From assembly GCA_025362395.1 (NCBI GenBank), contig JANYGK010000094.1:1-64000 (forward strand): a stretch of 64,000 nucleotides of DNA, written 5' to 3'. Of the stretch, positions 1-64,000 are shown in pieces (the stretch's first letter is position 1; each line of letters starts with the position of its first letter). The notes under the pieces were generated by a model. The model was not told where the DNA came from. It did not search any database and saw only the letters and a list, made by a program, of their open reading frames with translations. Both the position numbers and the translations under genes were made by a program. This stretch comes from Bacteroidota bacterium (GTDB taxonomy: Bacteria; Bacteroidota; Bacteroidia; B-17B0; Aurantibacillaceae).

Positions 1-3000
1 CATAAAACGAATGGAGTTAAACCCTTCTATTGATCCGACCACTTTTTCATACTCGGCAATAGGAATTTTAAACTGGTACCAGTTTACTGTTTTAGTGATT
101 CCGTCGATGGTGGAGGTTCCCTGAGTTACGTTTACAATATTATTTTCTCCTACTTTGTTAGGCATCATATCCTGGGCAGAGATTTTAATACTGTACTGGT
201 AATAATTTTCTGTTTGACTAAGTGTGTTATCTTTATTTACATCCTCAATATTAGGCGAGTTTGAACCTACCACATTTACACCGCCTACAGTAGCTAAACT
301 ACCCGTTGGTGAGTTGCCTTCCGGATTATTGTATTTTTTATAACGGTGTAATGTATTTCCGGGTAAACGATCAAGCCCGTCATAAGAGGCATCTTTAGGG
401 TGCAGGTATTTATCTGAGCTTGGGTCATTAGTTAAAACATCCTGAACTGCTGTTACCGAAGAGTTTGCGGTTGCCGTCGTTAAATTATTTCTAAACGTTG
501 AAAAAACTCTTATCTCAGTGCTATCAGCCATCCCATCATACCCCACATCCTGATAAGGCCTGTCATTAGGGTCGTTTACAAATGAGCTGGATGAAGGGGT
601 AATAATCGGATATACTCCAATGGATGACCTTGAAGTTGCCAGGCCGGCATTTTGTCCGCCCGGAGCGCCCGGTAAGCCATTTTCATACAACATGCTACCA
701 TCTTTAATAATATCTTCACTTACGTTACCCAGGTTAATAAACATTTCACCTGAAGGAGGGTTGGCCCTATCCATTCCTTCGTATGTTTTTGTGGCATCAT
801 AATCTTCATTGAACGGATCCATCATCCAAAACTGCACATACTCAATGTTAGCAGCCTGAAAATCATTGGTTTCTAAACGTCGCATAATACCTCCCCAACG
901 GTTTGCAGGATCGTTTAATTTACCTGCTATATTAACACCGCTTGATATACCGGCAGCCGGAAATGCATCATAATTATAAGGTCCTCTTTCGTTTGGGTAA
1001 AAAGCAAGGTCTAAAACCGATAGTACCACAGGTTGGCCGTTGGCAGGGGTTTTAGACGGAAATAATTCCGTTTCCAATACCTGCCGCATAAAATTATTTG
1101 AATATGTTTCTTTAGGAATGTTTGCCGGCTTTAACGAAGAGTTTTGCTGGCCGTAAAATAAATTATCAACAGTATACCAATTAAACTGGGCACGGTTCAT
1201 CCCTATTCTGGGGTCATCATTTAAAGCAGACTCCGGAAATAAAAGAGGTTGCCCTTGCGGCACACTGGCCAAAATCCAAGATTGCGGACTTTTAATATCA
1301 ATCAGGGAAATACTTCCTTCAAAATCATCTACATAAGAAGTACCGTTTTTACCGATGGCTTTGGCGTTACCCGGTATTAACTGGGCAAATTCCCCTTGGG
1401 TAACAATGGTGCTCATTTCCTTTGTATTAATTAAAGGGATTTTATCAACCAACCTTGTTAAAAAAGGAGCATCTGTTTTATAATTATAATCTAAACCCCA
1501 AATGGTGTTAGATACCGGCTCATCACCAATAGTTACTTTTTGCGTAACGGGTTTTTCATTTAAGCGAAGTAATGTGCCGCCTAACACCAAGTCGCGGTTT
1601 ACTTTAAAGTCAAGCCTTGTACCAAATAAGCTCTTTTGCTGTACATTAAATAAAGAATTGCTTTCAGTACTTACTTTAATAGTAGCGCCTGAATTTAAAA
1701 TACTTTCATTAATAATTTTTACGCGGCCCAAGGTATAGTCAACCGTATAATCCTGATTTTCTATTAATTTTTGTCCGTTCGCGGTAACCGCTACGGAGCC
1801 TTGCGGAATGTTTAACGCATTTAATGATATTTCAGACCCTGATGCCGATTTATATTGTCCTTTTATTTTATACCTGTTTTTTTCGGGTAATTGTTGGGCA
1901 ATAGTTCTTGTAGAATCATATAATTCCTGAAAAACATATTTATTGGCATTAGGGAAATCGTTTGCCGCAAACTTACTTCTTAAATTATTACCAAAGGGTT
2001 CTTTCGAGGATAAGTAAATTCTTCCGTTGGTAGGGTTTATTGTATAATCCTTAATAAAGTCATACACACCATCAGAAAACCGATCGCCGTTAATGCTTAA
2101 TTTATCAAGGTCCATTACCTGTATCAATAACTTCCCGTTTACACTCCCGGCAGGTATATAAGGAATATCAACACCTGTTTCAATATTATTATAATACACA
2201 TCGCACTTAAAATCGGCCGGGTTAAGGTTGTACGCTCCAAGTGAGTATACGTTCTTCATCATCAGATCCCAAGTTAAAAAATTAGGGTTTGTAAGTGTGC
2301 TTTTTAATAATTTTAAATATAAGGGGCCCGTAGTAAACTGATCACTGAACTCACCTACTTGATATGTTCGCCCGTTGTATGTATACTGATAAGCTACCGC
2401 TACGGCCACATCATTATTAATGGATTGGTTAATTGAAATAAACCCTAAACGGTTGTTAATGGTAAATTCTGTGGGGTTTAATTTCCTTGCATTAACAACA
2501 TATTCAAAATCGCGGGATGCTTCCATAAATCCATTATTGCTGTTACACGTATTTGTTGCAATGGAACTTCCAATAAGTGATGAAAAAATTTGATTATTTG
2601 CTGTTGTTGTTCGCGCAGGCATAATACCGCCAACTGTATTTGTAATAATACTGTATAATGTATTGGCGTTGTTATAAGGATTTACACCGGCGGTATCTTT
2701 TATTACGTAATTAAAATTTGTTTGACAACTTGTACTTGATAGTTTAGGGTTTACATGTACGCTATCCTCTGCTAAATCAGAAAAAGCCACAAAGCTTCGT
2801 ACGTTATCCGTACTCCCGGTTTGGTTGGTAATGTAAACTTCGGCTTTGGTAATAACAATGGGAGTAGCTACTATGGGCAATGTGCTCATCCACTGATCAT
2901 AATTATCCCTGAAATAATGACCTAAAAAGTAATGCTTGTTTACCTCGTAGTTATCGGCTGTTACGGCAAAGGTTTGTATTTGTGCGCCGCCCTGCACCGT

Positions 3001-3906
3001 TACTTCCTGTTTTTTACCGCGCTGCTGCGAAAAAATAGTTGTAGCCGTTAAACGCCCGAACTGCAATTGCATTTTTACCCCGAATAAGCTTTGACTACCC
3101 GTAATTAACGTACTGTTTAAAGGCAGACTAACGTTACCGGCCTCTATTTTTTTTATGATTTCATCCTCGTAACCTGTATACTCAAGTTTCATTTGGTTTT
3201 CCCAGTCAAATGAGGCCTCTGTATTATAATTGGTTGTAATTTTTAATTTGTCCCCAATTTTACCGATCAGGTTTAACTGGATCCGCATATTGAAATCGAA
3301 ATTGGTAACTTTTTGCTGGCGTTGAGGTATGGCAGGGTTTAATGTTTTATTGCGGTTTAATGCAAAAATAAGCTCAGCTGTTCCTGTGGGTTTAATATCA
3401 ACGGTATTACCGCCAAATATCCTGTCAAATATATCGTTATTGATGGTAAGCTTTGGAATAATTCCTTTTTTATTTTGATTGTTGAGGTCATCCGCTTTTA
3501 TCTTTGATTTCCAGTGGTCTTTTACGGCCTGTTTAAATAATGCATCTTGGTAATCCTGAAACTCCACATACGTTTCGGGGCGATAATCCATTTTACCGAT
3601 TTTTTGGGTAACGTCATAATTGCCTGTTTTTGGGTTGTAGTTTGTTTCTGTTTTTATATTGCCGGGGTTACCGAGGTATAACCCGTTGTTATCGTTATAA
3701 ATAGGTTGGGCACCATTATTATCATTGAATTTATACGGCAGGTCATCTTTTGTAACCACCGGCGTATCGGGTGGTAAAGCCGGTGTATCGTAATAATAAT
3801 GCGGTTTGCTCAAAGGGGCATTTTCCGCCTTCGAACCAATAACAACGCTCATTAATCCGATGGATACAGAAGCAACAAGAAGAAATTTAACTCCGCCTTT
3901 TATCAC
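1..3906 (-). CDS. sprA: Cell-surface protein SprA/Sov, T9SS outer-membrane translocon (3' end outside window)
   Basis: This is the N-terminal 1302 residues of a very large protein; the frame is open to the window edge, so the C-terminal part is missing. SprA forms the giant outer-membrane barrel through which type IX secretion substrates leave the cell, and it is needed for gliding in flavobacteria. Seen in the translation: a signal-peptide-like N-terminus, a GNTVDIKPTG segment, and the sequence GSQSLFGVKMQLQFGRL near residue 280, all typical of SprA. I chose the GTG at 3906, 9 nt past the ruvA stop, because the first ATG (3852) lies inside the hydrophobic signal segment (GGVKFLLVASVSIGLMSVV). 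Tight spacing to ruvA indicates one transcript, and the ruvA-sprA pairing is conserved in flavobacteria. Identification is firm; only the exact start is uncertain. Confidence 0.93.
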   Translation of the reverse strand, partial: MIKGGVKFLLVASVSIGLMSVVIGSKAENAPLSKPHYYYDTPALPPDTPVVTKDDLPYKFNDNNGAQPIYNDNNGLYLGNPGNIKTETNYNPKTGNYDVTQKIGKMDYRPETYVEFQDYQDALFKQAVKDHWKSKIKADDLNNQNKKGIIPKLTINNDIFDRIFGGNTVDIKPTGTAELIFALNRNKTLNPAIPQRQQKVTNFDFNMRIQLNLIGKIGDKLKITTNYNTEASFDWENQMKLEYTGYEDEIIKKIEAGNVSLPLNSTLITGSQSLFGVKMQLQFGRLTATTIFSQQRGKKQEVTVQGGAQIQTFAVTADNYEVNKHYFLGHYFRDNYDQWMSTLPIVATPIVITKAEVYITNQTGSTDNVRSFVAFSDLAEDSVHVNPKLSSTSCQTNFNYVIKDTAGVNPYNNANTLYSIITNTVGGIMPARTTTANNQIFSSLIGSSIATNTCNSNNGFMEASRDFEYVVNARKLNPTEFTINNRLGFISINQSINNDVAVAVAYQYTYNGRTYQVGEFSDQFTTGPLYLKLLKSTLTNPNFLTWDLMMKNVYSLGAYNLNPADFKCDVYYNNIETGVDIPYIPAGSVNGKLLIQVMDLDKLSINGDRFSDGVYDFIKDYTINPTNGRIYLSSKEPFGNNLRSKFAANDFPNANKYVFQELYDSTRTIAQQLPEKNRYKIKGQYKSASGSEISLNALNIPQGSVAVTANGQKLIENQDYTVDYTLGRVKIINESILNSGATIKVSTESNSLFNVQQKSLFGTRLDFKVNRDLVLGGTLLRLNEKPVTQKVTIGDEPVSNTIWGLDYNYKTDAPFLTRLVDKIPLINTKEMSTIVTQGEFAQLIPGNAKAIGKNGTSYVDDFEGSISLIDIKSPQSWILASVPQGQPLLFPESALNDDPRIGMNRAQFNWYTVDNLFYGQQNSSLKPANIPKETYSNNFMRQVLETELFPSKTPANGQPVVLSVLDLAFYPNERGPYNYDAFPAAGISSGVNIAGKLNDPANRWGGIMRRLETNDFQAANIEYVQFWMMDPFNEDYDATKTYEGMDRANPPSGEMFINLGNVSEDIIKDGSMLYENGLPGAPGGQNAGLATSRSSIGVYPIITPSSSSFVNDPNDRPYQDVGYDGMADSTEIRVFSTFRNNLTTATANSSVTAVQDVLTNDPSSDKYLHPKDASYDGLDRLPGNTLHRYKKYNNPEGNSPTGSLATVGGVNVVGSNSPNIEDVNKDNTLSQTENYYQYSIKISAQDMMPNKVGENNIVNVTQGTSTIDGITKTVNWYQFKIPIAEYEKVVGSIEGFNSIRFM

Positions 3907-3914
3907 GCTAATTG

Positions 3915-4508
3915 CTACATATTTTTAAGTGCCGATTTTATCAGCAGTTCCACATTTTCAGTTGCTATTCCTTGTTGTTTTATCGCTTTTTCAAGCGATC
4001 TTTCTGCTGCCATTTTCGGGAAACCTAATGTTATTAGAGCCATTAACGCCTCATCTTTGTTTTTATTGTACGAAGTCGTTAAAATCTGTGAAATTCCCCC
4101 TTCATGCTTGCCCATTTTCCCTTTCAGGTCCACCACAATCCTTTGCGCAGTCTTTTCTCCGATACCTTTTATACTTTTTAACATTGTTACATTTGCAGTA
4201 TTAATAGCACCCGCAATTTCAGCTGCCGATAAAGAGGATAGCATAAGCATCGCACTTCCGCCGCCAACCCCTGAAACCGATATTAATTTACGAAACAGGT
4301 CTCGCTCTTCCATATCAGCAAAACCGTAATAACGGGGGTTATCATCTCTTATATAAACGCTTTCAACAAAAAGCTTGGCTGTTGGCTTACTTTGAATACT
4401 TGTATAAGTGGTTAAAGATATGAGTAATCCATAGCCTACTCCATTGGTTTCTATTACTGCAAATGCAGGATTTAATTCGGTTATTTGCCCGTTTACGTAG
4501 CTTATCAT
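3915..4508 (-). CDS. ruvA: Holliday junction branch migration protein RuvA
   Basis: A 197-residue protein of normal RuvA length. RuvA binds the four-way Holliday junction as a tetramer and loads the RuvB ATPase for branch migration in recombinational repair. Visible features are the N-terminal OB-fold (starting MISYVNGQI, family-typical), the helix-hairpin-helix segments (LISVSGVGGGSAMLML near 93-108 and MLKSIKGIGEKTAQRIV near 129-145), and a C-terminal three-helix domain (residues 150-197, DEALMALITLGF) that contacts RuvB. It is followed after 8 nt by sprA, a conserved pairing in this phylum with no known functional reason. It is divergent from plsY, with 159 nt between the two starts. Confidence 0.97.
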   Translation of the reverse strand: MISYVNGQITELNPAFAVIETNGVGYGLLISLTTYTSIQSKPTAKLFVESVYIRDDNPRYYGFADMEERDLFRKLISVSGVGGGSAMLMLSSLSAAEIAGAINTANVTMLKSIKGIGEKTAQRIVVDLKGKMGKHEGGISQILTTSYNKNKDEALMALITLGFPKMAAERSLEKAIKQQGIATENVELLIKSALKNM

Positions 4509-4624
4509 AAGAGGCGTGAAAATAATAAAAAGTTAGGGGATTACGTAAAAAAAAGTTAATTTATATTTAGGATTTTCCGGTTCAAATTTACCCTGAACGT
4601 TAAAAAAATTGCCCCTGATGCGTT

Positions 4625-4652
4625 TTTGTATTTTAAATAATTGTTATATTTG
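4625..4652 (+). promoter_or_regulatory. Probable promoter of plsY (TTTG / TATATTTG)
   Basis: TTTG at 4625-4628 and TATATTTG at 4645-4652 match the Bacteroidota -33 and -7 boxes (TTG / TAnnTTTG), although the 16-nt gap is short for the consensus 17-23. The predicted start of transcription lies about 10 nt before the TTG start codon of plsY. Confidence 0.5.
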
Positions 4653-4667
4653 TGTAACTAAATTAAA

Positions 4668-5306
4668 TTGTATTTGGAAACCATTATTATTATTACGTTG
4701 TTAATTTCCGCTTATTTGCTTGGGTCTATACCTACAGCGGTTTGGTGGGGAAAGCGTTTTTACGGGATTGATGTACGTGAATTTGGTAGTGGAAACGCGG
4801 GAGCAACTAATACTTTTAGGGTTTTAGGAAAAAAAGCGGGCGTTCCCGTGTTAATTATAGATATTTTAAAAGGCATTGCAGCTACTTCTCTTGCTTTTTT
4901 ATCTCCTTTTATGTTTGATTCGAACGAATTTGTTGACCTTGAACTTGGCTTGGGTATTGCCGCTTTGGTAGGACACGTATTTCCTGTTTTTGCGGGCTTT
5001 AGAGGCGGAAAAGGCGTTGCTACTATTTTAGGAGTTGTTATTTGCCTTACACCGTTTACAAGTTTATTAGTATTGCTCGTTTTTTTAACGGTATTAATAT
5101 TTACCCGTTATGTTTCTTTATCCTCCATAATGGGCGGTATCAGTTTCCCGGTTCTTCTGAATTTAGTTCTTAAAAATCATAACGACACTTTATTGGCCTT
5201 TTCTGTTTTTGTAGCGGTATTATTAATTGTTACGCATAAAAAAAACATTACCCGTTTATTGAAAAGACAAGAATCTAAAGTCAGTTTGTTCGCAAAGAAA
5301 GTCTAA
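4668..5306 (+). CDS. plsY: Glycerol-3-phosphate acyltransferase PlsY
   Basis: A 212-residue integral inner-membrane enzyme that transfers an acyl group from acyl-phosphate to glycerol-3-phosphate, the first step of phospholipid synthesis (partner PlsX is not in this window). The three cytoplasmic motifs of the family are visible: GSIPTAVWWGKRFYGIDVRE (about 19-38) followed by GSGNAGATNTFR, the lysine/glycine stretch near VPVLIIDILKG, and GHVFPVFAGFRGGKGVAT (about 102-119). Hydrophobic stretches account for the usual transmembrane helices. No ATG precedes the first motif, so the start is TTG at 4668 or TTG at 4674; a -7 box ends 15 nt upstream of the first. Confidence 0.94.
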   Translation: MYLETIIIITLLISAYLLGSIPTAVWWGKRFYGIDVREFGSGNAGATNTFRVLGKKAGVPVLIIDILKGIAATSLAFLSPFMFDSNEFVDLELGLGIAALVGHVFPVFAGFRGGKGVATILGVVICLTPFTSLLVLLVFLTVLIFTRYVSLSSIMGGISFPVLLNLVLKNHNDTLLAFSVFVAVLLIVTHKKNITRLLKRQESKVSLFAKKV

Positions 5307-5319
5307 AATTTCCCGCTAT

Positions 5320-5832
5320 TTAATTTTGTTCAATACTCTGTAGGTTAGCTTTAATTCCTAATTCAGTTAATTTTAATTTTATTGAAGTCATCTTTTTTTC
5401 ATCCATGCTTTTTTGCCTTGAGATTACATCATATCCTTCGGTGGTAAATACCGTTTTTTGAAAATGAATTAATGCCCAGTCATTGGTTTGATAAAGTATT
5501 TCCCATTTACTCTTAACTACGGATAATAAGCCTTTACCACGCCACACAAACGCAACTGTACTATTATTAACAGGCGTATCAAAACCCTTAATTGTTTTTT
5601 GTTTTTTACGTTTATTGTAGCTTACTACATCTTTTAAGCCCGTAATACGGCGCTTAGTTTGCAAAGTGTATGTAAAACGCGGGTTACGTTTATTTCCTTT
5701 CAGCCACATGTTAAAGTTGCTCATGTTAACATACCATGTTCCTTCCAACGCGGTTAATGGGTGCTCATTATTTGGTGAAGGTATTATATTGAAATAGGAT
5801 ATTAGAAGTGCTACGGTAATTATTTTTTTCAT
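5320..5832 (-). CDS. Exported lipocalin-like protein
   Basis: A 170-residue protein with an N-terminal signal peptide (MKKIITVALLISYFNIIPS). The body has the layout of small bacterial lipocalin-like proteins: a GTWYVNMSNFNMW opening strand near residue 31, and alternating strands ending in DWALIHFQKTVFT and GYDVISR near 125-145. Lipocalins form an eight-strand barrel that binds a small hydrophobic ligand, but the ligand cannot be read from the sequence. It lies head-on to plsY, 13 nt from its stop, and behind the terminator of the upstream MORN gene. Assignment rests on fold-like pattern rather than a diagnostic motif, so it could be another small periplasmic beta-protein. Confidence 0.5.
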   Translation of the reverse strand: MKKIITVALLISYFNIIPSPNNEHPLTALEGTWYVNMSNFNMWLKGNKRNPRFTYTLQTKRRITGLKDVVSYNKRKKQKTIKGFDTPVNNSTVAFVWRGKGLLSVVKSKWEILYQTNDWALIHFQKTVFTTEGYDVISRQKSMDEKKMTSIKLKLTELGIKANLQSIEQN

Positions 5833-5890
5833 TGTTGAGGGATGCGCTCTAATAGATTTGATTTAACTAATGCAAGTACTTTAAGCATAA

Positions 5891-5914
5891 AAAAACAGGC
5901 TTCCGCCTGTTTTT
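5891..5914 (-). terminator. Intrinsic terminator after the MORN-repeat gene
   Basis: A perfect 10-bp stem (AAAAACAGGC / GCCTGTTTTT) around a TTCC loop. The A and T tracts at both ends make it usable in either direction; its position just past the stop of the gene at 5936-6670 points to that gene. Confidence 0.85.
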
Positions 5915-5935
5915 AAAACCCTGTTATTAAAAAAA

Positions 5936-6670
5936 TTATTCTACTTGTCCGCTATGGTATTTCTCTGTTTTAACAGTGGCTCCCTTTTCGTCGTAATAAG
6001 TCCATGACCCTTCTTTTTGGTAATCCCCAACTTCTTTTCTAAAATACATAGTGCCTTCTTCTTTGAGACGGCCGCTTTCATAAAATTCCTTTTTAGTATA
6101 CTTTTTCGTTTTTTTATCTACCAGCTCAAACATAGATGCCGGCATTCCGTTTTCGTAATATGAGTAACGCTTATATAAAAATTCAATATCCTTATCATTC
6201 TCTTCCACATACTCAGGCGTTCCGCTTTTAAAAAAATCGTATTGGTTTTGTGTGTTCCCGTCAAAATAATTTATGGTTGAACGTACTTTTCCATTATCAT
6301 AAAATATTTCCAGTTTAGCGCGTTTAGCGTCTACAACAGATAAACTTCTTTCTATTTGCCCGTTCTCGTAAAAATTTTTAAATATTTTAGCAAACCCGTC
6401 TGTATAAAATCCTTTATGCAATAATTTACCGCTAACATAAAAATCTTCCTGCCAACCTTGCGCGTTATAACCATCTTTAGTATATCTTAAGGAATCGCCG
6501 CCTATAGCAGGCGCCATCTTATTAAAAATAATAATTCCATAATCGGGGTCGGTTATTTGTGCGGATGTGTAACGTTTAAGCTGTGGAACTTGGTCGGCAA
6601 ATTTTTGCGAAATGCCGACAACACTATAGCTTAGTGTCAGTAATAAATATGTAAGTCTTTTAAAATTCAT
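5936..6670 (-). CDS. Exported MORN-repeat (YwqK-type) protein
   Basis: A 244-residue protein with a signal peptide (YLLLTLSYSVVGISQKF) followed by about six aromatic-glycine repeats of the MORN / YwqK type: FYVSGKLLHKGFY, FYENGQIERSL, FYDNGKVRSTINYF, FFKSGTPEYVEE, SYYENGMPASMF, FYESGRLKEEGTMYF, and a last SWTYYDEKGATVKTEKY. These repeats form a long flat beta sheet used in protein or membrane contact; database annotations of this family as antitoxins are not supported by any toxin gene here. It is transcribed alone, between a -7 box at 6683-6690 and a strong terminator at 5891-5914. Its specific role is unknown. Confidence 0.75.
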   Translation of the reverse strand: MNFKRLTYLLLTLSYSVVGISQKFADQVPQLKRYTSAQITDPDYGIIIFNKMAPAIGGDSLRYTKDGYNAQGWQEDFYVSGKLLHKGFYTDGFAKIFKNFYENGQIERSLSVVDAKRAKLEIFYDNGKVRSTINYFDGNTQNQYDFFKSGTPEYVEENDKDIEFLYKRYSYYENGMPASMFELVDKKTKKYTKKEFYESGRLKEEGTMYFRKEVGDYQKEGSWTYYDEKGATVKTEKYHSGQVE

Positions 6671-6682
6671 TGTTTATGAAAG

Positions 6683-6690
6683 CAAAACTA
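6683..6690 (-). promoter_or_regulatory. -7 promoter box (TAGTTTTG) of the MORN gene
   Basis: On the minus strand TAGTTTTG matches TAnnTTTG and lies 12 nt before the ATG. I see no clear TTG box at the right distance. Confidence 0.35.
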
Positions 6691-6732
6691 ATACAAAAAA
6701 ATAAAAAATAGCGGAAAATATAGTATTAAATG

Positions 6733-7680
6733 TTAATGAAGACCTGCTGTCGCCAAATAACGTTCGGCATCCAGCGCACCCATGCACCCGCTGCCTGCAG
6801 CTGTTACCGCTTGCCTGTACGTTTTATCCGCACAATCGCCTACCGCAAACACGCCCGGTAAATTTGTTTTACTGCTTGCTCCCAACACGTCAATATAGCC
6901 CAATTCATCCATATTAAGCTGACCTTTAAAAATGTCGGTATTTGGTTTGTGACCAATAGCAACAAAAAAACCGGTTACGTTTAATGTTCTGTAGTCATTT
7001 GTGATTGTATTTTTCACCACCACTCCTTCTACACCTTCTGCTCCCAATATATCGTCAGTTACACTGTTCCATAAAATTTCAATGTTCGGTGTATTTTTAA
7101 CTCTATGCTGCATGGCTTTACTGGCCCTCATATCATCTTTACGAACAATCATATATACTTTATTACACAGTTTAGAAAGATAAGTAGCTTCTTCGGCTGC
7201 CGTATCTCCCGCGCCAACTATAGCAACATCCTGTCCTTTAAAAAAGAAACCGTCGCAAACTGCACAGGCCGACACTCCGCCCGCGTTCATTCGTAAACGT
7301 GTTTCATTGGGTAAACCAATCCATTTAGCGGAAGCCCCTGTTGAAATAATAACTGTATCGGCTGTAATTTCAACGGTTTCATCAATCCATATTTTTTTAG
7401 GCGTTGATGTAAGGTCCGCTTTAGTGGCTAATCCAAACCGCACTTCTGTGCCAAAACGCTCTGCCTGTGCTTTCAGGTCTTCCATTAATTCGGGGCCAGT
7501 AATTCCTTTAGGGTAGCCCGGAAAGTTATCTACTTCGGTTGTTTCGGTTAATTGCCCGCCGGGTGTAAGGCCTGTATATAATATGGGCTTCAAATCGGCG
7601 CGGGCTGCGTAAATGGCCGCAGTATAACCTGCAGGGCCCGAACCGATAATAAGACATTTAATGTGCTGAGGTGTTGACAT
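6733..7680 (-). CDS. trxB: Thioredoxin reductase (NADPH)
   Basis: A 315-residue flavoenzyme that reduces thioredoxin with NADPH in the cytoplasm. Seen: the FAD-binding GSGPAGYTAAIYAARA motif at 13-28, the GGQLTETTEVDNFPG segment near 41-55, the redox-active CAVC pair (C139 and C142) in ACAVCDG, the NADPH-binding GAGDTAAEEA near 156-165, and the C-terminal FAD motif GVFAVGDCADK. Length and motif order are those of low-molecular-weight bacterial TrxB. The first ATG is used; it gives the family-typical N-terminus. No obvious partner thioredoxin gene is in the window. Confidence 0.97.
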   Translation of the reverse strand: MSTPQHIKCLIIGSGPAGYTAAIYAARADLKPILYTGLTPGGQLTETTEVDNFPGYPKGITGPELMEDLKAQAERFGTEVRFGLATKADLTSTPKKIWIDETVEITADTVIISTGASAKWIGLPNETRLRMNAGGVSACAVCDGFFFKGQDVAIVGAGDTAAEEATYLSKLCNKVYMIVRKDDMRASKAMQHRVKNTPNIEILWNSVTDDILGAEGVEGVVVKNTITNDYRTLNVTGFFVAIGHKPNTDIFKGQLNMDELGYIDVLGASSKTNLPGVFAVGDCADKTYRQAVTAAGSGCMGALDAERYLATAGLH

Positions 7681-7720
7681 AGTTTATTTTTTGAGAGTAC
7701 GAAATTAGTATTATTAGTTT

Positions 7721-7754
7721 AAAAAGTTTTGAAAGTTAAAAAGTTTTGAAAGTT
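7721..7754. repeat. Two tandem copies of a 17-bp unit upstream of trxB
   Basis: AAAAAGTTTTGAAAGTT is present twice head to tail (7721-7737 and 7738-7754), 41 nt upstream of the trxB start. Whether it acts as a binding site is not shown by sequence. Confidence 0.6.
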
Positions 7755-7810
7755 TGGCGCAGTCGTATTTCCCAGGGTATGAGTTATGACAAATAACCCG
7801 TAAAATAGTT

Positions 7811-8203
7811 TTAGTAAACGGGCTGTATTAAAAACAATTTTTTTCTTTTAAAAATCAAAAAGGCAGTTAAACACCCTACGCTATTAGCAATAAAATCAAA
7901 CCAATCGCCGCTGCGGCCGCTAAATACGGTTGCCTGCATAATTTCAAGTGTACCGCCATAAGCCATGCATGCTAATAAAATAAATATAATTTTAAGGTTA
8001 TTTATGGATCGCCGGCTTATAACATATAAAAACCATAAGCTTGATAAAATAAAGAACATGCTTGCATGCACAAATTTATCGAAACTCAACAGATCGAGCC
8101 AATGGGCTCTAGGTACATACTTACCGGGTGTACAACACAGCATAAAAATAACAACTGTCCAAATGAAGGCAAATGCTAAAGAATATTTAAAAATTGTTTT
8201 CAC
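7811..8203 (-). CDS. VanZ-family membrane protein
   Basis: A 130-residue protein with four hydrophobic segments and the VanZ-family layout: an N-terminal helix followed by CTPGKYVPR, then LLSFDKFVHASMFFILSSLWF (the conserved D-K-hxxxF motif), and GGTLEIMQATVFSGRSGDWFDFIANSVGC (conserved E-hxQ and R-x-x-D-x-x-D-hxxN). VanZ itself gives low-level teicoplanin resistance in enterococci; homologs in Bacteroidota have no assigned role and often sit beside gcvH and sprA, as here. The GTG start at 8203 is required to keep the first helix. It lies only about 10 nt after the hairpin of the gcvH terminator, so expression probably depends on readthrough. Confidence 0.85.
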   Translation of the reverse strand: MKTIFKYSLAFAFIWTVVIFMLCCTPGKYVPRAHWLDLLSFDKFVHASMFFILSSLWFLYVISRRSINNLKIIFILLACMAYGGTLEIMQATVFSGRSGDWFDFIANSVGCLTAFLIFKRKKLFLIQPVY

Positions 8204-8208
8204 GGTAT

Positions 8209-8243
8209 AAAAAAACCTTCCGCATAAACTACACAGAAGGTTT
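8209..8243 (-). terminator. Terminator or attenuator between gcvH and vanZ
   Basis: On the minus strand an 8-bp stem AAACCTTC / GAAGGTTT with a 15-nt loop is followed by a run of seven T. It ends about 10 nt before the vanZ GTG, leaving no room for a separate vanZ promoter behind it. Confidence 0.75.
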
Positions 8244-8262
8244 ATTATTTTTGCGAATTTTA

Positions 8263-8643
8263 TTAAGCGCCTATCAACGCTTTGTAAGCGTCTACCGATA
8301 ACAGGTCCTGAAGCTCAGGAGCACTTTCAATACTTATTTTTATCATCCACCCTTTTCCGTAAGGGTCGGTATTAACGGATTCAGGAGCGCTGTCAATATC
8401 TTTATTCACCTCTAATACTTTACCTGTTAAAGGCATAAATAAATCAGATACGGTTTTTACAGCTTCCACCGTTCCAAACAATGCTTCTCTTGCCACTATT
8501 TCACCTAACGTAGTTACATCTACATAAACAATATCACCCAGTTCTTTTTGAGCAAAATCAGTGATTCCTATATAGGCTTCACTGCCTTCTACACGAATCC
8601 ATTCGTGGTCTTTAGTATATTTTAAATCTGCAGGAAAATTCAT
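8263..8643 (-). CDS. gcvH: Glycine cleavage system H protein
   Basis: A 126-residue lipoyl carrier. H protein shuttles the methylamine group between the P, T and L proteins of the glycine cleavage complex through a lipoylated lysine. The lipoyl-attachment segment [20 protein letters not shown] is visible, with the modified lysine at K63. Other family marks are KDHEWI near 11-16, [17 protein letters not shown] near 26-42, and the C-terminal [11 protein letters not shown]. The P, T and L genes are not here. A -7 box (TATATTTG, 8660-8667) lies upstream, and a terminator follows. Confidence 0.97.
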
Positions 8644-8659
8644 AATTTATTTTTTTGCA

Positions 8660-8667
8660 CAAATATA
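8660..8667 (-). promoter_or_regulatory. -7 promoter box (TATATTTG) of gcvH
   Basis: A perfect TAnnTTTG match on the minus strand, 16 nt before the gcvH ATG. No TTG box is evident at the standard distance. Confidence 0.5.
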
Positions 8668-8923
8668 TCATGTTTATGTGAAAAAGAAAGAAAGAACAAA
8701 ATAAATCAGCACTTTTTTTACTCACATTTAATGAATAAAACGTTTAAAACTCTATTTGTATTTATGAGTAACAGATTTTAGATTTACACCGCACAAACAA
8801 AGGAGTTCATATTATTTGTATGTGTAGTTTATATTAAATTTAACACCTGTATAAAAACAAAATTATTTTAGCAAAGGATACAACCACAATTTATAAAGCA
8901 ATTATTAAAAAATTAATTACACA

Positions 8924-9838
8924 ATGAAAAACATTACGGTAATCGGCAGCGGCACCATGGGAAATGGTATTGCGCACGTATTTGCACAACACGGCTACTC
9001 TGTAAGCCTTGTAGATATTAACGAGCAGGCTTTACAAAAAGCATTGGCCACCATTGCAAAAAACATTGACAGGCAAGTAGCGAAAGGCACTTTTACTGAG
9101 ACTGATAAAACCAACACTTTAAATAATATTAAAACGTTTACAAAGCTTGAAGAAGGCGCTAAAAATGCTGATCTTGTAGTTGAGGCAGCAAGCGAGAACG
9201 TAAAAATAAAAATGGATATTTTTAAGCAGCTTGATGTGATCTGTCCTGCCAATACTATCTTGGCAAGCAACACCTCTTCAATTTCTATTACACAAATAGC
9301 CGCAGTGACAAAGCGTGCCGATAAAGTAATAGGAATGCACTTTATGAACCCTGTACCTGTAATGAAGCTGGTTGAGATAATTCGCGGTTACTCCACAAGC
9401 AATGAAGTGTGCAACTTAATAATGGAAACTGCTAAAAAATTAAATAAAACACCTACCGAAGTAAACGATTACCCTGGTTTTGTTGCCAATAAAATTTTAA
9501 TGCCTATGATTAACGAGGCAATTATTACGTTATATGAAGGGGTTGCCGGCGTTGAAGAAATTGATACAGTTATGAAACTGGGCATGGCCCACCCTATGGG
9601 GCCTTTACAATTAGCTGATTTTATAGGCTTGGATGTATGTTTAAATATTTTACGCGTTTTACAGGACGGTTTCGGAAACCCTAAATATGCGCCATGCCCC
9701 TTATTGGTAAACATGGTAACTGCAGGGCATTTAGGCGTTAAAAGCGGAAAAGGATTTTACGATTATGCCAACGGAACTAAGGACCTTGTGTTAGCGGAAC
9801 GTTTTAAAAAACAAACTCAACACGCGTTAGCTCAATAA
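8924..9838 (+). CDS. 3-hydroxyacyl-CoA (3-hydroxybutyryl-CoA) dehydrogenase
   Basis: A 304-residue NAD-dependent enzyme that oxidises 3-hydroxyacyl-CoA to 3-ketoacyl-CoA in fatty-acid oxidation or butyrate-type metabolism. The N-terminal Rossmann motif GSGTMGNGIAHVFAQHGYSV (8-27) is clear, as is the catalytic segment VIGMHFMNPVPVMKLVEIIRG with the active-site His (near 143), and the C-terminal dimerisation part with NDYPGFVANKIL, MKLGMAHPMGPLQLADFIGLD and GVKSGKGFYDY. Size fits the stand-alone (non-fused) form. The following gene starts 9 nt downstream, implying co-transcription. The exact chain-length preference cannot be told. Confidence 0.93.
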   Translation: MKNITVIGSGTMGNGIAHVFAQHGYSVSLVDINEQALQKALATIAKNIDRQVAKGTFTETDKTNTLNNIKTFTKLEEGAKNADLVVEAASENVKIKMDIFKQLDVICPANTILASNTSSISITQIAAVTKRADKVIGMHFMNPVPVMKLVEIIRGYSTSNEVCNLIMETAKKLNKTPTEVNDYPGFVANKILMPMINEAIITLYEGVAGVEEIDTVMKLGMAHPMGPLQLADFIGLDVCLNILRVLQDGFGNPKYAPCPLLVNMVTAGHLGVKSGKGFYDYANGTKDLVLAERFKKQTQHALAQ

Positions 9839-9847
9839 CAAAATTAA

Positions 9848-10303
9848 ATGACAGAAACTTCCATATTTAATATTGAATTTCCTCCTATTAAAAGCGCGGG
9901 TGTGTATTATTTTAATACGTCGTCGGGTTTAAGGTATGAGGTAAGATTTGGAAGAAGACAAGATAATATTTTACATTCAACCATTGTGTTTGGCGTTATT
10001 AATGAAGAGTTTGAAGGTGAAGAATATGTAACGACCAACCGCGGAGAAGTATATAAAGTAATGAATACGATAGTGATGATTGTAAAAGATTTTATTGATC
10101 AGCACTCCAAAGTAAACATTTACGAATTTCATGCCATTGACAGGGAAGATGAGGATGAACACTTATCTGAAAAAGAACAAAAGAAGAATAAAATAAAAGG
10201 CAACGCGAGGTTAAAATTATATAAACGCTATTTACCTAAAATATTTGAGCGTGGCTGGAGCTTTAACTTTGAAGGAAATAATGCTATTGTAACCAAAGCT
10301 TAG
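9848..10303 (+). CDS. Hypothetical protein (possibly DUF6934-like)
   Basis: A 151-residue soluble protein of unknown function with no signal peptide or membrane segment. It has an N-terminal beta-rich part (VYYFNTSSGLRYEVRFGRR), a central segment TTNRGEVYKVMNTIVMIVKDFI, an acidic-lysine linker (DREDEDEHLSEKEQKKNK), and a C-terminal RLKLYKRYLPKIFERGWSF. This arrangement resembles small DUF6934-type proteins of Bacteroidota, but I cannot confirm that without a profile search. It begins 9 nt after the dehydrogenase gene, so it is probably its operon partner. No catalytic motif is recognisable. Confidence 0.6.
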   Translation: MTETSIFNIEFPPIKSAGVYYFNTSSGLRYEVRFGRRQDNILHSTIVFGVINEEFEGEEYVTTNRGEVYKVMNTIVMIVKDFIDQHSKVNIYEFHAIDREDEDEHLSEKEQKKNKIKGNARLKLYKRYLPKIFERGWSFNFEGNNAIVTKA

Positions 10304-10362
10304 GAATTTGATAGTTTGATGAGAAAATTCACAATAAAAAACTAAAAAACCGGTTCTTGATT

Positions 10363-10370
10363 TAACTTTG
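10363..10370 (+). promoter_or_regulatory. -7 promoter box (TAACTTTG) upstream of the pRiA4b ORF-3-like gene
   Basis: TAACTTTG fits TAnnTTTG and lies 43 nt before the ATG at 10414, suggesting that this gene has its own transcription start. No TTG box is seen at the consensus distance. Confidence 0.4.
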
Positions 10371-10413
10371 CGCGATAGATCAACACTCACAAAATTTACT
10401 TCACACAGTAGTT

Positions 10414-11106
10414 ATGGCAATATATAAATTTAAAATATTCGTAGAGGACAACGAAGACATTTACCGGGAAATAGAGATTTTATCGTCCCAAACATTTGAA
10501 GAATTTCATACCATTGTACAGGACGCTTTTAAGTTTGATAAAAAGCACGCTGCTTCATTTTTTGTAAGTGACGATTACTGGCGTAAGGATCAGGAAATCA
10601 CTTTAAGGAAGGAAGACCTTGAGCTGGATGAGGATGAAATTAAATTAAAGGTGGCTCCAAAAAAATTAATGTCGGGAACTAAAATTGCAAAATTTATTGA
10701 AAGTCCGCGCCAGCGTTTTTTATATGTGTTTGACCCCGCGGTAAAATGGACCTTTTGTATTGAGCTGATGAAAATTTTACCGGATAATCCTAAAGGCGTT
10801 TTTCCGGCCATTGTAAAATCAATAGGTAACCCGCCCAAGCAATATAAGCAAATACAAATGGCTAAAGGTGAATTAACGCCTGATCAGCTTATGGACACCA
10901 TGTTGGCAGATACTGAACCGGAAGCAGACGAAAGTGAAATTTATAAGGCCATTAAAAATGACACCAACGGTGTTGATGAAGGTGACCTGAACCATTTAGA
11001 GGGTGAAGAAGGTGAAGATAATCCTGAAAGTGAAGACAGCGATTTAATGAATGAGGACGACGAAGAAAGCTTTGAAGACCTTGCTGATGAAGGGGATGAG
11101 CACTAA
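10414..11106 (+). CDS. pRiA4b ORF-3-like domain protein with acidic tail
   Basis: A 230-residue protein whose first 145 residues match the pRiA4b ORF-3-like fold seen in many plasmid and IS1096 passenger genes: MAIYKFKIFVEDNEDIYREIEI, FEEFHTIVQDAFKFD, ASFFVSDDYW, and RFLYVFDPAVKWTFCIELMKI. The last 85 residues are strongly acidic and low-complexity, rich in D and E (for example EGEEGEDNPESEDSDLMNED). The molecular role of the domain is not established. No transposase or plasmid gene lies near, so this copy appears to be a resident chromosomal gene; it lies 42 nt before the GAPDH gene and could share its transcript. Confidence 0.75.
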   Translation: MAIYKFKIFVEDNEDIYREIEILSSQTFEEFHTIVQDAFKFDKKHAASFFVSDDYWRKDQEITLRKEDLELDEDEIKLKVAPKKLMSGTKIAKFIESPRQRFLYVFDPAVKWTFCIELMKILPDNPKGVFPAIVKSIGNPPKQYKQIQMAKGELTPDQLMDTMLADTEPEADESEIYKAIKNDTNGVDEGDLNHLEGEEGEDNPESEDSDLMNEDDEESFEDLADEGDEH

Positions 11107-11148
11107 ACTATTATTTAAACGATAACAAACACGATATTAAGTAAACAC

Positions 11149-12612
11149 ATGGAAACCAAAGAAAAAGCAAACAAAGCATACGAAGCACAATTAAATGATT
11201 GGATAAGCCAAGAAAAAGCGGCGATTGAACTGATAGGTATCATTGGAAAATTGTGGTTTGAAAAATCAATAGAATTAATTCTTTTCAGAAACCAATTAGT
11301 TGACAGAAGCGCGAGTGAAATTATGAAGCTTCATTTATACGCGAAAGATATTGTAAAGAAAACAATTTCGGTAAGCGATACAGTAATGTTGGCTACTGAT
11401 TTATATAACAGCGATGTTTGCCCTTCCCGCATTGATATTGGTAAGCTGGCTTTTGAATACCAACAGGAAAAAGCAAATTTTAAATCATCATCCGATTTTA
11501 TAAATAATAAATTAAGAGACCTGATCGGTAAAAAAACAACACAAATTCCTAAGGATGTTATACTATACGGTTTTGGGCGTATAGGCCGTTTAGCCGCACG
11601 CGAAATGATTTCGCAAGCCGGTAAAGGAGAACAGTTAAGATTGCGAGCCATTGTAACGAGGGGAAATTCGGATGATGAAATTATAAAACGCGCTGATTTG
11701 TTACGCACCGATTCGGTACACGGTAATTTTCCGGGAACTGTTATTGAAAACCTTGCAAACAAAGCCTTAATTATTAATGGGCACACCGTGCACATGATAG
11801 ATGCAAAAAACCCGGAGGATGTGGATTATACTGCTTATGGAATTGATAACGCATTGTTAATTGATAATACCGGTGTTTTTAGAGATGATGTTGAATTAAG
11901 CAGGCATTTAAAAGCTAAAGGCGTAGATAAAGTATTATTAACGGCACCTGCAAAAGGGAATGTACCCAACGTAGTGCATGGTGTAAACCATGAAACCGTT
12001 GACCTGAAAACTCAAAAAATATTTTCGGCGGCATCGTGTACCACTAATGCCATTATGCCTATACTTTATGTTATTGATAAAGAATTAGGCATTGCTAAAG
12101 GACATATTGAAACCGTACATTCTTACACGAACGATCAGAATTTATTGGATAACTACCATAAAAAATACCGCCGAGGCCGTTCAGCAGCGTTAAATATGGT
12201 AATTACAGAAACCGGTGCTGAAAGCGCTTTAAAGAAAGTATTGCCGCATTTAGCCGGTAAATTTACTGCTAATTCTGTGCGTGTACCAACACCTAACGTA
12301 TCGTTGGCAATTTTAAATTTAAATATAAACAGGGAAACCACGCGCGACGAGGTAAATGAAATTATGCTCAAGTATGCTTTGAACGGCGCACTGGTAGAGC
12401 AAATTCAATATGCTTTCAGTAACGAATTAGTGTCTACCGACATTGTGGGAAATCCTTGTCCTTCTGTTTACGACAGTAATGCCACTATTATTTCTCCCGA
12501 TAAAAAAAGCATTGTCTTGTATATTTGGTATGATAATGAGTATGGTTATACGCGCCAGGTAATTCGTTTTTCTAAATATATTTCGGAAGTACGAAGAGCT
12601 ATTTATTATTAG
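11149..12612 (+). CDS. Long-form glyceraldehyde-3-phosphate dehydrogenase
   Basis: A 487-residue GAPDH with about 136 extra N-terminal residues, a form found in Bacteroidota. The extension is helical and has no recognisable domain. The Rossmann motif YGFGRIGRLAARE starts at 140, and the catalytic site SAASCTTNAIMP has the nucleophile at C297. Further marks are TVHSYTNDQN, GRSAALNM and WYDNEYGYTRQVI. After the second strand the sequence reads AIVTRGNSDD (167-176), without the aspartate that in classical NAD enzymes binds the adenine ribose, which suggests use of NADP(H) and perhaps a biosynthetic direction. A second GAPDH of standard length lies at 31859-32857. Confidence 0.93.
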   Translation: METKEKANKAYEAQLNDWISQEKAAIELIGIIGKLWFEKSIELILFRNQLVDRSASEIMKLHLYAKDIVKKTISVSDTVMLATDLYNSDVCPSRIDIGKLAFEYQQEKANFKSSSDFINNKLRDLIGKKTTQIPKDVILYGFGRIGRLAAREMISQAGKGEQLRLRAIVTRGNSDDEIIKRADLLRTDSVHGNFPGTVIENLANKALIINGHTVHMIDAKNPEDVDYTAYGIDNALLIDNTGVFRDDVELSRHLKAKGVDKVLLTAPAKGNVPNVVHGVNHETVDLKTQKIFSAASCTTNAIMPILYVIDKELGIAKGHIETVHSYTNDQNLLDNYHKKYRRGRSAALNMVITETGAESALKKVLPHLAGKFTANSVRVPTPNVSLAILNLNINRETTRDEVNEIMLKYALNGALVEQIQYAFSNELVSTDIVGNPCPSVYDSNATIISPDKKSIVLYIWYDNEYGYTRQVIRFSKYISEVRRAIYY

Positions 12613-12641
12613 TCGGTTCTTAGTCGGTTCTTAGTCGATCT
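12609..12641. repeat. Three tandem 11-bp units overlapping the GAPDH stop codon
   Basis: The unit TTAGTCGGTTC occurs at 12609-12619 and 12620-12630, and a variant (TTAGTCGATCT) at 12631-12641. The GAPDH stop TAG lies within the first unit. It precedes the terminator and probably arose by slippage. Confidence 0.7.
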
Positions 12642-12650
12642 TTTTTAAGA

Positions 12651-12686
12651 AAGTCCCTCCTCTTAACAGTAGAGGGATTTTTTTTC
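12651..12686 (+). terminator. Intrinsic terminator after the long GAPDH gene
   Basis: Stem AAGTCCCTC (12651-12659) / GAGGGATTT (12672-12680) with one G-T pair and a 12-nt loop, followed by a T run to 12685. Confidence 0.75.
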
Positions 12687-12725
12687 AGGACAATTATATA
12701 AGATTAAAGCCGTTATTTTATTAAA

Positions 12726-13655
12726 ATGATATATATGAAGTACATCGCTGTTTTATGTTTGGGATTTTGTTTAACTATGTATTCACAAGACCCTTTATTT
12801 ACAAATAACCTACGGTCTTTAGTATCACTTAATCCCTCGTTTGCAGGAAGTAACGGCTTAATAAGGTATCAATCGATCACAAGAAACCAATGGTATCATT
12901 TATCGCAACCGTACCTAACATTTTATAATAGTTTTGATGCTTATATTAAACCCTTGCGAGGCGGTTTTGCCCTTACCTATATAAGAGATGATCAATTAAA
13001 AGGAACTTTAGTAACAGACAGAGTAGACTTAACTTATGCGCAACATTTAAGTTTATTAAAAGGTAAATTAAAAATTATTCCTTCCATACAGATCAGCGGT
13101 TTTCAAAAAAAATTGGACTATTCAAAATTAACTTTCGGGGATCAAATAGATCCGCGCCGTGGATTTACACAAGGCGGAAATGAGTCCTTTAAAAATTCTG
13201 TAAGGCGGAATATTGACTTGAGTTCGGGTTTAATTGTAAATTACAATCATTTTTATGTTGGCGTTTCCGTTTTCCATATAACTCAACCTGAGCAAGGATT
13301 ACAAAGTACCGGTAAATTACCGCATCGGTTAAGCGTATTTGCTTCTTATAATTTCAGATTGGGAGAACATTTATTATTGAATGGATTATACCGTTTCGAA
13401 AAACAACAGAATTTCTTTGAGAATCAGTTTGCTGTTAATTTACTTTATAAACATTTGATACTAAACGTTGGTTTTGGAAGTAATAATTTAGTGAGCACTT
13501 CTATGGGTTTTCGTCACAACTATTTCATTATATCCGGCGGTTATGAATTTGGTTTAAGCGGGTTAAACACGGCATGCACTTATGAACTATCGGCAAGTTA
13601 TACGTTAAGAAAAAAAGAGAATCGAAAGTTGATTAAAGATTTTGAGAGGTGGTAG
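12726..13655 (+). CDS. PorP/SprF-family type IX secretion membrane protein
   Basis: A 309-residue outer-membrane protein with a signal peptide (YIAVLCLGFCLTMYSQ) ending before QDPLFTNNL. The opening LVSLNPSFAGSNGLIRYQSITRNQWYHL is the PorP/SprF signature, and the rest alternates in the manner of a beta-barrel, with VGVSVFHITQPEQGL and SGLNTACTYELSASY near the end. In flavobacteria such proteins assist secretion or attachment of specific T9SS type-B cargo and are often encoded next to that cargo; here no cargo gene is adjacent. The first ATG (12726) and the ATG three codons later (12735) are equally possible; the second gives a more usual signal peptide (MKYIAVL). Confidence 0.9.
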   Translation: MIYMKYIAVLCLGFCLTMYSQDPLFTNNLRSLVSLNPSFAGSNGLIRYQSITRNQWYHLSQPYLTFYNSFDAYIKPLRGGFALTYIRDDQLKGTLVTDRVDLTYAQHLSLLKGKLKIIPSIQISGFQKKLDYSKLTFGDQIDPRRGFTQGGNESFKNSVRRNIDLSSGLIVNYNHFYVGVSVFHITQPEQGLQSTGKLPHRLSVFASYNFRLGEHLLLNGLYRFEKQQNFFENQFAVNLLYKHLILNVGFGSNNLVSTSMGFRHNYFIISGGYEFGLSGLNTACTYELSASYTLRKKENRKLIKDFERW

Positions 13656-13710
13656 ATGTATTGGCGTTCAGCTATTCACTGAACCTATTATTATTCGGAA
13701 TTTAAGTAAT

Positions 13711-14091
13711 TTAGTCAATTACCTTTATTAATTTAAACGGTAAGTGTATGATGTTTTGAAAATTATTTCCGGCAGCTAAGGTATCCTCATCCTCTTCCTC
13801 ATAATACCATTCTACGGATATATCGGTTATTTTATTTTTAAGTGTTTCCAGTTTTTTCAATAAGTTTAAAATGCAAACGGATGAGCTGCTGTTATAGTAT
13901 TCAAGCTGTATAATAACTTTAATTGCTGTAACGGGAACTTTAACGTACTCATCTAAGGCATCAAACAAAGGTTTATAAAACGACACAGAATTTTCAGGGA
14001 TAGAGCGCCCTTTAATTTCAAGTTTTCCTGTTCCGGGGTCAAAATAAATATAGGGTGTAGATGGTGTTGCTTTAATAGAAAATATATTCAT
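13711..14091 (-). CDS. SiaC-family regulatory phosphoprotein (DUF1987)
   Basis: A 126-residue cytoplasmic protein with the hallmarks of SiaC/DUF1987: TPYIYFDPGTGKLEIKGRSIPENSVSFYKPLFD (12-44), IIQLEYYNSSSSVCILNLLKKLE (60-82) and VEWYYEEEDEDTL (93-105). In Pseudomonas SiaC binds a diguanylate cyclase and is switched by phosphorylation of a Thr in the NTSS motif by a kinase (SiaB) and dephosphorylation by a PP2C phosphatase (SiaA). Here the matching segment is NSSSS (67-71), so the target would be a serine; this is inference. No SiaB or cyclase gene is adjacent. A SpoIIE-type phosphatase lies 10 kb away (24398-25264). I used the ATG at 14091; an ATG 10 codons upstream adds a segment that looks unrelated. 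Confidence 0.88.
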   Translation of the reverse strand: MNIFSIKATPSTPYIYFDPGTGKLEIKGRSIPENSVSFYKPLFDALDEYVKVPVTAIKVIIQLEYYNSSSSVCILNLLKKLETLKNKITDISVEWYYEEEDEDTLAAGNNFQNIIHLPFKLIKVID

Positions 14092-14194
14092 AAAAGTGAG
14101 AGTTAGTGTCTTGTTAACCAAATATAAGTGAAAATAGTTTAACTTTCAAGTACTTAAAAAAACTATATTCCTACACCGTATTAGGTAATTAAAA

Positions 14195-14887
14195 TTATAG
14201 TTCCTTCAATAATACATTCAATTCTTCCTCTGTTAAATCACGCCATTCGCCGAGCTTTAATTTACCGAGCTCAATATGCATCACACGCACTCTTTGCAGC
14301 TTTATGACCTGGTAATTAAACGCGTTACACATTTTCCTGATCTGCCGGTTTAAGCCCTGGGTTAACGTTATTCTGAAAATACGTTTTGCGCCGGCTTCCT
14401 TACTTACTATGCACGGCTTTGTTTTTTCCCCGTTTACTTCAATGCCACCGGCTATTTCATTTAAAAAAGCCTGACGCACCGGTAAATTTAACGTAACAAC
14501 ATATTCTTTTTCATGCTCATATTTTGAATGAGCAATCTTATTCATTATTTCAGCATGGTTCGTGAGTAATATTAATCCTTCAGAATCTTTATCAAGCCTG
14601 CCTATCGGGTAAACAGCTAAGGGATGGTTAACAGCGTCAATAATATTACCTGCAATTTTTTCGGAGGTACATTCTATTCCTTTAGGTTTATTGTAAGCAA
14701 TATAAGCAGGAATAAATTCGGTAGGCCTCAGTTGTTTTCCGTCAATTAAAACAAGATCACCTTCCTTAACCTCTGTGCTAAACACAGCTGTTTTTTTATT
14801 TACGGAAACACGTTTTTCTTCTATTAAAATAATTGCTTTTCTTCTGGAAGTAAAACCTGATTGGCTAATGTATTTATCTACTTTCAT
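14195..14887 (-). CDS. 23S rRNA pseudouridine synthase, RluF/RsuA family
   Basis: A 230-residue enzyme that isomerises uridine in rRNA. It has an N-terminal S4 RNA-binding domain (KVDKYISQSGFTSRRKAIILIEEKRVSVN, 2-30) and the catalytic motif GRLDKDSEGLILLTN (96-110) with the nucleophilic aspartate D99. NRQIRKMCNAF near 180 is the conserved C-terminal family motif. The GRLDKDSEGL form is characteristic of RluF-type enzymes, which in E. coli modify position 2604 of 23S rRNA; the target here is inferred. Its ATG shares one base with the stop of the J-domain/KTSC gene (TAATG), so translation of the two is probably coupled. Confidence 0.93.
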   Translation of the reverse strand: MKVDKYISQSGFTSRRKAIILIEEKRVSVNKKTAVFSTEVKEGDLVLIDGKQLRPTEFIPAYIAYNKPKGIECTSEKIAGNIIDAVNHPLAVYPIGRLDKDSEGLILLTNHAEIMNKIAHSKYEHEKEYVVTLNLPVRQAFLNEIAGGIEVNGEKTKPCIVSKEAGAKRIFRITLTQGLNRQIRKMCNAFNYQVIKLQRVRVMHIELGKLKLGEWRDLTEEELNVLLKEL

Positions 14888-15336
14888 TAGGCGGTTACGG
14901 GGCCTTTATTAACATTCCTGTAAAGAAACGATGTATAGATGTGCCTGCGGGCAAACCTACCCTGGGAATCGGCATTAATCAATTTTACATACGTGTTTTC
15001 CGGTACACCATAATATTCATAGCCTGTTCCGTCTTGAAAATCAATACGCAACCGTTTGCCTGTATAGGTAATATCCGCAATATTTGAATTTGATGTGGTA
15101 TTTGTATAATCCGTAAGGGTTGCTTCTATTGTTTCAGGAGCAATGCTCACTAAAAAATGATAAGCTTCAATAATGCGTTTGCTTTTTTCTTCCGCTTCTG
15201 TTTTAAGCTCTTCATTATCCTGAATTTTATCCGGATGGTATTCTTTCATAAAATTACGATAAAGGCTTTTTAATTCATTTAGCGTAACAGCTTTGTCAAC
15301 TCCCAAGAGCTTTCTGTATTCAATAATTTTTCTCAT
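14887..15336 (-). CDS. J-domain plus KTSC-domain protein
   Basis: A 149-residue two-domain protein. Residues 1-60 form a J-domain-like helical hairpin with the HPD tripeptide at 34-36 (YHPDK), the signature needed to stimulate DnaK. Residues 88-142 form a KTSC domain (IADITYTGKRLRIDFQDGTGYEYYGVPENTYVKLINADSQGRFARRHIY), a small beta-fold that in other proteins is fused to lysyl-tRNA synthetase or other nucleic-acid enzymes, with unknown activity. The stop overlaps the start of the pseudouridine synthase gene. A link between DnaK-type chaperoning and rRNA modification is suggested by the coupling but not shown. Confidence 0.82.
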   Translation of the reverse strand: MRKIIEYRKLLGVDKAVTLNELKSLYRNFMKEYHPDKIQDNEELKTEAEEKSKRIIEAYHFLVSIAPETIEATLTDYTNTTSNSNIADITYTGKRLRIDFQDGTGYEYYGVPENTYVKLINADSQGRFARRHIYTSFLYRNVNKGPVTA

Positions 15337-15398
15337 TGTTCAATTTATGTACTAAAACCAATTCTTATTTTAAAGAAACGGATCTGTTTAATTTTTCG

Positions 15399-15406
15399 CA
15401 AAGATA
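15399..15406 (-). promoter_or_regulatory. -7 promoter box (TATCTTTG) of the KTSC/RluF operon
   Basis: TATCTTTG on the minus strand fits TAnnTTTG. It would give a leader of about 60 nt before the ATG at 15336. No clear TTG box is visible. Confidence 0.4.
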
Positions 15407-15478
15407 CATTATTTTCGCTTACAGGCCGGCGGTATCTCTTTGAAAATTCCAACCGGATAAACTCTAACTAATTTAATT

Positions 15479-15730
15479 GATGCCCGAACAGGGAAAGTGG
15501 ATACTCGAACAGGGAATATTGATGCGGGAACAGGGAAAAATGTAGCTCGAACAGGGAATGTGGATGCTCGAACAGGAAATATTGATGCGAGAACAGGGAA
15601 AATTGATGCGGGAACAGGGAAAAATGTAGCTCGAACAGGGAATGTGGATGCTCCAACAGGGAATATGGATGCGAGAACAGAGAATAATGATGCGGGAACA
15701 GAGAATAATGATGCGGGAACAGGGAAAATT
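15479..15730. repeat. Tandem array, 12 copies of a 21-bp unit
   Basis: Twelve contiguous units of exactly 21 bp run from 15479 to 15730, of the form GATGCnnGAACAGGGAA plus 4 variable bases. Units 3-4 and 7-8 are identical pairs, and 5-6 resemble 9-10, so an 84-bp block was itself duplicated. The phase is a multiple of three: the plus strand reads a seven-residue motif (D-A-R-T-G-N-I and variants) without an ATG, and the minus strand is open in two frames (for example ATG at 15736). No spacers separate the copies, so it is a minisatellite and not a CRISPR array. It lies between the J/KTSC gene and a minus-strand outer-membrane gene. Confidence 0.95.
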
Positions 15731-15826
15731 TAGCATCTATTGCATGACACCCAAAAGAGCTTTGTTATAATATGAGTGGAGTAAAGGCGCATTCATGAGA
15801 TTCAAAAGAGTTTAATTTTAGTTCCC

Positions 15827-16606
15827 TTACAATTCCCGCATATCGTTAGGGGCTGTATTGGTTTGCCTCTTAGATAAACGGAAAAAATAATTGATTCCTA
15901 ATCCTATGGAATATAAACGACCGGATATTTGCGGGTTCAGGCCGGTGCCCGAATAATAATAATTCGTGTTTATACCCAGGTTTGGCTTTATGATAGAAAC
16001 CCTATAAATAGGGAAAATTCGGAGTCTTGATTTATTAAAGGTAATGTCTACTCCTGCTCCTATTTGAAACTGCAAGTTTATTTTTGAGTATCCTGTTGAG
16101 TTTTCATTTAAATAACCGACGGTATTTTCAAAAAAATAACCTTTGGTACTTTGATTTAAAAAAACATTAGTTGAAACGCCTGTTGTTATAAACGGCGCTA
16201 TTTTTTTCCGACTGAAATAATAATCAATCCTTACAGGAATATCAAAAAATCGATAATTATACTTGTAATGATCGGGAAGAGGTGCAGGGGTGGCCGGGAA
16301 TAAAAGTAGTTTTGTTTTACCGCCTTTATCGCTGTATTGTAGCCCAATACTAAGCGCTAGCCGTGTGTTAATTTGGTATAAGGCCTCAAGCCCCAAGGTA
16401 TACGAATATTTTGAAATATTGTAATTACTGTTAGGGTTGCTAGCGGATAAAAAATATGAATCAGGATAAGGTACTTTACCAAACGAAAGATCGGGTGAAG
16501 CAAACACACCGATGTAAAATTGTTTAGATTGGCGGGGTTCGTCTTGCGCTATACCCGTTAAGACTATAAAAGCAATGATTGCAAATAAAGTGTAGTGTTT
16601 TTTCAT
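15827..16606 (-). CDS. Outer-membrane beta-barrel protein (PorT-like fold)
   Basis: A 259-residue exported protein, starting at the ATG at 16606 with a clear signal peptide (MKKHYTLFAIIAFIVLTGIAQ); the frame is open further upstream, but that stretch looks non-coding. The body alternates hydrophobic and polar residues like a small eight- or ten-strand barrel: YIGVFASPDLSFG, YSYTLGLEALYQI, FFDIPVRIDYYF, KIAPFITTGVSTNVFL, FQIGAGVDITFN and SIGLGINYFFRL. Such proteins are common in Bacteroidota and most have no defined function. It is next to the 21-bp array and the REP island, and no operon partner is visible. Confidence 0.8.
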   Translation of the reverse strand: MKKHYTLFAIIAFIVLTGIAQDEPRQSKQFYIGVFASPDLSFGKVPYPDSYFLSASNPNSNYNISKYSYTLGLEALYQINTRLALSIGLQYSDKGGKTKLLLFPATPAPLPDHYKYNYRFFDIPVRIDYYFSRKKIAPFITTGVSTNVFLNQSTKGYFFENTVGYLNENSTGYSKINLQFQIGAGVDITFNKSRLRIFPIYRVSIIKPNLGINTNYYYSGTGLNPQISGRLYSIGLGINYFFRLSKRQTNTAPNDMREL

Positions 16607-16754
16607 ATTGTAAGGGTTGAGTTTAAATTTAAGAAGAATAATTGACCGGCAATGAATCTGATATTGCAATGAGGTTATTTTCGTCTTCGAATTTGTTTCC
16701 GGAAATAATTGCATACACTGTAAAGGTATGGAAGACGTATTAACTCTCTCCGGC

Positions 16755-16868
16755 TTATGTTTCTTTTGAATCCAATAACCTCTTTATTCCCTTCCCTCTC
16801 TTTACTCTCTCTTTGTGGTAAATCATCTCAACGCTTCCCTATGCCTCCTATGTTTTCCTACGTGGTTA
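16755..16868. repeat. Copy 1 of a duplicated non-coding block
   Basis: This AT-rich and pyrimidine-rich block (opening TTATGTTTCTTTTGAATCCA, ending near GTGGTTAA) recurs in diverged form at 17931-18038. It directly precedes REP copy 1, as the second copy precedes REP copy 5. It contains no credible gene. Confidence 0.75.
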
Positions 16869-16882
16869 ATAATCCAATAGAT

Positions 16883-16910
16883 GAGATGGCTTCGTGCCTC
16901 GCAATGACGG
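16883..16910 (+). repeat. REP-like palindromic element, copy 1
   Basis: Contains CTTCGTGCCTCGCAATGACG, one half of the CATTGCGAG / GAAGCAATCTC repeat family common between genes of Bacteroidota. It is followed by the decayed sorting-domain segment. Confidence 0.8.
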
Positions 16911-16917
16911 AGCTGCA

Positions 16918-17214
16918 CTACCTGAACAAACTGATAAACCCTTTCAGTTTTTGCACCTCTCCTTTAACTTCGGTATACTGTAATGCATAATAGTACACGC
17001 CTTCCGTACAGGCTTCTCCGCTTGTGGTACAGCCATCCCGATAAGCGCCGTTAGGGTTATCGGTTGCCGACAAAAAATGTACGCCTTCCGTTAAGTTAGC
17101 TTGTATTTGTAAAGCAGACTGTTCTTTGCTTAAGGTATGCCTATACAATACACGGACGCTTACATCGTAAATACTAATGGTGGCATCGTTGGCAGTTTTG
17201 TATGTTAGAGTCAT
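16918..17214 (-). pseudogene. Remnant of a T9SS C-terminal sorting domain
   Basis: A 98-codon open stretch ending in a proper stop, with no N-terminal cargo part and REP elements on both sides. The text ATISIYDVSVRVLYRHTL ... LTEGVHFLSATD is like a type-A T9SS sorting domain, in which the usual SGR is here SVR, and the end GVYYYALQYTEVKGEVQKLKGFISLFR is like the C-terminal end of gliding-motility-associated (type-B) domains. It appears to be the detached 3' end of a surface-protein gene. Positions 16914-17072 are repeated with frame-breaking changes at 17742-17896. It could be a real small protein, but there is no signal peptide. Confidence 0.6.
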
Positions 17215-17236
17215 AGCGCAAACCGTTATGCGAACC

Positions 17237-17274
17237 CGTCATTGCGAGCCGACGTAAGGAGGAGAAGCAATCTC
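17237..17274 (-). repeat. REP-like palindromic element, copy 2 (inverted)
   Basis: CGTCATTGCGAG at the left and GAAGCAATCTC at the right, in the opposite orientation to copies 1, 3, 4 and 5. It pairs with copy 3, which begins 38 bp downstream. Confidence 0.8.
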
Positions 17275-17312
17275 ATACATAGTATATAAATCTATTTAGT
17301 AAAGCCGGGTAT

Positions 17313-17340
17313 GAGATGGCTTCGTGCCTCGCAATGACGG
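17313..17340 (+). repeat. REP-like palindromic element, copy 3
   Basis: Same core as copy 1 (CTTCGTGCCTCGCAATGACG). With copy 2 it makes a head-to-head REP pair able to form a long hairpin. Confidence 0.8.
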
Positions 17341-17475
17341 AAGCACATCGCAACACTTTGTGTCCATTAAGTCAATCAATTCCATCTCTCTTTTCTTAGC
17401 CTTCAGTATAATTGTGTGGTTACCAATAAAAACAAAACGCACTCTAAGCAGCAGGGAATTTTTGAATCATAGTCG

Positions 17476-17494
17476 TGCTGAACTTGTTTCAGCA
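17476..17494. repeat. Short palindrome, TGCTGAA / TTCAGCA
   Basis: Perfect 7-bp stem with a CTTGT loop. Its sequence belongs to a second REP-like family (GCTGAACTTGTTTCAGC type); related copies lie at 30952-30978 and 31035-31060. Confidence 0.6.
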
Positions 17495-17534
17495 TCTCAC
17501 CGTTATTTCCTGTTGACCTTCTTCGTTCTTTTTT

Positions 17535-17566
17535 CCTTGACGAAAAATGAACCAAAAAAGTCAAGG
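17535..17566. repeat. Inverted repeat CCTTGAC / GTCAAGG
   Basis: A perfect 7-bp stem (17535-17541 / 17560-17566) around an A-rich 18-nt loop. The surrounding text is of a kind that recurs between genes in this phylum; function unknown. Confidence 0.55.
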
Positions 17567-17712
17567 GCAAACGCCAACTCCAAGCGGCCCCGCTCTTCCT
17601 TCCCCAACTTGCAGTTCGCACCGTTCGCCCAAAACAGCCTCACTATTACTAACGTATGAGAGACGTATTAAACTTCGACTCTATGTTTATATGTGGTTAA
17701 ATAATAGGGGTG

Positions 17713-17740
17713 GGATTGCTTCGTGCCTCGCAATGACGGG
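17713..17740 (+). repeat. REP-like palindromic element, copy 4
   Basis: Same core as copies 1 and 3, with GGATTGCTTCGTGCC at the left end, and followed by a decayed copy of the sorting-domain segment just as copy 1 is. Confidence 0.8.
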
Positions 17741-17741
17741 C

Positions 17742-17896
17742 TGCACTACCTGAACAAACTGATAAACCTCCTTTCAGTTTTTACACTTCAGCATCGGCAT
17801 ACTGTAATGCAGAATAGTACACGCTTTCCGTACAGGCTTTTCCGCTTGTGGTGCGGCCGTCCCAATGAGCTCCGTTGGGGTTATCGGTTGCCGACA
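17742..17896 (-). pseudogene. Second, frameshifted copy of the sorting-domain remnant
   Basis: Roughly 155 bp homologous to 16914-17072 (shared anchors CTACCTGAACAAACTGATAA and GGTTATCGGTTGCCGACA), with indels that break the frame right after the conserved KGFISLFR-like end. A third, very short trace (AACAAACTGATAAACC) is at about 18107-18122. Confidence 0.7.
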
Positions 17897-17930
17897 TTAT
17901 CAATGGAGGAGATGTATAAATACTTCGGTT

Positions 17931-18038
17931 TTATGTTTCTTTTGAATCCAATAACCTGTTTATTTATTTATTTGCTTCCCTCTCTTCCTCTGTGGTGGAT
18001 CATTCCTTTCCTATCCCTTCTATGTATCTATGTGGTTA
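17931..18038. repeat. Copy 2 of the duplicated non-coding block
   Basis: Diverged duplicate of 16755-16868, again followed by a REP-like element (copy 5). Together with the paired remnants this shows that a unit of block + REP + sorting-domain tail was duplicated and then decayed. Confidence 0.75.
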
Positions 18039-18054
18039 AACAGAAACTACGTGT

Positions 18055-18094
18055 GAGATTGCTTCTCCTACTTACGTCGAAGCGCAATGACGAG
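18055..18094 (+). repeat. REP-like palindromic element, copy 5
   Basis: GAGATTGCTTCTCCTACTTA at the left and CGCAATGACGAG at the right; its reverse complement aligns with copy 2 over about 38 bp. No REP-associated (RAYT) transposase gene is in the window. Confidence 0.8.
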
Positions 18095-18121
18095 ATACAT
18101 TAACTAAACAAACTGATAAAC

Positions 18122-19321
18122 CTAATTGGTTTTCCCCGGGTAAACTTTTAAAGCTTCTTTTAAGCAAAGCACAGCGTTTTTCAGGTCTTCCCTATTTAAG
18201 ACGTAAGCCAAACGTACTTCGTTGGTTCCGGAGCCTTCCGTTGAATAGAAACCTGTTGCAGGAGCCATCATAACGGTTTGCCCGTTGTAAGAAAATTCTT
18301 CGAGCAACCATTGGCAAAATTTATCGGAGTTATCGATTGGCAAACGTGCAATGCAATAAAAGGCGCCACTTGGTTTAGGACAAAATACGCCGTCTATTTT
18401 ATTAAGCTCTTCTATTACAAAATCCCTTCGGGCAATGTATTCTGTTTTTACGCCGTCGAAATACGATTGCGGTGTATCCAGTGCTGCCTCCGCTCCTATT
18501 TGTCCGTAGCTTGGTGGCGATAAACGCGCCTGTGCAAATTTCATGGCTGCTGCCATTACTTCTTTATTTTTACTGATCATAGCGCCAATACGCGCTCCGC
18601 AAGCGCTATAACGTTTAGAGATAGAGTCCAACAAAATCACATTAGTTTCGATCCCGTCTAAATGCATCACCGACACATATTCTTTACCGTCGTAACAAAA
18701 CTCACGGTACACTTCATCGCTCAATAAAAACAGGTCATGTTTTTTTACCAAGTCGCGCAGGGCCGTTAATTCTTCTTTGGTATACAAGTAACCAGTAGGG
18801 TTGCCCGGGTTACAAATCATAATCCCTTTTGTTTTTGGGGTGATCAGTTTTTCAAAATCACTGATGGGAGGTAAGGCAAAACCGGTTTCTATATAACTTG
18901 TTACAGGCACTATCTTTACATCGGCTGCTTTTGAAAAACCGTTGTAATTAGCGTAAAACGGTTCAGGAATTATTACTTCATCACCTGCATTAAAGCAAGT
19001 CATCATCGCTATTTCAATAGCTTCTGAACCGCCGCAGGTAATAATAACTTCGGTATGGTCAATATTAATATTGTAGGTTTTATAGTAGCCGCACAATTTT
19101 TTACGGTACGATTCATTGCCTGCGCTGTGGCTGTATTCCAACACTTTTATATCAGCTGTTTTAACCGCGTTTAAAAACGATGCGGGTGTTTCTATATCGG
19201 GTTGACCAATATTTAAATGGTAAATTTTTGTGCCGCGTTTTTTTGCGGCTTCTGCAAAAGGAACTAATTTACGAATGGGAGAAGAAGGCATTTCATGAGC
19301 CTTGGCTGATATTTTTGGCAT
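18122..19321 (-). CDS. Aspartate/aromatic aminotransferase-family enzyme (class I/II, PLP)
   Basis: A 399-residue cytoplasmic PLP-dependent aminotransferase. Seen: the family N-terminus AKKRGTKIYHLNIGQPDIETP, the GGSEAIEIAMM cofactor loop (near 97-107), PGNPTGYLYTKEEL (near 171-184) with the conserved Asn, SDEVYREF with Asp/Tyr contacts to PLP, and SISKRYSACGARIGAMIS with the Schiff-base lysine. R in NEVRLAYVL near the end is the substrate carboxylate arginine. The substrate cannot be fixed from sequence; aspartate or branched amino acids are possible. The gene's 3' end abuts the REP island. Confidence 0.92.
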   Translation of the reverse strand: MPKISAKAHEMPSSPIRKLVPFAEAAKKRGTKIYHLNIGQPDIETPASFLNAVKTADIKVLEYSHSAGNESYRKKLCGYYKTYNINIDHTEVIITCGGSEAIEIAMMTCFNAGDEVIIPEPFYANYNGFSKAADVKIVPVTSYIETGFALPPISDFEKLITPKTKGIMICNPGNPTGYLYTKEELTALRDLVKKHDLFLLSDEVYREFCYDGKEYVSVMHLDGIETNVILLDSISKRYSACGARIGAMISKNKEVMAAAMKFAQARLSPPSYGQIGAEAALDTPQSYFDGVKTEYIARRDFVIEELNKIDGVFCPKPSGAFYCIARLPIDNSDKFCQWLLEEFSYNGQTVMMAPATGFYSTEGSGTNEVRLAYVLNREDLKNAVLCLKEALKVYPGKTN

Positions 19322-19444
19322 AGTGCTTTTTTAAAGTTTGAGAATTATTTAAGGGTTATATCCCATAATAATTCAGACAAAAATAATCATTTATCGCATC
19401 ATTTTAGTTCAATTTTTTCTACCCTAATAACAGCTTAAAAAGAT

Positions 19445-19452
19445 TAAATTTG
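19445..19452 (+). promoter_or_regulatory. -7 promoter box (TAAATTTG) of the HD phosphohydrolase gene
   Basis: Perfect TAnnTTTG match. Transcription from it would start near 19459, which excludes the TTG/ATG codons at 19450-19455 as starts and supports the ATG at 19486. Confidence 0.45.
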
Positions 19453-19485
19453 ATGATCGTATTACTTAACTACTTCAATAAATTT

Positions 19486-20715
19486 ATGATCCCTAATAAA
19501 CGCAAAATTATTAACGACCCTATTTACGGGTTTGTAACGTTGACTGACGATTTGGTGTATGACCTGATCAATCATCCCATTTTTCAGCGGTTAAGGAGAA
19601 TAAAGCAACTGGGCTTAACCAATTTGGTTTACCCGGGAGCGCTGCACACCAGGTTTCATCATGCTATTGGTGCTATGCATTTAATGACGGAAGCCTTACA
19701 GGTGCTTAAATCAAAAGGTATTAAAATTACAGACGATGAATGCAGGGCGGCTATTATTGCCATATTATTACATGATATAGGGCACGGACCTTTTTCGCAT
19801 GCGCTGGAACATACGATTGTGAAAGGTGTACACCATGAGCATATTTCGATGATGCTGATGGATGAGTTGAATAAAACCTTTAAAGGAAAACTAACCTTGG
19901 CCATAAAAATATTTAAAGATGAGCATCCTAAAAAATTTTTACATCAATTAGTATCCAGTCAGCTTGATGTTGACAGGCTCGATTATTTAAAACGTGACAG
20001 TTTTTTTACCGGTGTTTCTGAAGGCGTGATCAGCACTGATCGCATTATTAAAATGCTAACGGTTGTTAATGGTAATTTAGTAATTGAAGCTAAGGGCATA
20101 TATAGCGTAGAGAAATTTTTAATTGCCCGAAGGCTAATGTACTGGCAGGTTTATCTGCATAAAACAGTATTAGGCGCTGAAAAATTATTGGTTAATATTT
20201 TAAAACGTGCCAAGGAATTATCTTTATCCGGTAACGACTTGTTTGCGACTCCCGCCCTGTCTTTATTTTTAAAAAATAATTACAATAAAAAAGATTTTAT
20301 CAGTAAGCCGGAATTGCTGGAACAGTTTGTTTTATTGGATGATTACGACATTATGGCTTCCATAAAAGTATGGATGAACCATGATGATATAGTATTATCT
20401 CTGTTATGCAAAAATATGATAGAACGCCATTTATTTAAAATACAACTGCAGAACAAAAAATTTACCGAAACCGAAAAAACCGGTTGGATAGAAAAAGTAA
20501 TGAAGAAATATAAGCTTACTAAAAAGGAAGCAGAATATTTTGTGTTTACGGAAAGCGTTAATAACAGCGCTTATAATTCGGCGGAAATTAAAATAAACAT
20601 ATTGTATAACAATAATGTGTTAGTTGATGTGGCAAAGGCTTCGGATCAGTTGAATATAAAGATGCTGAGTAAAAAGGTAACGAAGTATTTTATGTGTTAC
20701 CCTAAGGGGATTTAA
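19486..20715 (+). CDS. HD-domain phosphohydrolase (SAMHD1/dGTPase-like)
   Basis: A 409-residue protein of the HD superfamily, the metal-dependent phosphohydrolases that include dGTPases. Seen: IINDPIYGFVTL (8-19), FQRLRRIKQLGLTNLVYPGALHTRFHHAIGAMHL (33-66) with the first metal His, the HD pair in LLHDIGHGPFSHALEH (95-109), and SSQLDVDRLDYLKRDSF with the last metal Asp. The arrangement is typical of Bacteroidota HD proteins whose N-terminus reads PNKxKIINDPIYGF. The frame is open to a TTG at 19450, but that lies within a -7 box, so I used the ATG at 19486. The substrate is not known. Confidence 0.9.
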   Translation: MIPNKRKIINDPIYGFVTLTDDLVYDLINHPIFQRLRRIKQLGLTNLVYPGALHTRFHHAIGAMHLMTEALQVLKSKGIKITDDECRAAIIAILLHDIGHGPFSHALEHTIVKGVHHEHISMMLMDELNKTFKGKLTLAIKIFKDEHPKKFLHQLVSSQLDVDRLDYLKRDSFFTGVSEGVISTDRIIKMLTVVNGNLVIEAKGIYSVEKFLIARRLMYWQVYLHKTVLGAEKLLVNILKRAKELSLSGNDLFATPALSLFLKNNYNKKDFISKPELLEQFVLLDDYDIMASIKVWMNHDDIVLSLLCKNMIERHLFKIQLQNKKFTETEKTGWIEKVMKKYKLTKKEAEYFVFTESVNNSAYNSAEIKINILYNNNVLVDVAKASDQLNIKMLSKKVTKYFMCYPKGI

Positions 20716-20744
20716 GAATTATTCTTTGTTATTGGCATTTAACC

Positions 20745-20855
20745 AATTCCCTCTTTGAAGAGGGTGCCTGAAAGGCGGGAGATGTTTCATTTAATTATTA
20801 TCGTTTTCAAATACATCCTCCGTCCTGCGGACAACTCCTTCAAAAATAGGAATTT
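20745..20855. repeat. Large imperfect dyad element downstream of the HD gene
   Basis: The left arm (20745-20785, AATTCCCTCTTTGAAG ... GGCGGGAGATGT) and the right arm (20813-20855, ACATCCTCCGTCCTGCGGAC ... AGGAATT) are imperfect inverted copies. It sits between the HD gene and the rplS terminator. Related dispersed elements are familiar between genes in this phylum. It is not coding. Confidence 0.7.
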
Positions 20856-20880
20856 GTATATCACTCAAACTTTTTCCCAC

Positions 20881-20912
20881 AAAAAAGCCCCGCATATTAT
20901 GCAGGGCTTTTT
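20881..20912 (-). terminator. Intrinsic terminator of rplS
   Basis: AAAAAGCCC (20882-20890) pairs with GGGCTTTTT (20904-20912); the loop contains a further GCAT/ATGC stem. It lies 20 nt past the rplS stop, with T tracts in the minus direction. Confidence 0.9.
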
Positions 20913-20932
20913 GATATAACTTAAAATACCAA

Positions 20933-21295
20933 TTATGCTTTTTTAGTTTGTAATTTTTCGCGAATACGTGCTGCTTTACCTGTACGTGTGCGGATATAGT
21001 ATAATTTTGCTCTGCGAACAATACCAACTTTATTTAATTCAATTTTATCAATAAAAGGAGATGCTATCGGGAAGATACGCTCTACGCCTACTCCGTTTGA
21101 AATTTTACGAACTGTAAAAGAAGCTGTTGCCGGTTCGTTTTTGCGCTGAATCACAACACCTGAAAACTGTTGGATACGCTCTTTATCACCCTCTTTAATT
21201 TTGTAGTGTACTGTAATAGTATCACCTGCTTTAAATTTTGGATGGGCAACTTCAGTAGCTAATTGTTTTTTTACGTAATCTAATAATAAACTCAT
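20933..21295 (-). CDS. rplS: 50S ribosomal protein L19
   Basis: A 120-residue ribosomal protein at the 30S-50S interface. Family marks are [91 protein letters not shown], which covers the L19 core. The C-terminus (REKLQTKKA) is basic. A good promoter (21369-21400) and a 65-70-nt leader with a hairpin lie upstream, and a strong terminator follows, so this is a single-gene transcript. Confidence 0.98.
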
Positions 21296-21365
21296 TGTTT
21301 TTTATTTAAATAATTTATCATTTTTGGCATTCGCTGCACCGTGCAACCAGAGGCTAAAAAGTGGA
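21296..21365 (-). promoter_or_regulatory. Possible L19 leader RNA structure
   Basis: Between the rplS promoter and its ATG the minus strand carries GUUGCA-CGG-UGCAGC, a 6-bp hairpin (one G-U pair), inside UGG ... GCCA, then an A/U-rich stretch before the ATG. A ribosomal-protein leader motif for L19 in Flavobacteria has been described; whether this stretch matches its covariance model has not been tested. Confidence 0.35.
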
Positions 21366-21368
21366 GGG

Positions 21369-21400
21369 CAAATATAATAACCTTTTTGTTGAAAAGCAAA
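21369..21400 (-). promoter_or_regulatory. Promoter of rplS (TTTG, N20, TATATTTG)
   Basis: On the minus strand TTTG (its G at 21397) is separated by 20 nt from TATATTTG (21376 down to 21369), a full match to the Bacteroidota consensus. Confidence 0.8.
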
Positions 21401-21407
21401 ATAAAGT

Positions 21408-22019
21408 TTACTTCACTTCAAACTCTAAAAAATGTTCCCCTTTTATGTATCCCTGCAGCTTATCCCCAATTTTAACAGGGCCCACACCTTCGGGTGTTCC
21501 CGTGTAAATAAGGTCGCCCACCTTAAGCGTTACAAATTTAGACACGTATGAAATAACTTTATCGAAACTGAATAACAAATCCTTCGTATTTCCTGCTTGT
21601 TTCAGTTCCCCATTTACTTTTAATTCAAAGTTTATGTCAGCCAAATTCCCTAATTGTGCTTTGCTCACAAACTTACCTAAAGGGGCTGAACCGTCGAACG
21701 CTTTTGCTTTTTCCCAAGGCAAGCCTTTTTCTTTGCATTTGGCTTGTATATCCCTGGCAGTAAAGTCAATACCAAGTCCTATTTCATCATAATATTTGTG
21801 GGCAAACTGCTCTTCAATATGTTTACCTACTTTATTAATTTTAATCACTATTTCAATTTCATGGTGCAGATCTTTTGTAAATTCAGGATAATAAAAAGGT
21901 TCGCTATCCTTTAATAAAGCTGTATCCGGTTTCATAAAAAATACTGGTTCGGTAGGTACTTCACTTTTCATTTCTTTGGCGTGCTCCGCGTAATTACGCC
22001 CTATACAAATTATTTTCAT
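21408..22019 (-). CDS. Fumarylacetoacetate hydrolase-family protein
   Basis: A 203-residue member of the FAH family, which hydrolyses or decarboxylates 2-oxo acids (acylpyruvates, oxaloacetate). Metal-binding residues are visible in HHEIEIVIKINK (Glu-Ile-Glu, near 71-82) and in GLGIDFTARDIQ (the third metal Asp). The start reads MKIICIGRNYAEHAKEMKSEVP, with PVFFMKPDTALL (family GRNY and FxKP motifs), and GDLIYTGTPEGVGPVKIGD is the C-terminal glycine-rich segment. The length suits the short single-domain form. Substrate cannot be determined; acylpyruvase or oxaloacetate decarboxylase activity is most likely. Confidence 0.93.
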   Translation of the reverse strand: MKIICIGRNYAEHAKEMKSEVPTEPVFFMKPDTALLKDSEPFYYPEFTKDLHHEIEIVIKINKVGKHIEEQFAHKYYDEIGLGIDFTARDIQAKCKEKGLPWEKAKAFDGSAPLGKFVSKAQLGNLADINFELKVNGELKQAGNTKDLLFSFDKVISYVSKFVTLKVGDLIYTGTPEGVGPVKIGDKLQGYIKGEHFLEFEVK

Positions 22020-22127
22020 GATTAGGTTATTCTTTTTTTGTGAAATTACGTATCCTTATTTACCGGTCACTCAACCAACATCTTATATAGTTTTGACGCG
22101 ATTTTATTATTAATTCTATTAATTTAC

Positions 22128-22135
22128 TATTTTTG
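22128..22135 (+). promoter_or_regulatory. -7 promoter box (TATTTTTG) of lhgO
   Basis: TAnnTTTG match 22 nt before the ATG at 22158. No matching TTG box is seen. Confidence 0.4.
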
Positions 22136-22157
22136 ACAAATTTACAATCATTTATAA

Positions 22158-23378
22158 ATGAGCAATACAAATTACGATATAATTATAGTGGGCGGCGGCA
22201 TTGTTGGCTTAGCGACAGCTTATAAATTAACGCTTCAAAATCCTAACAAAACCATATTGGTTCTTGAAAAGGAAAAAGTAGTGGCGGCGCACCAAACGGG
22301 TCATAATTCGGGAGTAATACATTCCGGCATTTACTATAAGCCGGGTTCTTATAAAGCCATTAATTGTGTGTCGGGCCGCAGGGAACTCATACAATTTGTA
22401 AAAGAACACCATATTGCACACGACCTGTGTGGTAAAATTATTGTAGCAACCGAACAAAGTGAACTGGCACACATGAACAAGGTGTTTAATAATGGTTTAG
22501 CAAATGATGTAGAAGGCATAGAAATTATTGATGCCGCTAAAATAAGAGAGATAGAACCACACTGTAAAGGCATTTCAGGCATTTGGGTGCCCTGCACCGG
22601 TATTATTGATTATACCGATGTGGCTAGGAAATATGTAGAGCTGATTCATGCAAAAAACAACGGAAGCAAAGTATTAACCGAACATAAGGTAACGGGGTTT
22701 GAAAAGAAGGGCGATACAACCGATGTGATTACTGAGCGTGGTACTTTTAATGGAAACTATATTATTTCCTGCGCAGGCTTGCAGGCAGACAGGATCACTA
22801 AAAAAGATAACGTCAAAACAGACTCCGCTATTGTTGGTTTCCGGGGCGATTATTATGACCTGACAGATAAAGGCAGAGAAAAAGTGAAGAATTTAATTTA
22901 CCCGGTACCAAACCCCGAATTTCCTTTTTTAGGCGTGCATTTTACACGCATGATCAAAGGCGGTGTTGAATGCGGGCCTAACGCCGTATTTGTTTTTAAA
23001 CGGGAAGGATACAGTAAAACAGCTTTCAGCTTAAAAGATACCGCAGAAGCATTCGGTTACATGGGAACCTGGAAATTTTTCGGAAAACACTGGCGCTTTG
23101 GTTTGGATGAATACAGGGGCGCATTCAGCAAAACATATTTCCTGAACCGTTTGCGTAAATTAATTCCCGACTTGCAACCGGATGATATTGAACCGGCACG
23201 TTGCGGTGTAAGGGCTATGGCTTTAGGGCCAAATGGTGATATGCTTGACGATTTTAAAATTGAATACAAAGGCAATTCCATGCATGTGATCAATTCACCC
23301 TCGCCTGCCGCTACGGCTTCTTTGGCTTACGGTAATGAAATTGCTACTATGGCAAAGGAGTATTTTAAGTTAAGCTAA
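22158..23378 (+). CDS. lhgO: L-2-hydroxyglutarate oxidase/dehydrogenase
   Basis: A 406-residue FAD-dependent enzyme that oxidises L-2-hydroxyglutarate to 2-oxoglutarate, clearing a side product of central metabolism. The FAD-binding motif GGGIVGLATAYKL (11-23) is at the N-terminus, followed by LEKEKVVAAHQTGHNSGVIHSGIYYKPGS (with the HNSGVIHSG motif typical of LhgO), GNYIISCAGLQADRI, ECGPNAVFVFKREGY and ARCGVRAMALGPNGDMLDDF near the C-terminus. The length is as expected. It is followed after 6 nt by a secreted glycerophosphodiesterase gene, perhaps in one transcript. Confidence 0.93.
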   Translation: MSNTNYDIIIVGGGIVGLATAYKLTLQNPNKTILVLEKEKVVAAHQTGHNSGVIHSGIYYKPGSYKAINCVSGRRELIQFVKEHHIAHDLCGKIIVATEQSELAHMNKVFNNGLANDVEGIEIIDAAKIREIEPHCKGISGIWVPCTGIIDYTDVARKYVELIHAKNNGSKVLTEHKVTGFEKKGDTTDVITERGTFNGNYIISCAGLQADRITKKDNVKTDSAIVGFRGDYYDLTDKGREKVKNLIYPVPNPEFPFLGVHFTRMIKGGVECGPNAVFVFKREGYSKTAFSLKDTAEAFGYMGTWKFFGKHWRFGLDEYRGAFSKTYFLNRLRKLIPDLQPDDIEPARCGVRAMALGPNGDMLDDFKIEYKGNSMHVINSPSPAATASLAYGNEIATMAKEYFKLS

Positions 23379-23384
23379 CCTACC

Positions 23385-24266
23385 ATGAGATTTTTTACGC
23401 TGCATATTATTCTTTTAATATGTTGCCGCGTTACGGCACAACATATTGACATTGAAGGCCACAGGGGCTGCAGAGGAGTAATGCCCGAAAATACCATAGA
23501 AGCATTTATAAAGGCGATTGATTTAGGGGTTACCACCCTTGAAATGGACGTGGTGATTACAAAAGACCATAAAATAACGGTGTCGCATGAACCCTTTTTA
23601 AACCATGAAATCTGCACAGGGCCACACGGCGAGTTAATTGATACATCAAACGAAACTACGTTTAATTTGTATACCATGAATTATGAAGAAATTAAGCTTT
23701 GTGATTGCGGCAGTAAAATACATCCCCGTTTTAAAGATCAGCTAAAACTAAAAACAAATAAACCCTTACTGGAAAACGTGATTGATACTGTAGAGAACTA
23801 CATTATTTATAAAAAACTAAAACCTGTAATGTATAATATTGAAATTAAATCAACACCCGCAACAGACGGTATTTTTCATCCTGCCCCTGCTCAGTATACC
23901 GACTTAGTATACGGGGTAATTCAACAAAAACAAATAGCATTTAAGGTAATCCTTCAGTCTTTTGACATCAGGGTTTTACAATATATACACTTAAAGAAAC
24001 TGCCGGTTAAAACTGCCTTGTTAATTGAAAACCAAAAAAGTTTCAGGCAAAATATACAAATGCTTGGCTTCAATCCTTCTATTTACAGCCCCTATATGCA
24101 ATTAGTAAATAAAGAGCTTGTAAAAGAATGCCATAAAGAAAAAGTGCTTTTAATTCCGTGGACAGTTAATGAACCCAAAGATATTGAGCGTATGCTAAAA
24201 CTTGGAGTAGCCGGCATCATCAGTGACTACCCCGGGAGAGTTGCAGATATTTTGAACAAAAAATAA
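23385..24266 (+). CDS. Exported glycerophosphodiester phosphodiesterase
   Basis: A 293-residue secreted enzyme that hydrolyses glycerophosphodiesters (deacylated phospholipids) to glycerol-3-phosphate and an alcohol. The signal peptide is LHIILLICCRVTAQH. Catalytic residues appear in EGHRGCRGVMPENTIEAF (H26, R27 and the PENT motif), in TLEMDVVITKD (metal-binding Glu/Asp) and in VSHEPF (second catalytic His). The end IPWTVNEPKDIERMLKLGVAGIISDYPGR is the typical GDPD C-terminus (TVN, GIISDYP). The signal peptide indicates a periplasmic or surface site. Confidence 0.93.
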   Translation: MRFFTLHIILLICCRVTAQHIDIEGHRGCRGVMPENTIEAFIKAIDLGVTTLEMDVVITKDHKITVSHEPFLNHEICTGPHGELIDTSNETTFNLYTMNYEEIKLCDCGSKIHPRFKDQLKLKTNKPLLENVIDTVENYIIYKKLKPVMYNIEIKSTPATDGIFHPAPAQYTDLVYGVIQQKQIAFKVILQSFDIRVLQYIHLKKLPVKTALLIENQKSFRQNIQMLGFNPSIYSPYMQLVNKELVKECHKEKVLLIPWTVNEPKDIERMLKLGVAGIISDYPGRVADILNKK

Positions 24267-24365
24267 TGGTTTTTGTTTGTGTAGCTGAAAGATATTTTTA
24301 AAGAATACTTAAAATAACTCAGTAAAATTTTTCAAATTTTAATAATAGTTTTTAATTGATTTAAT

Positions 24366-24373
24366 TATATTTG
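24366..24373 (+). promoter_or_regulatory. -7 promoter box (TATATTTG) of the SpoIIE-type phosphatase gene
   Basis: TAnnTTTG match. The TTG at 24371 falls within it, which disfavours that codon as a start. Confidence 0.4.
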
Positions 24374-24397
24374 ATAATACATTTATTTTACAAAAAA

Positions 24398-25264
24398 TTG
24401 GAAACGGATTTTTATAAAGAACAATTACAGTCTAAAGAAGACATGTTAGTGAGAACGACACGGTTTTTACTTGATACACAACTTGAATTAAAAGAAAGAA
24501 ACAAAGAACTTTATAATGCAAACCAAGATGTTTTTAACAGTATTAAGTTTGCGGAATTAATTCAAACGTCATTGTTGCCTGACATTGATATTTTAAAGAT
24601 TTTTATAAAAGACGCGTCTTATAAAGTAATGCAACAAATAGGTATTGGCGGAGATACTGTTTTTATTAAAAACACTAACGGAGGTATTTTTTTTGGATTA
24701 TTTGACGCAACCGGTCACGGTATTCCTGCGGCTATGCTAAGTATTAGTGGAGTGCTGATGTTAAATGAACTTACCGGCTCAATGGAAGTGGACAGCCCTA
24801 AAGTATTATTGAAGCTTTTAAACTACCGGTTAAACAGTACATTTAATGCTGATAAATCATTAGCGCACATGGAAGGTATTATGTGTTTATTTTCGTCAAA
24901 ATTACGCACCTTAACGTATAGTTCCGCTAATGGAAAAGGCTTATTAGTATCCGCGACCGGCGAAATCATTGAATTATTTTCCACAAAAAAACCAATAGGC
25001 GAACATGCGGCTACTGAGTTTGAGAATTTTGAAATACATTTTAAACAGGGAGATAAACTTTTTTTATATTCAGATGGTTTAACGGATCAATTTGGAGGGG
25101 ACCGTGATAAGAAATTTTCACGACTAAAATTAAAGCGGATACTGGCCGATAACTACAAAAAAAATGTGAATGAAATCAATAAAATTATTGAAACAGAGCA
25201 TGAGAGTTGGAAAAAAACGACTCAACAAACAGATGATATATCCTTTATGATTATAGAATTTTAA
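24398..25264 (+). CDS. SpoIIE/PP2C-type serine phosphatase
   Basis: A 288-residue protein with an N-terminal coiled-coil-like helix (LETDFYKEQLQSKEDML ... RNKELYNANQDVF) followed by a PP2C-like SpoIIE phosphatase domain. Seen: FAELIQTSLLP (the usual lead-in), IGGDTVFI and FFGLFDATGHGIPAAMLSISG (Asp-rich metal site; D in FDATGHG), the middle IEFSTKKPIG-like stretch, and DKLFLYSDGLTDQFGG with the second metal Asp. These enzymes dephosphorylate regulatory STAS or SiaC-type proteins. The adjacent gene (3 nt on) encodes a STAS-like protein, a natural partner. The start is uncertain: TTG 24398 or ATG 24443, because a -7 box overlaps the earlier TTG. Confidence 0.88.
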   Translation: METDFYKEQLQSKEDMLVRTTRFLLDTQLELKERNKELYNANQDVFNSIKFAELIQTSLLPDIDILKIFIKDASYKVMQQIGIGGDTVFIKNTNGGIFFGLFDATGHGIPAAMLSISGVLMLNELTGSMEVDSPKVLLKLLNYRLNSTFNADKSLAHMEGIMCLFSSKLRTLTYSSANGKGLLVSATGEIIELFSTKKPIGEHAATEFENFEIHFKQGDKLFLYSDGLTDQFGGDRDKKFSRLKLKRILADNYKKNVNEINKIIETEHESWKKTTQQTDDISFMIIEF

Positions 25265-25266
25265 TT

Positions 25267-25716
25267 ATGGAAACAACCAGTTTTAACGGATTTGAATTTA
25301 AGGTTATTTATAAGTGTCCTTTTTCATCCGTGTATTATAATGAAACGCTTAAGATGGCGCTATGTATAGCTGAAGTTGAATATATTCCTATAGATAATTT
25401 TAAAGCGATTTTCTATTCGATCTCGGATTTTATTGAAAAATCCACGATTCAACACCTTGTATTTGATAAAAGAAATTTGCGCACCTTTCATCAGCCGAGC
25501 ATGGAATGGTATTTTGCTATATGGAAACCGATCGTTAAACTGAAAGGGTTGGTAAATCATTATAAGATTTTACCTGAGCCGGAATGGTTTGTTCAGGCAG
25601 TAATGGCGGGTAAACATGAAATATTTAAAAAATATGATAAAGATTTACTCAATGGTATAAACGTATACTATGTTGATTCAATTGAAAGCGCTATTGAGAA
25701 CCTAAATGCAAAATAA
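25267..25716 (+). CDS. STAS/SpoIIAA-like protein, partner of the phosphatase
   Basis: A 149-residue soluble protein in the layout of SpoIIAA-like (STAS-type) Bacteroidota proteins: an N-terminal strand pair (VYYNETLKMALCIAEVE), a helix (FKAIFYSISDFIEKS), then IQHLVFDKRNLRTFHQPSMEWYFAIWKPI with a buried D-x-R-N, and a C-terminal helix (YYVDSIESAIENL). It starts 3 nt after the phosphatase stop, so the two are surely co-expressed. It is proposed as a target or adaptor of that phosphatase. No transmembrane or enzyme motif is present; it could also be an unrelated small regulatory domain. Confidence 0.6.
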   Translation: METTSFNGFEFKVIYKCPFSSVYYNETLKMALCIAEVEYIPIDNFKAIFYSISDFIEKSTIQHLVFDKRNLRTFHQPSMEWYFAIWKPIVKLKGLVNHYKILPEPEWFVQAVMAGKHEIFKKYDKDLLNGINVYYVDSIESAIENLNAK

Positions 25717-25725
25717 TTTAGTACT

Positions 25726-27816
25726 ATGAATAAAATTTACCTTATCATTTCTTTAATCGCCTTTAACCGTTTCGTTTTTTCGCAGGAAGAGCTAAAACAT
25801 TGCGGGGCTGATGAAATGCGCATCTCCACTTTAAAACAAAACCCTGAAATAGCTAAAGCGGTTATTAAACGTGACAAAGTGCTGGAAGATTTTACGCAGA
25901 ATTTCATAAAGGATGCTTCTAAAAGTCCTTCTACGGCAACATACATTATTCCCGTAGTATTTCACATTATACATAATTACGGACCGGAAAACATAAGTGA
26001 CGCTCAAATAAAAGATGCGATTGACATTGCCAATAAAACGTTTAATAAAACACATCCTAATACCTCTTCTATTATTCCTGCCTTTCAGGGTATTCACGCA
26101 AACTGTGACATTGAATTGCGTTTAGCCGCAAAAGACCCTAACGGTAATTGCACAAGCGGCATCAATCGCATAGCTTCGCCGTTAACAAGCTCGGGCGACC
26201 ATAGGGTGAAGAATTTAATACACTGGCCTCCTACTAAATATTTAAATGTTTACGTGGTAGCTAATGCCGCAGGCCTTGCAGGACATGCCGTTTGGCCGGG
26301 CGATGCGGATACGATCCCTTTATGGGACGGCATTGTACTGTCACATAATTATATAGGTACTATCGGTACTTCTAACTTAACACAATCGGTTGCCTTTGCT
26401 CATGAGTGCGGCCATTACTTTAACCTGCAACACATTTGGGGCGGCAATAATGTACCGGGCTTTTATTATTATCCCTGCGCCGATCCTGCAAAAGATTGTA
26501 ATATTGATGACCTTGTGGCTGATACCCCGCCTACCATTGGTTGGGTAAGTTGTAATTTAAGCGGTGCCAGCTGCGGCAATACAGTTGATAATGTTCAGAA
26601 CGCGATGGATTACAGCTATTGCAATATTATGTTTACACAGGGTCAAAAAACAAGAATGCAGGCTTGTTTAAACTCGCCTATTGCCGGCAGAAATAATTTA
26701 TGGCAAACTGCAAACCTTATCGCTACGGGCGTTTATACAACTTCTACCTTATGCAATGCCGATTTTACATCGGATAAAAAAGTAATTTGCCCGGGTAATC
26801 AAATTAAATATACAAACACGTCTTATAACGGTACGGTTACTGCCTATGCATGGACATTTTCGGGGGGTTCTCCCGCAACATCTTCTGTAGCAAGCCCAAC
26901 AGTAACTTACGCAACACCCGGCAGCTACAGCGTTGGGCTAACGGTAACGGATGGCACATCTACTTTAACAGCCGTTAAACAAAATTACGTGAGCGTACAA
27001 ACTACAACAGGAATAGGGTATCCTTTTACGGAGAGTTTTGAAGCTGTTATCACATTAAACGGCAGCGAGTGGCTCACCAATAATTTAGACACATCGAATA
27101 CTTGGCAGCTCACCAATGCGGCAGCAACAAGCGGCAGCAAGGCTATTATGATTAATAACTTTAGCAGCACCTTAAATAATAAAGATGAACTTTACAGCAG
27201 GGCCATTAATCTTACGGGAGCAACTGCTTTGAACATAAGCTTTAAATATGCTTTTGCCAGAAAAGATACAAGCAATAAAGATCAGCTCCAAGTATTTTTT
27301 ATTCAAAATTGTACGGGTTCCATTATATCGCGTTTCAATATGTCGGGCGCGGCATTGGAAACAGCCTCTCCTAAAACATCGGCGTTTTTCCCTGCTTCGG
27401 CCAGCGAATGGAAGCTTGCTTCAGCCACTATTCCTTCAGCTTTATATACCACAGGCTCACGGCTAAAGTTTGTATTTAGCGGCAACGGCGGTAATAATAT
27501 ATTTATTGACGATATAAATATGAGCGTAGACGCGAGCGTTAATGATATTTCGGAAGATGTACAAGTGGTAATCTTATTTCCGAATCCTGCCAATGATAAT
27601 TGTAAGATTTCTTTTAACTTGTTAAAACCAAAAAACCTTTTCATAAAACTGTTTGATGTGTTGGGAAAAGAAGTCGAGTTCCTTAAAAATGAACTTTACG
27701 GTGAGGGGCAACAAACCATTATCTTAAATACGGCAGCGTTAAACACAGGTATTTATTTTATGCAACTATCCGACGGGCTAAGGGCCATTACCAAGCAGGT
27801 GGTTATTACGAGATAA
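25726..27816 (+). CDS. Secreted M43 zinc metalloprotease with PKD and T9SS sorting domain
   Basis: A 696-residue exported protease. After the signal peptide (IISLIAFNRFVFSQ) and a propeptide-like region comes the M43 (pappalysin-like) catalytic domain with zinc ligands in HECGHYFNLQH (H226, H230, H236) and catalytic E227; the Met-turn is NAMDYSYC (M294). At about 348-422 there is a PKD domain (ADFTSDKKVICPGNQIKYTN ... TYATPGSYSVGLTVTDG), then a MAM/jelly-roll-like segment, and a type-A T9SS sorting domain (FPNPANDNCKISFNL ... LNTGIYFMQLSDGLRAITKQVVITR). The position of Asn in place of Gly in the HExxHxxGxxH motif is common in this group. It probably acts on the cell surface or in the medium. 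Confidence 0.93.
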   Translation: MNKIYLIISLIAFNRFVFSQEELKHCGADEMRISTLKQNPEIAKAVIKRDKVLEDFTQNFIKDASKSPSTATYIIPVVFHIIHNYGPENISDAQIKDAIDIANKTFNKTHPNTSSIIPAFQGIHANCDIELRLAAKDPNGNCTSGINRIASPLTSSGDHRVKNLIHWPPTKYLNVYVVANAAGLAGHAVWPGDADTIPLWDGIVLSHNYIGTIGTSNLTQSVAFAHECGHYFNLQHIWGGNNVPGFYYYPCADPAKDCNIDDLVADTPPTIGWVSCNLSGASCGNTVDNVQNAMDYSYCNIMFTQGQKTRMQACLNSPIAGRNNLWQTANLIATGVYTTSTLCNADFTSDKKVICPGNQIKYTNTSYNGTVTAYAWTFSGGSPATSSVASPTVTYATPGSYSVGLTVTDGTSTLTAVKQNYVSVQTTTGIGYPFTESFEAVITLNGSEWLTNNLDTSNTWQLTNAAATSGSKAIMINNFSSTLNNKDELYSRAINLTGATALNISFKYAFARKDTSNKDQLQVFFIQNCTGSIISRFNMSGAALETASPKTSAFFPASASEWKLASATIPSALYTTGSRLKFVFSGNGGNNIFIDDINMSVDASVNDISEDVQVVILFPNPANDNCKISFNLLKPKNLFIKLFDVLGKEVEFLKNELYGEGQQTIILNTAALNTGIYFMQLSDGLRAITKQVVITR

Positions 27817-27962
27817 GTAACCATATATATAATATTCTATATCGACATTCGGTCAAAGCCTCTAAAAATATTTGACAATTAAAACCTTACAAGCCTTTAA
27901 CAATTGCAGTGAGCCGACCCTTTAATCCTAAAAAAATACCTTTTTTAACTCACATAAATAGT

Positions 27963-27970
27963 TAAATTTG
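27963..27970 (+). promoter_or_regulatory. -7 promoter box (TAAATTTG) of the TonB receptor gene
   Basis: TAnnTTTG match 21 nt before the ATG at 27992. No TTG at the consensus distance; the upstream T tract may serve. Confidence 0.4.
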
Positions 27971-27991
27971 CTCCTTCACAAAAATTAAAGC

Positions 27992-30328
27992 ATGATACGT
28001 ACCATTTATACATTTTGTTTATTAATTATTATTACTTCAGCATTTGCTCAATCCGGTACTATCAGGGGCTTTGTTTACAACAAGGCAAATGGTGAACCCG
28101 TACCTTTTTCAAACGTGTATCTTAAAGGAACCACCACCGGTGCGTCATCCGATCCTAACGGTTTCTTTTCCATAAATAAAGTAAAACCCGGCACTTATAC
28201 GCTTTTGGTAACCAACCTTGAATTTGATACTATTTCAGAACCTATAACCATTAAAGCAGATCAGATCATCAGTAAAAAATTCTTCTCAAATAAAGGAGGC
28301 GTTATTTTAGGTACTGTTGAAGTTACTGCAACGCAAACGGATAAAATTGAAAATCCTAATGTTGGAATCCAAAGAATAGACCCCGTTGCCATTAATAAAT
28401 TACCGAGTGTGGGTGAGCCTGATCTGGCGCAATATTTACAGGTATTACCGGGTGTCGTATTTACCGGCGACCAAGGCGGGCAACTTTATATTCGCGGTGG
28501 CTTACCAATTCAAAATAAAGTATTATTAGACGGTATGGTAATTTATAACCCTTTTCACTCTATCGGTTTATTTTCTGTATTTGATAATGATATTATGCGC
28601 GGTGCCGATGTTTATAGTGCAGGCTTTGGCGCTGAGTATGGCGGAAGAACATCTTCTATTATGGATATTACAACACGCGACGGAAATAAAAAACGCTTAT
28701 CCGGGAAAGTTTCAGCCTCTACATTCGGAGCTAAATTAACGCTTGAAGGCCCTTTAAAAAAATTAAAAGAAGACGGTAAAGGAAGCTCCTCCTTTTTATT
28801 ATCAGGTAAAACATCTTACCTGCCGCAAACATCAAAAGTATTATATCCTTACGCTAATAAAGACGGTCTACCTTTTTATTATACAGATCTATACGGTAAA
28901 GTTTCTTTTAATGCCAATAATGGCAGTAAAGTAAATTTATTCGGGTTTGATTTCAGCGACAAAGTAGTGTACCCCGGGCTTGCAAAATTTAACTGGAACT
29001 CAGTCGGTGGCGGAAGTAATTTTATTTTAATCCCTCAAAGTTCTACCTTATTAATTGAAGGTAATTTTGCGTATTCACAATATAAGATCAATTACCAGGG
29101 TTCTACGGAAGCAGACAAAAAATCGAGCTCTGTCGGCGGCTTTAACGGGGGTTTTAATTTCACAAAATACCTTGGTCGCGATGAGTTAAAGTACGGGTTT
29201 GAATTGGTAGGAACAAACACAAACTACACATTAAATAACCCTTTGTTGAGTGAAATAAACTATTCTAAAAGCTCTCTCGAATTAGGCGCTTACGCTAAAT
29301 ACCGTTTCCTGTCACGTAAAAAATACCTTGTATTGGAGCCCAGTATTCGTTTACAATATTATGCCACATTTAATAACTTTTCTCCCGAACCCCGTATTAG
29401 CGGTAAGGTAAATGTTACGCGCAAATTTCGTTTAAAATTTGCTGCCGGCTTATACAGTCAAAGCTTAATGAGTGCAAGCTCAGATAAGGATGTGGTTAAT
29501 TTATTTTACGGTTTTATAAACGGCCCTGAAAATTTACCGGACAGTTACCAGGATAAAAACAATAAAACGGTACAAACAAAAGGAGTGATACAAAAAGCAA
29601 AGCATTTAGTCGGAGGCTTTGAGTTAGACATTTTTAAATACCTTGAGATACAGGTGGAAGCTTACCAAAAATACTTTACACAAATGGCAAGTGTAAACAG
29701 GAATAAACTGTATGATGATACGCCTGAAAACGTGTCGAAACCCGAAGCTGAACGAAAAGATTTTATTATGGAGCAAGGGGTAGTTAACGGACTTGATTTT
29801 ACGGCTAAGTTTGAACGAAAACGGTTTTATTTTTGGGCAGTATATTCCCTTACTTATAACAAGAGATACACGGGTAATACTCCCGATGGTAATGTGTTGG
29901 AATATGCTCCCATTTATGACAGAAGGCATAACATAAACTTAGTAGGTACATACAGCTTCGGCAAAAAACGTAATTTAGATTTTAGTGTGCGTTATAACTA
30001 TGGCTCCGGTTTTCCTTTTACGCCAACGGCCGGCTACTACCCACAGGTTAACTTTAATAACCAGTTTGGTGCGGATTACGCAAACGCCAACGCTAATTTA
30101 GGATATGTGCCCGGTAACTTTAATTCACAACGCTTACCTGCTTACCAACGTATTGACATAAGCTTAAAATGGTTATACGCTATTAGTGAACGCTATAAGC
30201 TTGAAGTAAATGTTGGGGCAACAAATGTGTTGAACCGTGAAAATATTTTTTATTACGACCGTGTTAAAAACAAACGGGTTAATCAGTTACCTATTTTACC
30301 TAACGTTAACATAAGCTTTAAATTTTAA
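27992..30328 (+). CDS. TonB-dependent outer-membrane receptor
   Basis: A 778-residue outer-membrane protein with a signal peptide (FCLLIIITSAFAQ), an N-terminal carboxypeptidase-regulatory-like domain (GTIRGFVYNKANGEPVPFSN ... LVTNLEFDT, about 20-92), a plug domain (INKLPSVGEPDLAQYLQVLPGVVFTGDQGGQLYIRGG ... VLLDGMVIYNPFH, about 130-180) and a beta-barrel ending in ATNVLNRENIFYYDRVKNKRV and VNISFKF, an aromatic end needed for barrel assembly. It imports an unidentified ligand; no adjacent lipoprotein gives a clue. The next gene (cobalamin adenosyltransferase, 6 nt downstream) suggests vitamin B12 as one possible ligand. Confidence 0.93.
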   Translation: MIRTIYTFCLLIIITSAFAQSGTIRGFVYNKANGEPVPFSNVYLKGTTTGASSDPNGFFSINKVKPGTYTLLVTNLEFDTISEPITIKADQIISKKFFSNKGGVILGTVEVTATQTDKIENPNVGIQRIDPVAINKLPSVGEPDLAQYLQVLPGVVFTGDQGGQLYIRGGLPIQNKVLLDGMVIYNPFHSIGLFSVFDNDIMRGADVYSAGFGAEYGGRTSSIMDITTRDGNKKRLSGKVSASTFGAKLTLEGPLKKLKEDGKGSSSFLLSGKTSYLPQTSKVLYPYANKDGLPFYYTDLYGKVSFNANNGSKVNLFGFDFSDKVVYPGLAKFNWNSVGGGSNFILIPQSSTLLIEGNFAYSQYKINYQGSTEADKKSSSVGGFNGGFNFTKYLGRDELKYGFELVGTNTNYTLNNPLLSEINYSKSSLELGAYAKYRFLSRKKYLVLEPSIRLQYYATFNNFSPEPRISGKVNVTRKFRLKFAAGLYSQSLMSASSDKDVVNLFYGFINGPENLPDSYQDKNNKTVQTKGVIQKAKHLVGGFELDIFKYLEIQVEAYQKYFTQMASVNRNKLYDDTPENVSKPEAERKDFIMEQGVVNGLDFTAKFERKRFYFWAVYSLTYNKRYTGNTPDGNVLEYAPIYDRRHNINLVGTYSFGKKRNLDFSVRYNYGSGFPFTPTAGYYPQVNFNNQFGADYANANANLGYVPGNFNSQRLPAYQRIDISLKWLYAISERYKLEVNVGATNVLNRENIFYYDRVKNKRVNQLPILPNVNISFKF

Positions 30329-30334
30329 CCGCAG

Positions 30335-30889
30335 TTGGCTCCTAAAATCTATACCAAAACGGGCGATAAAGGAGAAACTTCTTTAATAGGAGGCACACGC
30401 ATTCCTAAATTTGATATCCGCATTGAAGCATACGGTACTGTTGATGAATTGAATTCATATATAGGATTAATCAGGGATCAGGCCATCGATGAAAATTCAC
30501 GTACCCTGTTAATAGAGGTACAAGACAGGTTGTTTACCATTGGCTCCTTGCTGGCTGCCGACCCGGTTAAAAATAAAATGACCCTGCCACAAATTTCTGA
30601 GCAGGATATTACAGTACTAGAAAAAGAAATTGATAATATGAATGAGCATTTGCCCGAAATGAGATCGTTTGTATTACCCGGTGGCCATACAACTATTTCC
30701 TTTTGCCATGTAGCCCGCTGCGTATGCCGCAGAGCTGAACGTTGCGTATTAAGGCTTAATGAGAAAGAGCCTTTAAACGAACTAATTTATAAATACCTGA
30801 ACCGTTTATCGGATTACCTGTTTGTGCTTTCGCGCAAATTTACTCAGGATCTGAATGCTCCTGAAACGCCTTGGAAACCGAGGGTGTAA
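30335..30889 (+). CDS. Cob(I)yrinic acid a,c-diamide adenosyltransferase (PduO-type)
   Basis: A 184-residue enzyme that adenosylates cob(I)alamin to the coenzyme form. The ATP-binding N-terminus is KIYTKTGDKGETSLIGGTRIPKFDIRIEAYGTVDELNSYIGLIRD (4-48), and FVLPGGHTTISFCHVARCVCRRAERCVLRL is the second signature. Both are characteristic of the PduO/CobO trimeric type. The start is a TTG 6 nt after the receptor stop, which lets the protein begin AP-KIYTKTGDKG as in the family. Co-transcription with the upstream TonB receptor is likely, hinting that the receptor might handle cobalamin. Confidence 0.93.
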   Translation: MAPKIYTKTGDKGETSLIGGTRIPKFDIRIEAYGTVDELNSYIGLIRDQAIDENSRTLLIEVQDRLFTIGSLLAADPVKNKMTLPQISEQDITVLEKEIDNMNEHLPEMRSFVLPGGHTTISFCHVARCVCRRAERCVLRLNEKEPLNELIYKYLNRLSDYLFVLSRKFTQDLNAPETPWKPRV

Positions 30890-30951
30890 TTGAAATTTAA
30901 GTTTTCAGAATGGCTGCTACTTCGAGCTGTCATTTATATAGCTTAAGCAAT

Positions 30952-30978
30952 CGTGACCCTGAATTTGTTTTAGGATCC
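30952..30978 (+). repeat. REP-like element family B, copy 2
   Basis: CGTGACCCTGAATTTG then TTTTAGGATC: a short palindrome (CCTGAA / TTTAGG) related to the 17476-17494 element, here in the same orientation as that copy. Confidence 0.55.
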
Positions 30979-31034
30979 TACCCACAGAGGAGGGCGTTAT
31001 ATGTGGGTGATAAAGTAAAAATATATACATATAA

Positions 31035-31060
31035 GAGGCTGAAATAAGTTTAGCATGACG
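31035..31060 (-). repeat. REP-like element family B, copy 3 (inverted)
   Basis: GAGGCTGAAATAAGTTTAGC then ATGACG: the reverse complement of the family, forming an inverted pair with 30952-30978. Confidence 0.55.
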
Positions 31061-31295
31061 CTAACATATAATCATCCGGGAGCATCCTTCATAAAAATCA
31101 TTCCCCTTTTTTTTGATTGTTACCCTTCCATGTATACCTTCTTTGTCGAAATTCAACGCTATACAACATACTAACTCATCACGTGTGTTTCGTTTTGTTC
31201 TAATCAGCATAGCTCCCCAAAATTGGTTAAACCGCTATTAACATTAAACTTTCTATACAACTAACAGTCTATGAAAAAACATTTAATAATCCATT

Positions 31296-31727
31296 ATGAA
31301 ACATTTCACAAAAATAGTAGTGTTAGCGTTAACGATTTTAGTATCGGGCACAGAGTTCGCGTTAGCTCAACGGGGCCATGGCAGAGGCGTCGGGAGAGGA
31401 AGAAGAAATAACGTAGTTGTAGTAAGAAGCGTTTACAGGCCCGCGAGAAGAATAAGAGTCTATTACCCGGCATGGAGGCCTGCTTATGCTTACCATCGCC
31501 GTTGGGTCTATTTTCCGCGTTATAATTTTTACTGGGATAATTGGAGACGAGGGTATTATTATAAAAGCGGGCCTGTTTGGGTATTTAACTCAACCCCGCC
31601 ACCTGCTGTAATTAATGTTAATTTACAAACTGAAAAAAATTATGAGTTGAATCAAAATGATGATGACGTGGATGATATTTATAGCTCAAACAATAGCCAC
31701 CAAACAGACTATCCGGGTGGTAATTAG
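31296..31727 (+). CDS. Small exported Arg/Tyr/Trp-rich protein of unknown function
   Basis: A 143-residue protein with a signal peptide (IVVLALTILVSGTEFALAQ). The mature N-terminal half is very basic and aromatic: RGHGRGVGRGRRNN, VVVVRSVYRPARRIRVYYPAWRPAYAYHRRWVYFPRYNFYWDNWRRGYYY; the C-terminal half is acidic and Asn-rich (QNDDDVDDIYSSNN). This strong two-charge pattern is seen in small Bacteroidota surface or periplasmic proteins of unknown role. There is no catalytic motif. It is followed by a GAPDH gene after 131 nt. Confidence 0.7.
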   Translation: MKHFTKIVVLALTILVSGTEFALAQRGHGRGVGRGRRNNVVVVRSVYRPARRIRVYYPAWRPAYAYHRRWVYFPRYNFYWDNWRRGYYYKSGPVWVFNSTPPPAVINVNLQTEKNYELNQNDDDVDDIYSSNNSHQTDYPGGN

Positions 31728-31858
31728 GTAGTGTTATTTTACCAACGCTTTGTAAAAGAATTCCTGTAACACATTTTTTTTACAAACTTATAATAGCAAT
31801 TTAAAACATAAAGTGTTAATAAATATGTAATTTTATACTGTTTAAAATTTACATATAT

Positions 31859-32857
31859 ATGAAAAAGATAAATGTTGCCATCAATGGTTTTGGAAGGATC
31901 GGACGAGTATTTTTCAGGATCGCCTTTGCAAATCCAAACATCAATATAGTTGCTATTAATGACATAACAGATTCAGGTACCCTTGCCCATTTATTAAAGT
32001 ACGATTCGGTTCACGGTAAATTTAACGGAGAAGTAAAACATGATAAAGATCACTTATATATTAACGGGCAAGAAATAAAAATATTTGCTTCAAAGGATCC
32101 TGAGAACCTTCCTTGGAAGGCATTAGCCATTGATATTATTATTGAATCAACAGGTTTATTTTTAGATAAGGCGTCGGCTCAAAAACATTTGAACGCCGGT
32201 GCAAAAAAAATTATTTTATCTGCACCTGCAAAAGACGATGATATTAAAACCATTGTTTTAGGTGTTAATGATGACCTTTTAACTGCCGATGATGTCATTA
32301 TTTCTAATGCATCCTGTACTACTAATTGCTCAGCACCTATGCTAAAGGTTTTGCAACAATGGGGTATTGAAGAAGCTTATGTAACAACCGTTCATTCCTA
32401 CACCGGCGATCAGCGCCTGCATGACGCACCCCATAAAGATTTACGCAGGGCCCGTGCCGCGGCCTTAAACATTATACCTACAAGTACAGGGGCCGCAAAA
32501 GCATTGGGTAAAATTTTTCCGGATATGGAAGAAAAATTAGGCGGATGCGGAATACGTGTACCCGTTGCCGATGGTTCCTTAACAGATATTACATGTGTGC
32601 TTACTCAATATCCTACTGTAGAGCAAATTAATGAAGCCTTTAAAAAAGCGGCAGAAACAGATTTGAAAGGGATAATGGAATATACTATTGATCCTTTGGT
32701 TTCATCGGATGTGGTGGGTAATGCACATTCCGTAGTTTTTGATTCTGATTTTACAAGTGTGGTTGGTAACCTCGTTAAAATTATTGGCTGGTACGATAAT
32801 GAATTTGGTTATAGCAGCCGCTTGGTTGATCTTGTTATTAAAATGGGGTCAAACTAA
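31859..32857 (+). CDS. gap: Glyceraldehyde-3-phosphate dehydrogenase, type I
   Basis: A 332-residue NAD-type GAPDH, the glycolytic enzyme. Seen: AINGFGRIGRVFFRI (8-22), AINDITDSGTLAHLLKYDSVHG with D35 at the adenine-ribose position, catalytic C153 in SNASCTTNCSAP, the histidine of VTTVHSYTGDQRLHDAPHKDLRRARAAALNIIPTSTGAA, and the end IIGWYDNEFGYSSRLVDLV. The D35 and canonical length favour NAD use, in contrast to the 487-residue paralog at 11149-12612. The start ATG follows an A/T-rich leader. Confidence 0.97.
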   Translation: MKKINVAINGFGRIGRVFFRIAFANPNINIVAINDITDSGTLAHLLKYDSVHGKFNGEVKHDKDHLYINGQEIKIFASKDPENLPWKALAIDIIIESTGLFLDKASAQKHLNAGAKKIILSAPAKDDDIKTIVLGVNDDLLTADDVIISNASCTTNCSAPMLKVLQQWGIEEAYVTTVHSYTGDQRLHDAPHKDLRRARAAALNIIPTSTGAAKALGKIFPDMEEKLGGCGIRVPVADGSLTDITCVLTQYPTVEQINEAFKKAAETDLKGIMEYTIDPLVSSDVVGNAHSVVFDSDFTSVVGNLVKIIGWYDNEFGYSSRLVDLVIKMGSN

Positions 32858-32871
32858 TTTTTTTTAACACC

Positions 32872-32887
32872 TACTCATATATGAGTA
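32872..32887. promoter_or_regulatory. 16-bp perfect palindrome TACTCATATATGAGTA
   Basis: Perfect two-fold symmetry (8+8) between gap and the next outer-membrane gene. It could be an operator for a dimeric regulator; it could also be chance in AT-rich DNA. Confidence 0.4.
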
Positions 32888-33024
32888 TATCCCAGTGATA
32901 GTAGTCCTTATACTTCTGTGTGTATTAAGATGAAATCTAAATTATATTTCCTTTAACTTTTTTTGTAACTTATCGATGCTTTTCGCGTTTATAACTTCAT
33001 TAATTTGCGGTACCCCGAAAAACT

Positions 33025-35766
33025 ATGAAGACACTTTTTACCGGAGTATTATTTATGTTAAGTATTTATTCGTTCGCCCAAAAGCTTACAATATCAGGTA
33101 ACGTGCAGGATACCATTGCAAAAGAACCCTTAAAAAATGCCATTGTAATGGTAGTAAAATTAATGGATTCTACTTTGGTTGATTTTACAAGAACCAATGA
33201 GCAAGGACTCTTTAAGTTGAAACCGGTTCCTATTGACACTTATCAGGTAATTATTTCTCATCCTAAATTTGCCGACCAGGGTTATTTTATTTTTGGAGAT
33301 AAAAAAAACTTAGAGTATGATTTTGGTAAAATTATACTGCAACCAAAAAATATATCGTTGGATGAGGTTACTATTTTTGCTTTCAGGGATCCTATTTATT
33401 ATAAAGGCGATACGCTTATTTATACAGCTGATTCTTTTAAGGTAAAAGCTAATGCTACCGTTGAAGACCTTTTAAAAAAGCTGCCGGGGTTAAAAGTAGA
33501 TAAAGACGGCAAAATAACATCGCAGGGCAAAGCAGTAGATAAGGTATTGGTTGACGGAGATGAATTTTTCGGAAGCGATCCTACTGTAGCGACCAAAAAT
33601 TTAAATGCAAGTTCTATTGAGTCGGTACAGGTGTATGAAAAGAAAAGCGACGATGCCGTTAATTCAACCACCGGTGAAGAAACGCAGAAGATCTTAAATC
33701 TTAAACTAAAGGACGCGGCTAAAAAAGGATACTTCGGTAAAATGAGCGGAGCAAGCGATTTCCAAAAGTTTTATGAAGGAGAAACACTTGCCAATTATTT
33801 TAAGAAAAAATTAAAAGTGTCTGTCTTCGGCTTAGCCAGTAATACACCGCGCTCGAGCTTTGGTTGGGGCGATATGTTTAAATACGGCCTGAATAATGAA
33901 ATGAACATGGGTCAAAATGATAACGGGGATAACTTTTATTATGGTAACAGTAATCAAAATCAAGGAATTCCGCAAACCATAAAAGCGGGTGCTTATTATT
34001 CCAACAAAATATCAAAAAAGACAAAAATAAATTTTAATTATTCCTATAATTCAAATCAATTAAATGCAAAAACCACTAATCATTCTCAATATTTTTTAAC
34101 CGATACCTCTTATTCTTCTTCCAATGCTACTCAGTCTGTTCAGCGAAATGAAGCTCACAATGTCAATTTTTTAATTGATCAAAATATCGATTCTTTAACT
34201 GATATCAGCATTAATTCTAAAATTAAATTTTTAAGCGATGGATCTTCAAGCCTTAATGAAACTGATTTTATAAGAAGTGATAACATAAAAACAAGGAACA
34301 CAAGTATTTCGAACTCAAGCAAGGGCAACGGCTATGACATTTCCAACAACATAAAATTACTAAGAAAATTTAAAAAGAAAGATAGGTTGCTGACCTTATC
34401 TTATAACAACGCGTTTTCAAACAATGAGTCGGTAGGCTATTTAAAAACCGATAATAGCTTTTATAGAGATACAATCTCAAATATTAATTCTATTAATCAG
34501 AAAAAAACCAATGTAAACAACAGTCAAAATCAATTTATAGGAGTTTCTTTTATGGAGCCCCTAACTAAAAAAATAAAGATGGAAATGTCTTATGATTATA
34601 TGTATTATAAAAGTACACAGGATAAAAAATCAATAAACAATATAGGCGGCGATTACATTCAGTTGGATTCAAACTTAACCAACAATTTTATAAATACAAA
34701 ACAAATCAACAGGGCAGGATTAAAATTTATTTATGAAATAAAAAAATTACGCTTTATTGCCGGCGCTAAGGCCAGAAATGTTTTTGTAAATAATAATAAC
34801 ATTTTCAAGAACCGGCATATTGATCAAAATTTTAATAATATACTTCCTTTCTCTTCTTTAAGGTATAAGTTCACAGATAATAAATCGATGGATGTGTCGT
34901 ATAAAACCAATTCTACCAATCCCTCTATTGCTCAGTTACAGCCTGTACCTGATAATACCAATCCTAATTTTATCAGTATCGGAAACCCTAATTTGTTACC
35001 GACATTTACAAATGAATTTGACTTAAATTTTAATTCGTGGAAACCCATTAGCGGAAAATATACCTGGTTTGGCGCAAGTTATATGATTACTAATAATGAT
35101 TTTTCAAATAAAACCTCTTACGACGGTATTGGGAGAAGCGTTAGTCAAACCATAAATGTAAACGGGAATCAATCGGGGAGTTTTTTCTTTGGTACAAGCA
35201 TTCCATTCTTCTCTAAAAAACTGGAGGTTCAGCCAAATGCTAATGGCTCTGTATCCAACAATAAAACCATTATTAATAATTTAGAAAACAAAACCCTTGA
35301 TCTGAGAACAAACATCGGCATGGAACTGCGTTTAAATTTAGAAAATATAACTGCCGGCGTAACAGGCTTTACCGAGTACAATAAATCGTCGTCTACATTA
35401 AACACCAATAGTATTAAGCCTTATAGCGCACAGGGGCTAACGGGTAATGTTTCGGTTAAGCTGCCAAAAAAAATCATTTTAGAAAGTGACGCGGCTTATA
35501 CCATTAACGGGCAACGAAGCGCAGGTTATAATATTAATTATTTTGTTTGGAATGCTTCTGTCAATAAAACATTCTTCAAAAAAGAAAGCCTTATTGTGGG
35601 CTTATATGCTTATGACATGCTAAATCAAAATATAAATGTAAACCGCAGCATTACAAGTAATATTATTTCGGATACTAAAACAAATATTATTTCAAGGTAT
35701 TTTTTATTAAAAGCAACGTTCAAGTTTAACAGCAATAAAGAAAAAGAAGAAGATGAATTTGATTAG
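33025..35766 (+). CDS. Outer-membrane beta-barrel protein with carboxypeptidase-like N-terminal domain (TonB-receptor family)
   Basis: A 913-residue outer-membrane protein. After the signal peptide (LFTGVLFMLSIYSFAQ) comes a regulatory-like beta domain (ISGNVQDTIAKEPLKNAIVMV, about 22-100), a plug-like region (VEDLLKKLPGLKVDKDGKITSQGKAVDKVLVDGDEFFG, about 146-185), and a long barrel (DKSMDVSYKTNSTNPSIAQLQPVPDNTNPNFISIGNPNLLP). This is the family of TonB-receptor-like barrels typically paired with GLPGLI proteins, and such a gene overlaps it by 14 nt. Its transported substrate is unknown. Confidence 0.88.
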   Translation: MKTLFTGVLFMLSIYSFAQKLTISGNVQDTIAKEPLKNAIVMVVKLMDSTLVDFTRTNEQGLFKLKPVPIDTYQVIISHPKFADQGYFIFGDKKNLEYDFGKIILQPKNISLDEVTIFAFRDPIYYKGDTLIYTADSFKVKANATVEDLLKKLPGLKVDKDGKITSQGKAVDKVLVDGDEFFGSDPTVATKNLNASSIESVQVYEKKSDDAVNSTTGEETQKILNLKLKDAAKKGYFGKMSGASDFQKFYEGETLANYFKKKLKVSVFGLASNTPRSSFGWGDMFKYGLNNEMNMGQNDNGDNFYYGNSNQNQGIPQTIKAGAYYSNKISKKTKINFNYSYNSNQLNAKTTNHSQYFLTDTSYSSSNATQSVQRNEAHNVNFLIDQNIDSLTDISINSKIKFLSDGSSSLNETDFIRSDNIKTRNTSISNSSKGNGYDISNNIKLLRKFKKKDRLLTLSYNNAFSNNESVGYLKTDNSFYRDTISNINSINQKKTNVNNSQNQFIGVSFMEPLTKKIKMEMSYDYMYYKSTQDKKSINNIGGDYIQLDSNLTNNFINTKQINRAGLKFIYEIKKLRFIAGAKARNVFVNNNNIFKNRHIDQNFNNILPFSSLRYKFTDNKSMDVSYKTNSTNPSIAQLQPVPDNTNPNFISIGNPNLLPTFTNEFDLNFNSWKPISGKYTWFGASYMITNNDFSNKTSYDGIGRSVSQTINVNGNQSGSFFFGTSIPFFSKKLEVQPNANGSVSNNKTIINNLENKTLDLRTNIGMELRLNLENITAGVTGFTEYNKSSSTLNTNSIKPYSAQGLTGNVSVKLPKKIILESDAAYTINGQRSAGYNINYFVWNASVNKTFFKKESLIVGLYAYDMLNQNINVNRSITSNIISDTKTNIISRYFLLKATFKFNSNKEKEEDEFD

Positions 35767-36478
35767 ATATATTTTATTACTTTCTTTTTTTTTGTGTAAT
35801 GTATTACTGCAAGGCCAAATCACTTACGGTAAAATTACGTATGAGCGGAAAACAAACCTATATAAAAAATTTAAGAATAACGGTGATGTAAAAGAATGGC
35901 TTAAGGAAGAAGATAAAAATAAAACAGATATTTTTGAATTATATTTTAATGATTCTTTATCTGTTTTTAAACCGCAGGAAAGCGACCTTGTAGAGCGCAT
36001 GAGTTGGGCAACAAGTAAAAATGTTGTGTATGAAAATCATATTAAAAAAACGCGTTTAACTGAAAAAAGCATTTGGGGAGAAAAGTTTTTAGTGGAAGAT
36101 TCATTAAGGCATATTATTTGGAAAATAACAGACAGTAAACGTAAGATCTGCGGCTTTCAATGCCGGAAAGCCGTTTGGACCGCTAACGATACAACACGAT
36201 TGTACGCTTGGTTTTGTTCGGAAGTTATACCGTCAATCGGTCCCGAAAGTTTTGTTGGCTTACCAGGTACAATATTAGGGTTGGCAACTGAAGACGGCGG
36301 CGTTATTTATTTCGCAAAAAGCGTTGAAGTTATTAAACCTGATATTACGGTATTGGTTTCTAAAAAGACAAAACAAAAAATTTATAAAGTTGCTGAGTTA
36401 AGGACTCAGCTTGAAAAAGAATATGGTAAAGAAAAATGGGGCAAAACAATGATCTATAATAACTTTGAGATTTGGTAA
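35753..36478 (+). CDS. GLPGLI-family protein
   Basis: A 241-residue exported protein with the family-defining motif GLPGTILGL (near 175-183). The signal peptide is ILLLSFFLCNVLLQ. The middle VWTANDTTRLYAWFCSEVIPSIGPESF resembles others of this Bacteroidota family. It overlaps the end of the upstream barrel gene by 14 nt, so it is translationally coupled. GLPGLI proteins accompany TonB-like barrels and are thought to be periplasmic; no biochemical function is established. Confidence 0.9.
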   Translation: MNLIRYILLLSFFLCNVLLQGQITYGKITYERKTNLYKKFKNNGDVKEWLKEEDKNKTDIFELYFNDSLSVFKPQESDLVERMSWATSKNVVYENHIKKTRLTEKSIWGEKFLVEDSLRHIIWKITDSKRKICGFQCRKAVWTANDTTRLYAWFCSEVIPSIGPESFVGLPGTILGLATEDGGVIYFAKSVEVIKPDITVLVSKKTKQKIYKVAELRTQLEKEYGKEKWGKTMIYNNFEIW

Positions 36479-36506
36479 AAAAAACCAACATCCACATCAA
36501 TTACTG

Positions 36507-36534
36507 TTTGTTGTGCATTTCTTTTTTATATTTG
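36507..36534 (+). promoter_or_regulatory. Promoter (TTTG, N16, TATATTTG) of the type-B T9SS gene
   Basis: TTTG at 36507-36510 and TATATTTG at 36527-36534, 5 nt before the chosen ATG at 36540, so the transcript would have almost no leader. Confidence 0.5.
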
Positions 36535-36539
36535 TGAGA

Positions 36540-37607
36540 ATGAATATGTACTTTTCAGCATACCTTTTTTTAGCATTTGGTTTTATTAATAATGTTATGG
36601 CTCAAACACTTACTGCCAATGCAGGGAGTAATAAAAATATCTGTCCCAACACTACACAAACACTCGGCGGTTTTCCGTCGGCATCAGGCGGCTCCTCACC
36701 CTACAGTTATAACTGGCAGCCTTCCTCCTATTTAAGCTCTGCTTCTGTATCAAATCCCTCAGCCGTAAATATTTCAGGCTCTATAGAATATACATTAACC
36801 GTAACCGATAAAAACGGAGCTACCGCTTTAAGCACCGCTGTTTTTTATGTAGATCCCATTAATACGTTTAACGCGGGAATTGACACAGGCTATTGTCTAG
36901 GGCAACAAGCAGGCGTAACTATCGGCAGCCCTGGCAATGCAAACAATAACACTAATCATACATTTCTCTGGCAACCTTCATCAGGCCTGAACGACCCGAG
37001 CTCTCCCAATCCCATTGCGACCAATACGGTCACTACTCAATACACACTTACGGTTTCAAACGGAGGTGTTTGCCCTGACAGAAAAACAACCGTAACAGTA
37101 ACCTCTTTTCAAAAGCCTTATGTAGATGCAAGTCCGGATACCGTTATTGATGAAGGCAACACAATTACGTTAAACGCTACGGGTTCCGTAAAAAATTACT
37201 GGCAGCCTGATTATCATCTTAAATACGGTTCAACAATAAACCCTGATGTGTGGCCTATTGTAACTACTACTTATACTTTATATGTGGAAGATTCACATCA
37301 TTGCTCTAATTCTGATACTGTAATAATAAGAGTTATTAACGGGGATAAATTATTTTTTTACAGCGCTTTTACGCCTAATGGTGACGGGGACAACGATTTT
37401 TTTTATGTAGGCAATATTGAAAAATATCCTGATAACAATTTAAAAATATATAACCGGTATGGCAAAGTAGTTTACAGCGCTACCAATTATAATAATGATT
37501 GGGATGGCACATATTTAGGAAATCAAATTCCTACAGGCACCTACTTTTATATTTTTACCGACGGGGTTGATAAAAAATATAAAGGCACGGTTACAATTAT
37601 GAGGTAA
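36540..37607 (+). CDS. Exported protein with gliding-motility-associated C-terminal (T9SS type B) domain
   Basis: A 355-residue protein, start ATG at 36540. Signal peptide YLFLAFGFINNVMAQ. The body has Ig-like/PKD-like repeats (LGGFPSASGGSSPYSYNWQPS, EYTLTVTDKNG, QPSSGLNDPSSPNPIATN, TQYTLTVSNGG, ITLNATGSVKNYWQPDY), and the end FTPNGDGDNDFFYVGNI ... WDGTYLGNQIPTGTYFYIFTDG ... GTVTIMR is a textbook type-B sorting domain. It is thus a T9SS cargo, secreted and probably attached to the surface. An upstream ATG at 36465 is in frame but lies before the -7 box. It converges with the DUF4249 gene, 11 nt away, with no terminator between. Confidence 0.9.
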   Translation: MNMYFSAYLFLAFGFINNVMAQTLTANAGSNKNICPNTTQTLGGFPSASGGSSPYSYNWQPSSYLSSASVSNPSAVNISGSIEYTLTVTDKNGATALSTAVFYVDPINTFNAGIDTGYCLGQQAGVTIGSPGNANNNTNHTFLWQPSSGLNDPSSPNPIATNTVTTQYTLTVSNGGVCPDRKTTVTVTSFQKPYVDASPDTVIDEGNTITLNATGSVKNYWQPDYHLKYGSTINPDVWPIVTTTYTLYVEDSHHCSNSDTVIIRVINGDKLFFYSAFTPNGDGDNDFFYVGNIEKYPDNNLKIYNRYGKVVYSATNYNNDWDGTYLGNQIPTGTYFYIFTDGVDKKYKGTVTIMR

Positions 37608-37618
37608 CAGGCATAGCT

Positions 37619-38497
37619 TTATTTTTTGATAATCAGCGTATCGAAGCTTGGTGAATAACCACAAAACGCGCCTATTACCTCACCGCCGCTTACATTGCTT
37701 TGTATGTTTGCAGGTGCCGAAAAAGGATTTCCGTTACTGGATTTATTGGCGTAAAACGATCGCCAAAATAAATATTCTTTAGTGCCTATGGTACAGAATT
37801 TTACGATTACCGTATCCCCTACACTATAAAACCCGGCATTTAACTCATTTGCATATTCTGATTCCTTGTTAGGCTGCGGCGGACGTTCATACGAAAAATC
37901 AAAACTTGTACCATCAATAAATTTATCATCAAAAGCCGAATTAAAAGGAGCGGCAAAAAATTGATCTTTAGTGATGCGCTTTGCAAACCACCTATAACAA
38001 TTTCCTTGTCCCACAGGGTCTGTAAGGTGGCCCCAGCAATAACCAAACGTATCGCGTTCCGCTTTAAAATAAATACTGTCTAAAGGAATAGGATTTATAA
38101 TATTAGTTACGGCTGTATATGTATTATTGTTGTATTTAATGGTCATCAAGTATACGCCGCCCGGGTGACCGATCAATTTTGTTCCTAAATATAAATAACC
38201 TGTATTAGGATCAAGCTCCTTTAATGTATCTATAATAGTGCCATCGGTTACAGTAATAAATGCCCCTTTTACAAAAAACCGCGCAGGATTACTTAAGTCA
38301 ACATTACCAAAGTAAGGTGCTGTCATAGATAATAAAACCTGCGTTGTTTTACCTGTTTCAATACTTGCTTCAACAACCAGTTTTTCTTTATACTCCGGTA
38401 GCTTAATATCAATTTTTTGTTGACACGAAGATAAAACTACTGCCATTAAAAAAGTAATAGTATAAATGCCGAATGATATTTTTTTTATAACTCTCAT
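37619..38497 (-). CDS. DUF4249 lipoprotein
   Basis: A 292-residue protein with lipobox-type N-terminus (VVLSSCQQKIDIKLPEYKEKLVVEASIETGKTTQVLLS), typical of DUF4249 proteins: an N-terminal beta sandwich followed by a C-terminal part with GAFCGYSPSFDTLIIKK. DUF4249 genes in Bacteroidota follow TonB-dependent receptor genes, as here, and are assumed to be surface or periplasmic lipoproteins that aid the receptor. The start ATG shares one base with the receptor stop (TAATG), giving tight coupling. Confidence 0.88.
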   Translation of the reverse strand: MRVIKKISFGIYTITFLMAVVLSSCQQKIDIKLPEYKEKLVVEASIETGKTTQVLLSMTAPYFGNVDLSNPARFFVKGAFITVTDGTIIDTLKELDPNTGYLYLGTKLIGHPGGVYLMTIKYNNNTYTAVTNIINPIPLDSIYFKAERDTFGYCWGHLTDPVGQGNCYRWFAKRITKDQFFAAPFNSAFDDKFIDGTSFDFSYERPPQPNKESEYANELNAGFYSVGDTVIVKFCTIGTKEYLFWRSFYANKSSNGNPFSAPANIQSNVSGGEVIGAFCGYSPSFDTLIIKK

Positions 38498-40950
38498 TAA
38501 AATTTAAAGTTCCACGTAATGGTTGGTAATATGGGAAACAACGAAACCTGCTTTCCTTGTACAGTATAATCTCCTTTTAAAAAATCGCCCTTAGCATCAA
38601 AATAAATTAAGTAAGGATTATGCCGGTTATACACATTAAAAATACTGAGTGTCCAGCTGCCTTGGTAATGTTTAGCCCACGCTCGCGGCAGTTTAATTTG
38701 TGTAATATCTTTCCCTCTTCTTTCATAGCGCCTTTCTATTCTTCCCTGTTTTCTTTTTATTTGTTTGTCCCTGTCAGGCGTATAAGTAGCAGAAATATCT
38801 AAACGACTGTAATCAGGAAATTTATAAGAGTTACGCAATCCATAATCATAATTCACACCCCCTTCGTAAGCGAACAAACCGTTAGGTAGAGTTCCCCGGT
38901 TACCGGTTCCATAAACAAACACTAAACCAAAAGTCCAAACTTTATTGGGATCGTAAGTTAACACAAGCGATGCATCGTGCCTTCTGTCATACTTTGCGAG
39001 GTATCTTTTGCCGTAATTTATTTCACTGAATTGTCGCCAGGTCCATGATAACGTATAGCCCACCCATCCTGTAAATTTTCCTTTTCGTTTTTTTAAAAAA
39101 AATTCTGCGCCATAAGCTTCTCCCGTTCCAAATGTAAACGCATTATCCGGGTTATCAAATACATTATCCTGCGGTTGTGCGCCTTCTTTATAATCAATTT
39201 GATTTTTCATGGTCTTATAATATACTTCCACAGAGCTTTCAAACATATCATGATTAAAATTTTTAAAAACCCCTAACGCATATTGATTCCCTAATTCAGG
39301 TTTGATTAAATCTGTAGAGGGCATCCATACGTCTGTAGGTAAGCTCACGGATGAAATGCTGGCTAAATGAATGTATTGATAATTACGTGTGTAGGATGCT
39401 TTAACAGATAAGCTCTTTGTAAAACTATAACGGATACTGGCTCTTGGCTCAAGCCCGTGATAGTCCACCACTTTTTTTCCGTTACCGTAAACAGCGGTAT
39501 CTATTGTTTTGCCAAGCGGATCTTTTACGTACCTTGTAAACGGACCAACCTGCGCGAAATAACTAAAACGCAGCCCCGCGTTTACTTTTAATCGTTTTGT
39601 AATTTCCCAATCATCGGCAACATATATAGCGGCATCATGCGAATACAGCCTGATAATTTTACCAATATCAAATGTTGTTTCACCTTGCTTAGCACTTACG
39701 TTGCTGGGGGTGAACGTGTGAAAAATATAATTTACACCCGTTTTAAAGGTATGTTTTGGGTTTGGAATAAAAACTAAATCATACTTGGCAGTCCAATCTT
39801 TAATACCTGAAAATATAGTTAATTCAAAATTAGATTGAGAAGCGGTGAAAGAAAAATCATAATCAGTATAGGATATGGAAGCATTTGAAAAAAGCTTTGC
39901 ATTGAATAAATGGTTCCATCGCAAACAAGCTACAGCATTGCCCCATGGCACATTTACGCTGAAGGACGATTCCGTATCTTTAAACTTAAATATATCTCTG
40001 CCATAGTAGCCGCTTAAATACAGGCGGTCTTTTTTAGAGATTTGCCAGTTTAATTTTGCATTAAGATCGAAAAAATAATAACTGGAACCCGCAAAATTTG
40101 ACTTTGGCCTTACGTATTTAAAGAAAGGTTTTGATAGTACATCCAAATATGTTCTGCGGGCAGAAATAATAAAAGAAGCTTTATCTTTTTTGATCGGCCC
40201 CTGGATGGTTAAGCGCGAAGCAATTGCTCCTATTCCACCGTCAACCTGCAACCTTTGTGAATTACCTTCTTTCATCGAAATATCCAATACGGACGATAAG
40301 CGTCCGCCATATTGTGCAGGCATGCCCCCTTTAATAAGGGTTACGTTTTGTATAGCATCTCCATTAAATACGGAAAAAAATCCCAGTAAATGCGCTGCAT
40401 TATAAATGGTAGCATCATCCAACAAAATCAAATTTTGATCAGGGCCGCCGCCCCGTACATAAAACCCTGAATTACCATCACCCGCAGACTTAACACCCGG
40501 AAGTAACTGAATAGCTTTTAAGATGTCCACTTCGCCCATAAATGCCGGCAGTTTTTTTATCTGGGCAATATCCAACTGTACAGAACTCATTTGTGTACTT
40601 TGTATGTTCTCATCTGTTTTTTCCGCGGTAACATCAACCTCATTTAAATCTTTTCCTTTCGGGTCAAGCAATATAGTTTTAGAAATATTCTCCTTAAGAT
40701 TTATCGAATCGGTGAAAGAAACATACCCGACATAACTGCATACAACTGTATATTTTCCCGCCGGTAAAGTCAACGAGAAAAAACCATAGGTGTTTGTGCT
40801 TGCTCCAATCATGCCTTCCTTTACATATACATTGGCACCAATAGCAGATTCACCGTTAGATTTATCTTTTACATAACCGCTTATCGTGAAACTTTGTGCA
40901 ATGCCGTAAACCGGGAAAAACAGGGTAAGTATCAGTATTTTTTTTAGCAC
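38497..40950 (-). CDS. TonB-dependent receptor paired with DUF4249
   Basis: An 817-residue outer-membrane receptor. Signal peptide LILTLFFPVYGIAQ, N-terminal regulatory-like domain (FTISGYVKDKSNGESAIGAN ... GYVSFTDSI, about 21-90), plug (IKKLPAFMGEVDILKAIQLLPGVKSAGDGNSGFYVRGGGPDQNLILLDDATIYNAAHLLGFFSVFN, about 130-197) and barrel, ending with NVYNRHNPYLIYFDAKGDFL and ITWNFKF. Translation begins at a GTG, since no ATG precedes the signal peptide. The linked DUF4249 is typical for receptors of unidentified substrate in this phylum. Only the pair is seen; no uptake transporter accompanies it. Confidence 0.92.
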   Translation of the reverse strand: MLKKILILTLFFPVYGIAQSFTISGYVKDKSNGESAIGANVYVKEGMIGASTNTYGFFSLTLPAGKYTVVCSYVGYVSFTDSINLKENISKTILLDPKGKDLNEVDVTAEKTDENIQSTQMSSVQLDIAQIKKLPAFMGEVDILKAIQLLPGVKSAGDGNSGFYVRGGGPDQNLILLDDATIYNAAHLLGFFSVFNGDAIQNVTLIKGGMPAQYGGRLSSVLDISMKEGNSQRLQVDGGIGAIASRLTIQGPIKKDKASFIISARRTYLDVLSKPFFKYVRPKSNFAGSSYYFFDLNAKLNWQISKKDRLYLSGYYGRDIFKFKDTESSFSVNVPWGNAVACLRWNHLFNAKLFSNASISYTDYDFSFTASQSNFELTIFSGIKDWTAKYDLVFIPNPKHTFKTGVNYIFHTFTPSNVSAKQGETTFDIGKIIRLYSHDAAIYVADDWEITKRLKVNAGLRFSYFAQVGPFTRYVKDPLGKTIDTAVYGNGKKVVDYHGLEPRASIRYSFTKSLSVKASYTRNYQYIHLASISSVSLPTDVWMPSTDLIKPELGNQYALGVFKNFNHDMFESSVEVYYKTMKNQIDYKEGAQPQDNVFDNPDNAFTFGTGEAYGAEFFLKKRKGKFTGWVGYTLSWTWRQFSEINYGKRYLAKYDRRHDASLVLTYDPNKVWTFGLVFVYGTGNRGTLPNGLFAYEGGVNYDYGLRNSYKFPDYSRLDISATYTPDRDKQIKRKQGRIERRYERRGKDITQIKLPRAWAKHYQGSWTLSIFNVYNRHNPYLIYFDAKGDFLKGDYTVQGKQVSLFPILPTITWNFKF

Positions 40951-41085
40951 AGGTAAAAATAGCGTATATTTAGTTTAAACAATATCTTAAAAAAATCTAA
41001 AAGATTTATTAATACCATATTATTTTATAGATACTCTACAGTTACGTTATAACAGGGTAAATAGATTGTAAAAAGGAATATAAGT

Positions 41086-42555
41086 TTAATGTTCCCGTAA
41101 AATGTAATTTCTGATGTAATTAGTTCGCCATTCCTGATTAGCGGCAGCGTTTAACAGTTCCATCAAGGGTTTATCATCGTCATTAATAACACTGTCGTCA
41201 TTAATAATTAAAGGATAAATTTCGTTATGCAAACTAACATTCAACAGTTTTAAACTCGCTACAATTAACAAATTGCGGTATGCTTCCTCTTCACCTGAAG
41301 CACACACTTTTAAATGGAAACCGCTTTGTTTTAAAGTAGCAAGCATACACTGTGTTCCCAGTCCTATTTTCCCGGTAAGGTAACCATGTGTATTAATCAA
41401 CACAACAGCGCCTGTATCCAGCATCGTCTTTAATTTTAGCAAACTTTGTATTGTAATAACATGTGCAGGCTGCTCTTCTGCTTTAAAAATATCAAATATT
41501 ACAAGGTTGTATTTTTGTTCTGAATTATTAATATAATGCCTGGCATCATCACAAACAACTGTTATAGAAGAATCTAAATAAAAAAAACGTTTGGCCATTT
41601 CAATGATCCTTTCATCAAATTCAACTCCTGTTACTTTATAACCGTAACTTACCAACATATTTGAAACTACGCCTCCGCCTAAGCCAAGTACTAACGCTTT
41701 TCCTTTGGAAAAATACCGGCAATTTTTTTCCAACAAATGCACATATTCCGAAACAGATTGCCTGTTATCCGAATTCATTTCTGTTTGTACAATAGTATTG
41801 ATCAATAGTTTCCTTATCAGGATAGATGAGTTAGCATGCGAAGGTTCTTCTCTTATTTCCAACTTCCCTAAAATGCCTTCTGTTTCATAAATAGTATAAC
41901 GGTTTTGGGTTGATGTTGAAAAACTATAAAAAGCAAAACATAATACGGGTAAAATAATTACGAAAAAGGGTTTATTTATTTTTTTAGTCAATAATAATAG
42001 GCTCACCAAGGCCAAAGCTACCGCAAAACAAATTAAGGTAAGCGTAACCCCAACGGTAGGAAGTAAATAAAAGCCGCATAAAAAAGTGGCTAAAATGCCG
42101 CCTACGGTTGACACTGCATAGATCTTTCCGCTGTTCTCGCCGCTTTGAGACGAAGTATGCGTTAATATAGAAATAATTAAAGGAGAGGTTGCCCCCATAC
42201 ATAACATAGTAGGAAAAATCAATACACATACACTGAATATGACTGCCGGAATTAACGAAAAATGCGCGCCCGAAACATAAAAAACCGATCCCATAAATGG
42301 CATACAGCATAAGCAGCATACAGCGGCAATTAATATATAAAGTAAAAGTGTTTCTTTATTTTCCCGTTTACTTAATTTACCGCCCAAAAAATAACCACTC
42401 GCTAAACCTCCAAGCGTTACAGCCATTACAGAGCTCCATACATATAAACTGCTCCCGAAAAAAGGCGCTATAATTTTTGCGCCTGAAATTTCAGCAGCCA
42501 TAACAGAGGCGCCTTCTATAAAAGAAATTAAAAAAAACCGATTCTTATTGAACAT
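41086..42555 (-). CDS. Membrane protein fused to a spermidine synthase-like domain
   Basis: A 489-residue protein with about six hydrophobic helices in the first 215 residues (ISFIEGASVMAAEISGAKIIAPFFG ... LISILTHTSSQSG ... VGGILATFLCGFYLLPTVG), then a cytoplasmic methyltransferase-like fold as in spermidine synthase: GKALVLGLGGGVVSNMLVSYGYKVTGVEFDERIIEMA (SAM-type site), CDDARHYI (Asp pair) and YNLVIFDIFKAEEQPAHV. Proteins of this layout are annotated as MFS/spermidine synthase fusions. Whether it makes a polyamine or methylates something is unclear. It lies 12 nt after an unknown 236-residue gene. Confidence 0.85.
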   Translation of the reverse strand: MFNKNRFFLISFIEGASVMAAEISGAKIIAPFFGSSLYVWSSVMAVTLGGLASGYFLGGKLSKRENKETLLLYILIAAVCCLCCMPFMGSVFYVSGAHFSLIPAVIFSVCVLIFPTMLCMGATSPLIISILTHTSSQSGENSGKIYAVSTVGGILATFLCGFYLLPTVGVTLTLICFAVALALVSLLLLTKKINKPFFVIILPVLCFAFYSFSTSTQNRYTIYETEGILGKLEIREEPSHANSSILIRKLLINTIVQTEMNSDNRQSVSEYVHLLEKNCRYFSKGKALVLGLGGGVVSNMLVSYGYKVTGVEFDERIIEMAKRFFYLDSSITVVCDDARHYINNSEQKYNLVIFDIFKAEEQPAHVITIQSLLKLKTMLDTGAVVLINTHGYLTGKIGLGTQCMLATLKQSGFHLKVCASGEEEAYRNLLIVASLKLLNVSLHNEIYPLIINDDSVINDDDKPLMELLNAAANQEWRTNYIRNYILREH

Positions 42556-42567
42556 ACCTTTTAATTT

Positions 42568-43278
42568 TTAGGTATATAAATTTGCATCGTCATCATAGCT
42601 TGCACTTGTGCCATAGCCCAAGCGTTTCCCGGTTCTTAAATTAATACTGCTTACTTTTTCCTGAATCTCATTTACCGTTACTTCTTTCACGGTATCATAA
42701 GGCGGTGTAAAAAGATCATAAGAGATAACATACATAATAAGCTCGTTCACAATTTCGCAAAGCTGCTCATGACTTAAAGGTTCAGACGAAAATGTAGAAT
42801 ATTTTATACCTAAAGAGCCTTTAGCTTCAATAAAAAAACGCATTTCCCGGTTCACGAAAATCCTGCAAACCAATGATCCTAAGTCATTCAGCCGATTATA
42901 CTTAAATGAATCCGCTAAAAAATTATAAACGTTTATTATTCCACAATATGAATTATAATCATTTTGTTTAATGTAACCGGTTTTAAACATTTGATGTGAT
43001 TTATCAAACTCAAACACGTTGGTATGCATAAAAAATTCCAATACATCGCCCGCTACTTTTAATTGCGTAGAATATTTTTTAGATTCAGATACAGCAATGT
43101 TAATCCGTTTATCAATATTTTCTGTTTCTTTTATCAGGTCAACGGCAATCTCATTCACACAAAGTTTTATCATGTCAAACGCGGCGATCGTATTGTTAAA
43201 TACATCCTGTTTCATCACAGATTTTTCACTCAGTAATTTTACTATTTTCTCTTTTTGAGAATTTAAAAGATCGCTCAT
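42568..43278 (-). CDS. Hypothetical soluble protein in operon with the spermidine synthase-like gene
   Basis: A 236-residue soluble, mostly helical protein I do not recognise. It has no signal peptide or membrane segment. The N-terminal half is a long helical stretch (KIVKLLSEKSVMKQDVFNN ... IDKRINIAVSESKKYSTQLKVAGDVLEFFMHTNVFEF) and the C-terminus reads EVTVNEIQEKVSSINLRTGKRLGYG. It stops 12 nt before the fused membrane/spermidine synthase gene, so the two are probably co-transcribed and may act together. No catalytic residues are evident. Confidence 0.6.
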   Translation of the reverse strand: MSDLLNSQKEKIVKLLSEKSVMKQDVFNNTIAAFDMIKLCVNEIAVDLIKETENIDKRINIAVSESKKYSTQLKVAGDVLEFFMHTNVFEFDKSHQMFKTGYIKQNDYNSYCGIINVYNFLADSFKYNRLNDLGSLVCRIFVNREMRFFIEAKGSLGIKYSTFSSEPLSHEQLCEIVNELIMYVISYDLFTPPYDTVKEVTVNEIQEKVSSINLRTGKRLGYGTSASYDDDANLYT

Positions 43279-43322
43279 TTTCTCTTAGATTATGTTATAT
43301 AAATATAAGAATTTCAATTAAT

Positions 43323-46274
43323 TTATAGTGGCATGCTTATCTTAAATGCGTCATATAAAGTCTTATGTATCTTTCCCCTGATGCCAAGCTTAGCCAATTT
43401 GTTTTCATCCGCATCAGGATAAACTCTGTTTGACAAAAACACAAAAATTAATCCGTTCTCAGGATCAGCCCAGGCAAATGTTCCCGTAAACCCGCTATGC
43501 CCATAGCTTGCCAAACTACACTCACCGGTTACGGGGCTGTCTTTTTTATCATCAAACTCGGGTTTATCAAAACACAGCCCCCTTCTGTTATCTAAAAATT
43601 GTGATGATGTGTATTGCTTAATAACATCAGCATCTAATATATTTTGTCCGGCATAAGAACCTTTATTTAAAAGCATTTGCATTACAACAGCTACATCAGT
43701 AGCATTACCAAATAAACCGGCATGGCCTGCAACCCCTCCCAACAAAGCAGCTCCTTGGTCGTGCACATACCCCCGAAGCAATTGTTTACGAAACTTTGTA
43801 TCATTTTCTGTCGGCGCAATTAAACTAATCGGGTAAACATCTAACGGCAAATACGTTAAGCCTATATTTAATGGTTTGTAAAATGTTTGTTGCACATAAA
43901 TATTTAAAGGTTGGCCTGTTTTATTTTCAATAATTTTTTTCGAAAAATAATAGCCCATATCGCTGTATAAATATTTTCCTTTTGTTTCAAGCTTACTTGC
44001 AGCTAATTGCTTATAAATAGTATCCGTATAACCGTTTACAATGTATAGGTTTTTGGCAACCTGTGTAGTATAAGCATCTGTTTTAGCAGTGCTGTAAAAC
44101 CCGGGTCTGTAATTATTTGCTTTATCCTGTGTTTTTAACCATAAAGGCAAAAAGGCCTGCATGCCTGATTGGTGGGTCAATATATCTTTATAAGATAAAT
44201 CGCCCTTATTAGTTTCTTTAAATTCCGGCAAATAATATCCGAGTGTTTGGTTGTAGTCAAATTGTTTTTGTTCCGTTAGTTTCATCAACGCTAACGACGT
44301 TGCTAAAATTTTTGTGAGTGAAGCAAGATCGTAAATGGTTTGGTCGGTTACTCTATCGGAAGCAGCATCATAGGTTAGTCTTCCAAAATTTTTACTGTAA
44401 AACACTTTGCCATTTTTAATAGCTACGACCTGGCAGCCGGGATATGCTTTTTGCTTTATTCCCGCCATAGCAATAGAATCAACCTGTTGTAATTTTACGG
44501 CATTCGCCCCTACTCTCTGCGGTTCTACAAACTGCAACCGTATTGTGTTTTTTAACGTTACACTTGTCCCAAGTCTAAATAAATTAGTGGAAACTGGTAA
44601 GCTACCATTAACGGGAATGGCACCCATAATAGCGTCTGCAGCTGCTCTCTGGTTAAAACCGGAATATTCGTATAATTCTAAAACAGAATTTGCCTTAGCA
44701 AGGTCCTGTAATTTATTTATTAAATAAGGGTTAGAGAATAAGCAGGTAATGGTTTTGTTTTGCTTATTTATCTTTGAGATCAGATCAACACTTCCATCGC
44801 TGCATCCAAAATTTTTATCCGGTTTAGCGGATGTTTTATTTACTTGAAGAATCACTAAATTATAATTTTTAAGCCTTGCTAACAGCGTATCTCTTTCTTT
44901 TTGCGTAGCGTCATGCTCTATTCCCAAATGCGCCACTTTAGCATATTTATTTAAGGTTCCCGAAAAAACATTCTCATTTTTATCGCCTACAGATACTTCT
45001 ACGATCTTTAAAGTATCTAAACGTTTTAAAGGGACTAAATATCCGTTGTTTTTAAGTAATGTCACCGAAGCCTCCGCTAGGCTGCTGTTCATAGCATCAG
45101 ATGCGGCCGTATTCAGATCATCATATAAATGTTTTGGGTTTACAAATTGATTTTTATTTAGACCGCACCAAAATTTTGCTTTCAATATTTTTTTACAACG
45201 GGCATCAATTTCCTCCTGTGTGATCTGTCCGTTAGTAACAGCAATTTTTATTTGCTCTATGGCTTTAGGAACATTTTCAGCAAACAACAATACATCATTG
45301 CCGGCAAGCAGGGCTTTTACATCTACCATTCCGGGTTCGTAAAAACTCGCAACCCCTTTCATGTTTAAAGCATCCGTAAATATAAGGCCTTTAAATCCCA
45401 ACTGTTGTTTTAGCAGGTCATTAATAATGTAAGGCGATAAGGTAGAGGCCGTATTTTTAGTGGTATCATAACATGGCACAAATAAATGTGCCACCATAAT
45501 ACTCGATAATCCCTGATCAAATAATTGCTTAAAGGGATAAAGTTCTAATGTATCTAATCGTTCCTTACAGCCTGTAATAATGGGTAAGGATTTATGTGAA
45601 TCCATATCTGTATCACCATGTCCCGGAAAATGTTTTCCATTGGCCATAACACCTTCCGCCTGCAACCCTTTCATGTACATAACTGCTTTATTGGCTACGT
45701 TATATTTATTTTCGCCAAAACTGCGCATCCCAATTACAGGATTTTCCGCGTTATTATTTATATCGGCTACCGGTGCAAAATTTACATGAATACCCATTCG
45801 TTTACATTCACGGGCAATTTGTTTACCCATTTCAAATATCAACGAGTCATTTTTAATAGCCCCTAACGTCATTTGACGAGGATATTTTGGTGTGCTGTCT
45901 AAACGCATGGCCAATCCCCATTCACCGTCAATCGAAATTAATAAAGGGGTTTTAGAGATGTTCTGATAATAATTATTCAGCTTCGCTTCCCGTATTGGGC
46001 CGCCCTGCATAAAAATTAATCCACCGATATGATAATTTTCAATCAGTTCACGGATCTCTCTTACATGTTTCATATCCTTATTACTGTAGGCGGCAACCAT
46101 AAATAATTGCGCTAAACGCTGATCGGGCGTTAAGGAATTTAAGACAGAATCGACCCAACGGTTTTCAGTTTTTAAAAAATCAGGGTCTGTTTTTATACTT
46201 CCGGTATCTGCAACAAATGCCGTAATAACAAGTAACGGAAATAAAAGTAAGGCTTTAGCAAAAAATTTAATCAT
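43323..46274 (-). CDS. Glycoside hydrolase family 3 / beta-lactamase-fold fusion
   Basis: A 983-residue exported protein made of two enzyme domains. Residues about 40-380 are a GH3 N-acetylglucosaminidase-type domain like NagZ: KHFPGHGDTDMDSH (214-227) is the NagZ His/Asp motif, and D301 (IFTDALNM) is the expected nucleophile. Residues about 590-980 are a serine beta-lactamase/PBP-like domain: S652-x-x-K655 (ASLTK), Y770-S-D772 (LYSDMG), and H926-S-G (GHSGFTGT) in place of KTG. The region 390-590 is a GH3 C-terminal-like subdomain. Both ends point to peptidoglycan: GlcNAc removal and peptide hydrolysis. Such fusions are common in this phylum; the exact substrate is not shown. Confidence 0.92.
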   Translation of the reverse strand: MIKFFAKALLLFPLLVITAFVADTGSIKTDPDFLKTENRWVDSVLNSLTPDQRLAQLFMVAAYSNKDMKHVREIRELIENYHIGGLIFMQGGPIREAKLNNYYQNISKTPLLISIDGEWGLAMRLDSTPKYPRQMTLGAIKNDSLIFEMGKQIARECKRMGIHVNFAPVADINNNAENPVIGMRSFGENKYNVANKAVMYMKGLQAEGVMANGKHFPGHGDTDMDSHKSLPIITGCKERLDTLELYPFKQLFDQGLSSIMVAHLFVPCYDTTKNTASTLSPYIINDLLKQQLGFKGLIFTDALNMKGVASFYEPGMVDVKALLAGNDVLLFAENVPKAIEQIKIAVTNGQITQEEIDARCKKILKAKFWCGLNKNQFVNPKHLYDDLNTAASDAMNSSLAEASVTLLKNNGYLVPLKRLDTLKIVEVSVGDKNENVFSGTLNKYAKVAHLGIEHDATQKERDTLLARLKNYNLVILQVNKTSAKPDKNFGCSDGSVDLISKINKQNKTITCLFSNPYLINKLQDLAKANSVLELYEYSGFNQRAAADAIMGAIPVNGSLPVSTNLFRLGTSVTLKNTIRLQFVEPQRVGANAVKLQQVDSIAMAGIKQKAYPGCQVVAIKNGKVFYSKNFGRLTYDAASDRVTDQTIYDLASLTKILATSLALMKLTEQKQFDYNQTLGYYLPEFKETNKGDLSYKDILTHQSGMQAFLPLWLKTQDKANNYRPGFYSTAKTDAYTTQVAKNLYIVNGYTDTIYKQLAASKLETKGKYLYSDMGYYFSKKIIENKTGQPLNIYVQQTFYKPLNIGLTYLPLDVYPISLIAPTENDTKFRKQLLRGYVHDQGAALLGGVAGHAGLFGNATDVAVVMQMLLNKGSYAGQNILDADVIKQYTSSQFLDNRRGLCFDKPEFDDKKDSPVTGECSLASYGHSGFTGTFAWADPENGLIFVFLSNRVYPDADENKLAKLGIRGKIHKTLYDAFKISMPL

Positions 46275-46393
46275 GTTGTAAGATACATATGCTACACTCT
46301 TTTAAAGATACAGAAACAAGATTGTTTTTAACAGCAACGTTTTGATAGCGTGACGTTAAAGATTCTTAAACTGAATTTTAATGAAAAAGAATT

Positions 46394-47014
46394 TTACTTT
46401 ATTCTGCCGGCGCCGGTATAGTATTTTTTATAATAAGGCTCATCCAGATCGCTTATAATAACACCTTTATGTGTAGAAGCGTGAACAAATTTATTGTGTT
46501 GTAAATAAACTCCTACATGTGAAACATTTTTTCCGTTAATGATAAAAAAAACAAGATCTCCCTCCTTCAGGTCCACCGCATTTACTCTTTTAGTTTCCTC
46601 ATAAATTGCCCTGGAGGAGGCTGCCACATTTTTATTGTAAATGGTTGAATACAGCACTCCCGCAAACCCCGAGCAATCAATACCGTTCCTATCCTTTCCG
46701 CCATACTTATAGGGTGCAGCATACCAGTCATCAATAAATTTATACAGTTTTTCATTTTTAATATCTGATTCCCCGACATTTAATTTTGTCGCATATTCTT
46801 TTTTAATTGAGCTTGAACCCGTTCCGGATTCAGATTTACCAACCGTTTTTTGTTCTTCTTCTTTTTTAGATTCAAGTTCAGGTTTTTTTACGGGGCTCGT
46901 TTTTTTTGCGGTTGGTTTAGTATTGGTTGCAACTGTTTTATGATGCTTACACGACATAATATAAATAACACATACCATTAATAGAGTGTAGTTAATATGT
47001 AGCTTAAATTGCAT
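46394..47014 (-). CDS. NlpC/P60-family lipoprotein (cell-wall peptidase)
   Basis: A 206-residue lipoprotein. N-terminal lipobox with C22 (VIYIMSCKHHK), a basic linker rich in K, T and S (23-75), and an NlpC/P60 domain with catalytic C114 (GIDCSGFAGVLY), H166 (VSHVGVYL) and third residue H178 (KFVHAS). These cysteine peptidases cut the gamma-D-Glu-diaminopimelate bond in peptidoglycan. Location is the outer- or inner-membrane periplasmic face. It is 119 bp downstream of the start side of the GH3-beta-lactamase gene on the same strand, consistent with a cell-wall remodelling group; its own promoter is not obvious. Confidence 0.92.
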   Translation of the reverse strand: MQFKLHINYTLLMVCVIYIMSCKHHKTVATNTKPTAKKTSPVKKPELESKKEEEQKTVGKSESGTGSSSIKKEYATKLNVGESDIKNEKLYKFIDDWYAAPYKYGGKDRNGIDCSGFAGVLYSTIYNKNVAASSRAIYEETKRVNAVDLKEGDLVFFIINGKNVSHVGVYLQHNKFVHASTHKGVIISDLDEPYYKKYYTGAGRIK

Positions 47015-47083
47015 TTACATAAAAATACGGCCTAATGGTAATCGTTATAAAAAAAGAAGAAAATGTTTTGTACACTCGGTTGT

Positions 47084-47731
47084 TTAAACCTTGTCTGAGT
47101 TCAAGTCTTCGTTGTGGTAATGTTTAGAAAACTTGGTAATTAAACGGTAAGCAATATATGCAAAAATAGGCGCTGCTATAACATCATAACTATAATGGAC
47201 ATGCTGCACTACCACACCAACCGACACGGCAACGGCTGCAACCAAAAACAGGTATTTAAGCGTTTTATTGGTTGAGAAAAAATAAAATAAAAACAAGGTA
47301 GCCGCGTGTCCGCTAAAAAAAAGATCTTTTAAATTTTCGTTACCGGCGTAGAATATATTTGTTAAAAATTCATCTCGCAAGGGAATAATGGTTATTGGCG
47401 GCTCTAAAGGAATAAAAAATAAGGTAACTATTCTTAATAACGTTAGCGACCCATACATTTGTATTAAATGCAGGAAACGATACGGTGATAAAAAAGCATA
47501 AACTAATCCTATTAACGCTGTGGAATAGGTTACAAAAAAAATAAAATCTGAAACATCCCTTGGTTTTATAAAATTAAGGATAGGATCATAAAATGTATGC
47601 CCTTGGCGCGTTTCAATATAAGCGAGTAAAGAGGCAAACCCTGTTAAAATAACAGATAAAATAATGATAGACGTAAAGAATCTATTTCTAAAATATGGAT
47701 TCGTTAACGCTATTTTCCAATTATATATCAT
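47084..47731 (-). CDS. PAP2-like (sphingomyelin synthase-type) membrane phosphatase/transferase
   Basis: A 215-residue membrane protein with six hydrophobic segments. The two catalytic motifs of the PAP2_C / sphingomyelin-synthase-like type are visible: LFFSGHAATLFLFYFFS and VQHVHYSYDVIAAPIFAYIAY (S-G-H ... H-Y-S-Y-D). In these enzymes the first His and second His/Asp form a triad for phospholipid head-group transfer or phosphate removal. Bacteroidota make sphingolipids, so a role in head-group handling is possible; plain lipid phosphatase is the alternative. No sphingolipid gene lies beside it. Confidence 0.8.
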   Translation of the reverse strand: MIYNWKIALTNPYFRNRFFTSIIILSVILTGFASLLAYIETRQGHTFYDPILNFIKPRDVSDFIFFVTYSTALIGLVYAFLSPYRFLHLIQMYGSLTLLRIVTLFFIPLEPPITIIPLRDEFLTNIFYAGNENLKDLFFSGHAATLFLFYFFSTNKTLKYLFLVAAVAVSVGVVVQHVHYSYDVIAAPIFAYIAYRLITKFSKHYHNEDLNSDKV

Positions 47732-47792
47732 TCATACAAGTATACGAATTTTGAAAACACCTAATTCTTAAAAGATGTAAACGTTACGAACA

Positions 47793-47823
47793 AAAAATGC
47801 CGATAACTTACCCCGGCATTTTT
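47793..47823. terminator. Bidirectional hairpin (ATGCCG / CGGCAT with A and T tracts)
   Basis: AAAATGCCG pairs with CGGCATTTT around an 11-nt loop. It lies 60 nt beyond the start of the PAP2 gene, so it must serve a transcript on the minus strand coming from the right or a short plus-strand one. Confidence 0.7.
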
Positions 47824-47950
47824 AAAGAGGAATTTAGTATGATTAAAAAATAAAGATCAGTAGCACAACTATTAAAAGAAAGTATAAATTTACACGATCA
47901 ATACAGGCCTCATTTAGTATTAATGATAAGAACAATTTAAGAGATTTAGC

Positions 47951-47984
47951 AAAAAAAATCCCGACTACCATAAGCAATCGGGAT
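47951..47984 (-). terminator. Second hairpin, terminator on the minus strand
   Basis: ATCCCGA (47958-47964) / TCGGGAT (47978-47984) with 13-nt loop; on the minus strand it is followed by eight T. It lies 38 nt before murB, which runs the other way, so no annotated minus-strand gene uses it. Confidence 0.6.
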
Positions 47985-48022
47985 AATTAAAAATCCGTCA
48001 ACTTATTTTAGGACTTACAACC

Positions 48023-49039
48023 ATGCAACTATCTTCCAACATATCACTTAAGCCTTTTAATACATTTGGTATTGAAGCAACGGCAAAATTATTTACCGTT
48101 ATTAATTCGGTTGAAGATATAAAAGAATTGTTGTTACATAAAGATTATAAAAGTAATCCTCACTTTATTTTAGGTGGTGGAAGTAATATTTTATTGACTC
48201 AAAATGTAAACGCACTGATTATTAAAAATGAATTAAAAGGAATTGAAATCGTTAAAGAAACAGAAGAGGATGTTTTAGTGAAATGCGCCGCCGGAGAGGT
48301 TTGGCATGAGTTTGTGATGTATTGTATTGCTAAAAATTTTGCAGGTATTGAAAACTTATCCTTAATTCCCGGCAATACGGGCGCAAGCCCCATGCAAAAT
48401 ATAGGAGCATACGGTGTTGAAATAAAAGACACATTTTATGAGCTGGAAGCAATTGATCTGCAAACCGGAAAATGTATTACTTTCTCAAAACAAGCGTGTG
48501 ATTTCGGTTACAGGGAAAGCATATTTAAACACCGGTATAAAAATCAGTTTATTATAACCTCTGTTACGTTCAAACTTTCAAAAAAACCGGTATTCCATAT
48601 TGAATATGGCGCCATTAAACAGGAATTAGATAACATGGGGATTTCCGAATTATCTATAAAATCTATTTCACAAGCGGTTATTAACATAAGAAGCAGCAAG
48701 CTTCCTGACCCTAAACAAATAGGTAACTCCGGCAGTTTTTTTAAAAACCCGGAAGTAACTAAAGAGACTTACGACCGTTTAAAAAATGAATTTCCGGCCT
48801 TAGTTGCATATCCATTAGTTAATTCAAATTACAAATTGGCGGCGGGTTGGCTCATTGAACAAAGCGGCCTTAAAGGCATGCGTAAAGGCGATGCAGGTGT
48901 ACATAAGCTGCAGGCATTGGTATTAGTGAATTACGGGAAAGCTACCGGGAAAGAGATTTATGATCTTTCTACGGAAGTATTGGAGGTTGTAAATCGAAAA
49001 TTTGGTGTGTTGCTGGAAAGAGAAGTCAATATTATATAG
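48023..49039 (+). CDS. murB: UDP-N-acetylenolpyruvoylglucosamine reductase MurB
   Basis: A 338-residue cytoplasmic FAD enzyme for the second step of UDP-MurNAc synthesis. Seen: NTFGIEATAKLFTVI (15-29), ILGGGSNILL (49-58, FAD), IPGNTGASPMQNIGAYGVEI (115-134), YRESIFKHRYKN, the catalytic Ser in NSGSFFKNPEV, and the C-terminal Glu in VLEVVNRKFGVLLEREVNII. The sequence with the YRESIFKxR segment and C-terminal extension indicates the E. coli-like (type I) form. First ATG used. Confidence 0.96.
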   Translation: MQLSSNISLKPFNTFGIEATAKLFTVINSVEDIKELLLHKDYKSNPHFILGGGSNILLTQNVNALIIKNELKGIEIVKETEEDVLVKCAAGEVWHEFVMYCIAKNFAGIENLSLIPGNTGASPMQNIGAYGVEIKDTFYELEAIDLQTGKCITFSKQACDFGYRESIFKHRYKNQFIITSVTFKLSKKPVFHIEYGAIKQELDNMGISELSIKSISQAVINIRSSKLPDPKQIGNSGSFFKNPEVTKETYDRLKNEFPALVAYPLVNSNYKLAAGWLIEQSGLKGMRKGDAGVHKLQALVLVNYGKATGKEIYDLSTEVLEVVNRKFGVLLEREVNII

Positions 49040-49267
49040 CAGGAAGAGATAAAAGAAACTAAAGGAAGAGAAGGACTCAAAAGATGAGATTAAAAAAGTA
49101 AGATTAAAAATCGTATTTGTGAAGATCGATCTCATACCTTTAATTTTATGCCTTTTATCGGGTAATCCTTCGCTTCAGTTTTTCCGTTCTTTTCTTTTCT
49201 TCTTCACTGCATCGTATACCCTATTTTAGGTATTTGTTTAGAAAGATTCTAAATATAGATTTGTGGC
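49040..49267. other. 228-bp intergenic region with promoter of the porin operon
   Basis: Apart from the promoter at 49233-49263, nothing else is recognisable. A pyrimidine-rich stretch (near 49180-49205) precedes it. Confidence 0.6.
49233..49263 (+). promoter_or_regulatory. Promoter of the porin/Rieske/imelysin/di-heme operon
   Basis: TTTG at 49233-49236 and TAGATTTG at 49256-49263, separated by 19 nt, a complete Bacteroidota consensus. The GTG start of the porin gene is 5 nt beyond the -7 box, so the transcript would be leaderless or nearly so. Confidence 0.75.
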
Positions 49268-50512
49268 GTGAAAAAACCATCTCCATTATTACAGAAAACA
49301 ATTTTATCAGTATTGGGCATAATTAGTGTTATGTCCTCTAATTCGCAGGTTATTACCCGCGAAGACTCTCTTAACGCAGGCTTAACGCCTAAAAACAGTC
49401 CTACTGTTATTTCCGGCTACGGGCAAGCCAAAGTGGAATATGATACGAGGCTTAAAACAGGAACCGCAAACTTAACCCGTAATGTTTTGTTTTTGGGGCA
49501 TCGTTTCTCTAATAAAATCTCTTTTTTCTCCGAATTGGAAATTGAAAACGCTAAAGTAGTTAGCGGTAGAGGTTCGGGAGAAATATCGATGGAACAGTTA
49601 TTTTTAAAATTTAACGTAAACAGGAGTACTTACTTAGTTGCGGGATTGTTTATTCCGCGTATAGGTATCATTAACGAAAATCATTTACCCACTACTTTTA
49701 ACAGTAACGACAGGCCTTTTGTAGAACAATTTGTTATTCCGTCCACATGGCGCGAGCTGGGAATTGGTGTATACGGACAAATTCCAAAAATTCCGGGTTT
49801 AAATTATTCTGCCGCTTTAATGAATGGCTTAAATTCGGGAAGTTTTAAACAGGGCACCGGTCTTAATGATGGTAAGTTTGAAGGCAGTAATGCTTCGGCA
49901 TCTAACCTTGCGGTAACCGGTGCGCTACTTTATTACGTAAACCATTTCAGGATCCAAGCATCTACTTACTATGGAGGGAGTGCGGGACTTTCTCAAAAAC
50001 AAGGCGATAGTTTAAAGCTCGACTACGGCGCATTTGGTACACCTGTATCTTTAAGCGAAGCCAATATTCAATATAACGGAACTAATGGCATCCACTTTAA
50101 AGCTTTGGGTTGTTTCGTATCTATAAAAGACGCTGATAAAATTAACCGCGCGTATGCAAACAATACACCGTCGGCCATGTATGGCTACTACGCGGAGTTA
50201 GGTTATAATTTGTTTCACCCTTTTACACGATTAAATTCCAGAAGCCTGTTATTATTTGTACGCTACGAAGCCATGAATTTAAATGCGCGATTACCTAAAA
50301 ACGGTATTGAGGATGGCCTTCAAAACAAACAATATATCATTGTAGGCCTTCATTTTCAGCCTCTTAAAGGTGTTTCTGTTAAGTTGGATTATGTACAACG
50401 TATTACCGGAGAGTACAACAAAATTTTATATGTAACCAATCCTTACGCAAGTAATACACCGTTTTATACTACTTACAATTTTATAAACCTTGGTATAGGT
50501 TACAGTTTTTAA
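49268..50512 (+). CDS. Outer-membrane porin (phosphate-selective porin O/P-like)
   Basis: A 414-residue exported beta-barrel protein. The signal peptide (LLQKTILSVLGIISVMSSNSQ) is preceded only by a GTG start at 49268, used because no ATG precedes it. The mature part alternates strands as in OprO/OprP-like porins: YGQAKVEYDTRL, FLGHRFSNKISFFSELEIENAKV, YLVAGLFIPRIGIINENHLPTTFNS (a porin-type loop), and YYAELGYNLFH ... LLLFVRYEAMNL; the end YNFINLGIGYSF has the terminal aromatic. It is the first gene of an operon with a Rieske protein, imelysin and a di-heme enzyme, so the likely cargo is a metal or metal complex. Confidence 0.9.
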   Translation: MKKPSPLLQKTILSVLGIISVMSSNSQVITREDSLNAGLTPKNSPTVISGYGQAKVEYDTRLKTGTANLTRNVLFLGHRFSNKISFFSELEIENAKVVSGRGSGEISMEQLFLKFNVNRSTYLVAGLFIPRIGIINENHLPTTFNSNDRPFVEQFVIPSTWRELGIGVYGQIPKIPGLNYSAALMNGLNSGSFKQGTGLNDGKFEGSNASASNLAVTGALLYYVNHFRIQASTYYGGSAGLSQKQGDSLKLDYGAFGTPVSLSEANIQYNGTNGIHFKALGCFVSIKDADKINRAYANNTPSAMYGYYAELGYNLFHPFTRLNSRSLLLFVRYEAMNLNARLPKNGIEDGLQNKQYIIVGLHFQPLKGVSVKLDYVQRITGEYNKILYVTNPYASNTPFYTTYNFINLGIGYSF

Positions 50513-50519
50513 TACTATA

Positions 50520-50954
50520 ATGGAACGACGCGATTTTGTAAAGACAACCTGTGTAAGCTGTATCGGCATATTAGGCGGAGGCACCTTGCTGAGCCTGCTT
50601 AATTCGTGTGCTCCGTTACCAGTACTTAAAACAAGTTCCAAAGAAAATACGCTTTTAATACCGGAAAGTTCTTTTATTGAAAAACAAACTGTACTGATCA
50701 TTAAAAACTCAAATCTGGAATTTGACATTTTACTGGTTAAGAAAAAAGATAACACATACAATGCACTTTATATGCAGTGCACGCATCAAAATCAACCTTT
50801 GGCCGCCACCAAAACAGGCTTGTTCTGTTCGGCGCACGGCAGCGCGTTTAACCTCAACGGGGAGGTAACGGTAGAGCCTGCTACACAATCCTTAAAAAAA
50901 TTTAAAACACAAACAGAAAACAACAACGTCATCATTTATTTAACCGCTTCATAA
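50520..50954 (+). CDS. Rieske [2Fe-2S] lipoprotein
   Basis: A 144-residue protein with a twin-arginine-type start (MERRDFVK), a hydrophobic stretch and a lipobox (LLSLLNSCAPL, C30), so it is exported by Tat and anchored as a lipoprotein. The Rieske cluster ligands are C87-T-H89 and C103-S-A-H106 (MQCTHQNQPL ... LFCSAHGSAFNL). It starts 7 nt after the porin stop. It has no respiratory complex neighbours (no cytochrome b or c1), so it is a free-standing electron carrier. Confidence 0.93.
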   Translation: MERRDFVKTTCVSCIGILGGGTLLSLLNSCAPLPVLKTSSKENTLLIPESSFIEKQTVLIIKNSNLEFDILLVKKKDNTYNALYMQCTHQNQPLAATKTGLFCSAHGSAFNLNGEVTVEPATQSLKKFKTQTENNNVIIYLTAS

Positions 50955-50975
50955 TTAATAATACAACCTTACCTA

Positions 50976-52052
50976 ATGAAAATATATATACTGCTTGGTT
51001 TCGCATCTATCCTTTTACTAAATGTTACAGCTTGTAAAAAACCAAAAAAAACAGATGATCCAAGTGCTGCCGACGACCAAAGTGTGGTAAGAAAAGCGGT
51101 ATTAACCGACATGGCGTCTAACGTTATTTATGCTACCTATACCGACATGGCCGCAAAATCAAACATACTCTATACAAGCCTTGTTACTTTCAGCGTTTCA
51201 TCAACGGTAAGTAATTTAACGGCGGCGCAACAAGCATGGAAGGATGTAAGAAGCTGTTGGGAGCAAGGGGAAGGATTTTTGTTTGGCCCTGTGAGTGTTG
51301 ATAACATTGACCCTCGTATTGATAGCTGGCCGATTGATTTTGCGCGCCAGGATTCCATATTGGCTTCTTCCGCTATATTTAACACTGCATACATTGATGG
51401 TTTAGAAGAATCCCTGAAAGGATTTCATCCTCTCGAATATTTAATTTTCGGTAAACATACTGATCCGACTCAATACACTCCCCGCGAAAAAGATTTAATT
51501 GTGGCTTTGGCAGATAATATAAAAACATTATGTAACACTGCCAAAGCATCATGGGATCCTGCTTTGGCTCATAACTACACATCAACCTTTGTAAATGCCG
51601 GTAATGGCGGAGTATACCCTACACAACGCGCGGCGTATGAAGAAGTAATTTCTGCTATGGCTGATATTTGTAATGAGGTAGCTAACGGAAAAATATCAGA
51701 ACCGTTTTTAAGCGGCAATGCGGCTTTAGAAGAATCTCCATTTGCGAAAAATTCGATGATCGATTTTACAAACAACATTAAAAGTGTTCAAAATATGTAT
51801 TTAGGTAAATACATTGCTGACGGTAAAGGTTTGGAAGATTTGATTAAAGCAACCAATATTGCAATGGACGGAGCCGTAAAAACGAAACTTAACAACGCTT
51901 TAACGGCTTTAGGTAATGTAACAATTCCTTTTGGCGATGCTATTACGCAACAACCTACACAACTTCAAAATTGCATAACAGCTCTCAACGATTTAAAAAC
52001 ATATTTAGAGAACGATGTAAAAACATACGTTCAATCTATTACTAATCCTTAA
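50976..52052 (+). CDS. Imelysin-family (insulin-cleaving metalloprotease-like) lipoprotein
   Basis: A 358-residue lipoprotein (lipobox LLLNVTAC, C20) with the imelysin fold: the GxHxxE motif is G149-F-H151-P-L-E154 in LKGFHPLEYLIFG, and other marks are AQQAWKDVRSCWEQGEGFLFGPV and IDPRIDSWPID. Imelysins are widely linked with iron uptake; they bind ferric or other metals rather than act as proteases in most studied cases. It starts 21 nt after the Rieske gene. The next gene is the di-heme enzyme. Confidence 0.93.
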   Translation: MKIYILLGFASILLLNVTACKKPKKTDDPSAADDQSVVRKAVLTDMASNVIYATYTDMAAKSNILYTSLVTFSVSSTVSNLTAAQQAWKDVRSCWEQGEGFLFGPVSVDNIDPRIDSWPIDFARQDSILASSAIFNTAYIDGLEESLKGFHPLEYLIFGKHTDPTQYTPREKDLIVALADNIKTLCNTAKASWDPALAHNYTSTFVNAGNGGVYPTQRAAYEEVISAMADICNEVANGKISEPFLSGNAALEESPFAKNSMIDFTNNIKSVQNMYLGKYIADGKGLEDLIKATNIAMDGAVKTKLNNALTALGNVTIPFGDAITQQPTQLQNCITALNDLKTYLENDVKTYVQSITNP

Positions 52053-52065
52053 TAATTTAAGCTTC

Positions 52066-53457
52066 ATGATTTCTTCTAAACAATTGATAAACATTACATC
52101 TTTTGCATTGGCAATTGCTTTTGTAGGTTTTCAATCATGCAGAAAACCAAAAGACGTTAAAGAAGAGGATATGAATGAATGGTACAGTGGCGGCAAGCAA
52201 ACTACGTTTGCCAGCGGTACTTCCGCTTTTAGCCAACCATTTAACGGCTTAACTCAAGTTAAAGAAAGTCTGCACGATGAAGGGGATAAGGCTTTCGGGG
52301 CAACGTTTAATAGTGATAATACACAGTTAAATCATGGCCTGGGTCCTATCTTTAATAATCAGTCTTGCGGCTTTTGCCATGTAGCAGATGGCAGAGGAAA
52401 GGCTCCGATGAGCGGCGAATTATTAAGTTCGTTATTATTACGCATAAGTATTCCGGGGCAAGGCCCGCATGGAGAACCAAACGGCGTACCCGGTTTTGGC
52501 GGGCAACTGCAACAACGCGGTATATTTGGCGTACTGGCGGAAGCCGGTGTGGATGTATCTTACACAGAAAGCATGTATCAATTTTCCGGCGGAGAACCTT
52601 ATTCTTTAAGAAAACCGGTATTTACAATTATCAATCCTTACATGGCCATGCCTGCAGGTGTTATGGTATCAGCGAGAATGGCAACACCGGTTTTTGGTTT
52701 AGGGCTATTGGAGGCCATTGATGAAAGCGCTATTTTAACTAAGGCCGATGAAAATGACAGTGACGGCGACGGCATAAGCGGTAAACCTAATTACGGATAT
52801 GATATAATGAGCAAAACCGTGAAATTAGGACGCTTTGGTTGGAAAGCGGCACAGCCAACTATTATGCAACAATCGGCCGCGGCTTATGTAGAAGACATCG
52901 GAATAACTAATTTAATTTTTCAAACAGAAAGCTGTTTAGGGCAATCGCAATACGATAATAAAAATGATGATCATGAATTAGGTGACAGCACTTTATATGC
53001 AGTGGCTTATTATATTAAAACACTAGCTGTACCCGGCAGAAGAAATGCAAATGACCCTGCAGTTAAAAACGGCAAGCAACTTTTTATTTCTATAGGCTGT
53101 GCCAAATGCCATACCCCCTCTCACACAACTGCTTCAGATATAGCATTTCCTGAATTATCGAATCAAATTATTTATCCTTATACCGATCTGTTATTACATG
53201 ATATGGGAACTGATTTGGCGGATAACAGGCCTGACTTTAAGGCAACGGGCAGTGAATGGAGAACCGCCCCTTTATGGGGTATAGGCTTAACAGAAACGGT
53301 GAACGGGCATAATAATTTTTTACATGACGGCCGAGCGCGAAGCTTAACGGAAGCTATTATGTGGCATGGAGGAGAAGGTACCGCTTCAAAAAATAATTTC
53401 GGTAATTTATCCAACGAAAACCGAGCGGCTGTTATTAAATTTTTAAGTTCCCTGTAA
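52066..53457 (+). CDS. Di-heme oxidoreductase-family lipoprotein (DUF1111)
   Basis: A 463-residue lipoprotein (lipobox LAIAFVGFQSC, C25) with two c-type heme sites: C101-x-x-C104-H105 (SCGFCHVADGRGKAPM) and C345-x-x-C348-H349 (GCAKCHTPSH). The C-terminal domain is cytochrome c peroxidase-like (LHDMGTDLADNR, LWGIGLTETVNGHNNFLHDGRARSLTEAIMWHGGE). DUF1111 di-heme proteins sit next to imelysins in many Gram-negatives, often as part of iron-uptake clusters. It starts 14 nt after the imelysin stop. A terminator at 53600-53633 closes the operon. Confidence 0.93.
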   Translation: MISSKQLINITSFALAIAFVGFQSCRKPKDVKEEDMNEWYSGGKQTTFASGTSAFSQPFNGLTQVKESLHDEGDKAFGATFNSDNTQLNHGLGPIFNNQSCGFCHVADGRGKAPMSGELLSSLLLRISIPGQGPHGEPNGVPGFGGQLQQRGIFGVLAEAGVDVSYTESMYQFSGGEPYSLRKPVFTIINPYMAMPAGVMVSARMATPVFGLGLLEAIDESAILTKADENDSDGDGISGKPNYGYDIMSKTVKLGRFGWKAAQPTIMQQSAAAYVEDIGITNLIFQTESCLGQSQYDNKNDDHELGDSTLYAVAYYIKTLAVPGRRNANDPAVKNGKQLFISIGCAKCHTPSHTTASDIAFPELSNQIIYPYTDLLLHDMGTDLADNRPDFKATGSEWRTAPLWGIGLTETVNGHNNFLHDGRARSLTEAIMWHGGEGTASKNNFGNLSNENRAAVIKFLSSL

Positions 53458-53490
53458 TCATTCGGGCAAGCATTTATTAGTCCCAAAACA

Positions 53491-53601
53491 ATGCTTAGTT
53501 ATATTATCCGACAAAAATTAAAATGTTCGGCATCACGCCGCGCAGCTGATTTAGTAGCCTATAAGCTATTAAGTCAGGTGGCCGTAAACAGTGTAACATA
53601 A
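53491..53601 (+). CDS. Very small open frame (36 codons), doubtful gene
   Basis: ATG at 53491 to TAA at 53601 encodes a 36-residue basic peptide (MLSYIIRQKLKC ... VAVNSVT) that overlaps the terminator start by 2 nt. It is preceded by the di-heme gene stop and has no promoter or recognised relative. Could be a real small protein or a chance frame. Confidence 0.15.
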   Translation: MLSYIIRQKLKCSASRRAADLVAYKLLSQVAVNSVT

Positions 53602-53633
53602 AAAAAGCTGAATAAATCTATTCAGCTTTTTTT
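53600..53633. terminator. Bidirectional terminator between the di-heme gene and pnp
   Basis: AAAAAAAGCTGAATA / TATTCAGCTTTTTTT around an AATC loop: a 15-bp stem with A and T tracts on both sides, serving both convergent genes. Confidence 0.92.
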
Positions 53634-53651
53634 AAGGAGTACAAATAGTTA

Positions 53652-55796
53652 TTATGCTTTGTTTTCTTCCGCAGAAGCAGTTTCCGGTTTCGGCATTGTT
53701 GCTTTACGCGATAATTTTGCTTTACCGTTTTTAGGATCAGTACCAATGTATTTTACCTTCACAATTTCACCTTCTTTTACTAAACCTTCTAATGATTCAA
53801 TACGTTTCCAGTCATATTCGCTAATGTGTAATAAACCTTCTTTACCCGGCATAAATTCAACAAATGCGCCGTAAGGCATAATTGACTTCACGGTAGCTTC
53901 GTATACTTCACCCACTTCCGGTATTGCTACAATGCTTTTAATACGGGCAACAGCCGCTTTTAAGTCTTCCAGTTTTTCCGCAAAAATCTCTACCCTGCCA
54001 CTGTTATCCACTTCTGTAATAGAAATAGTGGCACCGGTTTTCTTTTGAATATCCTGAATAACTTTTCCTCCGGGTCCGATGATAGCACCAATGAATTCCT
54101 GAGGAATAATGATGATCTCAAAACGAGGTACATTTTCGTTGTAATCCTCACGAGGCTCAGTAATGGTTTTCATGATTTCACCCAAAATGTGCAAACGGCC
54201 TTCACGAGCTTGAGACAATGCTTTTTCCATTACTTCATAAGGTAAGCCGTTTACTTTTAAGTCCATTTGCACGGCAGTAATACCGTCTTTAGTACCGCAA
54301 ATTTTAAAATCCATATCCCCTAAATGATCTTCGTCACCTAAAATATCAGATAATACAGCGTATTGTCCTTTATCGTTAGTAATTAAACCCATGGCAATAC
54401 CGGTAACCGGTTTCCTGATTTTAACACCTGCATCCATTAAAGCTAACGTTCCGGCACATACTGTTGCCATTGATGATGAACCGTTAGATTCTAAAATATC
54501 GGAAACAACACGAACTGTATAAGGCGTGTCAGTAGGTACTACTTTAGATAAGGCACGCATGGCTAAATTACCATGCCCTACTTCCCTGCGGCCTACACCA
54601 CGGTTAGGTTTTGCTTCACCGGTTGAAAAGCCGGGAAAATTATAATGTAAAATAAATTTAGTTTCACCGCGGTAAAATGCACCATCTATCATTTGGGCAT
54701 CTTTTCCTGTACCTAAGGTTACGGTGGTTAATGATTGAGTTTCTCCGCGTTGAAAAATAGCAGACCCGTGAGCTGAAGGTAAATACCCTACTTCACTCCA
54801 TATAGGGCGAATCTGGTCTGTTTTACGGCCGTCTAAACGAATTTGAGTATCTAAAGTTGCCTGGCGTACGGCATCATATTCAACATCATGATAATACTTA
54901 TTTATAAGAGCTTCTTTTTCTTTTAGTTCTTCCGGAGTAAATGTTTCTTTGTATTTAGTTAAAACCGCTTTAAAAGCCACTTTACGCTCATTTTTATTTG
55001 GGTTACCTTGTTTTGCTACAGCGTATACTTCATCGTAAGTTGCTTTAGAAACCGCAGCCTTTAAATCGGCATCATTTTTTTCGTGGTTATATTCACGCTT
55101 TGTTTTCAAGCCTGCTTTAACGGCAAATTCTTTAATGGCTTTGATTTGAACTTTAATAGCTTCATGTGCAAATTTAATGGCTTCCAGCATTTCCGCTTCG
55201 CTTACCTCGCTCATTTCGCCTTCTACCATAGAGATATCAGTTTCAGTAGCGGCAACGATCATTTCTAACGTTGCATTTGCTAATTCATCCGCATTGGGAT
55301 TGATACATAATTTACCGTCAATTTTAGCAACACGTACTTCAGATATAATTCCGTTAAACGGAATATCAGATACTGCCACCGCTGCACAAGCTGCTAAACC
55401 AACTAATGCGTCAGGCATAGTTTTTTTATCGGAAGATATTAATGATAACATGATCTGCGTATCCGCATGGTAATCGTCCGGAAACTGTGGGCGCATGGCC
55501 CTGTCAACAATACGTGAAATCAATACTTCATAATCAGATAATTTTGCTTCCCTACGAAAGAAACCACCGGGAAAACGGCCTGTAGCCGCATATTTTTCTT
55601 GGTAATCTACCGTTAACGGTAAAAAGTCCACGCCTTCTTTAGCGTCTTTATTACTTACAACGGTTGCTAAAATCATGGTGTTACCCAATTTTACAACTAC
55701 TGCTCCATCAGCCTGTTTAGCTAATTTTCCTGTTTCCAGGGTTACAATTCGCCCGTCTCCTAAGTCGAACGAATGTTGAATTCCAATTTGTGACAT
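53652..55796 (-). CDS. pnp: Polyribonucleotide nucleotidyltransferase (PNPase)
   Basis: A 714-residue exoribonuclease that degrades RNA 3'-5' using phosphate. Start chosen at the ATG at 55796 ([16 protein letters not shown]). Two RNase PH domains flank a helical linker: the first ([22 protein letters not shown]) and the second with [34 protein letters not shown] and [20 protein letters not shown]; the C-terminal KH ([22 protein letters not shown]) and S1 ([32 protein letters not shown]) domains are also seen. The usual rpsO-pnp order is present. An ATG 8 codons earlier adds a low-complexity piece I do not use. Confidence 0.97.
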
Positions 55797-55937
55797 CTTT
55801 ATTTTTGATTTGTGTACCAACGTTTTTGGTACGGTTTATATATATATTTATTTCAATTACTATGTGGCTGAGATATTGAATTAAAGAGTTTAAGTCCCTA
55901 ATTTCTTCTGTCCAAAAGTCTTTTCGGTTTCTTCATA

Positions 55938-55969
55938 AAAAAAGCATCCCGATTACTCAGAATGCTTTT
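55938..55969 (-). terminator. Hairpin between rpsO and pnp
   Basis: AAAAGCAT / ATGCTTTT (8 bp) around a 14-nt loop, followed on the minus strand by T residues. It lies just beyond the rpsO stop. Confidence 0.75.
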
Positions 55970-55990
55970 AAATCTTACTTGAAATCCATT

Positions 55991-56260
55991 TTATTTACGG
56001 ATATCTAAAACTTTAATAACTGCACGGTAACGGGCAATATCTGTATGTTTTAAATAATCCAATAAGGCACGGCGCTTACCTACTAAATTTAATAAAGCAC
56101 GTTGTGTACCAAAGTCTTTTTTATTGTTTTTTAAATGACCGGTTAAGTGGTCAATACGGTGAGTGAACAATGCAACTTGCGATTCAGCACTCCCGGTGTT
56201 TTTTTCAGTACCACCGTGTTTTTTAAAAATGTCTTTTTTTACTTCTGATGTTAAATACAT
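55991..56260 (-). CDS. rpsO: 30S ribosomal protein S15
   Basis: An 89-residue primary 16S rRNA-binding protein. Marks: EKNTGSAESQVALFTHRIDHLTGHLKNNKKDFGTQRALLNLVGKRRALLDYLKHTDIARYRAVIKVLDIRK, all characteristic. Followed by pnp in the usual order, with a hairpin between. A consensus promoter lies at 56300-56329. Confidence 0.99.
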   Translation of the reverse strand: MYLTSEVKKDIFKKHGGTEKNTGSAESQVALFTHRIDHLTGHLKNNKKDFGTQRALLNLVGKRRALLDYLKHTDIARYRAVIKVLDIRK

Positions 56261-56299
56261 GTTATTTCTTCTTTTTGATATTATCTTTAAATAGGGTTA

Positions 56300-56329
56300 C
56301 AAATATAATTAAATTTATAATACAAACAA
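56300..56329 (-). promoter_or_regulatory. Promoter of rpsO (TTG, N19, TATATTTG)
   Basis: On the minus strand TTG (56329-56327) is 19 nt from TATATTTG (56307-56300). The full consensus is met, and the leader to the rpsO ATG is about 35 nt. Confidence 0.8.
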
Positions 56330-56375
56330 GATATTAACCGTTTTTTTATCAGAAACCCTCATTTGTAGTTAAGCC

Positions 56376-58319
56376 TTATTTAGTAATAATGATTTTTTTT
56401 GTAACCACATCCCCTTTATAAAAATGACAGGTTACAAAATACAGTCCGTTAGTTAAATTACTTGTATTAACAGGGTAAGCTATGGAGCTTACATTATTAA
56501 AAACTCCCGACTGCACCTCTTTTCCCGACACATCGGTAACGGAGTAACTCACATCCTGGTACTGACTTACGTCAAATACTAAATTTACCGTCGCTGCGGC
56601 AGGGTTAGGATACGGTTGAAATGTATTACGCGCTTCTGCGGTTTGATTTTCTTTTACAGGCAATATATATCCTACCGTAAACCGTTCTATTACTTGGCAA
56701 CCAAAATCGCCGTTAAATGTTTTATAAGGTATAGGTGTAGTGCTTGAACTGAAACGTAAAGTGCCGTTACCCGCTCCCGGATTTGCAAAAAAGGATAAGC
56801 CGTCGCAACCGTCATCATTGGCTATAAAAGTATAACAGCCTGCCGGTAAAGTTAATGTATCTTTAAATGTTTTACTGTTTAAGTTATTTAAGCGGCTCGC
56901 CACCACTGTTCCGGTTTCATTTATAATTTGCCAACTGCTTTCATTAAAGCCCGGGTTGGTTTGACTTGAAGAAGTATTTGTAACAAAATACACAACAAAA
57001 CTAGGCGGATAAGCCCTCACATCTACAAAAGTGCTGACGTAATTATTATTAAATGTATTTTGATCGGAAGAGCCGTTAACTTTATCAATAGCCACTTCAA
57101 ATTGGTTCGAGTTATTTGCATTAAACATGGCAAGACTCGGCCCCAGATCAACAATAACTTCCTCTAAAAAACTTAAATTACCGGTCCAGGTGTACGTATT
57201 ATTTTGTCCGCCGGTAAGTTTATAATTAAAAGAAACACTTGTAACGGTTGTTGTTCCGGTGTTTTTAATTTTTATTTTAGGGTTGGAGCAAACAGTGTTT
57301 TCGCGATAATAATTAGGATCGTTTGTCGGGGCAATAATATCTTCCAACGACACATCTAAATTATAATTTGGCGCTGAATACGTAATTAACTGTGATACAA
57401 TATTAAAACCCGCATTGGCATTACTTTGATTCGGCGATGTATACGGCTCCATATCAATATCGACTGAAAATGTAGATGCCGGTGTTGTTACAGCACTAAT
57501 GTCATGAACGATAGGGATTACCGTATTGCCCGGGCACCAGTTGGCCCTTTCATAAACCCAGGTTCCTGTTTGAGGATAAATCTCGTTTTTTCCGCAATCG
57601 CTTCTCCATAATTGTTTTTGGGAAACCTGATTGTTATTAATTTTTAAATTATAATAATTATCACAAAATTCAGAACAGTAATTATCGTCAGAACCATGCC
57701 CGCTAATAATATTCTTTAAATATGCTTTTGCCGCAGGAGCATTATATTGAAAAGGTTCGGCTACTAAATGGCTTTCAATAGGGTCGGCGGTTTTACCGTA
57801 AGCAAAGTACCCGTTATATACATTTTTAGCTGCTACTGCATTCATTGGCGGCGTTCCTTCAATCATTTCTAATTTAAGGGTTACCGTAAAGCCCCACGAA
57901 TACCCTTCATATCTGTAGCCAATACCTAAAGCACCTTGTAAAATCGGAGAATAATCGGTTACATCAATCACATAATCATTTTTTCTGTTGGTAGCAAGCC
58001 AGTCGGTGGCATAAGGTGTAATAACCCTTGCTATTTCAACTGTATCAGCCCCTGCAGGCTTTGCATACACTTCCGTAGTATAGTCCCATGAGCCGCAATA
58101 CTGGGTTCCCGCAGGACACGCGTACCTTCCTAAAATATAATGCAGGCGAATTTTACGATATACTTTCCCGGTCGGTAAAACGGCGCTCGTATCGTAATTA
58201 CCGTATTGGGTAATTTTTCTTAAATTATAAATGGTTACCCATGTTGTATCTCCCAGTGCTGCTGATAAATCAAAGGCAAGTAATCCCGAAAGAACTAATC
58301 CTAAAAATATTTTTTTCAT
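56376..58319 (-). CDS. Secreted PNGase F-like protein with T9SS type-A sorting domain
   Basis: A 647-residue exported protein. After the signal peptide (IFLGLVLSGLLAFDLSA) the region 60-270 resembles the peptide-N-glycosidase F fold: YCGSWDYTTEVYA (D79), GHGSDDNYCSEFCDNYYNLKINN (E217), WRSDCGKNEIYPQTGTWVYERANWCPG. These include the pattern of acidic residues used by PNGase F to release N-glycans. A middle beta-rich region follows, and a type-A sorting domain (YPNPAAATVNLVFDVSQY ... LTNGLYFVTCHFYKGDVVTKKIIITK) ends the protein. It is thus a T9SS cargo. True glycosidase activity would need testing, since many relatives are uncharacterised. Confidence 0.85.
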   Translation of the reverse strand: MKKIFLGLVLSGLLAFDLSAALGDTTWVTIYNLRKITQYGNYDTSAVLPTGKVYRKIRLHYILGRYACPAGTQYCGSWDYTTEVYAKPAGADTVEIARVITPYATDWLATNRKNDYVIDVTDYSPILQGALGIGYRYEGYSWGFTVTLKLEMIEGTPPMNAVAAKNVYNGYFAYGKTADPIESHLVAEPFQYNAPAAKAYLKNIISGHGSDDNYCSEFCDNYYNLKINNNQVSQKQLWRSDCGKNEIYPQTGTWVYERANWCPGNTVIPIVHDISAVTTPASTFSVDIDMEPYTSPNQSNANAGFNIVSQLITYSAPNYNLDVSLEDIIAPTNDPNYYRENTVCSNPKIKIKNTGTTTVTSVSFNYKLTGGQNNTYTWTGNLSFLEEVIVDLGPSLAMFNANNSNQFEVAIDKVNGSSDQNTFNNNYVSTFVDVRAYPPSFVVYFVTNTSSSQTNPGFNESSWQIINETGTVVASRLNNLNSKTFKDTLTLPAGCYTFIANDDGCDGLSFFANPGAGNGTLRFSSSTTPIPYKTFNGDFGCQVIERFTVGYILPVKENQTAEARNTFQPYPNPAAATVNLVFDVSQYQDVSYSVTDVSGKEVQSGVFNNVSSIAYPVNTSNLTNGLYFVTCHFYKGDVVTKKIIITK

Positions 58320-58416
58320 GTTTCATTTAAGCTTTCTAAATTGTTTTAGCAAATTTATTAAATTATAAACAAATTCCTATTTATGTATCTTAAACTATCG
58401 GACTCCTAAATAACTA

Positions 58417-60504
58417 TTATTGCAATAAGGTAATGTGACCTGATTTATTATAAGTAGTATTATCAGTTCCGGTTGCTTTAAGTATAAACACATACACACC
58501 CGATGAAACCGGTTTACCTCCATAGCTTCCATCCCAACCTTTTAACGGGTCGCTTGTTTGAAATAACTGTTCTCCCCAACGGTTATAAATCCTAAGTTCA
58601 TACGATGTAAGATTATGGCTTGGTGTATAAAACAAATCATTAACCCCGTCGCCGTTAGGGGTAAATACATTAGGAATATACAATACGGATTCATCCGCTA
58701 CAATAATATCAATACAGGCTTCATTACTACACCCTGCCGTAGTAGTAACCGTAGCACAATAGGTTGTGTTTTCTGAAGGTTTAACTTTAATAACAGAACC
58801 GGTTGCACCGGTGCTCCATGTATAAGCATCTCCTCCTACGGCTGTTATTGAAACTTCATCTAAAGGAGCGATGGTTTGCATGGAAGCTGTAAGCACCAAA
58901 ACAGGATTCGCGTTAAAGTTTATAGTAGCAGTGGCTGTATTTGTACAACCTGCCAACGAATACGTAACGTTATACGATGTTGCAGAACTTGGAGACTCAG
59001 TAATGAACGACGTGGTTTGGCTGTTTGGGGCCCACATATAGGTTCCGCCTGTAATGGAAGGGATAGCCGTTAATACGGCAGACTGCCCTGGGCATATAGA
59101 AACAGAATTAACCGTAAGATTGGGAACCGGTTTTATAGTAACAGAAGATGTTGCAGTAGCCGTACATCCGTTCACAGAATAAACAACGGTATAGTTTGTT
59201 GCATTTGTGGGCGCTTCAGTAATGGAGGCGGTAGTTTGATTATCGGGTAACCACTGATAAGTTCCGCCTGTAACAGACGGCGTAGAAGTTATAACAGCAG
59301 CCTCGCCCGGACATATAGAATAGCTGATTGTTATTATACTTGGGTTTGAGTTTACCGTTACTGTTAACGTATTAGTAGCTGTACAACCCCAACCTGAAGT
59401 ACCGGTAACCCCATAAGTAGTTGTATTAACGGGATTAGCATTAACAACCGAACCCGTTGTTGAAGTTAAAGTAGGATCAGGCATCCATGCATATGTAACA
59501 GCACCCGAAACGGTTAATACAGCGGTTTGACCCGAACAAATGGTATAATTACTTACCGCAACGGTAGGCGAAGGATTAATGGTTAAGCTGTATGAAGCAG
59601 AAACAGGGCAAGTACCCGAAGTGGTATAAAAAAGCGTATACGTATTAGCTGCGCCGGCTCCTACATTTATAATACCGTTGCTAGTATTTAAAGAAAGCCC
59701 CGTAGGTGTTGACGAAAAAATTCCGCCCGTTGCCCCGGTAACAGTGGGCGTATAGCTTATTGCTGTTTGACAAAACACATTTGATGCATAACTAATGGTT
59801 GGTGCAACTATATTAGTACTTACACCGGATACAGCCAATACATAACCGCCGCCACCGGCAGGGTTACTTGTTACACCTGTTATGCTGATAGAGGCAATTG
59901 ATTTTATTTGATTGGCGCATGAAAGGTTAATATCAATTCCGTAGAGCCTCGGATCAGACGGAACCCCATCATGTGTGGCACCTGAGGTAACTCTTTTGCA
60001 ACGTCCTATGCCTGATATAATGGCGCTTGCACCGCCAAACCAATCCTGAACCGTATAGTTACCGGCGTTTGTTGTGGTGAGGTCGGTATAGTTTAAAGTA
60101 ACGTTAAACGTACTTGCACCTTCTGTCGAAAAAACTAAAAGACTTATTAAATTATAGGATGCAGGTGTAGTAAAAACTAAATTATTGGTGGAACCTGCGG
60201 GAACAAACAACGCGTTGTTGACCGTATATGGCATCATCTGATATGTTTTTAACCCGTTAACAATTGTTCCACTGTTTGGCACACCGCCTGTCCACCCTGC
60301 CGCCGCCGCAAATGCAGCACTGTACACTACACTGTTTCCTCCTGCAACAACCTGGTCGAGTGCCTGCGTGGTAGTAGCCAACGAATTTGGAAATGTTTCG
60401 GCAACGGCATCTATATTAAACCCTGTTATAGTAATGGGAGCGTATGTTTGCGCGAACGCATAGTTTGTAAAAACTATTATAAAACAAATACCAATTGTCT
60501 TCAT
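58417..60504 (-). CDS. Secreted Ig-like-repeat protein with T9SS type-B sorting domain
   Basis: A 695-residue exported protein with signal peptide (IGICFIIVFTNYAFAQ). The first 240 residues are an adhesion-like region rich in Thr/Ala/Gly. From about 240 to 600 there are several similar Ig-like repeats: SGQTAVLTVSGAVTYAWMPD, PGEAAVITSTPSVTGGTYQWLPD, PGQSAVLTAIPSITGGTYMWAPN (the last two nearly identical in pattern). The end is a type-B sorting domain (VLYIPNVFTPNGDGVNDLFY ... YELRIYNRWGEQLFQTSDPLKGWDGSYGGKPVSSGVYVFILKA ... GHITLLQ). Such proteins are exported by T9SS and attached to the cell surface. Confidence 0.9.
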   Translation of the reverse strand: MKTIGICFIIVFTNYAFAQTYAPITITGFNIDAVAETFPNSLATTTQALDQVVAGGNSVVYSAAFAAAAGWTGGVPNSGTIVNGLKTYQMMPYTVNNALFVPAGSTNNLVFTTPASYNLISLLVFSTEGASTFNVTLNYTDLTTTNAGNYTVQDWFGGASAIISGIGRCKRVTSGATHDGVPSDPRLYGIDINLSCANQIKSIASISITGVTSNPAGGGGYVLAVSGVSTNIVAPTISYASNVFCQTAISYTPTVTGATGGIFSSTPTGLSLNTSNGIINVGAGAANTYTLFYTTSGTCPVSASYSLTINPSPTVAVSNYTICSGQTAVLTVSGAVTYAWMPDPTLTSTTGSVVNANPVNTTTYGVTGTSGWGCTATNTLTVTVNSNPSIITISYSICPGEAAVITSTPSVTGGTYQWLPDNQTTASITEAPTNATNYTVVYSVNGCTATATSSVTIKPVPNLTVNSVSICPGQSAVLTAIPSITGGTYMWAPNSQTTSFITESPSSATSYNVTYSLAGCTNTATATINFNANPVLVLTASMQTIAPLDEVSITAVGGDAYTWSTGATGSVIKVKPSENTTYCATVTTTAGCSNEACIDIIVADESVLYIPNVFTPNGDGVNDLFYTPSHNLTSYELRIYNRWGEQLFQTSDPLKGWDGSYGGKPVSSGVYVFILKATGTDNTTYNKSGHITLLQ

Positions 60505-60617
60505 GATCTTAACCTAAAAGCTTTTAGTAAAATTAGGTCTTTTTAAAATCCGAAAAAATAAAAATTACGATTACTATCGCAATCCTATTTGGGATATTTA
60601 ATAATATAAATTTAAGA

Positions 60618-61901
60618 TTAAGATAACTTTTGTAAAGCCTGCCTTAAATTAGAGATCACATCATCCACATCGTTTATCTTACAAGTGCCTACAGACATTC
60701 TGTACCATGGCGAATTATCATCGGCGCCAAAAGCATAAAACGGAACAACGGCTAGCTTAGCTTCATCCAAAATAAATTTGGTAACATCTTTGGTTGTTTC
60801 CAATACCTTACCATCGGAGGTTTTCATGCCATGCAAGGCAAATTGTATCGTTAAATAAATAGCTGCTTGAGGCACAATGGCATTCACTTTAAACCCTTCA
60901 TTTTTTAAAGATTGAAAGCCTTTATAAAAACCGTTAAGCCTGTCGCTGATTTTAATTTTTTGTTGCTCAATAAAGGTATCATAAAGTGTAAGGTCAGATA
61001 AATACTTAGCAGTAGCCAATTGCTCGGCCTTAGGTGCCCATGCGCCTATATGCGTTAAAATAGCTTTCATTTTATCAATCACCAATTTAGGTCCCATGCT
61101 CCACCCTACTCTTACGCCCGTTGCCGATAACGATTTAGAAATGCCATCTACAAAAATAGTATAGGCTTTCATTTCGGGCCTTAAACTTACAGGGTTATAG
61201 TGTTTGGTATTGCCAAAGGTTAATGCCCAGTAAATTTGGTCATACATTAAATACACCGGTTTTTCATCGGGGCCTCTGCGATTATTTTCTTCTATTATCA
61301 TATCACATATTTCCTCTAAGCCTTCTTTACTGAACACAGTACCTGTGGGATTTTGCGGAGAGCATAAAGCAATTAATACGGCTTCTTTTATATGGGGTTT
61401 AATATCTGCGGCAACGGGCATAAAATTTTGCTCGGGCTTAGCTTCAATCACTACAGCCTTTGCAGAGTTTAAGTAGGAATAATGATTATTGTTCCAGGAA
61501 GGAACAGCGAATATGACTGTATTGCCGGGGTCAACTAACGCTTTAAAAATGCTGTATATAACAGGCCGTGCACCGCCTGCTATTAAAATTTCATCATTTT
61601 TATACTCTAAGCCGCCGCGCTCTTTCAATAAATGCGCTACTGCGTTTCTCAGCTCCAACATACCGTCGGCTGCCGGGTAATTGGTTTGATCGGCAAAATA
61701 TTCGTCAACAATGTATTGCTTTAACTCAGCGGGAATAGGGAACTCCTTTGGATTAAAGTCGCCAATGGTCATGTTATATATTTTTTCGCCCTGCTTTATT
61801 TTTTCATTTACTTCACCTGCCAGCTTAATAATTTCAGACCCGATAATGTTTTCGGCCAGTTTAGATACTTTCGATTTGGTTGCGGCTGTTGAAGTGCTCA
61901 T
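60618..61901 (-). CDS. Class I/II aminotransferase (PLP-dependent)
   Basis: A 427-residue cytoplasmic aminotransferase, start chosen at the ATG at 61901 (MSTSTAATKSKVSKLAENIIGSE); an upstream TTG would add an unlikely hydrophobic leader. PLP-binding features: GGARPVIYSIFKAL, CSPQNPTGTVFSKEGLEEI (conserved Asn), DQIYWALTF, and the Schiff-base lysine in VDGISKSLSATGVRVGWSMGP. C-terminal R in WYRMSVGTCKI (Arg for substrate carboxylate). The substrate is not clear; the sequence is not close to the aminotransferase at 18122-19321. Confidence 0.92.
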   Translation of the reverse strand: MSTSTAATKSKVSKLAENIIGSEIIKLAGEVNEKIKQGEKIYNMTIGDFNPKEFPIPAELKQYIVDEYFADQTNYPAADGMLELRNAVAHLLKERGGLEYKNDEILIAGGARPVIYSIFKALVDPGNTVIFAVPSWNNNHYSYLNSAKAVVIEAKPEQNFMPVAADIKPHIKEAVLIALCSPQNPTGTVFSKEGLEEICDMIIEENNRRGPDEKPVYLMYDQIYWALTFGNTKHYNPVSLRPEMKAYTIFVDGISKSLSATGVRVGWSMGPKLVIDKMKAILTHIGAWAPKAEQLATAKYLSDLTLYDTFIEQQKIKISDRLNGFYKGFQSLKNEGFKVNAIVPQAAIYLTIQFALHGMKTSDGKVLETTKDVTKFILDEAKLAVVPFYAFGADDNSPWYRMSVGTCKINDVDDVISNLRQALQKLS

Positions 61902-62032
61902 GTTGCAATTTTTTTGAAAAATATAGATAATCTGTATCAATACAAAATTTTGTTTTAAGCAGACAGGTTAATTAGGTTTTTTTGACATTTAAAAAATAAT
62001 GGCGGCATCTTTTTTATCTAAATTTACCGCTT

Positions 62033-62830
62033 ATGAATACGATTGATTTAAATAAACTGACACAACAAGTAATTGTTTGTGCAAAAAATGCGGGCAATTT
62101 TATGAGAGAGGAGCGTAAAACTTTTTCATACGCTAAAGCCGAAATAAAAGGGTTAAACGACTTGGTAAGTTATGTTGATAAAGCATCTGAACACTTATTG
62201 GTTAATGAATTATCGCTTGTTTTACCCGAAGCAGGGTTTATTACTGAAGAAGATACAAAAAATGAAGTGAAGGAATACAACTGGATCATTGATCCTTTGG
62301 ATGGCACCACTAATTACATACACGGCATTCCATGCTACGCGGTAAGTATAGCGTTAGAATATAAAGGTGATATAATATGCGGTGTGGTTTATGAAGTATC
62401 GCGCGATGAATGTTTTGCCGCCTATACCGGTGGAGGTGCATTTTTAAACGATACTAAAATAACCGTTTCGGGACGATCGAAATTACCGGACAGCTTAATA
62501 GCAACCGGTTTTCCTATTTATAATTTTGAACGTGTTGAAGGCTTTATAAAAGCGTTGACATACTTAATGAAACACACGCATGGCCTACGGCGCATAGGGT
62601 CTGCAGCTACCGACCTTTGTTATGTTGCCTGCGGACGAGTAGATGCTTATTTTGAATATAATTTAAATGCTTGGGATGTGGCTGCGGGAGCATTGATTGT
62701 GAAAGAAGCAGGTGGCACTATTTGTGATTTTAGTAAGGGGAACAATTGGTTATTCGGCAGGGAGGTAATTGCAACCAACACATATTTAAAACACGAATTT
62801 GAAAAAGTGATAACTGAAAGCTTTAATTAA
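62033..62830 (+). CDS. Inositol-1-monophosphatase family protein
   Basis: A 265-residue metal-dependent phosphatase of the SuhB/IMPase type. The metal-binding motif is ITEEDTKNEVKEYNWIIDPLDGTTNYIHGIP (74-104), with the acidic E-E-D and D-P-L-D-G-T residues, and the second motif is YFEYNLNAWDVAAGALIVKEAGG. These hydrolyse inositol or other sugar monophosphates, or act on NADP or PAP in relatives. The substrate is not decided by sequence. It ends 6 nt from the convergent outer-membrane protein gene. Confidence 0.93.
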   Translation: MNTIDLNKLTQQVIVCAKNAGNFMREERKTFSYAKAEIKGLNDLVSYVDKASEHLLVNELSLVLPEAGFITEEDTKNEVKEYNWIIDPLDGTTNYIHGIPCYAVSIALEYKGDIICGVVYEVSRDECFAAYTGGGAFLNDTKITVSGRSKLPDSLIATGFPIYNFERVEGFIKALTYLMKHTHGLRRIGSAATDLCYVACGRVDAYFEYNLNAWDVAAGALIVKEAGGTICDFSKGNNWLFGREVIATNTYLKHEFEKVITESFN

Positions 62831-62836
62831 GCCCGT

Positions 62837-63838
62837 TTAGAATTTAGACCTTAACCTTGTTTTGTTACGTTTTGGCGGAAAGAAACGGCCAACCGTGATT
62901 TGTATTCCCATGTAGGAATCTTTTTGTTTATCTCCTCTTTGTGCCGCATTACCTGCCGCGTCAGGTGAAGTGGCACCGGTAATTGTGCCTTTACTGGGGT
63001 CAGACATAGTAACGGACGTTGGTCCGTAAGCTTGTCCTAATTTATATTTATCATAGTAAACTGTGCTCACATCATCAATATAATCCGTAAATGTTTTCCG
63101 GTAATTTATTTCTATACCAACACTCCAATATTTATTAAGCATTGCTCTAAACGCAATGCCAATAGGTATGCTAACCGAAACATTACTATATTGTTTAGGG
63201 CCGCCGGGCAAGCCTTGCCCTTCGGTATGCAAACGCCTTAGTTTTACATAACCGCCGCCCGGTTGTTTGCCCTTAGGATTATAATAAAACATTCCTATTC
63301 CTATAAATCCCAGTAATTCCCATGTGTTTGATTTGTATCTTTTGCCTGAGGTGTTCCTGATGTTATACCTGTGGCCTGCCTTATTCCTGAAAAAAGCTAA
63401 TTCCGCCCTTGTAGAAAGTTCAAAAATATTAGACTTAAAATTTAAATTTCGGTTATTCCTGAAAGGTTCTGTGGTTAATTTATCGTCACCCGCAACTACA
63501 AGATAATTAAAGCTGCTGAACCAGTTAAAGTTTTTTGTGAATTTATATCTGTAACCTGCTGTAATGGCCGGTCTTGTTAAACTAATCTCAAGATCAACAG
63601 GGCTGAAATGTGTACCGACTTTATTTAATCCGCCTAAATCTCCTAAAAACTGGGCAGCTCCTGCCTGAAAAGTAATTTCTTTACGGTACTTTTTCCACTC
63701 GTTGGCTCTTGTAAAACCGGCACCTTGTGAATACCCTGTTTGAAGGGAAAACGTAGAAATCAGTAATAAAATTACGATATGTATGCTTATTCTCAAAAGA
63801 TAGTTTAAATGATAAGTCGTAAATTTAATAAAAAACAT
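62837..63838 (-). CDS. Outer-membrane protein, DUF6089-like
   Basis: A 333-residue exported barrel protein with signal peptide (LRISIHIVILLLISTFSLQTGYSQ). Marks are EITFQAGAAQFLGDLGGLNKVG (48-69), RPAITAGYRYKFT (85-97), ELLGFIGIGMFYYNP, SIPIGIAFRAMLNKYWSVGIEINYRKTFTDYIDDVS and YMGIQITVGRFFPPKRNKTRL. The DUF6089/PorG-like group is thought to be beta-barrel; members in Bacteroidota often neighbour NAD kinase and BamA genes, which cannot be checked at the window edge. Function is not known; a role in T9SS is possible but not shown. Confidence 0.8.
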   Translation of the reverse strand: MFFIKFTTYHLNYLLRISIHIVILLLISTFSLQTGYSQGAGFTRANEWKKYRKEITFQAGAAQFLGDLGGLNKVGTHFSPVDLEISLTRPAITAGYRYKFTKNFNWFSSFNYLVVAGDDKLTTEPFRNNRNLNFKSNIFELSTRAELAFFRNKAGHRYNIRNTSGKRYKSNTWELLGFIGIGMFYYNPKGKQPGGGYVKLRRLHTEGQGLPGGPKQYSNVSVSIPIGIAFRAMLNKYWSVGIEINYRKTFTDYIDDVSTVYYDKYKLGQAYGPTSVTMSDPSKGTITGATSPDAAGNAAQRGDKQKDSYMGIQITVGRFFPPKRNKTRLRSKF

Positions 63839-63887
63839 ATCAAAAAATGTTCCAAATCATTACTAAATTGTTAAAAGTACATTGTTA

Positions 63888-64000
63888 CTAACTAAAATCT
63901 TCATTAGTATAATACAGTTTATAGTATTTAAGGGCTTTTTCTTCATCATATCCTTTTTCTACATAGTCGTGTCTGCCATGTACATAAATATGGAAATTTT
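63888..64000 (-). CDS. C-terminal fragment of an unidentified protein (gene runs off the window)
   Basis: The minus strand carries about 37 codons open to the window edge, ending at a TAG at 63888. The last residues read VHGRHDYVEKGYDEEKALKY then YKLYYTNEDFS. It is upstream, on the same strand, of the DUF6089-like gene. I do not recognise the family from this tail. Confidence 0.6.
   Translation of the reverse strand, partial: NFHIYVHGRHDYVEKGYDEEKALKYYKLYYTNEDFS

Follow-up and report, generated by a model that had tools for sequence, protein, structure and literature searches.

A four-gene operon between murB and pnp

The window, that is, the whole stretch of 64,000 nucleotides that was analysed, contains four intact, co-directional genes for exported proteins: a porin-like barrel, a Rieske protein, an imelysin and a DUF1111-type di-haem protein (DHOR). 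They are flanked by murB upstream, on the same strand, and by pnp, which converges on them from downstream. The gaps of 7, 21 and 13 nt that an earlier note, made from the sequence alone, gave between these genes were obtained again when re-measured, and the promoter ahead of the operon and the strong terminator behind it, both claimed in the same note, were confirmed. The features are as follows:

49217..49232, no strand assigned: putative operator 1, palindrome TACC-N8-GGTA (TACCCTATTTTAGGTA), abutting the -33 box
49233..49263, + strand: Bacteroidota-type promoter (TTTG at 49233-49236, 19 nt, TAGATTTG at 49256-49263)
49237..49253, no strand assigned: putative repressor operator 2, perfect palindrome TTTAGAA-AGA-TTCTAAA, inside the -33/-7 spacer
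49268-50512, + strand: porin-like barrel gene, GTG start, 414 aa
50520-50954, + strand: Rieske gene, 144 aa
50976-52052, + strand: imelysin gene, 358 aa
52066-53457, + strand: DHOR (DUF1111) gene, 463 aa
about 53602..53634, no strand assigned: intrinsic terminator hairpin between the operon and the convergent pnp (MFE -17.4 kcal/mol, z = -8.0)

The promoter is an exact match to the Bacteroidota-type -33/-7 pair, and its spacing is also found in G077 and G079. A scan for sigma-70 promoters gave nothing at the correct site, as such a scan is blind to a promoter of the Bacteroidota type. The -7 box and the GTG start are 4 nt apart, a spacing that is matched in G029, and translation of the porin mRNA is therefore probably nearly leaderless. 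The terminator hairpin has a T run on one strand and an A run on the other. No RNA element was found by an Rfam search around the operon.

As had been claimed, none of the genes is decayed. The Rieske protein (PF00355, E 9e-11) has its four cluster ligands (C87/H89/C103/H106), which are invariant in 20 relatives; the imelysin (PF09375, M75; E 1.5e-50) has the GxHxxE motif as GFHPLE, with H151 and E154, invariant in 5 relatives; and the DHOR, which matches PF06537 over the full length of the profile (7-499 of 499, E 1.3e-108), has both CxxCH haem sites (C101/C104/H105 and C345/C348/H349), invariant in 43 relatives. The Rieske protein carries a Tat-type leader and the lipobox LLNSC30. Because the lipobox cysteines of the Rieske protein (C30), the imelysin (C20) and the DHOR (C25) are all invariant, we suggest that three of the operon's products are lipoproteins and the fourth is a barrel of the outer membrane, both lipidation and location being predicted.

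The imelysin, the only one in this genome, matches the structures 3n8u, 4ecg and 7xrx. For the DHOR, no solved full-length relative was found by sequence; the name attached to its profile match is that of a putative peroxidase, and the sole significant fold match of its model, which is poor at the first haem region, was a partial one to a chain of hydrazine synthase. This chain, a di-haem subunit, is a relative of the bacterial di-haem peroxidases. The porin had been described as OprP-like, which held for the predicted fold but not for the family. Its structure was modelled as a barrel of 16 strands, which resembles general porins and OprP/OprO to about the same degree (TM about 0.57 against OprP), and the barrel has strongly conserved residues. 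Neither Pfam nor NCBIfam assigned it to a family: it gave no hit to Porin_O_P (PF07396, OprP/OprO), for which one porin from an operon of the second type described below scored 15.8 bits against a gathering cut-off of 20.9. A PDB sequence search with the porin gave no match.

Two arrangements across the Bacteroidota

Relatives of all four genes, with their order kept, occur in several genera among 87 genomes of the host's order. The order porin-Rieske-imelysin-DHOR of the window is here called type A. A second form, DHOR-Rieske-porin without imelysin (type B), is the more frequent one and was found in about 30 of the 87 genomes. To extend the survey, 84,980 genomes were scanned with the Rieske alignment alone and the best 80 of 140 loci were kept, 78 of which had a readable Rieske frame. 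Porin and DHOR were both present in the cluster at 74 of these 78 loci, and two more were interrupted by contig ends. Among these best 80 of 140 loci, whose A:B proportions are not a census, type B accounted for 64 of the 78 (DHOR-Rieske, with the porin next in 63 of the 64) and type A for 13 (starting porin-Rieske), and at one locus a small spurious frame separates DHOR from Rieske. The imelysin gene lies immediately 3′ in 11 of the 13 type A loci, followed by DHOR in nine, by DHOR after a second imelysin in one, and by a contig end in one; of the other two, one stops after Rieske at a contig end, and L114 has neither imelysin nor DHOR nearby. Counting the window, G029, G062 and G066, there are 14 complete type A loci, all in different genomes, and in every one of them the DHOR gene adjoins an imelysin gene. 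Chitinophaga costaii and Chitinophaga sp. YR573 carry type A, and type B ranges over Flavobacteriaceae, Chitinophagaceae, Saprospiraceae, Cyclobacteriaceae, Fulvivirgaceae, Crocinitomicaceae and Ignavibacteria.

In an unbiased sample, 148 genomes drawn evenly from the phylum and each at least 90% complete, the Rieske family of the operon was represented by 25 genes and DHOR by 33. Each of these 25 has a DHOR gene as its neighbour or at a distance of one imelysin-length, and eight DHOR genes are without such a Rieske. The arrangement thus recurs across Bacteroidota and is not confined to a single strain, and the four-gene set that the earlier note had singled out is real and recurrent, although it is the rarer form of a common core consisting of DHOR, Rieske and porin, which the note had missed. 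We also observed a co-occurrence of type B with an imelysin gene at another site of the genome (15/31 versus 11/49, p = 0.026), which is too weak to rely on.

In the DHOR tree, types A, B and an imelysin-only type C each form one group (support 98/92, 100/100 and 100/100, respectively). With midpoint rooting, A groups with C, joined by a long branch to C that is possibly unreliable. Quick trees of the Rieske protein and the porin repeat the A/B split. All three trees thus indicate that the genes travel together and that the set is passed on as one module. Type A seems to combine the known imelysin-DHOR pair with the Rieske-porin pair.

The operon's Rieske protein shares the fold and the cluster ligands with the respiratory Rieske proteins of bc1/b6f complexes and with PDB 5cxm. 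Unlike the respiratory proteins, it has a lipobox and its operon has no cytochrome b partner. The Rieske protein of the window and those at every type A locus listed lack the second cysteine pair, which forms a disulphide in high-potential Rieske proteins; the pair is present in a few members of type B. A respiratory bc1/b6f subunit was rejected as the identity of the window's protein, which scored about 26 bits against curated cut-offs of 97-250.

Palindromes in the promoters and the link to metal

Both palindromes at the window's promoter recur in type A. TACC-N8-GGTA is present upstream of nine of 16 type A operons, and a loose form of the spacer palindrome, TTTAGAA-N3-TTCTAAA, in eight of the 16 upstream regions; shuffled sequences gave an expectation of 0.01 for each. 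The exact 17-mer of the spacer palindrome occurs once in the window's genome, and it gained no support as a global Fur box, as sites with one mismatch were at control level there. This genome has one Fur and two DtxR genes, all of them away from the operon, and one of the DtxR genes adjoins an NRAMP-like gene. No regulator gene was found that adjoins the type A loci and is common to them.

Type B promoters carry another palindrome, TTAG-N6-CTAA, which is found upstream of 43 of 64 operons, versus 0.48 expected, and in none of the 13 type A loci, the window included. Spacings of N5, N7 and N8 were at chance in type B, N7 being found in 0/64. The DtxR consensus TTAGGTTAGCCTAACCTAA has TTAG-N6-CTAA as its core (PMC7762939), and the upstream region of L124 carries an exact TTAGGTTAGCCTAA. 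By this match to the core, type B promoters hold a putative DtxR/IdeR-type operator. A DtxR-family gene lies at most three genes upstream in 32 of the 61 type B loci that have this flank, four of the 32 belonging to identical Allomuricauda/Muricauda islands, and a FeoA domain is present in both members that were scanned. The metal-site residues of the type B DtxR proteins are mixed, with Asn in place of Met10/Asp8 and Glu in place of Cys102/Glu99. Mn(II) and Fe(II) are both bound by PgMntR, a homologue from Porphyromonas (PMC4805248). Manganese is therefore a possible metal for the type B regulator.

Two type B loci adjoin a cluster with a TonB siderophore-type receptor, an imelysin, an HTTM/gamma-carboxylase-like gene and DUF4856; RND pump genes lie within about 7 kb of 21 of the 64 type B loci, versus none of the 13 of type A; and DUF6660, P-type ATPase and Fur-family genes stand beside several. 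In Bizionia argentinensis lacking the iron regulator MliR, transcripts for a Rieske protein (BZARG_RS03005) and a cytochrome c (BZARG_RS03000) go down together with those of iron-uptake genes, and the authors took the two for respiratory complex III and its carrier (PMC9478572). The two genes have consecutive locus numbers. We suggest that this pair may be the Rieske-DHOR module. Given the promoters and the family partners, we regard a link between the module and metal as well supported.

A proposed role in metal acquisition

The earlier note had held the combination of porin, Rieske, imelysin and di-haem protein to be undescribed, and we agree, having found no account of it in the literature that could be searched, where text matches to DUF1111 or DHOR were mostly unrelated words. 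Imelysin, Rieske protein and porin came up together there in a single paper, and nothing relevant turned up on iron limitation. It nevertheless has three partial likenesses among known systems. Imelysin and DUF1111 operons such as PA4370-PA4373 of Pseudomonas aeruginosa likewise pair an imelysin lipoprotein with a di-haem protein of the DUF1111 type and are linked to iron, and such pairs have been connected to Fur-regulated iron uptake (PMC3143127). No Rieske or porin is mentioned there, whereas both are fixed here and are kept in type B even without imelysin. EfeUOB is similar in having an imelysin-domain protein and a haem peroxidase that works on iron in the periplasm, but the present operon lacks the EfeU permease, its imelysin lacks the cupredoxin domain, and a porin and a Rieske protein are added. 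With porin, Rieske, imelysin and DHOR as its four genes and murB and pnp as its neighbours, the operon was rejected as an EfeUOB system. Conduits of the MtrCAB type are alike in that an outer-membrane barrel is encoded with redox proteins; in contrast to these, the operon has no multihaem cytochrome, the barrel is modelled with an ordinary 16-strand fold, and a Rieske protein is present. A porin-cytochrome conduit was likewise rejected as its identity, as there are only two CxxCH motifs and the porin model has 16 strands.

The earlier note had proposed redox-assisted metal uptake or detoxification across the outer membrane. A metal-linked exported redox system is borne out by the present analysis; of the two roles, uptake is favoured by the DtxR-type operators and the iron-family neighbours, and detoxification by the RND pumps and P-type ATPases near many type B operons. 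We consider it moderately probable that the operon encodes a redox module of the outer membrane that is repressed by metal and serves metal acquisition, most likely that of iron. Iron itself, the direction of the redox step and the partners are what we infer. The pore would admit small metal complexes across the outer membrane, the Rieske protein would be the one-electron partner of DHOR, and DHOR, working at the outer membrane's inner face, would toggle the iron between its Fe(II) and Fe(III) states; in type A, the imelysin would then bind the iron and hand it on towards inner-membrane importers. We lean slightly towards reduction of imported Fe(III) complexes over an EfeB-like oxidation of Fe(II). 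More tentatively, and with rather more doubt than belief, we picture an undescribed redox complex, present across the phylum in the outer membrane, whose Rieske lipoprotein and di-haem enzyme act at a dedicated pore to change the valence of iron during uptake. Type A would be the form that is linked up with the known imelysin-DHOR system for iron.

The pump genes could also be read in terms of metal tolerance, the module altering the redox state of excess metal in the envelope, or trapping it, together with RND pumps and P-type ATPases. The presence of RND genes at about a third of the type B loci would fit this, as would the DUF6660, P-type ATPase and Fur-family genes next to several of them, but none of the 13 type A loci has an RND gene, the type B operons that adjoin pumps keep a DtxR-type operator, which normally turns genes on at metal scarcity, and the imelysin/DHOR pair has been tied to iron uptake (PMC3143127), so that we regard tolerance as unlikely. 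Somewhat less likely still is a defence of the envelope against peroxide, in which DHOR would act as a cytochrome c peroxidase of the di-haem kind that draws its electrons from the Rieske protein and is expressed at low iron as peroxide stress rises. Its putative-peroxidase name and the hydrazine synthase chain as its only significant fold match point this way, as does the rise of Leptospira imelysin-locus genes upon H2O2 (PMC7567364), yet the obligate porin and the imelysin are left unexplained by it.

The membership of DHOR in a di-haem family, its adjacency to imelysin in all complete type A loci and the conserved residues of the barrel are consistent with a MauG/MbnH-like maturation enzyme that oxidises a residue of the porin or the imelysin, with electrons carried by the Rieske protein. 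We find this improbable for a DHOR without a solved full-length relative by sequence. That a pore and redox lipoproteins share an operon could finally suggest a porin-cytochrome-like path for electrons through the barrel, DHOR and the Rieske protein across the outer membrane. Known electron conduits have larger barrels and multihaem cytochromes. With just two haems, one 2Fe-2S cluster and a predicted ordinary 16-strand porin fold, the present module is a very improbable candidate for such a path.

The reading that we prefer, a module for metal acquisition, touches on how Bacteroidota acquire iron and on the roles of DUF1111 proteins and of lone Rieske proteins. Both are tied by our findings to one conserved, probably metal-regulated module. 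We point out that the Rieske and cytochrome c pair of Bizionia, which has been read as complex III, may instead be an iron-linked module of this kind.

Start of the first gene

Translation of the porin gene, the first in the operon, probably proceeds from a leaderless mRNA, because the -7 box ends only 4 nt before the GTG start codon:

49256-49270, -7 box to GTG start of the porin gene

The same spacing is found in G029, a relative with the same order of porin, Rieske, imelysin and di-haem oxidoreductase (DHOR) genes (type A).

Palindromes in other upstream regions

Copies of the promoter-spacer palindrome (TTTAGAA-AGA-TTCTAAA) with one mismatch lie upstream of an apparent alternative complex III cytochrome gene (L190, at 3240) and an apparent succinate dehydrogenase operon (L188, at 3923); the number of such copies, these two included, is not above chance. 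Upstream of the porin gene in the Chitinophaga-type type A operons (L123, L125, L133, L139, L173 and L114), on inspection by eye alone, the window's palindromes are absent and repeated GTAAAC/CGTAA-like blocks are present in their place, from which we judge that these operons are perhaps under a different regulator.

Leader of the Rieske protein

The Rieske leader was compared with those of loci L103-L182, which together gave 66 leaders readable by the search pattern:

50520-50609, leader peptide of the Rieske lipoprotein

In all 66, cysteines occur around positions 10-13 and again around 14, within a signal peptide that is expected to be cleaved off, and just 26 carry RR, the remainder having RK.

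Neighbouring clusters and a possible metal island

DUF4856, imelysin, an HTTM/gamma-carboxylase-like protein and a TonB siderophore-type receptor are clustered in L084, L085 and L093, adjoining a type B operon (DHOR-Rieske-porin) in the first two and an imelysin-DHOR pair in L093. In four Allomuricauda/Muricauda genomes (L149, L151, L152 and L154) the DHOR protein is identical and the gene order DtxR regulator, type B operon, small protein, RND efflux pump is shared, which suggests a metal island that has moved recently.
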